Positions 1 to 36,084 of a stretch of DNA of 36,084 bases are shown here, in pieces. This DNA comes from Clostridia bacterium (GTDB lineage Bacteria > Bacillota > Clostridia > UBA1381 > UBA9506). The notes beneath the pieces are model-generated. The model was not told the DNA's origin. It was given only the letters and a program-made list of their open reading frames with translations, and ran no database searches. Every line of letters begins with the position of its first letter. Within the stretch, counting starts at the first letter, position 1. The stretch is from contig JAGBHP010000059.1 of assembly GCA_017935435.1 (NCBI GenBank), forward strand, positions 1-36,084. The letters run 5' to 3'. Both the position numbers and the translations under genes were made by a program.

Positions 1-813
1 CCACATTTCAAGTAGCTTGATGATGGTCTCTTCCATCTTCTGCGGTGTGTAGGAGCGAGGGAAATACTTTCTGATTCTATCCATCGGTAGCTTCAAATCC
101 CAATTTTCGGGTTTCTTCTGCTCCATCATAATATCAAGCACGGCATCATCGTTCAGCTTGCCCTCTTGGGAAAGTCGCCTCATACGCTGGGCTTGTGAGA
201 AAGAGGGCGTTGCCTGTTCGCTGTCGATGGTCTCGATAAGGAGCTTCTGTTCATCGGGTTAGAGATAGGAAATCTCGACTGCAGGGGTCATACCGATTTT
301 GCCTTCATCCACTAACTGCATCAGTTCGGGCTGAAGCTCATTAAGGCGAATGTATCGTCTAATCTGTTCTCGGCTTGTGCCTGCTTCTTCGGCAACTTGC
401 TCCACAGACAACTTCTGCACAGGTTGTGTAGAAGTTAAATCGTGTCGTTTTCCTTGGCGTTTGATGGCTTCAAGTTTCATCTTGTACGCCTTGGCTCGTT
501 CGCTCGGCAAGATGTTCTCTCGCTGTAAATTGCTGTCCACCATCATAATGGTTGCGGTGTTGCGATCTATGTCTCTGACGATAACCGGCATGGTCATAAG
601 CCCTGCAAGCTCACAAGCGTGTTTGCGTCTGTGTCCTGCAATCAGTTCATAGCCGCCGTCCTCACGAGGTCGGGCTATTGCAGGAGTGAGTACACCATAT
701 TCACGGATGCTCTCTACCGTCTGTTCCATAGCTTCATCGTCTCGCACACCGAAGGGGTGGTCTGGAAATGGGTGAAGTTCACCCAAAGGAATATCCTTAA
801 TTGTTTCTTTCAT
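1..813 (-). pseudogene. ParB/Spo0J-like partition protein, interrupted by an in-frame TAA
   Basis: The start is the ATG at 813, with GGAGGTG five bases upstream; the TTG at 825 overlaps that ribosome binding site. Residues 5-110 form a ParB N-terminal domain: a PLGELHPFP opening, the GGYELIAGHRRKHA nuclease/CTP-binding motif near residue 55, and NLQRENILPSERAKAYK. A helix-turn-helix follows around residues 130-165 (SVEQVAEEAGTSREQIRRYIRL). A TAA at 259-261 ends translation after 184 residues. The same frame stays open downstream with ParB-like sequence (PDEQKLLIETIDSEQATPS, later RKYFPRSYTPQKMEETI) to the window edge. This looks like a nonsense mutation in a once-longer gene rather than a natural end. 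The N-terminal product could still be made. A sequencing error is the main alternative. Confidence 0.75.
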
Positions 814-841
814 TGGCACCTCCAAGTCCTTAGAAATGACA

Positions 842-879
842 AAAGGCGTTCATTGAATCAGAAGTCAATGAACGCCTTT
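842..879 (-). repeat. Perfect 15-bp inverted repeat in the parB leader
   Basis: The arms at 842-856 and 865-879 are perfectly complementary, with an 8-base loop. The hairpin lies 30 bases upstream of the parB start. On the minus strand it is followed by only a short T tract (TTTTG), so it could be a leader terminator/attenuator, or a DNA site for ParB or another element protein. A 7-codon ORF on the minus strand starts inside the second arm. Function is not determined. Confidence 0.5.
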
Positions 880-946
880 ATGCGTTTATTCGGTTTAATT
901 GCTGCTCCTCCTTTCTCAGCTTGGAGCTGTTGTGATGGCAGCCTCA

Positions 947-1072
947 TCACGGCTTGGGGTATTGATGAAATTGGACAAAAATCAGCGAAAACCCCGTGTT
1001 TTCAAGGCTTCTGACCTTTGCCCCTATTATAACAGAAGAGTCTATTCGTCTAACAATTCCTGTTGCTTTCAT
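947..1072 (-). pseudogene. spoVT: 5' fragment of spoVT (AbrB family) fused to element sequence
   Basis: A minus-strand ATG at 1072 is preceded by AAAAGGAG ten bases upstream. It encodes MKATGIVRRID, the characteristic N-terminus of SpoVT, the forespore AbrB-type transcription regulator. In intact SpoVT the next residues are approximately D/E-L-G-R-[IV]-V-I-P. Here the frame continues as SSVIIGAKVRSLENTGF and stops at the TGA at 947-949, giving a 41-residue hybrid. The break is therefore at or just after codon 11 (about 1040). The rest of spoVT should lie at the far end of the element, outside this window. AbrB itself starts similarly, but the exact RRID match favours SpoVT. Confidence 0.75.
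987..1003. repeat. Perfect 6+5+6 palindrome near the element end
   Basis: GAAAAC (987-992) and GTTTTC (998-1003) flank a 5-base centre, about 40 bp inside the inferred junction with spoVT. A dyad this close to an element end could be a recombinase or excisionase arm site, or a partition site. It does not match the B. subtilis parS consensus. Only the symmetry is observed. Confidence 0.35.
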
Positions 1073-1204
1073 ATATAATTTGCTCCTTTTAAACATGGGT
1101 TGACAGCAAATCAACCACTACAATTTTTACTTGTATTTTTATTGTACGCAGACAAGGAATTTTTATGTAAAGAAAAAATTGGGAAATTATTTTTTTGCCT
1201 GATA

Positions 1205-1232
1205 TTGATTTTTTTGTAAAAACATTTATAAT
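1205..1232 (+). promoter_or_regulatory. Sigma-A-type promoter for the inositol-monophosphatase-like gene
   Basis: TTGATT at 1205-1210 and TATAAT at 1227-1232 are separated by 16 bp. The site is 35 bp upstream of the gene start, and AAGGAG (1254-1259) follows. Confidence 0.55.
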
Positions 1233-1266
1233 AATATGTGAAAATGTTTTTTTAAGGAGAAAATTC

Positions 1267-2043
1267 ATGGATACACAAAAGGTAATTGAACTTGTAAAAC
1301 GAACAAAAGATATAATACTTGACAAAAAGAAAGCGGCAGAAATTGAAGTAAAGGGTTACGGCGATTTTGTAACACAGGTGGATTTTGCGGTGCAAAACTT
1401 CCTTTTTGGCGAGCTTTCATCGCTTTATCCCGACATTCAGTGCGTGGGCGAGGAAAGCGATAATAAAAACACAGATTATGATAAATCAATGTGGATTTTA
1501 GACCCAATCGACGGAACGGCAAACCTTGTCTACGGACTTAATCAAAGTGCGGTTTCGCTTGGACTTGTTAAAAACAGAGAACCTGTATTTGGCGTTGTAT
1601 ATAACCCTTTTTCAGATGAGCTTTTTTGGGCAGAAAAGGGTAAAGGTGCGTACTTGGGCGATAAAAAAATTTCTGTGACAAATGCTAAAACCTTGTCAGA
1701 TAGCTTAATTAGTGCAGGCACATCGCCGTATTACAAGGGGCTTGCAGAAGAAAATTTCACCGAAATGTGTGAGGTTTTTAAAAGATGTTTAGATATCAGG
1801 CGTTTTGGTGCGGCGGCAATTGACCTTTGTAATCTTGCCTCGGGCAGAATTGACGGTTATTTTGAAAAAAGGTTAAAGCCTTGGGATTATGCGGCGGGTG
1901 CCATAATTGTACGTGAAGCAGGCGGAAAAATAACTAACTTTGATTTGGGCGAAATTGCTTTTGACAGACCTGATGACATAATTGCAACCAACTCAAATAT
2001 TCATTTAGAGCTTGCAGAGCTTTTAAAAAGCGTAAAAAGATAA
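1267..2043 (+). CDS. Inositol monophosphatase family protein (SuhB-like)
   Basis: A 258-residue protein of the metal-dependent, Li+-sensitive phosphatase family, which hydrolyses inositol-1-phosphate or related sugar and nucleotide phosphates. The diagnostic motifs are in order: GEES (metal-binding Glu, about residue 66), DPIDGTANL (metal-binding Asp pair, about residues 81-89), and WDYAAGAIIVREAGG in the C-terminal half, with the third metal-site Asp in WDYA. Length is normal for the family and no signal peptide is seen, so it is cytosolic. The ATG at 1267 has AAGGAG seven bases upstream; an upstream in-frame TTG at 1195 lies before the promoter and is not used. It is monocistronic, with a hairpin terminator directly after the stop. 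The true substrate (inositol-P, 3'-phosphoadenosine-5'-phosphate (PAP) or another phosphate ester) cannot be told from sequence. Confidence 0.9.
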   Translation: MDTQKVIELVKRTKDIILDKKKAAEIEVKGYGDFVTQVDFAVQNFLFGELSSLYPDIQCVGEESDNKNTDYDKSMWILDPIDGTANLVYGLNQSAVSLGLVKNREPVFGVVYNPFSDELFWAEKGKGAYLGDKKISVTNAKTLSDSLISAGTSPYYKGLAEENFTEMCEVFKRCLDIRRFGAAAIDLCNLASGRIDGYFEKRLKPWDYAAGAIIVREAGGKITNFDLGEIAFDRPDDIIATNSNIHLELAELLKSVKR

Positions 2044-2088
2044 AAATAAAACGTAGTGCAGTAAAAAACGCTGCACTACGTTTATTTT
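2044..2088. terminator. Bidirectional rho-independent terminator
   Basis: A 13-bp perfect stem (2049-2061 with 2071-2083) with a 9-base loop is flanked by A-rich and T-rich tracts on its two sides. It can end both the plus-strand gene finishing at 2043 and the minus-strand gene finishing at 2098. Confidence 0.85.
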
Positions 2089-2097
2089 GTATAAAGA

Positions 2098-2874
2098 TTA
2101 CTTTAAAAGCGATTTTCCTTCCCATTCCTTTGCAGGTTTTACTTCTAAAAGGTCTGCTATCGTTACTGCTATATCTTTAATTGAAACGTTTTCGATTTTT
2201 TCGCCTTTTTCAAAACGAGGACCGCTAATAAAGAGCGGAATTGTCATATCCTCGTACGACTCATGGCCATGCACTCTGTCGTGACCGCCATGGTCTGCAG
2301 TTACAATCATTGTGTAATCGTCAGGGAGATTTTTATATACCTTTTCCATACAGGCAACAGCGGTATTCACACACTTTAAGTACTCTTTGCTCATCCAGCC
2401 ATATTTGTGACCGCCAAAATCATCCGTTTCACCAAGATAGAGGAAGGTAAAATCAGGATTTTCTTCTTTTATGTAAAGTATTGCTTCATCTGTAAGTTTT
2501 ATATCTGTGTGTTCGTTTCCAACAATGTTTAAAAATAAGGATTTGTGGAGATGTCCGGGGCGCGATATATCCCTTAACTGTTCCCAACTGTAAAAGAAAG
2601 CGTTTTTCTTGCCTGCTGCGTGGAGTACATCAAAAAGACCGTCAATCGGCCTTACCTGTGGCATATACAAATTTGTTGTAATTCCATGACGCGAGGGGTC
2701 TACGCTATGAAATAAAGACATATGGCAAGGAAGGGTTACCGATGGCCATACAGTTTTTGCTTCCATTGTATAAGAAGAGATTTTTTTTAATGTTTCAATA
2801 AAGGGATGCCCGCATTTTTCTATTCCGTCGGGGCGCATACCGTCAACCAAAATTAAAATAACTTTTTCACTCAT
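2098..2874 (-). CDS. Type I phosphodiesterase / nucleotide pyrophosphatase-like hydrolase
   Basis: An alkaline-phosphatase-superfamily enzyme of 258 residues. Visible motifs are LVDGMRPDG (metal Asp11), PSVTLPCH (probable nucleophile Thr47), SVDPSRHGI, GETDDFGGHKYG (metal Asp and His, about residues 149-158) and VTADHGGHDRVHGHE (Asp194, His195 and a later His). This is the full NPP-like metal set. There is no signal peptide, so the enzyme should act in the cytoplasm. The ATG at 2874 is chosen because AAAGGAAAG lies just before it; the ATG at 2895 would overlap that site. It is cotranscribed with the transporter upstream, whose stop is only 25 bases away. The pair suggests uptake of a phosphorylated compound and then hydrolysis. 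The substrate is unknown. Confidence 0.85.
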   Translation of the reverse strand: MSEKVILILVDGMRPDGIEKCGHPFIETLKKISSYTMEAKTVWPSVTLPCHMSLFHSVDPSRHGITTNLYMPQVRPIDGLFDVLHAAGKKNAFFYSWEQLRDISRPGHLHKSLFLNIVGNEHTDIKLTDEAILYIKEENPDFTFLYLGETDDFGGHKYGWMSKEYLKCVNTAVACMEKVYKNLPDDYTMIVTADHGGHDRVHGHESYEDMTIPLFISGPRFEKGEKIENVSIKDIAVTIADLLEVKPAKEWEGKSLLK

Positions 2875-2899
2875 ATTAAATTTCTTTCCTTTCATTTTG

Positions 2900-4090
2900 T
2901 TATTTATTCATAAATTTATTATTAAAAGCACGGCTTATTGCAAGACAGATTATTCCGCCTGCAAGTGCCAAAAAAGTCCAAATTATTAAAATCGCAGACC
3001 AACCGCTTTTTTCTGCAATCCACGCAATTCCATATGTAGAAAGTGCACTTCCTATGTATGTACAGGCGTTAAGTGCTCCTGAAATAAACGAAACATTTCC
3101 GTATTTTTTAAAGTACGGCAGAATCATGCAAAGTAAAAGCAGGTTTACGCCGTGCATACTGCCAACCAAGAGGGCAGTAAATAAAACTGACAGACTAACA
3201 AGCCTTCCTGTTGTGAGGCATAGCGCAAAAGCAGATAAAAAGCCGAAAATAAAAATTATTCCTGAAAGCGTGAGCGGATTTTTTGTTTGTTTATATATTT
3301 TCTGCGTCACGTTAAAAGCAAAAATGCTGAAAATCGGCATAACAACGCTTGTTAAGATTGAAATCTCGCTTTTTACAGAATAAGTTTCTGAAATATATGA
3401 CGGCATCCAAGTTGTTGCACCGTCTCTTAGCACGCCATGCATAATAATTGCAAGCATAAGCATTATCATAATTGGAGAAAACAATTTAAAAGTTTCGCCC
3501 TGAGATAATGTGTTTATTTTTGACATTTTTACGGTTGCATTAATTTCGGGGCAAAATTTTTGCCAGGCAAACATCATTATTATAGCACAGACTGCCGAAA
3601 AAATAAATACCAATCTCCAACCGGATAAAGATATTAAAACGGGGGCTAAAAGGTAAACCAAAATAGTGCCGGCGGAGCTTCCCCACGACACAACAACGAT
3701 TCCTTTTTGATATTCATCGTTTGTCATAGCAGATGTCATAATTTTTACAATTGGTGGCCACATAAAGCTTTGCGCAAAGCCGTTTATGCACCACACGACG
3801 AGCATAGCATATGGCGACGGACAAAGAGGGATTAAAAAATTCATCAAACACGTAACAAAGAGTCCTGAAAATACAAGCTTTTTAGGTTGCAATCTGTCAC
3901 CTAAAAAACCGCTTACAAGCTGACCTGTGCCATAAGTTATAAAACTGCCTGTAACGGCAAGCGATAATGTGGATTTTAAAATATTTTCCGCAATTACCAT
4001 TTCTGCAATTACTGCACCGTAATTTATGCGTGTTATGTAGCTTACCATATATGTAAATGCCATAAGGAATGTTAATTTTTTTGCACGCAT
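2900..4090 (-). CDS. MFS transporter, organophosphate:phosphate antiporter-like
   Basis: A 396-residue integral membrane protein with about 12 hydrophobic segments. The segment GFAQSFMWPPIVKIM resembles the GFxQgxgWPP signature of the GlpT/UhpT-type OPA family, and the central loop is followed by RDGATTWMPSYISETY. This fits import of glycerol-phosphate-like or hexose-phosphate-like esters in exchange for phosphate, but other MFS substrates remain possible. The ATG at 4090 has GGAGGTG seven bases upstream, whereas the alternative TTG at 4096 would overlap the spacer. It is first in a two-gene operon with the phosphodiesterase and has a consensus promoter. It diverges from pdaA. Confidence 0.8.
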   Translation of the reverse strand: MRAKKLTFLMAFTYMVSYITRINYGAVIAEMVIAENILKSTLSLAVTGSFITYGTGQLVSGFLGDRLQPKKLVFSGLFVTCLMNFLIPLCPSPYAMLVVWCINGFAQSFMWPPIVKIMTSAMTNDEYQKGIVVVSWGSSAGTILVYLLAPVLISLSGWRLVFIFSAVCAIIMMFAWQKFCPEINATVKMSKINTLSQGETFKLFSPIMIMLMLAIIMHGVLRDGATTWMPSYISETYSVKSEISILTSVVMPIFSIFAFNVTQKIYKQTKNPLTLSGIIFIFGFLSAFALCLTTGRLVSLSVLFTALLVGSMHGVNLLLLCMILPYFKKYGNVSFISGALNACTYIGSALSTYGIAWIAEKSGWSAILIIWTFLALAGGIICLAISRAFNNKFMNK

Positions 4091-4116
4091 TTCCAACCAC
4101 CTCCAACCAAATACAT

Positions 4117-4145
4117 ATTATAAACCCAACCTGTACCATTGTCAA
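4117..4145 (-). promoter_or_regulatory. Consensus sigma-A promoter for the transporter-phosphodiesterase operon
   Basis: On the minus strand, TTGACA (4140-4145) and TATAAT (4117-4122) are separated by exactly 17 bp. Both hexamers are perfect consensus, 27 bp upstream of the start codon. Confidence 0.85.
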
Positions 4146-4153
4146 GCATTTTT

Positions 4154-4183
4154 TGCATATAATCTTTTAAAAAAAATATAAAT
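4154..4183 (+). promoter_or_regulatory. Possible sigma-G/F-type promoter for pdaA
   Basis: TGCATA at 4154-4159 resembles the forespore sigma factor -35 element. An AT-rich TATAAAT lies 17 bp downstream, a poor match to the expected CATAnTA. The assignment is suggested mainly because pdaA is a sigma-G gene in Bacillus. Confidence 0.25.
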
Positions 4184-4225
4184 AATTATATAAAGATATT
4201 TTTGTAAAATTTTGGGGGTATTTTT

Positions 4226-5068
4226 TTGAAGATAACTGCATTTTTACTTATTTTTACACTTTTAATTTCAGGTTGTTCATCAAAAAATGTATTTAAAGAT
4301 GAAATTGCAGATGAAGTTTGGAACGATAAAGCGATTTCAGTCACAAATGAGCTAAATCCCAACGGATATGCATCTCTTCCGAACAAGGTTTGCGGTTGGG
4401 GTCTTAAAAAAAACTTAAATGCACCGCCCGAAGTTCCGCAAAATATCATATCACTTTTAGAAAAATATGACTCGTATTATATAGGAAAAGATACAGAAAA
4501 AGTTTTGTATTTAACCTTTGACGAAGGATATGAAAACGGATATACCGCAAAAATTTTAGATGTTTTAGAAGAAAAAGAGGTGCCCGCCGCATTTTTTATA
4601 ACAGGACCGTACTTAAAAAAAGAAAAAGAGCTTGTAAAGCGTATGGTAGATGAGGGGCATATTGTTGGAAATCACACAGTAAATCATCCATGTCTGCCTG
4701 AAATTGACAGTGCAGAAAAAATAAAAAAAGAGCTTTTTGATTTAGATGAAGAATTTTACAAAGAGTTTGGAAAAAGAATGAAGTTTTTGCGTGCACCGAG
4801 AGGTGAATTTTCAGAAAGGACACTTGCGCTGACAAATGATTTAGGGTATACAAATGTTTTCTGGAGTTTTGCTTATAAAGATTGGGAGGTAAACAATCAA
4901 AAAGGAGCAGAGTATGCGTATAAAGAAATTATGAAAGGTACATTTCCGGGTTGCATACTTTTGCTTCATGCGGTTTCTAAGGACAATGCAGAGGTTTTAG
5001 GGCGTGTTCTTGATGACTTAAAAAGTGACGGTTACGTTTTTAAATCACTTGAAAATCTTGTAAAATGA
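4226..5068 (+). CDS. pdaA: PdaA-like peptidoglycan N-acetylmuramic acid deacetylase, lipoprotein
   Basis: A NodB-type polysaccharide deacetylase needed in Bacillus for making muramic delta-lactam in spore cortex. The N-terminus has a lipobox (LISGC, Cys17), so a membrane lipoprotein outside the forespore or cell membrane is expected. Catalytic motifs are TFDEGYENGYT (Asp99), GNHTVNHP (His150, His154), LRAPRGEFS and LLLHAVSKDNAE. The segments DW-VNNQKG-YAY and FKSLENL are close to B. subtilis PdaA. The start is a TTG at 4226, with GGGGG seven bases upstream and no suitable ATG nearby. It is followed by spoIVB 71 bases later. The second residue after the catalytic Asp is Glu where PdaA has Asn, a minor difference. 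Confidence 0.9.
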   Translation: MKITAFLLIFTLLISGCSSKNVFKDEIADEVWNDKAISVTNELNPNGYASLPNKVCGWGLKKNLNAPPEVPQNIISLLEKYDSYYIGKDTEKVLYLTFDEGYENGYTAKILDVLEEKEVPAAFFITGPYLKKEKELVKRMVDEGHIVGNHTVNHPCLPEIDSAEKIKKELFDLDEEFYKEFGKRMKFLRAPRGEFSERTLALTNDLGYTNVFWSFAYKDWEVNNQKGAEYAYKEIMKGTFPGCILLLHAVSKDNAEVLGRVLDDLKSDGYVFKSLENLVK

Positions 5069-5139
5069 AGTTTTAATTTCTAAACATATTTTTGTAAGGC
5101 GCAGGCAAACATAGCTATTGAAAGTAACAGGCATAGGAG

Positions 5140-6387
5140 ATGAAAGCATTGCAAACCCTGCGTCTAAAAAAACGCTTGATAATTTTCTTTACGCTGATTT
5201 TAGCAGTTGCGCTTACGATAGGTGCGGAGCTTAATTTAAGATATCCGCACGAAATGAACCTTTATAGTGGCGAAAGGTTATATGCACGCGAGGGACTTCC
5301 GTATACGCTCGAAATCCCTGCAAATATTGGCGGTGTGCTATTAGACGACGGCAAAGTTAAAAGAGATACATCACTTTTAGAAAACGATTACAGCGCAAAA
5401 TTAAAGCTTTTTGGCATAATTCCTGTAAAAACTGTAAACGTAAACGTTTTAGAGGAAAAATCTCTTACAGTCAGCGGTAAAACAATCGGCATAAAGATGT
5501 TCACAGAGGGTCTTTTGGCAGTTGGAATAAGCGACATAACAGATATAAACGGCAAAAGTCATAATCTTGGCAATCTGTATGGTATAAAAACAGGGGACAT
5601 TATCCTTTCAGCAAACGATAAGACACTTTTTAATACCGAGGATTTGGCTGACGCAATTGAAAATTCGAAAGATAGTATTAATCTAACGATTAAAAGAGGG
5701 GATAAAACCTTTCAAAAAGAAGTCTATCCAATTGAAACCAAAGACGGCTTAAAGCTTGGCATTTGGGTGCGTGACAGCACTGCAGGCATTGGAACACTTA
5801 CGTTTTTAGATGGGGATACATTGTCATTTGGCGCACTTGGTCATCCTATTGCCGATAGCGACACAGGCGTTTTAATGCCTGTATCAAGCGGAACTATTTG
5901 CGATGCCTCGGTAGTTGGAGTAAATAAGGGTGAAGCAGGCATTCCGGGTGAGCTAAGAGGGGTTTTTAAAGGCGAAAAAAGCCTGATAGGCGAAATCGAA
6001 AAAAATACTGAGCAGGGAATTTTCGGGAAAATAACTGACTCCTGCAAATATCTAAACGGCGAAAGCTTCCCAATATGCTCACGTAACGGAATATCCGAGG
6101 GAAAAGCTCAAATTCTTTCAAATATCGACGGCGAAAAAATCGAATGCTTTGATATAGAAATTGAACGTGTTATGAGATATAATATTGATAATTATAAGGA
6201 TTTAGTAATTAAAGTTACAGATAATAAACTACTCGAACAAACAGGCGGCATCGTTCAGGGAATGTCAGGTTCACCCATCCTGCAAAATGGCCGAATTGTG
6301 GGAGCTGTAACTCACGTTTTTGTAAATGACCCGACGAGAGGGTATGGGATATTTATTGAGAATATGCTCACTAAAGTTGAGAACTAA
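5140..6387 (+). CDS. spoIVB: SpoIVB serine peptidase (S55), sigma-K checkpoint signal
   Basis: A 415-residue secreted or anchored protease which, in Bacillus, is made in the forespore and triggers pro-sigma-K processing through SpoIVFA. Order of parts: an N-terminal membrane segment (about residues 11-28), a PDZ domain (about 110-195, with LYGIKTGDIILSAN), then the S55 domain with FGALGHPI (His235), VTDNKL (Asp361) and GMSGSPI (Ser376). These match the known His/Asp/Ser triad. The start is uncertain. The ATG at 5140 directly abuts AGGAG, whereas a TTG at 5149 has the same AGGAG nine bases upstream and may be the real start. It may be cotranscribed with pdaA and is followed by a strong terminator. 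Confidence 0.93.
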   Translation: MKALQTLRLKKRLIIFFTLILAVALTIGAELNLRYPHEMNLYSGERLYAREGLPYTLEIPANIGGVLLDDGKVKRDTSLLENDYSAKLKLFGIIPVKTVNVNVLEEKSLTVSGKTIGIKMFTEGLLAVGISDITDINGKSHNLGNLYGIKTGDIILSANDKTLFNTEDLADAIENSKDSINLTIKRGDKTFQKEVYPIETKDGLKLGIWVRDSTAGIGTLTFLDGDTLSFGALGHPIADSDTGVLMPVSSGTICDASVVGVNKGEAGIPGELRGVFKGEKSLIGEIEKNTEQGIFGKITDSCKYLNGESFPICSRNGISEGKAQILSNIDGEKIECFDIEIERVMRYNIDNYKDLVIKVTDNKLLEQTGGIVQGMSGSPILQNGRIVGAVTHVFVNDPTRGYGIFIENMLTKVEN

Positions 6388-6427
6388 AAAACGCTCGCCT
6401 ATATTTGTTATAGGTGAGCGTTTTTTT
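6388..6427. terminator. Bidirectional terminator between spoIVB and holA
   Basis: Stem 6391-6401 with 6411-6421, one mismatch, 9-base loop, with A6 before and T7 after. It can serve both convergent genes. Confidence 0.85.
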
Positions 6428-6428
6428 G

Positions 6429-7451
6429 TTAATTTGCAGATACATCTGCAATAAGCATTTCAAGAAGAATTTTTCCGTCTATTGAGTTTGATTTTAGCTC
6501 TGAGTCGCATTTTGCGCACGCAGAGATTAGTTTTTTTAAGTCGCTGTATGAAAATTTTGAGCAATCAGACACGTATTTTTTTGCGATAAACGGGGACTTA
6601 AATCCTAAATTCATCATTATTTCGGTTTGGGACAAGCCTTCTTCTATTGCAATTTTTGTATTCATAAGCTTATCGGCAGTTGAGGCAATCAGCGCTAAAA
6701 TTTTGACCTCGTGTTCTCTTAGATAGAAGAGGTCAGAGAGTTTTTTTAGGGCGATATCAGGCTTTTTTGCGATGACGGCATCTAACATTTCAAAAATTTT
6801 ATTTTCGACAGAGGGCGTCACAACCGCACGTATATCGGGCATATTAACCTCGGTTTTTCCTGTTGTGTAGGCGCAGAGCTTGAGCGCTTCATTTTTTACC
6901 GCCGTCATTCCGCCCGAGCAAATCTGAGCAAGGTATGCCGCATCGTGAGGACTGATACGCCTACCCATAGTTTTAAAAAGGTTTACAGTCCAGCGTGTCA
7001 TTTCCTGTTCGGTTAAAAAGCCAAACTCAAATGCCGCATTTTCTTTTGCAATTTTTTTATAAAGTGCACTTCTTTTATCAACCTCGGCTTCATCAAAAAT
7101 AATGCAGACTTCAGCAGGAATTTCCTTTAAACGTTTTTCCCAGTATTCACGGTATTCCTGTTTTGCACCTGTTTTGGAATCGGACTTAAAAATATATGAA
7201 TTTTTAAAAACGAGCATTTTCTTTTCTGCCATAAACGGAAGAGTTTCGATAGCATCGTTAACATCTGATATTTTATAGTTTTTATCCTCAAAATAAAAAT
7301 TGTCCATATCAGGAAAATTTGTATCTTCCATTCGCTCTATGAGCTTATTTTTATAATGATTCTTTAAAAAAACCTCTTCGCCGAAAAACAAAAAGACATT
7401 TTGGCTTATTTCGCTCTCTTCGAGAAGCTTTTTTATTGCATCGAGGCTCAT
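6429..7451 (-). CDS. holA: DNA polymerase III subunit delta (HolA)
   Basis: The clamp-loader delta subunit, which opens the beta sliding clamp. The 340-residue length is typical. The N-terminal domain has the delta signature NVFLFFGEEVFLKNHY, in the place of a degenerate P-loop. The middle carries FYFEDKNY, then ETLPFMAEKKMLVFKNSYIF and CIIFDEAEVDKRS. The C-terminal collar domain runs from about residue 205 (KIFEMLDAVIAKK) and includes LREHEVKILALIA. The ATG at 7451 is preferred because AGGAG lies nine to ten bases upstream; the in-frame TTG at 7475 lies before that site. Monocistronic, convergent with spoIVB and with its own promoter. Confidence 0.9.
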   Translation of the reverse strand: MSLDAIKKLLEESEISQNVFLFFGEEVFLKNHYKNKLIERMEDTNFPDMDNFYFEDKNYKISDVNDAIETLPFMAEKKMLVFKNSYIFKSDSKTGAKQEYREYWEKRLKEIPAEVCIIFDEAEVDKRSALYKKIAKENAAFEFGFLTEQEMTRWTVNLFKTMGRRISPHDAAYLAQICSGGMTAVKNEALKLCAYTTGKTEVNMPDIRAVVTPSVENKIFEMLDAVIAKKPDIALKKLSDLFYLREHEVKILALIASTADKLMNTKIAIEEGLSQTEIMMNLGFKSPFIAKKYVSDCSKFSYSDLKKLISACAKCDSELKSNSIDGKILLEMLIADVSAN

Positions 7452-7498
7452 ATTTTTTAAATCTCCTTTAGCCAATAGAATTGATTGTTTACTTTTTT

Positions 7499-7527
7499 AT
7501 TTTATCATAAAAAGCTAAAAAAGTAAA
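7499..7527 (-). promoter_or_regulatory. Sigma-A-type promoter for holA
   Basis: On the minus strand, TTTACT (7522-7527) and TAAAAT (7499-7504) are separated by 17 bp, about 50 bp upstream of the ATG. Confidence 0.5.
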
Positions 7528-7552
7528 TAACCAATGTTTTTATAGAATATAA

Positions 7553-7575
7553 TACGAAAGCGAAATTGTTTCGTA
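7553..7575. promoter_or_regulatory. Inverted repeat operator candidate upstream of the ceramidase-like gene
   Basis: TACGAAA (7553-7559) and TTTCGTA (7569-7575) are perfect 7-bp arms with a 9-bp centre, ending ten bases before the -35 box. A further TTTCG half-site lies at 7581-7585, next to the -35. The position suits an activator or repressor site; the factor is unknown. Confidence 0.45.
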
Positions 7576-7584
7576 AAAATTTCG

Positions 7585-7613
7585 TTGACACGCTTTTTTT
7601 TAAGTGTTACAAT
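7585..7613 (+). promoter_or_regulatory. Strong sigma-A promoter of the ceramidase-like gene
   Basis: TTGACA (7585-7590) and TACAAT (7608-7613) with a 17-bp spacer; AAGGAG follows at 7643-7648. Confidence 0.85.
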
Positions 7614-7658
7614 GTGCTTGTAAAATAAAAAAACTCTATTTTAAGGAGCGTGTTTTAT

Positions 7659-9143
7659 ATGTCAAAGTTTAACATAGGTTGGAGCGAGGTAAGCATTACG
7701 CCTGATAAAAAGGTGAGCCTCGCAGGTCAGTTTTATGAAAGAATTTCAGAATACGTTGAAACACCGATTACCGCAACTGCCATGGCTATTGAGGCAGACG
7801 GTGACCATATGGTAATCTGTTCGTGTGACTTAACTTCAATTGGTTCAAATCTTATGGACCTCGTGCGTGAAAAGCTTAGCGGGGTTGAAGGCTTAAATCC
7901 CATGAACGTTATTTTAAACGCAACTCATACTCACACATCTATTAAATATACAAATTCAAGAAGAATTAAGGCAGACTCAAGCCTTACTGTACTTCAGGAT
8001 TTTCTTCCTGAGGGCAAAAGCTACAAAAAGCTCGTAGAAGCAGATAATAGCGTAATGCAGGGCGATGAAGGTCTTTATTTTATCGCAGAACGTGTAACTG
8101 AGGCTGTTAAAAAGGCTTGGGAAAACAAAAAACCTGCAATGTATGCTAATGAATTTGGTCGTGCAGCAGTTGGTATGTGCCGCAGAGTTTGTTACAGCGA
8201 CGGAAGTGCAAAAATGTGGGGCGATGCCGACACTGCAACATTTACGCATTTAGAGGGCGGAAACGACTCAGGTATTGAGCTTCTCTTTACCTTTGATGAA
8301 AACAAAAAGCTTACAGGTATTGTTGCAAATATTGCGTGTCCGTCACAGGTTGTTGAGCAGAGAAGCTTCATTTCTTCTGACTACTGGGGCAAGGTTAAAA
8401 TTCTTCTTCGTGAAAAATTTGGTGAAGACCTCTTTGTGCTTTGCTTAGGCGGTGCAGGCGGCGACCAGTGCCCACGTGACCTTGTTCGTTGGGTTGACCC
8501 TGAAACTCCTATTGATGACCCGAATGTTTTTAGAGCAAAGCCCAGCCACAGAAAAGCTGACCCTTCTATGTATGATATCGGCGGTACATGGAAGATAGGT
8601 AAGCGTGTTGCAAGAGAAATTATTGATGTTTTTGAAGAGATGCCTGATGAAGACATTAAATCAGATGCAGAATTTTCTCACGAAAATATTACGCTTGATC
8701 TTCCGCTCAGAAGAGTTACACCTAAAGAATATGAAGTGGCTAAAAAGGCAATTGAAGAGTTTGTTGCTAAAGCTGATTCAATTAACTTTGCAGATAACGC
8801 TGCAATGCACGTTCATGCAGGTACAATTTCAAGATATAAACAACAGGAAACAATTGATATTTATCCCACGGAGGTACATATCGCACGTTTTGGCGATGTT
8901 GCTTTTGCAACAAATGCATTTGAGCTTTTCTTAGACTATGGTAACCAGATTAAAGCAAGAAGTAAAGCAGCTCAGACCTTTATTGTTCAGCTTGCGTGTG
9001 CAGCGGATGGATATCTTCCTACTGAAAAGGCTGAAAAGGGAAGCCATTATTCTGCTTACGTTTCAAGCGGTGTGACAGGTCACGAAGGCGGAGATATTTT
9101 AGTTAGAAAAACTCTTGAAAAAATAAATAAGCTTTGGGATTAA
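7659..9143 (+). CDS. Neutral/alkaline ceramidase-like protein (N-terminal domain family), cytosolic
   Basis: A 494-residue protein with the opening typical of the neutral/alkaline non-lysosomal ceramidase family (IGWSEVSITP, then LAGQFYERISEY). The conserved metal-site stretch NATHTHTS (residues 87-94, His90 and His92) and a GGAGGDQCPRD loop near residue 266 are also present. Unlike true secreted ceramidases it has no signal peptide and is shorter, so an intracellular role is more likely. The family contains many bacterial proteins of unknown substrate, often next to sugar genes, and ceramide hydrolysis should not be assumed. The ATG at 7659 has AAGGAG ten bases upstream; the GTG at 7650 is too close to that site. 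It is a single-gene unit with a consensus promoter, an adjacent dyad and its own terminator. Confidence 0.8.
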   Translation: MSKFNIGWSEVSITPDKKVSLAGQFYERISEYVETPITATAMAIEADGDHMVICSCDLTSIGSNLMDLVREKLSGVEGLNPMNVILNATHTHTSIKYTNSRRIKADSSLTVLQDFLPEGKSYKKLVEADNSVMQGDEGLYFIAERVTEAVKKAWENKKPAMYANEFGRAAVGMCRRVCYSDGSAKMWGDADTATFTHLEGGNDSGIELLFTFDENKKLTGIVANIACPSQVVEQRSFISSDYWGKVKILLREKFGEDLFVLCLGGAGGDQCPRDLVRWVDPETPIDDPNVFRAKPSHRKADPSMYDIGGTWKIGKRVAREIIDVFEEMPDEDIKSDAEFSHENITLDLPLRRVTPKEYEVAKKAIEEFVAKADSINFADNAAMHVHAGTISRYKQQETIDIYPTEVHIARFGDVAFATNAFELFLDYGNQIKARSKAAQTFIVQLACAADGYLPTEKAEKGSHYSAYVSSGVTGHEGGDILVRKTLEKINKLWD

Positions 9144-9154
9144 TTTTACATTTA

Positions 9155-9193
9155 AAAAAGAGTAGGAAAACGATAAGTTTTCCTACTCTTTTT
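9155..9193. terminator. Bidirectional terminator between the ceramidase-like gene and ackA
   Basis: A perfect 17-bp stem (9155-9171 with 9177-9193) with a 5-base loop, whose outer pairs are A5/T5. It works for both convergent genes. Confidence 0.9.
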
Positions 9194-9211
9194 GTAAGTT
9201 TAAATAATAAT

Positions 9212-10405
9212 TTATGCTAAAAGTTCTTTTGCAAATTGAGCGATTGTAAGCTCTTCGTTTGTGGGAACAACAAGGATTTTAACGCCTGCATCGTCTGTTG
9301 AAACGATAGCTTCTTTTCCGCGAACCTTGTTCTTTTCAGAATCAAGCTTAATTCCGTATGCATCTAAATTTGAAACGATTCTTTCTCTCATTTCAGCGCT
9401 GTTTTCACCAACACCTGCAGTAAATACGATAGCGTCAACTCGGCCGAGTGCTGCCATATACATACCAATGTAGCGTTTTACAGTGTAAGCAAAGATGTCA
9501 AGAGCGAGTTTAGCACGTGCATTTCCCTTGTCAGCTTCAGCTTCAACATCACGGAAGTCACTTGAAATACCTGATACGCCGTCAACACCTGATTTTTTGT
9601 TCATAATGGTGTTCATTTCATCAATTGTAATGCCTTCTTTTTCCATGATGAAAGGAATGATAGCGGGGTCGATATCACCGCAACGTGTACCCATTTCAAC
9701 ACCTGCAAGGGGAGTGAAGCCCATTGATGTATCGATACATTTTCCACCTTTTACAGCAGCAAGTGATGAGCCATTACCTAAGTGACAGGTGATGATGTTT
9801 AAATCTTCAATCGGTTTTCCGAGCATTTCAGCAGCACGCTTTGAAACATAGTAGTGGCTTGTGCCGTGGAAACCATATCTTCTAACCTTATATTTTTCAT
9901 AATATTCATAAGGAAGAGCGTAAGTATAAGCTTCAGGCGGCATTGTCTGATGGAAAGCTGTGTCAAACACACCAATCTGGGGAACGCCGGGCATTGCCTG
10001 CTCGCAAGCCTCAATACCGATAAGGTTTGCAGGGTTATGTAAAGGTGCAAGTACGCTGCACTCTTTTAAAACTTCTTTAACTTCGTCTGTGATGATAACA
10101 GAGCTTGAGAAAGCTTCACCGCCGTGAACTACACGGTGACCAACTGCGCCGATTTCGCTCATATCTGCAATAACGCCGTGTTCTTTAGATACTAAAGCGT
10201 CAATTACGAGCTTGATAGCGTCAGCGTGTGTCGGCATAGGCTCTTCAATCTTAACAGCATCTTTTCCGGCAGGAGTATGCTTTAAAAGAGAACCTTCAAT
10301 ACCAATTCTTTCACAAAGACCTTTTGCCATGAGCTCTTTTGTATCCATATCAATAAGCTGATATTTAAGTGAAGAGCTACCTGCATTTATTACTAATACC
10401 TTCAT
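9212..10405 (-). CDS. ackA: Acetate kinase
   Basis: Converts acetyl phosphate and ADP to acetate and ATP, the energy-yielding last step of acetate fermentation. The 397-residue length is standard. All family motifs are present: [10 protein letters not shown] at the N-terminus, [49 protein letters not shown] and FTAGVGENS. The ATG is preceded by AAAGG. It is second in the pta-ackA operon, 81 bases after pta, with no obvious promoter of its own in that gap, and ends at the shared terminator. Confidence 0.97.
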
Positions 10406-10486
10406 TTTTCATTGCCTTTCTTACTCACATATTTTCTTTCAGCCTGCCGTGAGAGGAGCGGGCTTTTATAAAAACTTTAATATAAA

Positions 10487-11590
<1,104 letters not shown>

Positions 11591-11609
11591 TTATTTTTTA
11601 TTTACTTAT

Positions 11610-11638
11610 ATTATATAATAAAGTTAAGAGAAAATAAA
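11610..11638 (-). promoter_or_regulatory. Probable promoter of pta-ackA
   Basis: On the minus strand TATAAT (11610-11615) lies 17 bp from a weak TTTATT (11633-11638), about 120 bp upstream of pta. The -35 match is poor and other spacings are possible in this AT-rich stretch. Confidence 0.35.
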
Positions 11639-11676
11639 TGTAAAAATTTAACGTTTTTTGTTTTAATTTTACATTT
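11636..11676 (-). terminator. AT-rich inverted repeat after spmB, possible weak terminator
   Basis: Arms at 11636-11645 and 11667-11676 (AAATGTAAAA / TTTTACATTT) are complementary. They lie 45 bp beyond the spmB stop and abut the pta promoter region. The stem is nearly all A/T with a long loop, so it is weak as a terminator and could instead be an operator. Confidence 0.3.
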
Positions 11677-11721
11677 TTGTGTTGTGCAAATTAAACAAAG
11701 CAAAAAAAGTTAATTTACACC

Positions 11722-12249
11722 TTATTTAAGTAATAAACGTGTAAACCAAAGTCCGCACAAAAAGCCTGTGAGGTCGGCTATGAGAGCTGCTTTTACCGTA
11801 AAACGTGAATTTTTTATGCCGACAGACCCAAAATACACAGCAATTGCATAAAATGTGGTTTCGGTTGACCCCATAATAACCGAGGCGGCACGACCAATGA
11901 GCGAGTCCGCGCCGTAGGTCTTTAAAAGGTCTGAAACTATTGCAAGTGAGCCGCTTCCTGAAATCGGGCGAAGAAGACCTAACGGGATAAGCTCAGACGG
12001 GATTTTAAAAAAGCTTGTTATGGGTGATAAAAAGGAGGTTAAAAATTCTAAAGCACCTGATGTGCGAAACATATAAATTGCGGCAAGGAGAGCGCAAAGC
12101 GTCGGCATAATTTTTATAGTAACTTTCATTCCGTCTGCTGCGCCGTCTAAAAATGCACCTAAAACATCAATTTTTTTTAAAAGTCCAAACAAAACTATGC
12201 CCAAAATAAACGCAGGCATTATATATACTGTTATTTTTGAAATGAGCAT
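11722..12249 (-). CDS. spmB: Spore maturation protein B (SpmB)
   Basis: A 175-residue membrane protein of the nucleoside-recognition (Gate) domain family; in Bacillus SpmA and SpmB are needed for full spore-core dehydration and heat resistance. The sequence shows four or five hydrophobic segments and the family stretches LDGAADGMKVTIKIMPTLCALLAAI, LRPISGSGSLAIVSD and IMGSTETTFYAIAVYFGSVGIK. It begins three bases after the spmA stop, with AAGGAAA as ribosome binding site, so it is translated from the spmAB message. It is presumably active with SpmA in the mother-cell or forespore membrane. Confidence 0.93.
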   Translation of the reverse strand: MLISKITVYIMPAFILGIVLFGLLKKIDVLGAFLDGAADGMKVTIKIMPTLCALLAAIYMFRTSGALEFLTSFLSPITSFFKIPSELIPLGLLRPISGSGSLAIVSDLLKTYGADSLIGRAASVIMGSTETTFYAIAVYFGSVGIKNSRFTVKAALIADLTGFLCGLWFTRLLLK

Positions 12250-12252
12250 AAA

Positions 12253-12840
12253 TTAAATTTTCCTTTCGGAGTTTTTTTGAAAAAATTTTGCAAAAACTAT
12301 GCCGACTGTGAGAGCTAAAACAGATGAAATCCACGCAGGGATTATGATTTCAAAAGGATTTAAAGAGCCTGCGCTTAGTCTGAGTGCTATGACCGTTGAC
12401 GGAATTAACGTAACTGATGCCGTATTTATAACCACAAACATACACATAGAGTTTGATGCAACAGTTTTATCGTGACTTTCTTTTTTCAATTCCTCCATTG
12501 CTTTTAGTCCGAGCGGAGTTGCGGCGTTTGAAAGTCCCAAAAGGTTTGCAATTATATTCATTACAATAGCAGAAAAAGCAGGACTTTTTGGTGAAAGCTC
12601 AGGGAAAATGAGGTGAATAACAGGAGAAAATATCTTGGCGATTTTTTCGGTAAGTCCTGACCTTTTTGCAATCTCCATAAGTCCTGACCAAAAGCACATT
12701 GTCCCCAAAAGTGAAATTGTCATATTTATTCCCTCGGCACTGCCTTTTAGCGCAGCGTTTGTAACATTTTGAGGCGTGTTTGTTAAAATACCAAAAAGAA
12801 AAGAAACAATAATCATAAGTGCCCAGATGTATGTAAGCAT
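12253..12840 (-). CDS. spmA: Spore maturation protein A (SpmA)
   Basis: A 195-residue multi-pass membrane protein with the Gate domain, partner of SpmB. Recognisable stretches are GILTNTPQNVTNAALKGSAEG, MCFWSGLMEIAKRSGL, NIIANLLGLSNAATPLGLKAM and MCMFVVINTASVTLIPSTVIALR. The ATG at 12840 has GGAGG seven bases upstream, but that GGAGG is the 3' arm of a strong hairpin followed by seven Ts, which ends the operon upstream. Translation may therefore depend on a transcript starting inside or just before the hairpin. In Bacillus spmAB follows dacB; here the gene before it is a phosphoglycerate mutase. Confidence 0.93.
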   Translation of the reverse strand: MLTYIWALMIIVSFLFGILTNTPQNVTNAALKGSAEGINMTISLLGTMCFWSGLMEIAKRSGLTEKIAKIFSPVIHLIFPELSPKSPAFSAIVMNIIANLLGLSNAATPLGLKAMEELKKESHDKTVASNSMCMFVVINTASVTLIPSTVIALRLSAGSLNPFEIIIPAWISSVLALTVGIVFAKFFQKNSERKI

Positions 12841-12885
12841 AAAAAAACCTCCAAATCATAGCTAATAAATAGTATGATTCGGAGG
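12841..12885 (-). terminator. Terminator of the nine-gene operon, overlapping the spmA ribosome binding site
   Basis: On minus-strand RNA the arms 12885-12873 and 12860-12848 form 13 pairs, one of them G·U, with a 12-base loop and then U7 (12847-12841) right up to the spmA ATG. On the opposite strand the G·U becomes an A·C mismatch, so the structure is tuned to minus-strand RNA. The GGAGG of spmA lies fully within the stem. Confidence 0.8.
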
Positions 12886-12900
12886 CTAAATTTATGAAAT

Positions 12901-14109
12901 TTATTTGCTTAAAAGAAGGTTAATAAGCGTGCAACCCTTTTCAACATAAATACCTGCTTTGGCAGCATTTTTTTCTGTATATGTAAAGTCATTTTCCTTT
13001 TCGTCATTTGATTTATAAATAACAAAAGGAACGGGCTCACGTGTATGCGTCATAAGGTCAAGCGGTGTGGGGTGGTCGGGAGTAATCAAAACCGCAAAAG
13101 GCTCGCCCGTAGATTTTAAATACTCGGTAACAGGACCTACGATTTTTTCGTCAATAAGCTCAATTGAGCGTACTTTATTTTCTGTTTCGTGTCTGTGACC
13201 GCATTCGTCAGCCGCTTCAACGTGTATGTAAACAAATTCGCTGCCGTTTTTAAACTCATTTATTGCAGCATCGGCTTTGCCCGAAAAATTCGTATGCACA
13301 TTTCCTGTTGCGCCGGGGACTTCAATTACGTTCATTCCAGTACCTTTTCCGATTCCTTTTAAAAGGTCAACGGCTGAAATCATAGAGCCTTTAACGCCGA
13401 ATTTTTCATAAAAATTATCAAGGCTCGGCTTAGTTCCTTCGCCCCAAATCCAAAGAGAATTTGCAGGATTTAAGCCTCTTTTTATCCTGTCAAGGTTTAC
13501 GGGGTGGTCTTTTAAAAGCTCATAGCTTCTCTTCATTATTTCTAAAATAACGCTGTCGCCTGCACCGTTTGGAAGATAGTCGCGAACTTCGCGTTTTGAA
13601 ATGTCGTGCGGAGGAGTGAGTTTAATTTCGGTTGAACCGCCCGACCAAATCATAAGGTGGCGATAGCTTATTCCCGAATAAAGCGCAATATTTTCATATA
13701 TAAGCTTTTCTTTTAAAAACTCGATAAGCTTTGTTGATTCTTCGGTTGAAATTTCATCAGATGAATAATCAACCATTGTTTTGTCAGCATAATTTTCATC
13801 ATCTGATAACGTTACAAGGTTTGCTCTAAACGTTACATCGCCATCTTTTAGCGGTGCGCCGATAGAAAGAGCCTCGAGTGGCGAACGACCCGTATAATAC
13901 AAAAATGGGTCATAACCCAAAACGGAGAGATTTGCAACATCGCTTCCGGGGCTTAGTTTATCATCAACAGTTTTTGCAAGACCTAAAACACCTTTTTTGC
14001 AAAGTGCATCAATATTTGGCTTTTTTGCACATTCAAGTGGCGTTTTGCCGCCTAATTCTTCATTTGGCGTATCTGCCATTCCATCTCCTAAAAATACAAC
14101 ATATTTCAT
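12901..14109 (-). CDS. apgM: Cofactor-independent phosphoglycerate mutase, archaeal (ApgM) type
   Basis: An alkaline-phosphatase-superfamily mutase interconverting 2- and 3-phosphoglycerate; members of this clade have also been proposed as ThrB-independent homoserine kinases. At 402 residues it is shorter than the bacterial GpmI type. Motifs are MKYVVFLGDGMAD (metal Asp), SPGSDVANLSVLGYDP (phosphorylated Ser, about residue 56), EVPGATGNVHTNFSGKA, EAADECGHRHETENK and LITPDHPTPLDLMTHTREPVPFVIY. The ATG at 14109 gives the usual MKYVV start; the ATG at 14118 is also in frame and touches the purine-rich ribosome binding site. Last gene of the nine-gene operon, 24 bases after rqcH. Confidence 0.9.
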   Translation of the reverse strand: MKYVVFLGDGMADTPNEELGGKTPLECAKKPNIDALCKKGVLGLAKTVDDKLSPGSDVANLSVLGYDPFLYYTGRSPLEALSIGAPLKDGDVTFRANLVTLSDDENYADKTMVDYSSDEISTEESTKLIEFLKEKLIYENIALYSGISYRHLMIWSGGSTEIKLTPPHDISKREVRDYLPNGAGDSVILEIMKRSYELLKDHPVNLDRIKRGLNPANSLWIWGEGTKPSLDNFYEKFGVKGSMISAVDLLKGIGKGTGMNVIEVPGATGNVHTNFSGKADAAINEFKNGSEFVYIHVEAADECGHRHETENKVRSIELIDEKIVGPVTEYLKSTGEPFAVLITPDHPTPLDLMTHTREPVPFVIYKSNDEKENDFTYTEKNAAKAGIYVEKGCTLINLLLSK

Positions 14110-14133
14110 AGAAATCATCCTTTCCTTTGCGTT

Positions 14134-15888
14134 CTATTTAAAACTTTTTGGCGTAACATATACAGTTTTGTTGTCTGTGTAAATAACAAAACCGGGTCTT
14201 GCGCCATTTGGTTTTTTTACATATTTTATAAAAGTATAATCAACGGGAACTTTATCCGCCTGCTTTGCCTTACTGCTAAAAGCTGCAGCCTCAGCTGCTG
14301 CCAAAATTGCAGTTTCACTAAAGCTTCTGTCGTGCTCGTGGCGAATAACAACGTGCGAGCCGGGAATGTCTTTGGTGTGAAACCAAAGGTCTGCACCCCT
14401 TGACATTTTAAGGGTTAAAAAGTCATTTTGTTTGTTGTTTTTTCCGACAAAAACTGTAAATCCGTCATCGGTTTTGAAACTATCAATATCAGGGGAGTAG
14501 GCGGCAGTTTTTTTGCGCTTGTTTTTTTCGGGTGTGGCTTTAATGTACCCTTCTGCCGATAATTCCTCACGAATTTCAGCAAGGTCTGCAAGGTTTTGTG
14601 CTTTTTGCAGCTCTTCTTCAACTGTTTCTAAATACAAAAGCTCCGACTTTGTTTTTTTGATTTCTTCAGTTAAAAAAATTTCAGCATTTTTTAGCTTGTT
14701 GTAACGCTTAAAATACTTTTGAGCGTTAGCAGAGGGCGAAAGCGTCTTATCAAGTGGTATTGATATCTCTTCCATTTCAGGAGAGTTATAATTTACTGCT
14801 AAAACGAAATCGTCGCCCTTTTTAATTTTATACATATTTGCAGTAATCAGCTCGCCATTTATGCGAAAGCTTTCTTTTTTTTCGGAATCTGCAAGCTCTT
14901 TTAGCTGAACTTCATATTTTTTTGCACATCTTGCCAGATTATTTGCGACAAGCTTTGCAAGGCTTGCGCTTTTAACTGCCATTCGCTCCTTTTGCGAACG
15001 GGTTTTATAAAAAGTATCGATTACCTCGCTTATTGACTCAAAATAAGTAACTTCTGCAAAATTTTCATATTGACTAATTTCAATTGATGAAAAATCAATA
15101 AGCTTTCCGCTTTCGGTGTTTTCGATAATGCAGGGACGAAAAATATCGCCCTTGACGTTATTAAAAACAGAATTCATCGCAGTTGCCAAATCAAGAGAAG
15201 CACTAAAGTCAATTTCCGCTCCGCATTTGTCTGAAAGACCTGCAATATAGGCAATTTCACGTGCGGTAAGTGCGCTTATTCCCAAAAATGAAGACGAAAT
15301 GAATTTGTCAGCGTTAAAAGAGTCTGGAATTTCTTTAAAAAAGTCCGTAAACTCGGCAAGTCCAAAATATAGCGGATTTTCTTTTTCCTGAACGGGAGGA
15401 TATAAATATTCCGACCCGGGAAGAAGCTGACGGAGCGAGCTTACCGAAAAATCAACGTGCTTTATACTCGATAAAATTTTGTTATCTTCACTGACTAAAA
15501 TAATATTGCTGTGGCGACCCATAATTTCAATGATAAGCGTTTTTATAACCGTATCGCCAAATTCATTTTTTGTTTCAATTGAAAACTCAATTATTCGCTC
15601 AAATCCGGGCTGAACAACATCTACTATTTTGCCGTTTATAAGATGCTTTCTAAGTAGCATACAAAACATTGGGGGAGTAGCAGGATTTTCGCGTGATTCG
15701 TCCGTTATGCAAGCTCTTGGAATGTTTGCGTTTGCCGAAAGCAAGAGCTTAAAAGAGGCGCCCGGTGCGTGCAGCGAAAAAATGAGTTCATCGTTTTCGG
15801 GCTGATATATTTTATCTATTCTAAGGCCGTTTAGCTTACTTTTAAATTCAGCGGTAAGAGCCTTTACACATAAAGCGTCAAGTGCCAT
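14134..15888 (-). CDS. rqcH: RqcH / NFACT-family ribosome quality-control protein
   Basis: A 584-residue NFACT protein, once called fibronectin-binding protein. In Bacillus, RqcH binds the obstructed 50S-peptidyl-tRNA complex and adds C-terminal alanine tails. The N-terminal NFACT domain starts MALDALCVKALTAEFKSKL with GLRIDKIYQP. The middle has two charged helical stretches suited to a coiled coil (about residues 330-455). The C-terminal NFACT-R domain contains FTVFVGKNNKQND, MSRGADLWFHTKDIPGSHVV and VDYTFIKYVKKPNGARPGFV. The ATG at 15888 has AAAGGA upstream and overlaps the end of the preceding gene by 11 bases, implying coupled translation. The longer in-frame start at 15984 would lie inside that gene. 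Confidence 0.92.
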   Translation of the reverse strand: MALDALCVKALTAEFKSKLNGLRIDKIYQPENDELIFSLHAPGASFKLLLSANANIPRACITDESRENPATPPMFCMLLRKHLINGKIVDVVQPGFERIIEFSIETKNEFGDTVIKTLIIEIMGRHSNIILVSEDNKILSSIKHVDFSVSSLRQLLPGSEYLYPPVQEKENPLYFGLAEFTDFFKEIPDSFNADKFISSSFLGISALTAREIAYIAGLSDKCGAEIDFSASLDLATAMNSVFNNVKGDIFRPCIIENTESGKLIDFSSIEISQYENFAEVTYFESISEVIDTFYKTRSQKERMAVKSASLAKLVANNLARCAKKYEVQLKELADSEKKESFRINGELITANMYKIKKGDDFVLAVNYNSPEMEEISIPLDKTLSPSANAQKYFKRYNKLKNAEIFLTEEIKKTKSELLYLETVEEELQKAQNLADLAEIREELSAEGYIKATPEKNKRKKTAAYSPDIDSFKTDDGFTVFVGKNNKQNDFLTLKMSRGADLWFHTKDIPGSHVVIRHEHDRSFSETAILAAAEAAAFSSKAKQADKVPVDYTFIKYVKKPNGARPGFVIYTDNKTVYVTPKSFK

Positions 15889-16297
15889 TTGTTTCGTCCT
15901 TTCTTGTGGCAAGTATGCTTGTAATTTCAGGAACAGGAGCAATTTTTTTGTCATTTTTTTTGATAATAAAAGCATAAATTGCAATTATTCCGACAGAAAT
16001 TGTCGTTGCAAAAATATGATTATCAAGTAAAGCAAATATTAAGCAATACGCAAAAACAAAAACGATTACGGGGAGAATAAATATTAAAAAAAGTGCAGAA
16101 TTTGCAGTTTTATCTGAAAGCGAAACCAAAACCTTGTCACCGCAAACTGCGTTTTTGGTATTTAAAACCCGAGAAAGATGATGTTTTTTTTCGCAAGCAC
16201 CGCAACCTGTGCAGTTTTCGCCGCAGGCACTGCTGCGAGCAAATAAAACTGTTGCATATTTTCCTTCTGTTTTCATTACTGTTCCTGTTTTAATCAT
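15878..16297 (-). CDS. RseC/MucC-like SoxR-reducing family membrane protein
   Basis: A 139-residue protein with a Cys cluster near the N-terminus (Cys25, Cys29, Cys32, Cys35 in CGENCTGCGAC), followed by two hydrophobic membrane helices (about residues 67-90 and 94-110) and a basic tail. This is the layout of RseC, associated in other bacteria with the Rnf/Rsx electron-transport complex and redox control. Here it lies between whiA and rqcH with no Rnf genes in view. The Cys cluster suggests an Fe-S centre or another redox or metal site. The start follows the whiA stop by 13 bases and the end overlaps rqcH. The family call is good; the function in this organism is open. Confidence 0.8.
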   Translation of the reverse strand: MIKTGTVMKTEGKYATVLFARSSACGENCTGCGACEKKHHLSRVLNTKNAVCGDKVLVSLSDKTANSALFLIFILPVIVFVFAYCLIFALLDNHIFATTISVGIIAIYAFIIKKNDKKIAPVPEITSILATRKDETNGT

Positions 16298-16310
16298 TTT
16301 TTTCTCCTAA

Positions 16311-17222
16311 TTATAAGCTGTCTGCAATCTGCATAAGCTTTTTAAATCTGTGATTTACGCCCGAACGGCTTATAGGTGTTTTTAGCATCGAAGTAAGCTC
16401 AGAAAGGCTTGCTTCGGGGTTTTCAAGTCTTAAAAGCGCAAGCTCCTTTAAACCGTCGGGGAGGCTTTCTATGCCTTTTTTATCAATAATTTTTTTTATG
16501 CTCATTGTCTGGTGCATAGCGGCACTTGCTGTTTTAACAACGTTTGCCGTTTCGCAGTTTACTCTGCGGTTAACAGAGTTTTTCATATCCTTCATTATTT
16601 TTATGTTACAAAGCTCAAGCATTGAATCGGTTGCGCCCATTGCCGCTAAAATATCGCTTATCTTTTCGCTGTCTTTTATGTAAGTCACATAGTTTGACTT
16701 ACGCACTATTGTTTTTGCGCCAAAAAGAGCAGCATTCATAATCTCTGTAAGCGACTGCGAAAGACCGAAATAATGAGTTTCAATTTCTAAGTGATAGCTT
16801 TTTTCGGGTGAATTAACAGAGCCTCCGCCCAAAAAAGCACCTCGGAGAAAAGAGCGTGCGCAGCACTCGTCCTGAACTAAAAACGGGTCAACTACAAATT
16901 TTACAATGCCGTCTTTATTTAGTCCTGTTTCAGTTAAAACCTTAAAAAGCAGAGAGTCGGTGAGTTCAATCGAAAAAGTGCTTCCCCGGCTTTTCTTTTT
17001 TGTTTGATTTATTGTTATATTTTCGCCAAAAAGCTTTTTTATTAGTGAAAAAACACGTCTTGCAACGGCGGCATTTTCAGTTTTTACCGTCAAAACCTCT
17101 TCGGGAGAGGGTTTATATGTTCCGCAAAATGAAATTATTCCCAAAAGCTCGGCACGCGAGCAACACTTGGTTTGAATTTCACATCTTGCAAGCTCGTTTT
17201 TTACATCTGATGAAAAAGACAT
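16311..17222 (-). CDS. whiA: WhiA, DNA-binding regulator
   Basis: WhiA combines a degenerate LAGLIDADG homing-endonuclease fold with a C-terminal helix-turn-helix. It acts in sporulation control in actinobacteria and in division and chromosome segregation in Bacillus. The 303-residue length is typical. Landmarks are SFSSDVKNELARCE at the start, CCARSFLRGAFLGGGSVNSPEKSYHLEI, NRRVNCETANVVKTASAA and the C-terminal helix-turn-helix LTSMLKTPISRSGVNHRFKKL. In most Firmicutes whiA follows rapZ and yvcK; here it follows polA by 21 bases, in a mixed operon. The ATG at 17222 is used; the in-frame TTG at 17234 abuts the AAAGG. Confidence 0.93.
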   Translation of the reverse strand: MSFSSDVKNELARCEIQTKCCSRAELLGIISFCGTYKPSPEEVLTVKTENAAVARRVFSLIKKLFGENITINQTKKKSRGSTFSIELTDSLLFKVLTETGLNKDGIVKFVVDPFLVQDECCARSFLRGAFLGGGSVNSPEKSYHLEIETHYFGLSQSLTEIMNAALFGAKTIVRKSNYVTYIKDSEKISDILAAMGATDSMLELCNIKIMKDMKNSVNRRVNCETANVVKTASAAMHQTMSIKKIIDKKGIESLPDGLKELALLRLENPEASLSELTSMLKTPISRSGVNHRFKKLMQIADSL

Positions 17223-17243
17223 CTGTAAAACCAACCTTTATTA

Positions 17244-19883
17244 TTATTTTGTATCATACCAGCTTTTACCCGTATTCATATCCACCTTTAAAGGTACACG
17301 CAAAGCTGCCGCATTTTCCATTTCTTCTTTTAAGATTTTCTGTGCGAGTAGTGCCTCTGATATATGAGCCTCTACAATCAGTTCATCGTGCACCTGAAGA
17401 ATAAGACGGGATTTTTTACATTCCTTTTTTAATCTGTTATAAACATTTACCATAGCAAGCTTAATTATATCTGCCGCTGTTCCCTGGATTGGTGTGTTCA
17501 TTGCAACACGATTTCCAAAGCTTTTAAGCTGATGGTTTTTGGCATTTATTTCAGGAATGTCACGACGTCTTTTAAACTCTGTTAAAACGTATCCGTTTTT
17601 TTCAGCAAAGGCTACTGTGTCTGCCATATATTTTCTTACGTTAGGATAGCTTCCGAGGTATTCTTCGATATATGCCTTTGCTTCTTTAATGGAAATATTT
17701 AAGTCACGAGAAAGCGAAAATTCGCCCATTCCGTAAACCAAGCCAAAGTTAATTGCTTTTGATGCACTTCGCATTTCGGTTGTGACGTTTTCGGGAGAAA
17801 CACCAAAAATTTTTGATGCCGTACTTGCATGAATGTCAAAACCGCTTTTAAATGAAGCTATCATATTTTCGTCATTTGCGATATGCGCAAGAACACGTAG
17901 TTCAATCTGTGAATAGTCTGCATCTACTAAAACAAATTCATCGTTTTCTGCAACAAACATTTTGCGCATTTCACGCCCCAAAGGCGTTCTGACAGGTATA
18001 TTTTGGAGATTTGGCTCTGCTGAGCTAATTCTTCCTGTTTGCGTAACAGTCTGATTAAGACTTGAGTGTATTCTGCCTGTTTTTGGGTTTATTACAGAAA
18101 GTAAGCCAAGTGCATAGGTGGAATTTAGTTTAGAAAGCTGACGGTATTCTAAAATTTTATCGATTATTTCGTGTTTGCCCGAAAGCTTTTCTAAAACCTC
18201 AGCATTTGTAGAGTAGCCTGTTTTGGTTTTCTTTTGTGCGGTAAGTCCAAGCTCTTCAAATAAAACCACACCGAGCTGTTTGGGCGAATTTATGTTAAAT
18301 TCGTGACCTGCTAAATCATAAATTTCATCGGTCAGTGAGTTTATTCTAAGAGTGAGGGAATTGCCAAACTCAATTAAGCTTTCCTTATCAACCTTAAAAC
18401 CGCAGATTTCCATACTTGCTAAAACATAAACAAGCGGCATCTCAATTTTTTCAAAAAGATAAGTAAAATCTTTTTGGGTAATTTCATTTTCAAGTTTTTC
18501 GTAAAGCGAAATAAGCGCACAAACTTTTTTTGCAAGCTTGTCCTCACCTTCAGCAGACATTAAATCAGCAAGAGATACCTGACCGCAATCTTCGGCAGAA
18601 CCCTCTAACGAAATGTCACAAAAGTCTGAAATAAGCTCGGAAAAATCATAGTTTTTGCGAGCAGGCGATACTAAATATGCCGCAATTTCTGTATCAAAAT
18701 TTACATTTTCACACGCAATACCGTATTTATCAAGAAAAATAATGTCTTCTTTTAAATTATGAGTTGTTTTCGTAAAATCGGTGCTTTCAAAAAAGCTTTT
18801 TACATCTTCGCAAGCGGATTTTGAAAACTCTGCATAATATACATTTTCGTTGTTTTCGCAAAAAGCAATTGCAGGGGCAGATTTATCGAGCATATAGAAA
18901 ATATTTTTGCCACCAAAAGAAGAAACTGCTTTTTTAAAATCATCACCTGACGAAAGCTTAGTAATCTTGCCAAAAGTTACCTCTTCTTTTTGAACTGAGC
19001 TAATTTCATTTCCCGAAAGACCTTCAATTTTCTTTAAAAACGTCTTAAATTCAAGCTTTTTAAAAAGCTCTGTAAGCTTTACATAATCCCATTCATTAGT
19101 TTTAGCGTCATCAGTTACAAAATCTAAGGGAACATTTTTATCAATTGTAGCAAGATCTAAGCTTAAATATGCGTTTTCTTTATTCTCTATAAGCTTTGAA
19201 ACCATAGATTTAGTAATTTCGCCCGAGTCTAAATTTTCATACACGCCGTCTAATGATTTATATTTTGAAATAAGAGCAAATGCGCCTTTTTCGCCAATGC
19301 CGCTGACACCGGGAATGTTATCCGATTTATCGCCCATTATCGCTTTACAGTCGATAAATTCTGTGGGGGTAACGCCGTAGGTTTTAAAAACCTCTTCGGC
19401 ATCATAAATTTTCGTGTCAGTTTGTCCCATACGGGTTGTAACAAGATAAATTTTTGTGTTTTCGCTTGCAAGCTGTAAATCATCTTTATCGCCTGAAAGC
19501 ACGCAGCACTCAACCGATTCATTATCGCACATTTTTGAGATTGTACCGATGATATCATCTGCCTCATATCCCTCTTTTTCAATTACGGGGATATTCATAG
19601 CCGTCAGAATTTCCTTTAAAAGAGGAAATTGAGGAGCAAGTTCATCGGGCATAGGCTTTCTTGTAGCCTTGTAGCCGTCATACATTTTGTGGCGGAAAGT
19701 AGGCGCTTTTAAGTCAAATGCCGCCGCAATATGAGTAGGGGAGAGCTCGTCGATATATTTAAAAAGGATGTTTAAAAAACCGTAAATGCCGTTGGTAAAT
19801 ATTCCTTCCTTTGTAGAAAGAATACGTATTCCGTAGAATGCACGGTTTAATATACTGTTTGCATCAATTAGTAAAAAACGCAT
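17244..19883 (-). CDS. polA: DNA polymerase I
   Basis: An 879-residue repair and Okazaki-fragment-processing polymerase. The N-terminal 5'-3' nuclease (residues 1 to about 290) has LLIDANSILNRAFYG, the acidic EGYEADDIIGT, LSGDKDDLQL and DCKAIMGDKSDNIPG. The central 3'-5' exonuclease-like domain lacks the catalytic D-x-E motif (FYMLDKSAP in its place), as in other Firmicutes, so proofreading is not expected. The polymerase domain has DADYSQIELRVLAHI (motif A), RSASKAINFGLVYGMG (motif B) and LQVHDELIVE (motif C). The ATG at 19883 has AAAGGA upstream and lies four bases after the apbE stop. Complete. Confidence 0.97.
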   Translation of the reverse strand: MRFLLIDANSILNRAFYGIRILSTKEGIFTNGIYGFLNILFKYIDELSPTHIAAAFDLKAPTFRHKMYDGYKATRKPMPDELAPQFPLLKEILTAMNIPVIEKEGYEADDIIGTISKMCDNESVECCVLSGDKDDLQLASENTKIYLVTTRMGQTDTKIYDAEEVFKTYGVTPTEFIDCKAIMGDKSDNIPGVSGIGEKGAFALISKYKSLDGVYENLDSGEITKSMVSKLIENKENAYLSLDLATIDKNVPLDFVTDDAKTNEWDYVKLTELFKKLEFKTFLKKIEGLSGNEISSVQKEEVTFGKITKLSSGDDFKKAVSSFGGKNIFYMLDKSAPAIAFCENNENVYYAEFSKSACEDVKSFFESTDFTKTTHNLKEDIIFLDKYGIACENVNFDTEIAAYLVSPARKNYDFSELISDFCDISLEGSAEDCGQVSLADLMSAEGEDKLAKKVCALISLYEKLENEITQKDFTYLFEKIEMPLVYVLASMEICGFKVDKESLIEFGNSLTLRINSLTDEIYDLAGHEFNINSPKQLGVVLFEELGLTAQKKTKTGYSTNAEVLEKLSGKHEIIDKILEYRQLSKLNSTYALGLLSVINPKTGRIHSSLNQTVTQTGRISSAEPNLQNIPVRTPLGREMRKMFVAENDEFVLVDADYSQIELRVLAHIANDENMIASFKSGFDIHASTASKIFGVSPENVTTEMRSASKAINFGLVYGMGEFSLSRDLNISIKEAKAYIEEYLGSYPNVRKYMADTVAFAEKNGYVLTEFKRRRDIPEINAKNHQLKSFGNRVAMNTPIQGTAADIIKLAMVNVYNRLKKECKKSRLILQVHDELIVEAHISEALLAQKILKEEMENAAALRVPLKVDMNTGKSWYDTK

Positions 19884-19887
19884 TTTT

Positions 19888-20892
19888 TTAGTCCTTTCTG
19901 TATTCAAAAATCTTATTTTCGCTGTCAATTATGATTACCAAATCGCATAGCGGAGTGATTTTTTCTATACCATCCTTACCTAAAACAAAAGTGGCAGTAG
20001 AAAGAGCGTCACCAAGCGCACCTTCCTTTGAAACTATGGTTGCACTATTTATTCCGTTTTCTGACGGTCTGCCTGTTTTTGGGTCAATTATGTGATGATA
20101 ACGCTTGCCGTTTTCTTCAAAATATCTTTCGTAGCTTCCTGATGTTATTACGCATATATCTTCTTCTGCGGTTATGGTATGTATGCTTTCTCCACGTGCG
20201 CCCGTCGGATTTTGAATGCCGATTTTAAAGGGTTTATAAAAACCACCGTTTGCTATACCTTCAAAAAACGCAAGAGGACGCTTGCCGATTGTGCAGATAT
20301 TACCGCCAAGGTCTAAAATAGCATTTTCTACGCCGTTTATTTTAAGCGTTTGTGCCGCACGGCTTGATGCGTAGCCTTTTGCAATTGCGCCCAAATCAAT
20401 CGCCATTTCGGGCAGTTTAAAACGAATGGCAGAACTATTATCATCAAACTCTAAATTTTCTGTACCTGTTTTTTTAAGCGCAGCCTCTATTTCGGAGGTT
20501 TTCGGAACGTGTGCGTTTTCTGTATTAAACCCCCAAAGGTCAGAAACGGGTTTTAAGGTGATATCAAATGCACCAAAAGTTGAATTTGATAAACCAACTG
20601 CATATTTTATGAGGTGATAAACCTCGGGATTTACGCTTACAAAGCCGTTAGAGGCATTTTGGTTAATCTTTGAAATTTCGCTCTCTGGCGAAAACGCATT
20701 TAAAAGATTATCAAGCCTTTTTATTTCGTTAAAAGCTTCATCAACTGCTTTTTTAGCATTTTTTCCGTAGGCAGTAATCGAAATTACAGTATCTAACATA
20801 TATTCTGTTTTTTTTACGCTTTTTTGAGGAATTGTGCCAAAAAAAAGTGAAATAAGCAAGACAAAAACCAATATATATTTTGTGTATTTCAT
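19888..20892 (-). CDS. apbE: FAD:protein FMN transferase (ApbE)
   Basis: Attaches FMN covalently to Thr or Ser of flavoproteins such as Rnf and Nqr subunits, outside the cytoplasmic membrane. The 334-residue protein begins with a hydrophobic signal/anchor (about residues 6-21) but has no lipobox Cys, so it is anchored or released rather than a lipoprotein. Family motifs are MLDTVISITAYG, FGAFDITLKPVSDLWGF, AIDLGAIAKGYASSRA, ILDLGGNI, TSGSYERYFEENGKRYHHI followed by IDPKTGRP, and GALGDALSTATFVLG. The ATG at 20892 has GGAG seven bases upstream; that site overlaps the stop of the preceding lytic transglycosylase. An RseC-like gene occurs in the same operon, which hints at flavin redox chemistry. 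Confidence 0.93.
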   Translation of the reverse strand: MKYTKYILVFVLLISLFFGTIPQKSVKKTEYMLDTVISITAYGKNAKKAVDEAFNEIKRLDNLLNAFSPESEISKINQNASNGFVSVNPEVYHLIKYAVGLSNSTFGAFDITLKPVSDLWGFNTENAHVPKTSEIEAALKKTGTENLEFDDNSSAIRFKLPEMAIDLGAIAKGYASSRAAQTLKINGVENAILDLGGNICTIGKRPLAFFEGIANGGFYKPFKIGIQNPTGARGESIHTITAEEDICVITSGSYERYFEENGKRYHHIIDPKTGRPSENGINSATIVSKEGALGDALSTATFVLGKDGIEKITPLCDLVIIIDSENKIFEYRKD

Positions 20893-20896
20893 AGTT

Positions 20897-21450
20897 TTAC
20901 TCCGCTTTGTATAAATAATCATAAATGCGACGGTTATTTAAAACCTTGGTTACATAAAGCTCTGTTTCTCTGTATGGTATTTTGGTAAGGTTAACACCGT
21001 CTTGTGAATAAGTATTGTCTTTTAGCCAACGGTCTACAACGCCGGGCCCTGCGTTATATGCACATAACGCATTTTTTATGTTACCGTCATACATTTTTAT
21101 AAGGTAATCTAAATAAAAGCACCCCATACGTATATTGTTTTCAGGCACAAAAAGATTTTCGCAAAGCTCGGGGGAGTTAGTTTTCTGCGCAATCCATTCA
21201 GCCGTGCTTTTTGTTATCTGCATTAAGCCGTATGCGTTTTTGTTTGACTCAGCATAGGTATTAAAGTTACTTTCTGCCTTTATAACGGCATTAACTAAAC
21301 TCGGGTCAAGTGAATATTCATTGCAACAATCATATACTATTGGCTGATAATTTACAGGGTAAAAAAGCTTAGTTATGTTTTTGCGTTTAATAAAATTATA
21401 ATAACTATAAGCCAAAAAATAATTTTTTTAAGCTTTATAACTTTAAACAT
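20897..21450 (-). CDS. Membrane-anchored lytic transglycosylase (SLT) with a one-base frameshift after the anchor
   Basis: The catalytic part is clear: KAESNFN (catalytic Glu), YAESNKNAYGLMQITKSTAEWIA and CAYNAGPGVVDRWL mark a Slt-type peptidoglycan transglycosylase. In its own frame it opens only at a TTG at 21415 with no anchor and no good ribosome binding site. An ATG at 21450, which shares a base with the coaE stop and has GGAG eight bases upstream, starts MFKVIKLKKIIFWLIVIIIL, a classic signal anchor, but in another frame that stops soon after. A -1 step within the run of five As at 21378-21382 joins anchor and enzyme as NAKNITKLFYP. A lost A, an assembly error or real ribosomal slippage (AAA can re-pair perfectly at -1) would each explain it. 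Confidence 0.8.
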
Positions 21451-22040
21451 TAATTATTCTCCAGATTTTCAATTATTTTGGTAATACTTTCTTTTAAATT
21501 GTCGATATTTTCGTTATTTTCAATTGTAAAATCACAAAGAGCAGAGTAGTAATCGTTGCTTTTTTGCGATTTTATTCTGTTTTCTGCCTCTGCTTGCGTT
21601 AGATTATCACGTGCTATTATTCGTTTTTTTCTTAAAAAATCATCTGCAACTACTGCGAGTGTAACATCGCATATTTCAGCAAGACCACCTTTATGAAGAA
21701 GAGGCGCATCAATAACGAAAAGAGAGTTATCAGTATTTTTTATCTCATTTAAAATATCTTCTTTAACATATTTATGTGTTATTTTATCTAAAATGTCAAG
21801 CTCAGAGCTATCTGAAAAAACGATTGCGGCAAGTGCCTTGCGGTTTAAGGTACCGTCATCATTTATTACTTTATCGCCAAAGTGATTTTTAATTTCATTT
21901 AGTGCGGGGCGGCCAGGCTCTACAATTTTTCGTGCGGTGAGGTCTGCATCAATTACGTGTGCGCCCCTTTTTTTAAAAAGTGCAGAAACCGAGGATTTTC
22001 CCGTGCCTGTTCCGCCTGTTAAACCGATAATTTTTTTCAT
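21450..22040 (-). CDS. coaE: Dephospho-CoA kinase
   Basis: Last step of coenzyme A synthesis, phosphorylating the ribose 3'-OH of dephospho-CoA. The P-loop GLTGGTGTGKSSVS is at the N-terminus, followed by GAHVIDADLTARKIV, KITHKYVKEDI, FVIDAPLLHKGGL and the RIIARDNLTQAEAENRIKSQ lid region. The product is 196 residues from the ATG at 22040. An in-frame GTG at 22049 overlaps the preceding stop (GTGA) and could serve as a coupled start. The stop shares a base with the ATG of the lytic transglycosylase, so the genes are translationally linked. Confidence 0.94.
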   Translation of the reverse strand: MKKIIGLTGGTGTGKSSVSALFKKRGAHVIDADLTARKIVEPGRPALNEIKNHFGDKVINDDGTLNRKALAAIVFSDSSELDILDKITHKYVKEDILNEIKNTDNSLFVIDAPLLHKGGLAEICDVTLAVVADDFLRKKRIIARDNLTQAEAENRIKSQKSNDYYSALCDFTIENNENIDNLKESITKIIENLENN

Positions 22041-22045
22041 TTTTT

Positions 22046-22768
22046 TCACTCTTCATTTCCTGCAGTAAATTTTGCAAGCTTATTTACGGCTCTTGGAATT
22101 GCATCTTTTGAATTGTTCCATGGTGCATCCTTAAAGCGGTAATCAAACTTTTTGGTAAACCAGTTTGTATCTTCGTTTAAGGTTTTTAATGACTTTAACT
22201 CAAGCTCAATTATTTCCTTTGCGAGTAACTCACCATTTTTTTCACCGAGCTCTGCTTTGGCATTTTTTAAAATAAGCTCAAAATGCGGAAGACAAAAACC
22301 GTTTGAATTAAGCACTTTTTCTTTAAATTCAGGCTCGTTTTTATAAAGATACCAAAAAACGCGAGCAAATTTTGTTAAGGTGTATTCGAGCTTGTCGCAA
22401 ATAACACAACCCGAATTAAACTCGGAAACTTTTTTGGCAATTTCATCGCAAAAAGATGCTTTTTTTGCAAAAAGACCTTGTTTTTCAGGTGCAGGCACGC
22501 CTTCTGAAGTGTTAACTATTTCAGCTAAATGAGTATCTAAAACCAAAGCAAGAGAAAGTGCCTTTTGTTCTTTTAACAAAAACTCGAAATGTCTGCGGCA
22601 AAAGCCTTTTTTATTCGATTCAATTCTGCTTTCAGGTTCCATCATAGATGCGCCGAGCGCATATTCTGCCGCCTCTTTTTCAAGCTTTTTTTCAAGCTCG
22701 CAAAAAGGACATTCGCTAAGAGCAGCATATGCATCGGTAAGCGGAATTGTATATATTTTTTCTTTCAA
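22046..22768 (-). CDS. DUF6062-type protein with two CxxC...CxxH metal-site repeats
   Basis: A 240-residue cytosolic protein of unknown function, recognised as DUF6062-like from its opening (KEKIYTIPL-x-DAY, then CPFCELEKKLE). It contains two similar halves. The first has Cys20, Cys23, Cys57 and His60; the second has Cys121, Cys124, Cys159 and His162. Each is CxxC, about 34 residues, then GFCxxHFE, which suggests two zinc or iron sites from an internal duplication. The start is a TTG at 22768 with AAGGTGG eight bases upstream; the longer frame from 22819 has no ribosome binding site and crosses the promoter. First gene of the nine-gene operon, overlapping the coaE start region. No function is inferred. 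Confidence 0.75.
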   Translation of the reverse strand: MKEKIYTIPLTDAYAALSECPFCELEKKLEKEAAEYALGASMMEPESRIESNKKGFCRRHFEFLLKEQKALSLALVLDTHLAEIVNTSEGVPAPEKQGLFAKKASFCDEIAKKVSEFNSGCVICDKLEYTLTKFARVFWYLYKNEPEFKEKVLNSNGFCLPHFELILKNAKAELGEKNGELLAKEIIELELKSLKTLNEDTNWFTKKFDYRFKDAPWNNSKDAIPRAVNKLAKFTAGNEE

Positions 22769-22809
22769 AGTAAAAACCACCTTATGTACTATTTTAAATA
22801 CATTAATAT

Positions 22810-22838
22810 AGTATACCACAAATTTTTATATTTTTAAA
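22810..22838 (-). promoter_or_regulatory. Promoter of the nine-gene minus-strand operon
   Basis: On the minus strand, TTTAAA (22833-22838) and TATACT (22810-22815) are 17 bp apart. No other clear promoter or terminator is seen until the hairpin at 12841-12885. Confidence 0.5.
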
Positions 22839-22884
22839 GGAAAAAAGAGCAATTTTTTAAATTTATTCATACAAAAAAATTTTA

Positions 22885-22960
22885 TGTCGCAAAATGTAAA
22901 AATCTTTTTTGATTCGACAGATAAAGTTTGACATTTTTCTTGCGACAATTGGTATATAAT
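22885..22960 (+). promoter_or_regulatory. spoIIE promoter with 21-bp spacer and Spo0A-box-like sites
   Basis: TTGACA (22928-22933) and TATAAT (22955-22960) are both perfect but 21 bp apart, as in the Spo0A-activated B. subtilis spoIIE promoter. Three sequences resemble the 0A box TGTCGAA: TGTCGCAAA at 22885-22893, an exact TGTCGAA on the minus strand at 22913-22919, and TTGTCGCAA on the minus strand at 22940-22948, within the spacer. Activation by phosphorylated Spo0A is the likely control. Confidence 0.8.
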
Positions 22961-22989
22961 GGAAATTAATTTACGAGGAGGGATTTTCT

Positions 22990-25341
22990 ATGACAAATGA
23001 AGAAGTAAAAGTTTATTCGAAAGAAAAAACAAAAAAAGTTAGTGCGGAAGGGTTTATTGAAAAATTGAAGCGGACAGGCTACGGAGAACTTTTGGAGTAC
23101 GCAGTTATGTTTACGCTTTTTAGCGTAAGATTTTTGGGAAACCTTTCACCGCTCGGAATTGCTTATTTTGCGGCGGCTTTTCCAACTCAAAGGCGGAACT
23201 TTGGCATATTTTTTGCTTGCCTCGGTGTAGTTTTCGGAAGGTTTGGAATTGAAAGCCTCAAATATATGGGCGCAGTTGCAATTGTGTCGGCTTTTTCGAT
23301 TTTTCTAAAAGAGGAAATTGCAAATAAAAAGGTTTTGTATGGACTGCTGGCATCTCTTAGCATTTTATCAAACGGCTTTATTTATGTAGCGTTTGACGGC
23401 TTTTTGGTTTACGACATTTTATTTTTGATGCTCGAATCAATTATAGCATTTTTTGCATATTTTGCATTTGAAAAGTCGGTATGTCTTATTCGTACCGTAA
23501 AAACAAGGAATTATTTTGAAACGGAAGAAACGCTTAGCTTGCTTATTTTATGCGCAGGAGTTATTTTAGCGCTTAAAAATCTTCCGTTTTGCACGCCGCT
23601 TGCGCATATAATTTCTATTTCGGTACTGCTTGCTTTAGGATATTCAAGCGGAGCGCAAGGCTCAAGTGCGGCAGGAATTGTGCTTGGACTTGTAAATGCG
23701 TTGGGAGAGCCGCTTGCAGCACAAACTGTAAGTGTTTACAGTCTTTGCGGATTTGGCTGCGGTATGTTTAAAAGTAAGGGAAAATGGGCGGTATGCCTTA
23801 GTTTTTTAGTTATAAACGCATTTTTTATGATGTACTTTAATTCGTCAATGGATAGACTGCTTACTGTTGGCTATATTGCAGTTGGTACTGCCGTTTTATA
23901 TCTTCTTCCTGCATCTTTTTTAATGAGATTTGGTGAAATCGCAGAAAGTGCAGATAACACCTCTTTTTCGCCGCAGGAACGGCTTAAAGAGGTACTGTGC
24001 GATAAACTTAAAAGCGCATCAGTATCTTTTTCAGAACTTTCGGGAATATTTTCAAAAATAGTTGACTCAAAGCTTACGCCTGAGCTTTGCGATATAGATA
24101 GAGTTTATGACAGAACCTATAACGCAGTTTGCAAAAACTGCTCGATGAATAAGTATTGCTGGCAAAGCAAAGCAAATGATACATACGATTGCCTTGGGAA
24201 AATGCACGAGATGATGAAGGTGAGAGGCTATGCAATTGATATTGACGCACCAAAGCATTTTAAGGAGTATTGCATAAATTTCAACGAATTTTTGCTCACT
24301 TTAAATAAAGAATATGAAAAATTTCGTCTAAATCTTATGTGGGCAGGAAAAATAATCGAAAGCCGCAAGCTTATATCTGACCAGTTTGGTTGCATTTCAA
24401 GCGTTTTGGGAAAAATAAAAAAGGATGTCGGCAGTGATTTTGCCGAAAATATAAGACTTGAAAGAAAAATCCTTACATCGCTTGATAAAAAGGGAATTTT
24501 GGTAAGCAATGTATGTGTTTTAAATAATTCAGGCTATGAGGTTACAATGTCAAAGGACAGTTGTAACGGAAATTTGGAATGTTCAAAAATAATCGCATCG
24601 ACAGTAAGCGAAATTTTAGAAGTTCCGATGCTTAGAGTTAACAGAAAATGCTCAGGCGATGTTTGCAGACTTCGCTTTTGCGAGCAGGCACGCTTTAAAA
24701 TAGAAACAGGGAGCGCAACGGCGAAAAAAAGCGGAGAAAACAAAAGCGGTGACAGTTTTTCGTGTATGTTTATGCCCGACGGGAAATATGTCTGCGTTTT
24801 AAGTGACGGCGCAGGGAGCGGAAAAAGGGCAGGCGCTCAAAGTGCGGTAACTGTTGAGATGCTAAAAAGACTTTTAAACGTGGGATTTGACAAAGAAACA
24901 TCGGTAAGGCTTATTAACAGTATTTTAATATCAAATAACGAAAAAGATGTTTTTGCAACGATTGATATATGCATTGTAAATCTCTATACAGGAACGGCAG
25001 AATTTTTAAAGACAGGGGCGGCACCGTCTTATATTAAAAAGGTAGATAGCGTAGAAGAAATTTCCTGCTCTTCTATCCCTGCAGGGCTGATTCCGGGAGA
25101 AAAAAGCGACTGTGCATACAGAGAAATTAAAAATGGCGAATACATAGTTATGGTAACTGACGGAGTAATTGAAAGCATCTTGCAAACGGGCAAAAAGCTT
25201 TCGGATATTTTAGGCTCTTTTTCGGGCGAAAGTCCGCAGATGGTTGCAGATGCTATAATGTCTTTTGCTGTTGCTGCATCAAAAGGCAGTCTTAAAGATG
25301 ATATGACGGTTTTTGTAATTAAAGTGAGCGAGGAAATGTAA
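22990..25341 (+). CDS. spoIIE: SpoIIE, stage II sporulation serine phosphatase
   Basis: A 783-residue membrane phosphatase that dephosphorylates SpoIIAA to release sigma-F in the forespore and also takes part in polar septation. Order of parts: a basic N-terminal tail, a multi-pass membrane region (about residues 40-310, roughly ten hydrophobic segments including LLEYAVMFTLFSVRFLGNLS), a central regulatory region with a Cys cluster (CKNCSMNKYCW, about residues 384-394), and a C-terminal PP2C domain (about residues 570-783). The PP2C metal-site motifs are VCVLSDGAGSGKRAG, VMVTDGVIES and LKDDMTVFV. The ATG at 22990 follows GAGGAGG. The gene is monocistronic, preceded by a Spo0A-type promoter and diverging from the nine-gene operon. 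Confidence 0.96.
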   Translation: MTNEEVKVYSKEKTKKVSAEGFIEKLKRTGYGELLEYAVMFTLFSVRFLGNLSPLGIAYFAAAFPTQRRNFGIFFACLGVVFGRFGIESLKYMGAVAIVSAFSIFLKEEIANKKVLYGLLASLSILSNGFIYVAFDGFLVYDILFLMLESIIAFFAYFAFEKSVCLIRTVKTRNYFETEETLSLLILCAGVILALKNLPFCTPLAHIISISVLLALGYSSGAQGSSAAGIVLGLVNALGEPLAAQTVSVYSLCGFGCGMFKSKGKWAVCLSFLVINAFFMMYFNSSMDRLLTVGYIAVGTAVLYLLPASFLMRFGEIAESADNTSFSPQERLKEVLCDKLKSASVSFSELSGIFSKIVDSKLTPELCDIDRVYDRTYNAVCKNCSMNKYCWQSKANDTYDCLGKMHEMMKVRGYAIDIDAPKHFKEYCINFNEFLLTLNKEYEKFRLNLMWAGKIIESRKLISDQFGCISSVLGKIKKDVGSDFAENIRLERKILTSLDKKGILVSNVCVLNNSGYEVTMSKDSCNGNLECSKIIASTVSEILEVPMLRVNRKCSGDVCRLRFCEQARFKIETGSATAKKSGENKSGDSFSCMFMPDGKYVCVLSDGAGSGKRAGAQSAVTVEMLKRLLNVGFDKETSVRLINSILISNNEKDVFATIDICIVNLYTGTAEFLKTGAAPSYIKKVDSVEEISCSSIPAGLIPGEKSDCAYREIKNGEYIVMVTDGVIESILQTGKKLSDILGSFSGESPQMVADAIMSFAVAASKGSLKDDMTVFVIKVSEEM

Positions 25342-25344
25342 GTC

Positions 25345-25373
25345 TTGCAAAAAACAGATTTTTTTGCTATACT
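25345..25373 (+). promoter_or_regulatory. Promoter of the PPC-domain gene
   Basis: TTGCAA (25345-25350) and TATACT (25368-25373) with a 17-bp spacer, just after the spoIIE stop. Confidence 0.65.
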
Positions 25374-25409
25374 AAATACTATAAAAGTTTGTTTTTAGGA
25401 GGCAAAAGT

Positions 25410-25829
25410 ATGGAATATAAAAGATTTGATAATGTCATTTTTGTAAGGATTGATAAAGGCGAGGAAATTTTAGAAAAGGTTAAAGAAGTTGCGATGAATG
25501 AAAAAATTAAGCTTGCCCATATAAGCGCATTGGGTGCAACTGACGATTTTACTGTCGGAGTGCTTAAAATTGACGAAAAGAAATATATTTCAAACACATT
25601 TAAAGGCGATTTTGAGATTGTATCTCTTACCGGCACGATTACAACTATGAATGATGAGTTTTATGCCCATCTTCATATGAGTGCAGGGGATAAGGAAGGA
25701 AAGGTTTTCGGAGGACATTTAAACCGTGCGCAAATCAGCGCAACGTGCGAAATGGTAATAAATGTGTGTGACGGCAAAGTGGAAAGAAAATTTGACGATA
25801 AAACAGGACTTAATCTGTTTAGCTTTTAA
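25410..25829 (+). CDS. PPC/DUF296 domain protein
   Basis: A 139-residue single-domain protein of the PPC (DUF296) family, the fold also found fused to AT-hooks in plants. Bacterial members are small trimeric proteins of uncertain role. The family His cluster is present: HLH in EFYAHLHMS (His87, His89) and His103 in FGGHLNRAQI, a likely metal site. Other family stretches are LAHISALGATDDFTVGVL and EIVSLTGTI. The ATG at 25410 has AGGAGG seven bases upstream. It is followed after 39 bases by the AraC regulator on the same strand and may be cotranscribed with it. There is no DNA-binding motif outside the domain. Confidence 0.85.
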   Translation: MEYKRFDNVIFVRIDKGEEILEKVKEVAMNEKIKLAHISALGATDDFTVGVLKIDEKKYISNTFKGDFEIVSLTGTITTMNDEFYAHLHMSAGDKEGKVFGGHLNRAQISATCEMVINVCDGKVERKFDDKTGLNLFSF

Positions 25830-25868
25830 AAAATAATGTAAATATCTACCATGGGGGGTGAGAGTGTT

Positions 25869-26708
25869 TTGGAAAAAGAGTATATGGACCATAATTTTGA
25901 GGGCGAAATATGCTTAGAACGCATTAAAAGTAAGCTCCCCTGGGATATGCCCAAAATGCACTCTCACAATTATCACGAGCTTTATTTTCTCGTTTCGGGA
26001 AGCCGAAAATATTTTGTCGGTCATACGATTTATGATGTTTCGCCCGGAGATATCGTTATTATTCCGCAAAATGAACTCCACAGAACGAGTGGCGGTGTGG
26101 CAGGATATGAAAGATATGCTCTGTATTTTTCTGACGCCTTAACAGAGGATTTTAAAAAGGAAATGGGAAATGAGTTTTTTGAAAAAATCCTTAAATTAGG
26201 GTCTGTAAATTTACCGGGATATGCTAAAGAAAAGGTTTTTTCCTTATTAAAAGAAATAGAGCAGGAACAAAGAAAAAGCGATGAGTTTTCATCTTTGGTT
26301 ATAAAAAGAGCGTTATATAATATCTTTATTACTATTTTAAGGCACGGAAGCAAAATAAAGCAAAACAGTAATAAAAAAATTGACGCAATAGAGCAGGCGC
26401 TGATTTACATAAATGAAAATTATGCACAGGATTTATCTCTATCGTCTGTTGCTAAAATTTCATATATGGAGGAAACGTATTTTTCCAAAAGATTTAAAAA
26501 GCTAACAGGCTTTGGCTTTAGCGAATACCTTACACATACGAGAATTAAGGTAGCTGAAGAGCTTTTGAAAAATTCGGATTTGTCGATAAACGAAATATCC
26601 GACCAATGCGGTTTTTCGGGAAGTAATTATTTTGGCGACCTTTTTAAAAAAATTAATGGAATATCGCCGTCTGCTTACAGAAAAAGTGTACGTGAAACAA
26701 ATAAATAA
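25869..26708 (+). CDS. AraC-family transcription regulator with cupin sensor domain
   Basis: A 279-residue regulator. The N-terminal half is a cupin ligand-binding domain (MHSHNYHELYFLVSGSRKYFVG, then VSPGDIVIIPQNELHR). The C-terminal half has two helix-turn-helix motifs of the AraC type (LSLSSVAKISYMEETYFSKRFKKLTG and INEISDQCGFSGSNYFGDLFKKING), ending SPSAYRK. The likely start is the TTG at 25869 with GGGGGGTGAG just upstream; an in-frame ATG at 25851 overlaps that site. It lies directly before the oxidoreductase operon, whose promoter contains two direct repeats spaced as AraC proteins require, so local activation by a small sugar-like or polyol-like ligand is inferred. Confidence 0.92.
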   Translation: MEKEYMDHNFEGEICLERIKSKLPWDMPKMHSHNYHELYFLVSGSRKYFVGHTIYDVSPGDIVIIPQNELHRTSGGVAGYERYALYFSDALTEDFKKEMGNEFFEKILKLGSVNLPGYAKEKVFSLLKEIEQEQRKSDEFSSLVIKRALYNIFITILRHGSKIKQNSNKKIDAIEQALIYINENYAQDLSLSSVAKISYMEETYFSKRFKKLTGFGFSEYLTHTRIKVAEELLKNSDLSINEISDQCGFSGSNYFGDLFKKINGISPSAYRKSVRETNK

Positions 26709-26718
26709 TACAAAAATG

Positions 26719-26745
26719 CTTCTGCAAGTATGCAGAAGTTTTTTT
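26719..26745 (+). terminator. Terminator after the AraC regulator
   Basis: An 8-bp stem (26719-26726 with 26731-26738), a 4-base loop, then T7. Confidence 0.9.
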
Positions 26746-26752
26746 GCGCCTG

Positions 26753-26787
26753 AAAACATCTTGACGAATTTGTTAAAACATCTTGAC
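26753..26787. promoter_or_regulatory. Tandem direct repeat, probable AraC-regulator binding site
   Basis: AAAACATCTTGAC occurs at 26753-26765 and again at 26775-26787, start to start 22 bp (two helical turns). The second copy overlaps the -35 box, the classical position for activation by AraC-family proteins. The regulator is encoded immediately upstream. Confidence 0.65.
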
Positions 26788-26811
26788 AACATTTATAAAG
26801 TGTAATATAAT
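26783..26811 (+). promoter_or_regulatory. Consensus promoter of the oxidoreductase operon
   Basis: TTGACA (26783-26788) and TATAAT (26806-26811) with a 17-bp spacer, both perfect. Confidence 0.85.
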
Positions 26812-26850
26812 ATCCTCAAACAAAAATATATAAAACGGAAGGTGCAAAAA

Positions 26851-28290
26851 ATGCTTAAAACCGATGTTGTTGTAATTGGAGCAGGTGCAGTCGGATGTGC
26901 GATTGCAAGAGAGCTTTCCAAGTACAATGTAAATGTAATTGTTGTCGATAAAAATGAAGATGTTGGCGGTGATGCGTCAAAATCAAACAGTGCAATTATC
27001 CATACAGGATATGATGCCGCTCCGGGTACGCTTGAAAGTCAGCTTGTGGTTGCCGCAAACCCTATGTATGATGAATTGTGCCGTGATTTAGATGTTCCTT
27101 TTAAAAGAATTGGAGCAATTTTGCCTGCTATTACCGAAGAGCAGTTTGAAAAGCTTCCTGAAATAAAGGCTAAGGCTTTTCGCAACCACGTCTACGACGT
27201 TGAGTATATGAGCCGTGATGAACTGCTTAAAATGGAGCCTGAGCTTAATCCTGAGGTTAAAGGCGGTCTTTATATTCCGAGGGAAAGTATAATTGACCCA
27301 TTCATTTTGGTTCAGGCTTTAGCTGAAAATGCTTTCGCTAACGGAGTAGAATTTTTGCTTGGCGCAAAAGTTACCGATATAAAGACGGAAAACGGAAAAA
27401 TTAAAAGTGTTGTAACCGAAAAAGGAGAAATTGAAACAACGTATGTGATTAACAGTGCAGGACTATACTGCGATGAAATTGCCGAAATGGTAGATAAAGC
27501 TGATTATAAGGTTGTAGCACGTAAAGGTCAGTTCTACATACTTGATAATAAAACCTCTTGCAAGGTAAATAAAATAGTTCTTCCTATTCCTACCAAAATT
27601 ACAAAGGGAAAGCTTATGTGTCCTACAATTCACGGAAATATGTTAGTTGGACCTACCGCAGAAGACCAACCCTCTAAAACTGATAAGTCAACCTCCACGG
27701 AAGGATTAGACAGTATCGCAAAGGATGTTAAAAATTTAGTGCCTAATGTAAACCTGCGTGATACAATTACGCAGTATAGCGGACTTCGCCCAAATCGTAA
27801 TCCTGAGGGTCTTAATTTTAATATGTATGACGATTTGTTTGGTTATGTAAATCTTTCGGGTGTTCGCTCAACAGGTCTTACTCTTTCGGTTGCAATGGGT
27901 AAATATGTTGTAGAGCAGTTACTTTTAAGCGGTGCAGGCTTTGTTTTAAAGGATAATTTCATTAAAACACGCAAAGGTATTATTAAATTTTCGGAGCAAA
28001 CGAAAGAAGTTCAGGAAGAGCTTGTAAAAGAAAATCCGCTTTATGGAAATATTGTCTGCAGATGCGAAACAATTACAGAAGCAGAAATTTTAGATGCGAT
28101 TAAAAGACCTCTTGGCGCAAAAAGTGTTGATGCCGTAAAACGCCGTGTTCGTGCAGGTATGGGACGTTGTCAGGGTGGCTTTTGCGGACCTAAGGTTATT
28201 GAAATTTTAGCTCGTGAGTTAAAGGTGAGTCCCGAAGAAATCAATAAAAATGACCCCGGTTCGTATATGAACGTCGGCAGAGCCAGATAA
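26851..28290 (+). CDS. GlpA-like FAD-dependent oxidoreductase with C-terminal BFD [2Fe-2S] domain
   Basis: A 479-residue flavoprotein. The N-terminus is a FAD-binding Rossmann fold (VVVIGAGAVGCAIARELS, then the acidic VVDKNEDVGG). DAO/GlpA-type features follow: SNSAIIHTGYDA, PRESIIDPF, and LSGVRSTGLTLSVAMGKYV. The C-terminal BFD-like domain has Cys403, Cys405, Cys440 and Cys445 (CRCE and GRCQGGFC), a [2Fe-2S] ligand set. The ATG at 26851 has GGAAGG eight bases upstream. Together with the next two genes it matches the anaerobic three-part oxidoreductases annotated as glycerol-3-phosphate dehydrogenase in clostridia. Related trimers oxidise amines or hydroxy acids (for example hydroxyproline dehydrogenase), so the substrate is open. 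First gene of a five-gene operon. Confidence 0.88.
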   Translation: MLKTDVVVIGAGAVGCAIARELSKYNVNVIVVDKNEDVGGDASKSNSAIIHTGYDAAPGTLESQLVVAANPMYDELCRDLDVPFKRIGAILPAITEEQFEKLPEIKAKAFRNHVYDVEYMSRDELLKMEPELNPEVKGGLYIPRESIIDPFILVQALAENAFANGVEFLLGAKVTDIKTENGKIKSVVTEKGEIETTYVINSAGLYCDEIAEMVDKADYKVVARKGQFYILDNKTSCKVNKIVLPIPTKITKGKLMCPTIHGNMLVGPTAEDQPSKTDKSTSTEGLDSIAKDVKNLVPNVNLRDTITQYSGLRPNRNPEGLNFNMYDDLFGYVNLSGVRSTGLTLSVAMGKYVVEQLLLSGAGFVLKDNFIKTRKGIIKFSEQTKEVQEELVKENPLYGNIVCRCETITEAEILDAIKRPLGAKSVDAVKRRVRAGMGRCQGGFCGPKVIEILARELKVSPEEINKNDPGSYMNVGRAR

Positions 28291-28309
28291 AGAAAAAGGA
28301 GAGAAAACA

Positions 28310-29572
28310 ATGTATAATATAAATTGTGATGTTGCGGTTATCGGCGGCGGACCTGCCGGACTTGCTGCGGCAATAGCTGCAAAAAAAGAGGGCGCAGAAA
28401 AGGTTTTGATTATTGAAAGAGATGAAAGCTTAGGCGGTATACTTCAGCAATGTATTCATCCCGGATTTGGACTTACAAGATTTAATGAAGAATTAACAGG
28501 ACCTGAGTATTACAGCCGTTTTACCGAAGAGGTATCCTCTCTTGGCGTTGAGGTTTTATTAAACTCAATGGTTTTAGAGGTAAATGACAGTGAAAAAACT
28601 GTTATTTGCGTAAATAAAGAATACGGAATGACTAAAGTTGTCGCAAAAAGCATAGTGCTTGCTATGGGATGCCGTGAAAGAACAAGAGCAAATATAGTAA
28701 CTCCAGGAACCAGACCTGCAGGTATTTACACCGCAGGAAGTGCGCAAAGACTTATTAACCGACAGAATATAATGGTTGGTAAAAAGATTGTTATATTAGG
28801 CTCAGGCGATATTGGTATGATTATGGCTCGCCGTATGACTTTAGAAGGCGCAAATGTTGTTATGGTGGTTGAGCTTATGGATTATTTGGCAGGACTTACA
28901 AGAAACAAGGTTCAATGTCTTGATGATTTTAATATTCCGCTCAAAACCTCTCATACAATTACAAAAATTGTAGGCGATAAGCGTGTAGAAGGCGTTTATG
29001 TTGCGCCTGTTGATGAAAACAAAAAACCGATTTTGGAAAAAGAGGAGTTTGTTGCTTGTGATACTGTGCTTTTTTCAGTAGGACTTATTCCTGAAAATGA
29101 GCTTTCTAAAAATGCAGAGGTTGAAATCTGCCCCGTTACAAACGGACCTGTTGTAAATCAGTATATGCAGACGTCAAAAGAAGCAATATTTGCCTGCGGA
29201 AACGTTGTTCACGTAAATGACCTTGTTGATAACGTGAGTGCAGAAAGCGAGCAGGCAGGAAAGTATGCTGCACGTTTGGCTATGGGAAGCTTTCCTGAAA
29301 AAGAAAAAGAGATTGCAGTAAAAACAGGAAGAAATGTAAGATATACGTGTCCTCATAAGCTTATAAAATCAAATGAAAACGAGAAAGTTAATTTATATTT
29401 CAGAGTTCTTGCGCCGGAAAAAAGCGTAAAGCTTATAGCACGCTGCGGTGAAGAAATAATATCGAGCAAAAAAGAATACCGTGTAAATCCGGGAGAAATG
29501 AATAACTTGTGCATTGAAACTGCGAAAATCAGCGGTAATGAAATCGTGATTGAAGCTTTAAAGGAGGAGTAA
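28310..29572 (+). CDS. FAD/NAD(P)-dependent oxidoreductase, GlpB-/HcnB-like partner subunit
   Basis: A 420-residue pyridine-nucleotide-disulfide-type flavoprotein. It has a FAD Rossmann motif at the N-terminus (VAVIGGGPAGLAAAIAA), a second dinucleotide motif near residue 160 (IVILGSGDIGMIMARRM) and a C-terminal FAD motif with IFACGNVVHVNDLVDNVSAE. The stretch LGGILQQCIHPGFGL is typical of this partner subunit. It probably passes electrons from the GlpA-like subunit through its [2Fe-2S] centre to NAD(P) or a carrier. AAGGAG precedes the ATG. It begins 19 bases after the first gene and ends two bases before the DUF1667 gene. Confidence 0.88.
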   Translation: MYNINCDVAVIGGGPAGLAAAIAAKKEGAEKVLIIERDESLGGILQQCIHPGFGLTRFNEELTGPEYYSRFTEEVSSLGVEVLLNSMVLEVNDSEKTVICVNKEYGMTKVVAKSIVLAMGCRERTRANIVTPGTRPAGIYTAGSAQRLINRQNIMVGKKIVILGSGDIGMIMARRMTLEGANVVMVVELMDYLAGLTRNKVQCLDDFNIPLKTSHTITKIVGDKRVEGVYVAPVDENKKPILEKEEFVACDTVLFSVGLIPENELSKNAEVEICPVTNGPVVNQYMQTSKEAIFACGNVVHVNDLVDNVSAESEQAGKYAARLAMGSFPEKEKEIAVKTGRNVRYTCPHKLIKSNENEKVNLYFRVLAPEKSVKLIARCGEEIISSKKEYRVNPGEMNNLCIETAKISGNEIVIEALKEE

Positions 29573-29574
29573 AA

Positions 29575-29931
29575 ATGGAAAAAGAAATAATTTGTACTGT
29601 TTGCCCGAGGGGATGTCATATAAAAGTTGTCGGCGACGATAAAAACGTACAGTCTTTAGAGGGCTATGGCTGCAAACGAGGAGTAGATTATGCTACGGCA
29701 GAATTTATAAGCCCTGTAAGAATTTTAACTACCACAGTAAAGATAGACGGAAATGATGCTGATTTACTTCCTGTACGCTCAAATAAACCTCTTCCGAAGG
29801 ATAAACTTTTTGAGTGCATGGAAATTATCAGAAAAACGAGCGTTAAGCTCCCGATAAAACAGTATGATGTAGTAATTTCAAATATTTGCGATAGCGGAGC
29901 AGACATTGTTGCAAGCAAGTCTGTTTTATAG
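29575..29931 (+). CDS. DUF1667 Cys-motif protein, third subunit of the oxidoreductase
   Basis: A 118-residue protein with an N-terminal Cys set (Cys7, Cys10, Cys14 and Cys33, in CTVCPRGC and GYGCKRG), then SPVRILTTTVKIDG and LPVRSNKPLPKDKLFE. This is the DUF1667 pattern, found encoded after GlpA/GlpB-like pairs in anaerobes. A small Fe-S electron-transfer or structural subunit is likely, by analogy. The ATG lies two bases after the previous stop and uses GGAGG inside the end of that gene, so translation is coupled. Full length. Confidence 0.88.
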   Translation: MEKEIICTVCPRGCHIKVVGDDKNVQSLEGYGCKRGVDYATAEFISPVRILTTTVKIDGNDADLLPVRSNKPLPKDKLFECMEIIRKTSVKLPIKQYDVVISNICDSGADIVASKSVL

Positions 29932-29940
29932 GAGGAGAAA

Positions 29941-31437
29941 ATGAAAGTTTTTGTATGTGGTCTTCATCAGGAATCAAATTCATTTAATCCTCAGCTTGCA
30001 GGCTTTGATACGTTTAGCTATCTTGAAGGAGAAGAAATAATAAGCCTTGGAAGAGATGCAGGGGTAACGCCTTTTGGTATGCTTGAGGTTTTAAATGAAA
30101 ACGGCATAACGCCTGTTTGCGGAATTGTAATGAAGGCAGGAAGCGGCGGACCGCTTGAAAATAGCGTCAGTGAAAATTTTATCTTAAAAACAATAGACGG
30201 AATAAAAAATGCAGGTGCACTTGACGGCGTTTTGATTTCTCTCCACGGCGCTACATTATCTGAAAATTCGGATGATGTTTGCGGTGATATTTTAGAGGCG
30301 ATAAGAAACGAAGTGGGAGATAGCGTCATAATTTCTGCATCGTGTGATTTGCACGCAAATGTTACAGAAAAAATGGCAAAAAATGCAGATTTTATTTCGG
30401 GATATCAGTCATATCCGCACATTGACCTGTATGAAACAGGAAGACGTGCCGCAGAGGTACTTACCAAAAAACTAAATGGTGAAAATCTTAAAATGGCAAG
30501 AGTTTCTATTCCGCAAATGGCACCTGCGCACGGATACACAACAACTAAGGGCGGACTTAAAAAGCTGATGGATAAGGCGTTTAGCTTAAAAAATGAAGGA
30601 AAAATAGTTGATTTTTCAATTTTTCAGGTGCAGCCGTGGCTTGATGCAAAAAATGTTGCATCCACTGTTTTAGTTATTGCAAATGACGAAGAAACTGCAA
30701 AAAATGTTGCATCAGAGCTTGCAAAGGACGAATTTAAGCTTTGCGAGGAGCTTCAGGGTGAAAAGCTTTTTGAAATAAGTGAGGTAATCGAAAAAGCACT
30801 TAAAAACGAAAGCGGAAAGCCTATTATTTTAGTTGATTCATCCGATTCAAGAAATGCAGGAGCATGCGGTGACAGTGCGGCAGTTATTGGAGCGTTGCTT
30901 CCTTATAAAGATGTATTAAAAGCGGCAGTAGATGTAACAGACGCTCTGGCAACAGAAAAAGCATTCAGCCTTGGCGTTGGTGCGGTAGCAGACTTTTCGC
31001 TTGGTGCAACGATAGCGCCTAAGCTTTCAAAGCCTGTTTTAGTTAAAAATGCAAAGGTTAAAAGCCTGCATGACGGAAAATTTGAAAGATTTGGCCCTCA
31101 GGAAAAGGGAATTTATGTAGAGATGGGGAAAACTGCTGTTTTAGAGGTTGGTAAACTATTAATACACGTTAGTGTAAATGCAAGAGCTAATGGTGACGTT
31201 AATTTTTACCGCAGTTTTGGAATTGACCCGCTTGTGCAAAAGCTTGTAAACATTAAAGCGTGTACATCCTTTAGAGCAGGCTATGAAGAAATAGCAGAAG
31301 AAATCTGCAACACTCAAACCCCCGGCGCTGCAGGAACTGTTTTAACCGATTTACCTTTTGAAAAATTGGTAATGCCTATGTATCCTTTTGAAAAAATTAC
31401 AGAAGAAATGATTTCAGAAGCTAAATGCTTTAGATAG
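29941..31437 (+). CDS. M81-family (MlrC-like) metallohydrolase
   Basis: A 498-residue protein of the MlrC/DUF1485 family, named after the enzyme of microcystin-peptide degradation; most members have unknown substrates. The N-terminus shows VCGLHQESNSFNP, followed by ISLHGAT (about residues 99-105) and the metal site CDLHAN (Asp136, His138) with SYPHIDLYETG (His160). Later family stretches are VQPWLDAKNVASTV, ILVDSSDSRNAGACGDSAAV and the C-terminal ARANGDVNFYRSFGIDP. No signal peptide is seen. It begins nine bases after the DUF1667 stop with GGAGG. Its place between a redox complex and a sugar epimerase suggests hydrolysis or isomerisation of a small metabolite rather than a protein. Confidence 0.88.
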   Translation: MKVFVCGLHQESNSFNPQLAGFDTFSYLEGEEIISLGRDAGVTPFGMLEVLNENGITPVCGIVMKAGSGGPLENSVSENFILKTIDGIKNAGALDGVLISLHGATLSENSDDVCGDILEAIRNEVGDSVIISASCDLHANVTEKMAKNADFISGYQSYPHIDLYETGRRAAEVLTKKLNGENLKMARVSIPQMAPAHGYTTTKGGLKKLMDKAFSLKNEGKIVDFSIFQVQPWLDAKNVASTVLVIANDEETAKNVASELAKDEFKLCEELQGEKLFEISEVIEKALKNESGKPIILVDSSDSRNAGACGDSAAVIGALLPYKDVLKAAVDVTDALATEKAFSLGVGAVADFSLGATIAPKLSKPVLVKNAKVKSLHDGKFERFGPQEKGIYVEMGKTAVLEVGKLLIHVSVNARANGDVNFYRSFGIDPLVQKLVNIKACTSFRAGYEEIAEEICNTQTPGAAGTVLTDLPFEKLVMPMYPFEKITEEMISEAKCFR

Positions 31438-31448
31438 GAGAAAAGAAA

Positions 31449-32315
31449 ATGAAACTTGTAACAAATATGATTGGCTTAGATACGGTTTTGGGTCACTACG
31501 GTATGATTGATGCTTTGGCCGAAAGCGGTTTTTATGGCATTGATTTTAATGCAGATAAAGAAGAATATTATACAGATGCACACGACAAAAACTTTTATTT
31601 AGAGTGGAGAAAATATGCTGAAAATAAAGGAGTGTATTTTACTCAGGCTCATGCGCCCTTTGCATCAAGCTTTGATGACGAAGAGAAAACAAAGGAGAGG
31701 TTTATCGAAATAACAGAGGCTATGAAAATCTCATCATGGCTTGGCGCAGAAATGATAGTTGTGCATCCTTGTAATTATCTTCCGTGTCACATAAAAGAAA
31801 ATGCTGAAAAAATGTATGAGCAAAACATTAATATATATAAAAGCCTTGTTCCGTATTGTGAGAAATACGAAATAAAGGTTGCCATTGAAAATATAAACAG
31901 AGGTTATAATGGCTTTTCTTCGCATACTTCAACTTCAAAGCCTGAATTGCTTGCAAAATTGATTGATGAGCTTAATAATCCGTGCTTTACTGTTTGCTTT
32001 GATGTTGGGCATTCGCATTTGGTGCGCGAAAATCCTGCTGAAGCAATAAGAAAGCTTGGCTCGCGCATTGGTTGCCTGCATATTCACGATAACGACGGAA
32101 ACGGCGATAACCACACTCTTCCTTTTTACGGAACAATAGAGTGGGAAAGTGTTATGGAAGCACTGGCTGATGTTGATTATCAGGGAAATTTAAGCTATGA
32201 AGCAGGCCATTTCTTTAAAAATGTACCTGAAGAAATCAGAGTTGATTCTTTAAAATATATGTCAGCGGTAGGTCATAGCCTTATTAAAAAGTTTGAAGGA
32301 TACAAGATAAAATAA
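31449..32315 (+). CDS. Sugar phosphate isomerase/epimerase-like TIM-barrel protein
   Basis: A 288-residue protein of the xylose-isomerase-like/AP endonuclease 2 family. Probable metal ligands are His110 in MIVVHPCNYL, Glu in VAIENINRGYN, Asp and His in TVCFDVGHSHLV, His in IGCLHIHDNDGNGDNHTLPFYG, and Glu in SYEAGHFF. The layout fits the family (inositol catabolism IolE/IolI, tagatose epimerase and relatives) but not one named member. AGGAG lies eight bases before the ATG, 11 bases after the MlrC-like gene, so it is the last gene of the five-gene operon. No clear terminator is seen before the next promoter. Confidence 0.88.
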   Translation: MKLVTNMIGLDTVLGHYGMIDALAESGFYGIDFNADKEEYYTDAHDKNFYLEWRKYAENKGVYFTQAHAPFASSFDDEEKTKERFIEITEAMKISSWLGAEMIVVHPCNYLPCHIKENAEKMYEQNINIYKSLVPYCEKYEIKVAIENINRGYNGFSSHTSTSKPELLAKLIDELNNPCFTVCFDVGHSHLVRENPAEAIRKLGSRIGCLHIHDNDGNGDNHTLPFYGTIEWESVMEALADVDYQGNLSYEAGHFFKNVPEEIRVDSLKYMSAVGHSLIKKFEGYKIK

Positions 32316-32360
32316 GGTGTAAGAATTTAAACTTTTGCGTTTTTGGTTAAATATTTTGAC

Positions 32361-32389
32361 TTGACACATTTTTTAGATAAGTCTATACT
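32361..32389 (+). promoter_or_regulatory. Promoter of the large secreted-protein gene
   Basis: TTGACA (32361-32366) and TATACT (32384-32389) with a 17-bp spacer; AAGGAG follows just before the ATG at 32431. Confidence 0.8.
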
Positions 32390-32430
32390 TAAAATAGGGA
32401 TTACAACATTTTCTTTTTAAGGAGAACAAG

Positions 32431-35400
32431 ATGAAAAGACTTATCAGTTTGGTTTTGATAACTGTTTTATTCATATTACAAGTGCCTTTTGTTACGGCGC
32501 TTGACGAGATTTATGTCGAAGGCGGCTTTAGTAGCCGCCTTTTGGCACGTTCTGAAAATTTAAGCTTTAATTTAAGCATTTCTAATTCTTTAAACAGTTC
32601 CCTAAAAGCAGTCCTTATTTTTGGAAAATATGCAGGCGGAAAGCTTCAGGATACTGATATTTATTTCTATGATAATATCCCTGCGGGAGCGTCTGCTATT
32701 TCTGAAGAAACTGCGGTATTTGATGAAAAAACTGACAAAATCACAGCGTTTTTATTTGATAGCTTAAATAGCGCAAAGCCTATTTTTGTAGGCGATGCGG
32801 TAATGGATGAATACGAGCCTTTAATAAGTAATTATATGAACTCGAGTCTTGTAACTGCGGTTTCCCACGATATTCCGACGGGCGATAGCTTTACAAGCCG
32901 TTTTCCAAATTGCGTTGAATTTTCGTACAATCCTGACCGTGCAACAGTATCAGGCGGAGGAATGCTTGCAGAATTTAAAGAGGGCGGCCCTAAAGAGGTC
33001 TATATTAAAACTATCAGCAAAGCAAACGATACAAATCAGCTTTTTAAGCAATTCAGAAGCGTCCGAATAATTGACCCCGACGGAAAAACAGTTTGTTTTT
33101 ATGATTTCAGCGAAAAAGATTTGGAAACCGAGGAAATAATTCTGTCCGTTCCCGAGGGAAAAGCTGGAATATGGACAATTTCATATATCGGAGGCAGACC
33201 AAATGGCGACAGAATAACAATAGGTGTGCCTGAGTGTATTGCGTGGGGCATCAGAGGAGAAACCTCGTTTAAATTTATTACAAACACGCCGAGACAGTGG
33301 TATGTTTATGTTCCCGCTAAATCTACGGATGTTTGTAAAATTAAAAAGAATGGCTATACTGCGGCGATAAAGATATATGATGAAAATGGTGATTTAATTC
33401 CTGAGAATACTGACGAAAATTCATATTATTCTTACGAGATTACCCCCAAAGCAACCGATGTTGTATGGAAGGTTACAAACACAAGAAAGCTTGGCGATGA
33501 AATTGCATCAGAGGTTTTATGCTTTGCAACAGGCGTTCCCGGGCTATTGTGTCCGACGGAAGAAATGGCACGACGCTTAAAAGGCGGTACTGTTTTTAGT
33601 GATGACGGCATTTTGCTGGGCGGAAATTATCAAAAAATTGTTCGCAACGCTATGCTTTCGCATAAAGATGACGACCTTGCGGTTAATCTTGATTTTTTAA
33701 GCGAAATACCCGAGGAAATTGACGAAAATAAGCTCGATATAGAAGCTATACTTTTTGGTGTATACGGAGGCTTGTATGGAATTGCAAAGGGCGTTGAAAA
33801 ACAAGTCTTAGACCCGACAAGTCCCTATTTTGGTGCATTTCCAAGCGCAGAAAATGATTTAACCAAAACATATGAAAGCTTTGTTTACGGCGGAAGGCAT
33901 ACGATGGGGCAGTCAGCAAGTTTGGCGGCAGTTGCAGCAATTCCTACAAAATTAAACCCGGGATATAACAATCGTGCGCTGATTACGAGAAGTATGCTTG
34001 CCGCATTTACGCACTTTATGGCAATGTCGCCTGATTTTTTGATTAGGGAAAATGTAAATTCTCGTGGGAATTTCTGGCCTATGCAACACGTGTTCTTTAT
34101 TTACCCTAATATTGCGGAGGCTTATTTGCTTTTAAAGGATAAAATCACCAAGGAAGAAGCGGAAATCTGGAGAAACGGCCTTATTTTGATTGGTGATAAG
34201 CTTTGCAATTATTTTGCAAGCGAATCAAACCAATGGAGCGAGATAATATACGGTCACCTTATGGTATATCAGGCAACGGGCGAAGAGCGCTTCTTAAAAT
34301 ATTTTGAAAGAGCGGCAGAGGGCTTTACAAAAGAAAATAAACAATTTGACGGCTCTAACGGACAACATTCTTCGGGGTATTATATGGAAAAATATGCTCC
34401 AAGCGGTTCATATCAGGACCTTTCTATGCATAATTATGTTGCGGCGTACTTAGACTATAAAAATCTTGCAGACAGAAACGAAGAAATTTGCAAAACAATG
34501 CGTGAGTCGATTGAAAGAGCGGTTACATATGAAAGCCTTTTCTGGCTCAAGCAACCAAGCGGAAGCGTTATATCACCAACTGCTGTAAATTATCGTGCGC
34601 CGATTGAAATGATGGCAAACTGTGGCTATCCGGGAACGTTTTTAGCGGCGATTGATTTTCCTGCGGCACGTGGTCTTATACAGATGCTGCCATATAGCGC
34701 AACAAATTACAAATATGCAACAACAATGCCCCATGTCACATTAAATAACCCTTCTTTTGCACGCAAAATTGTAGAAACGGGACTAAAAGCAAAGGGCGAA
34801 TATTCAAACGGAAATGTCAGTGGCTCGTGGACTCCGAGAGTATATAGAGCATATGCAAATGTTAAAAGAACAGAAACAGCATCAACACCGCCTATCTATG
34901 AAACAGATAAATTCTGGGATTTAGAAGGAACAGTCGGAATTAAAAAGAATGGATGGTATGTTCTTAGTGTGTATAATGCCCGTGCAACAGGAGGCTCGGC
35001 AAGGAGCGGACTTCCTACGGCGATTTGGCATGAAGATGTTGGTGCAGTTTTAACTGCTATGAACTACACTTTAGAGGATGCTACGCTTTCTACCCATTCA
35101 CGTATTGAGGTTTTGTCGGGCGAAGCGCTATATAAAACGGCTTATGAAAACGGAGAGTTTTCATGGGTAAAAGAGGGCGAGAGCTTTAAAATCAGTCAAA
35201 ACGTTTCTTCTGTCGGAAAGGCTGAAATTCTTACAGAAATGAAGGCAAACGGAGTGAAGCTTTCTGTTGCGCTCCAAAGCATAAACGAAAACACAATTGA
35301 TAATGCTTACGTAATTCTTCCGATAAACATTTCTCAGGGCACTGCAAACCTTGAAAACGGAGATTTAACCTATACTGTTGGAGAAAAAACGGTACATATT

Positions 35401-35514
35401 TTAGCAGAGGGTTGCGAGTGGAACTCGGATGTGATTTCTACAAAAGCTGGAAATGTAAAAGAACTGAAAATTCCTGTTTATAATGGAAGCGCAACAATTG
35501 AATTTATAAAATAA
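32431..35514 (+). CDS. Large secreted protein of unknown function, possible carbohydrate-active enzyme
   Basis: A 1027-residue protein with a clear signal peptide (MKRL, a hydrophobic core, probable cleavage after VTA near residue 23). I do not recognise a named family. The N-terminal 350 residues look beta-rich. A middle stretch (about residues 390-770) is helix-rich with W/Y/H-containing motifs (GGRHTMGQSASLAAVAAIP, WPMQHVFFIYPNIAEAYLL, ESNQWSEIIYGHLMVYQATGE, SGYYMEKYAPSGSYQDLSMHNY). The remainder is beta-rich again. A helical toroid followed by beta-sandwich is the layout of several polysaccharide lyases (chondroitin/hyaluronate and heparinase types), so that is a reasonable guess only. 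No dockerin, SLH or sortase motif is seen, so release from the cell is expected. It has its own promoter and follows the sugar-related operon. Confidence 0.7.
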   Translation: MKRLISLVLITVLFILQVPFVTALDEIYVEGGFSSRLLARSENLSFNLSISNSLNSSLKAVLIFGKYAGGKLQDTDIYFYDNIPAGASAISEETAVFDEKTDKITAFLFDSLNSAKPIFVGDAVMDEYEPLISNYMNSSLVTAVSHDIPTGDSFTSRFPNCVEFSYNPDRATVSGGGMLAEFKEGGPKEVYIKTISKANDTNQLFKQFRSVRIIDPDGKTVCFYDFSEKDLETEEIILSVPEGKAGIWTISYIGGRPNGDRITIGVPECIAWGIRGETSFKFITNTPRQWYVYVPAKSTDVCKIKKNGYTAAIKIYDENGDLIPENTDENSYYSYEITPKATDVVWKVTNTRKLGDEIASEVLCFATGVPGLLCPTEEMARRLKGGTVFSDDGILLGGNYQKIVRNAMLSHKDDDLAVNLDFLSEIPEEIDENKLDIEAILFGVYGGLYGIAKGVEKQVLDPTSPYFGAFPSAENDLTKTYESFVYGGRHTMGQSASLAAVAAIPTKLNPGYNNRALITRSMLAAFTHFMAMSPDFLIRENVNSRGNFWPMQHVFFIYPNIAEAYLLLKDKITKEEAEIWRNGLILIGDKLCNYFASESNQWSEIIYGHLMVYQATGEERFLKYFERAAEGFTKENKQFDGSNGQHSSGYYMEKYAPSGSYQDLSMHNYVAAYLDYKNLADRNEEICKTMRESIERAVTYESLFWLKQPSGSVISPTAVNYRAPIEMMANCGYPGTFLAAIDFPAARGLIQMLPYSATNYKYATTMPHVTLNNPSFARKIVETGLKAKGEYSNGNVSGSWTPRVYRAYANVKRTETASTPPIYETDKFWDLEGTVGIKKNGWYVLSVYNARATGGSARSGLPTAIWHEDVGAVLTAMNYTLEDATLSTHSRIEVLSGEALYKTAYENGEFSWVKEGESFKISQNVSSVGKAEILTEMKANGVKLSVALQSINENTIDNAYVILPINISQGTANLENGDLTYTVGEKTVHILAEGCEWNSDVISTKAGNVKELKIPVYNGSATIEFIK

Positions 35515-35641
35515 TTTATCAAGCTCTACCTCGTAACATCTTAAATTTTATGTTGTTGAATGTAGGGCGCAGCGTTTACGATGTGCCGAAAGTGGCTTGA
35601 AGGTTTCCGCCAAACCCTGCATTATTTGGTGATAAAACGCA

Positions 35642-35673
35642 AGAAATCTGCCGTAAGGCAGATTTCTCTTGTT
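35642..35673 (+). terminator. Probable terminator of the large secreted-protein gene
   Basis: A perfect 11-bp stem (35642-35652 with 35657-35667) with loop GTAA, then CTTGTTT. It sits about 130 bases after the stop. The T tract is short. Confidence 0.6.
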
Positions 35674-35693
35674 TAAATGGTGTAGCAACCAAC

Positions 35694-35753
35694 AGCTGTG
35701 CAAATAAAAAAAGTGCATCAACTAAAAGTCAATGCACCGAAAAATGCACAGCT
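35694..35753. repeat. Nested inverted repeats
   Basis: Outer arms AGCTGTGCA (35694-35702) and TGCACAGCT (35745-35753) enclose inner arms GTGCAT (35713-35718) and ATGCAC (35732-35737). On the plus strand it is followed by TTTATTG, so it may be a second terminator or a remnant of mobile DNA. Confidence 0.45.
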
Positions 35754-35760
35754 TTTATTG

Positions 35761-35880
35761 TTGTCACACAATTTTTATATATTTCCAAGCCATTAAATTA
35801 GCATAGCAAATAAAGCGTACATTTTTACCGAAGGCAAAAAAATACTAATCTAATAGCAATTATATAAAAAAGTGTGACAA
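35761..35880. repeat. Possible MITE-like unit with imperfect ~20-bp inverted ends
   Basis: TTGTCACAC at 35761-35769 and GTGTGACAA at 35872-35880 are perfect inverse copies. The similarity continues inward through T-rich sequence to TATATA, about 20 bp with a few mismatches. The unit is about 120 bp and non-coding. Only one copy is visible here, so mobility is unproven. Confidence 0.35.
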
Positions 35881-35945
35881 ATATATTCTACCATATTTTA
35901 ATCGAACAGTCAATAATTAATAACAAAAAAAGCTCCCTTTTACTG

Positions 35946-35999
35946 AACCGACCCCCGAAAGTTAGACCAAAAATCTAACGATTGGGAGGTCGGTTTTTT
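35946..35999 (+). promoter_or_regulatory. Hairpin with U tract in the IS left end, sequestering the transposase ribosome binding site
   Basis: Arms 35946-35956 and 35984-35995 pair over 11 bp with one bulged A. After a 4x4 internal loop, GTTAGA (35961-35966) pairs with TCTAAC (35974-35979). T6 follows at 35994-35999, directly before the ATG. The ribosome binding site GGGAGG (35984-35989) is inside the stem. Transcripts entering from outside would terminate or be poorly translated, a known way ISs avoid activation by neighbouring promoters. Confidence 0.6.
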
Positions 36000-36000
36000 C

Positions 36001-36084
36001 ATGGCAAAATATAGTTATGAATTTAAAATGAATGTTGTACAAGAATACTTAAATGGTAATGGTGGGTTTACATATCTTTCTCAA
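36001..36084 (+). CDS. IS3-family transposase OrfA (helix-turn-helix), 5' part only
   Basis: An ATG at 36001 opens MAKYSYEFKMNVVQEYLNGN, then GGFTYLSQ, running off the window after 28 codons. This is the typical start of the OrfA DNA-binding protein of IS150-type elements (KYSxEFKLKVVQEYL-x-G-x-G). In these elements OrfA is followed by the DDE integrase OrfB through a -1 frameshift, which cannot be seen here. GGGAGG lies 11 bases upstream, within the end hairpin. Confidence 0.85.
   Translation, partial: MAKYSYEFKMNVVQEYLNGNGGFTYLSQ

Follow-up and report, generated by a model that had tools for sequence, protein, structure and literature searches.

The 5′ end of spoVT in a Clostridia genome is probably the integration site of an ICE

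The window, i.e. the whole stretch of 36,084 nucleotides analysed here, is contig C26 of a 1.08-Mb MAG with a completeness of 67%. A mobile element end, a truncated spoVT and a host flank with sporulation genes follow one another along it:

1..1040, minus strand: left end of the element, within which the contig stops; sequence running across the junction matches locus L024 at 92% identity and L025 at 83%
1..813, minus strand: parB-like gene of the element (PF02195, PF17762), with an in-frame TAA at 259-261
842..879, minus strand: intrinsic-terminator-like hairpin of 15 pairs, between the predicted attP promoter and parB; the inverted repeat is also found in L024, L026, L027, L034/L104 and L048
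858..947, minus strand: possible 29-codon leader peptide (MRLPSQQLQAEKGGAAIKPNKRIKAFIDF) 5′ of parB (ORF 858-950), the 3′ end of which overlaps the terminator stem
1017..1033, minus strand: GTTATAATAGGGGCAAA, repeated in inverted form 127-129 bp in from the opposite element end (exact in F. pullistercoris; diverged in RGIG3070, G313 and L172)
1026..1031, minus strand: TATAAT, predicted -10 half of a promoter completed by circularisation (TTGACA-N17-TATAAT in 4/4 rejoined attP)
1041..1042, minus strand: crossover dinucleotide GA (attL core), all that attL and attR of four elements have in common
1041..1072, minus strand: spoVT 5′ stub, codons 1-10 and the GA of codon 11 (MKATGIVRRI-D); relatives have a complete SpoVT here
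1140..1169, minus strand: sigma-G-like site of spoVT, TACATA-N17-TACAATA, kept upstream of the stub; the block is conserved in relatives, and the match in the window is weak
1267..2043, plus strand: inositol monophosphatase family gene (PF00459), host flank, divergent from spoVT
4226..6387, plus strand: host sporulation genes pdaA and spoIVB, with spoIIE at 22990-25341 (TIGR02884, TIGR02860 and TIGR02865, all above cut-off)

Read on the minus strand from the ATG at 1072, the frame starts with MKATGIVRRID and continues into SSVIIGAKVRSLENTGFSLIFVQFHQYPKP up to a stop at 947. Between 1040 and 1090, the DNA shares 86-95% identity with the beginning of spoVT in relatives from the same family or order, confirming the proposal of a first-pass annotation that this short frame is the beginning of SpoVT. 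In ten of these relative loci, the frame stays open and encodes an entire SpoVT (about 180 aa), and one such protein aligns over its full length with the solved SpoVT structure 2w1t. In a pattern search, C26:1041-1072 was the sole start of this kind within the MAG. In most relatives, 60-75 nt separate the ATG from the best sigma-G-like match upstream of it. The change in GC and gene content noticed at the junction also holds: GC is about 0.48 over positions 1-1000 and decreases to 0.32-0.41 from 1001 on, and a domain search found ParB_N (PF02195) and HTH_ParB (PF17762) on the left side. The presence of spoIVB, spoIIE and pdaA assigns the host to a spore-forming lineage. An Rfam search of the window returned no family.

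Scanning genome contigs with the window ParB yielded two further loci, L024 in Oscillospiraceae RGIG3070 from goat rectum and L025 in Candidatus Faeciplasma pullistercoris from chicken gut, in which the corresponding element end is joined to the very same spoVT base. The genes upstream differ among the three (ferritin-like, signal peptidase, inositol monophosphatase), and integration on three occasions at a single base pair indicates a site-specific element. Together with the ten relatives carrying a full SpoVT, this recurrence bears out the earlier claim of a mobile element inside spoVT. Insertion at the same spoVT codon, with a 2-bp GA overlap, was found in at least seven genomes or contigs, window included; in a class-level sample, this codon-11 family was present in 2 of 391 genomes. 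L026, L027, L034/L104 and L048 match just the inner part of the left end, up to 878. Searches with the left-end DNA gave no second copy among 95 genomes of the order and weak matches only across the class. A DNA search of plasmids had no match; the attL pattern had none in IMG/VR and, as an exact pattern, none in carrier genome G239. Matches to phage records were partial, concerned gut contigs without annotation and covered mainly the parB region; they were discarded. Genome G467 (RGIG3070) contains two different 5′ ends of spoVT, interrupted at codon 11 (L024) and at codon 35 (L116), respectively, and flanked by different neighbours; it probably represents two strains or species in one bin.

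The left attachment site reads ...ATNGA|C... and the right one TTGACA-N6-GA|YGAYYTNGG. In L025/L107 and L166/L157, the third base of codon 11 is C in attL and T in attR, so that the two sites share GA alone and the overlap is the GA dinucleotide. With the crossover at the GA of codon 11 (1042-1041), the element starts at 1040.

The first-pass annotation expected the remaining spoVT codons and a recombinase gene at the far end of the element. This arrangement was found in relatives; the 67%-complete window MAG itself yielded neither a matching recombinase nor the spoVT remainder, the search for codons 12 onward returning only a short AbrB paralog (80 aa, intact, one copy). RGIG3070 and F. pullistercoris each have a separate contig with spoVT from codon 11/12 on, preceded by large serine recombinases. 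A far end with a recombinase next to spoVT codon 11/12, again in the same orientation, was found in L107/L113, L112/L114, L156, L157, L171 and L172; L156 and L157 came from a search of the class with the outer recombinase (51% and 46% identity, both ending at spoVT codon 12), and L171 and L172 from a search of IMG/VR. The F. pullistercoris end carries three tandem recombinases of 602, 567 and 523 aa with Pfam Resolvase, Recombinase and Zn ribbon domains, preceded by a PemK/MazF-like toxin gene and a DUF6870 gene. Three adjacent recombinases with Resolvase/Recombinase domains are present in each of L113 and L172, which belong to relatives and not to the window MAG.

In the phylogenetic tree, the spoVT-targeting recombinases form one clade with a support of 1.0. 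More distant recombinases (<40% identity, L158-L165) are located outside spoVT and were rejected as spoVT-targeting. One member of the clade (L128:6480-6700), with 46% identity to P0001, has a gene other than spoVT as its insertion site, and beyond the GA the sequence of that gene (GACCAGCTGGGATACGTGG) resembles the spoVT target; the specificity for spoVT is therefore strong, not absolute.

Both ends of an element are found on the IMG/VR contig behind L172 (G475, 64,246 bp): attL spans 1030-1061, and attR, which has the same orientation, is located near 63,734. The approximately 62.7 kb between them encode a PF02534 VirD4 protein, a VirB4-like ATPase (TraG P-loop), a PF03432 MobA/VirD2-type relaxase, a topoisomerase, three serine recombinases and a restriction system recognised by eye. 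Since conjugation genes lie between attL and attR, this element is an ICE and not a phage.

Four congeners of G239 have an intact spoVT, which answers the earlier suggestion to make a comparison with a relative lacking the element, and relative to the nearest of these copies the cut spoVT of G239 has dS 0.14 and dN 0.003 (dN/dS 0.02). The spoVT remainder is conserved and open to its stop in L107, L156, L157 and L172, which fits a recent insertion and a regular restoration alike. In-frame stops 5′ of codon 12 in L112 and L156 indicate that the element provides no general replacement start. Given the same orientation of both spoVT halves and the intact relatives, precise excision would rebuild the gene.

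When the two ends were joined in silico, TTGACA-N17-TATAAT appeared in 4/4 elements with both ends known, the 17 spacer bases being variable. Of 12 promoter positions, 12 match in attP with a 17-nt spacer (4/4), compared to 9-11 in attL, where the spacer is 15, 16 or 19 nt long, and to 7-9 in attR; attL and attR have just one good hexamer apiece at the right distance, and a promoter scan of the integrated window gave no minus-strand site at TATAAT. Circularisation is therefore predicted to form a perfect consensus promoter facing parB, and the conservation of TTGACA and TATAAT may come in part from recombinase binding motifs. Downstream, the overlap of leader and hairpin at 842-950 and the occurrence of the hairpin in related elements suggest attenuation. 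The TAA at 259-261 of the window parB corresponds to a lysine codon in the L024 copy (96% identical), the remaining frame being open to the contig end; the window copy, with its in-frame stop, may be decaying. At the other end, L107, L112, L157 and L172 have a conserved CCTATTATAACA-like copy 127-129 bp before the attR core, inverted relative to the left end, which is perhaps an accessory recombinase or directionality-factor site.

A second family of insertions lies further into the gene. In RGIG3070, a second cut (GDP|SQTS...) ends the spoVT piece of codons 12-35, and the portion of spoVT from codon 35 on continues the reading frame of another serine recombinase (P0005: recombinase + SpoVT_C). 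A class search gave six relatives of this recombinase, five of them with the same in-frame fusion (701-760 aa). Altogether, fusions of 651-760 aa at about codon 35 occur in six genomes (L115:2247-4202; L178-L182; L114/L116; L171), the recombinase frame crossing the attachment site. A matching left end is found in L171 and L109/L116. Five genomes with these fusions showed no MKATG start by a strict pattern, their contigs breaking within the element. This family was present in 5 of the 391 genomes of the class-level sample.

We therefore propose, with a probability of roughly 0.87, that the window feature is the attL of an ICE that integrates site-specifically into spoVT through a recombinase acting at the codon-11 GA. 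That the window element has the same far end as its relatives, like the loss of SpoVT function, the excision, the promoter activity and their timing, is what we infer. The large serine recombinase outermost in the triplet would join attP to attB at this GA, attB being a sequence within the conserved spoVT 5′ end. The integrated element would sever spoVT from its promoter, its ribosome-binding site and its first 11 residues, which belong to the AbrB-type DNA-binding domain; SpoVT should then not be made. Precise excision would restore spoVT under its own promoter and circularise the ICE, bringing the right-end TTGACA to 17 nt from the left-end TATAAT; the resulting promoter would read via the leader and the terminator-like hairpin into parB. 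Since it would arise on circularisation, element functions would be on only in the circle. Integration would thus leave spoVT off and the element quiet, while excision would rebuild spoVT and activate the parB promoter.

Other origins of the junction were weighed against this proposal. A chimeric assembly, with the end of a common ICE wrongly attached to the beginning of spoVT, would suit a MAG contig that ends within a widespread element, but a junction at the identical base pair in two independent assemblies with different upstream genes shows that it is no assembly accident, and its recurrence with diverged ends in G313 and G475 also argues against this origin, which is hardly credible. It is highly improbable as well that the stub derives from another gene of the AbrB family: MKATGIVRR[IV]D is common to the AbrB paralogs, and the MAG holds the intact 80-aa one, but the stub and its upstream DNA match the SpoVT locus of relatives and all far ends found run into SpoVT (in L112 and L171 with a second cut at codon 35). 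A plain gene disruption, with no active excision and a permanently SpoVT-negative host, would account for the start and ribosome-binding site always being removed by the insertion, for the in-frame stops before codon 12 in L112 and L156, and for the stop in the window parB. Against it stand the full recombinase triplets and conjugation genes of relatives and the retained frame of the cut spoVT, and we consider it rather unlikely.

The first-pass annotation also drew an analogy with elements inside sigK, spsM and other sporulation genes that are excised during sporulation. In a skin-like model of this kind, a sporulation sigma factor or a directionality factor would trigger excision and spoVT would be rebuilt in each forespore. 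The split of spoVT by a mobile element with both halves co-oriented agrees with it; the forespore nature of spoVT does not. The genes spsM, spoVFB and yabG belong to the mother cell, where DNA loss is terminal. So do sigK and gerE, and in skin/sigK, SPbeta/spsM, vfbin/spoVFB, gin/gerE and yin/yabG the gene is rebuilt by excision of the element (PMC5595907, PMC10747680). By contrast, spoVT serves as a sigma-G (forespore) reporter (PMC12589092), so that sporulation-linked excision would be heritable, and the analogy in timing therefore needs experimental proof. Timed excision is favoured by the location in a sporulation gene, by the open and conserved remainder in L107, L156, L157 and L172, and by the sigma-G-like promoters that carriers L024, L166 and L184 still have 5′ of the stub. 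However, upstream of the recombinase operon, we found a sigma-A-like site (TGGATT/TGGATA-17-TATAAT) and no sporulation-sigma match above shuffled sequences, conserved attB DNA accounts for the choice of target, and a recent insertion can explain the open remainder, which makes such timing possible, if doubtful. A more speculative and distinctly improbable reading sees in the ICE the germline equivalent of skin, leaving spoVT in the forespore, persisting as a partitioned circle in the spore and re-entering spoVT at germination. If true, SpoVT would be made while the attP promoter newly drives parB, and the plasmid phase of the element would be tied to sporulation.

Under the proposed integration of an ICE at codon 11, spoVT looks like a hitherto unrecognised hotspot of integration in gut Clostridia, to which two unrelated families of serine recombinases have recourse. 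Conjugative spread would be tied directly to normal spore formation, spores being the host-to-host form of many gut anaerobes. The locus lends itself to testing whether recombination controls a forespore gene, and it provides a series of new serine integrases sharing one highly conserved target sequence.

Searches of the open-access literature found no described case of spoVT with an intervening element, an attB, or an insertion site or prophage, in agreement with the first-pass annotation; papers with both spoVT and ICE were, by title and abstract, general works and were not retained as precedent. What appears new is spoVT as an ICE target, since triplet-integrase ICEs are already known. Streptococcal ICEs with a serine-integrase triplet insert in mutT, traG or hsdM (PMC4701971) and, as here, carry the three neighbouring integrases at one end, in the orientation of the target gene, which is disrupted; they have 2-8 bp direct repeats and Tn1549-type or other conjugation modules. 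The present elements differ by their target, spoVT in gut Clostridia, and, as far as described there, by the predicted attP-spanning promoter and the expected consequence for sporulation. They resemble skin, SPbeta, vfbin, gin and yin, in which a serine-recombinase element splits a sporulation gene that is rebuilt by precise excision; gin, moreover, is non-viral and has three serine recombinases (PMC5595907, PMC10747680). Unlike these, the target here is the forespore gene spoVT and the element is a conjugative ICE found across several genera. In Tn4451/Tn4453, as reportedly established by Lyras and Rood in 2000 (cited in PMC13023037), tnpX is served by a promoter that arises where the ends of the circular intermediate meet, whereas the one predicted here faces parB, away from the recombinases. 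Like the present family, the TnpX of these elements has a 2-bp target (PMC3158075). Finally, the codon-35 family recalls the rumA ICEs, which have a single serine integrase and swap the 3′ parts of the target gene and the integrase (PMC4701971); the rumA swap alters both frames, whereas the recombinase frame at spoVT codon 35 continues in frame into SpoVT.
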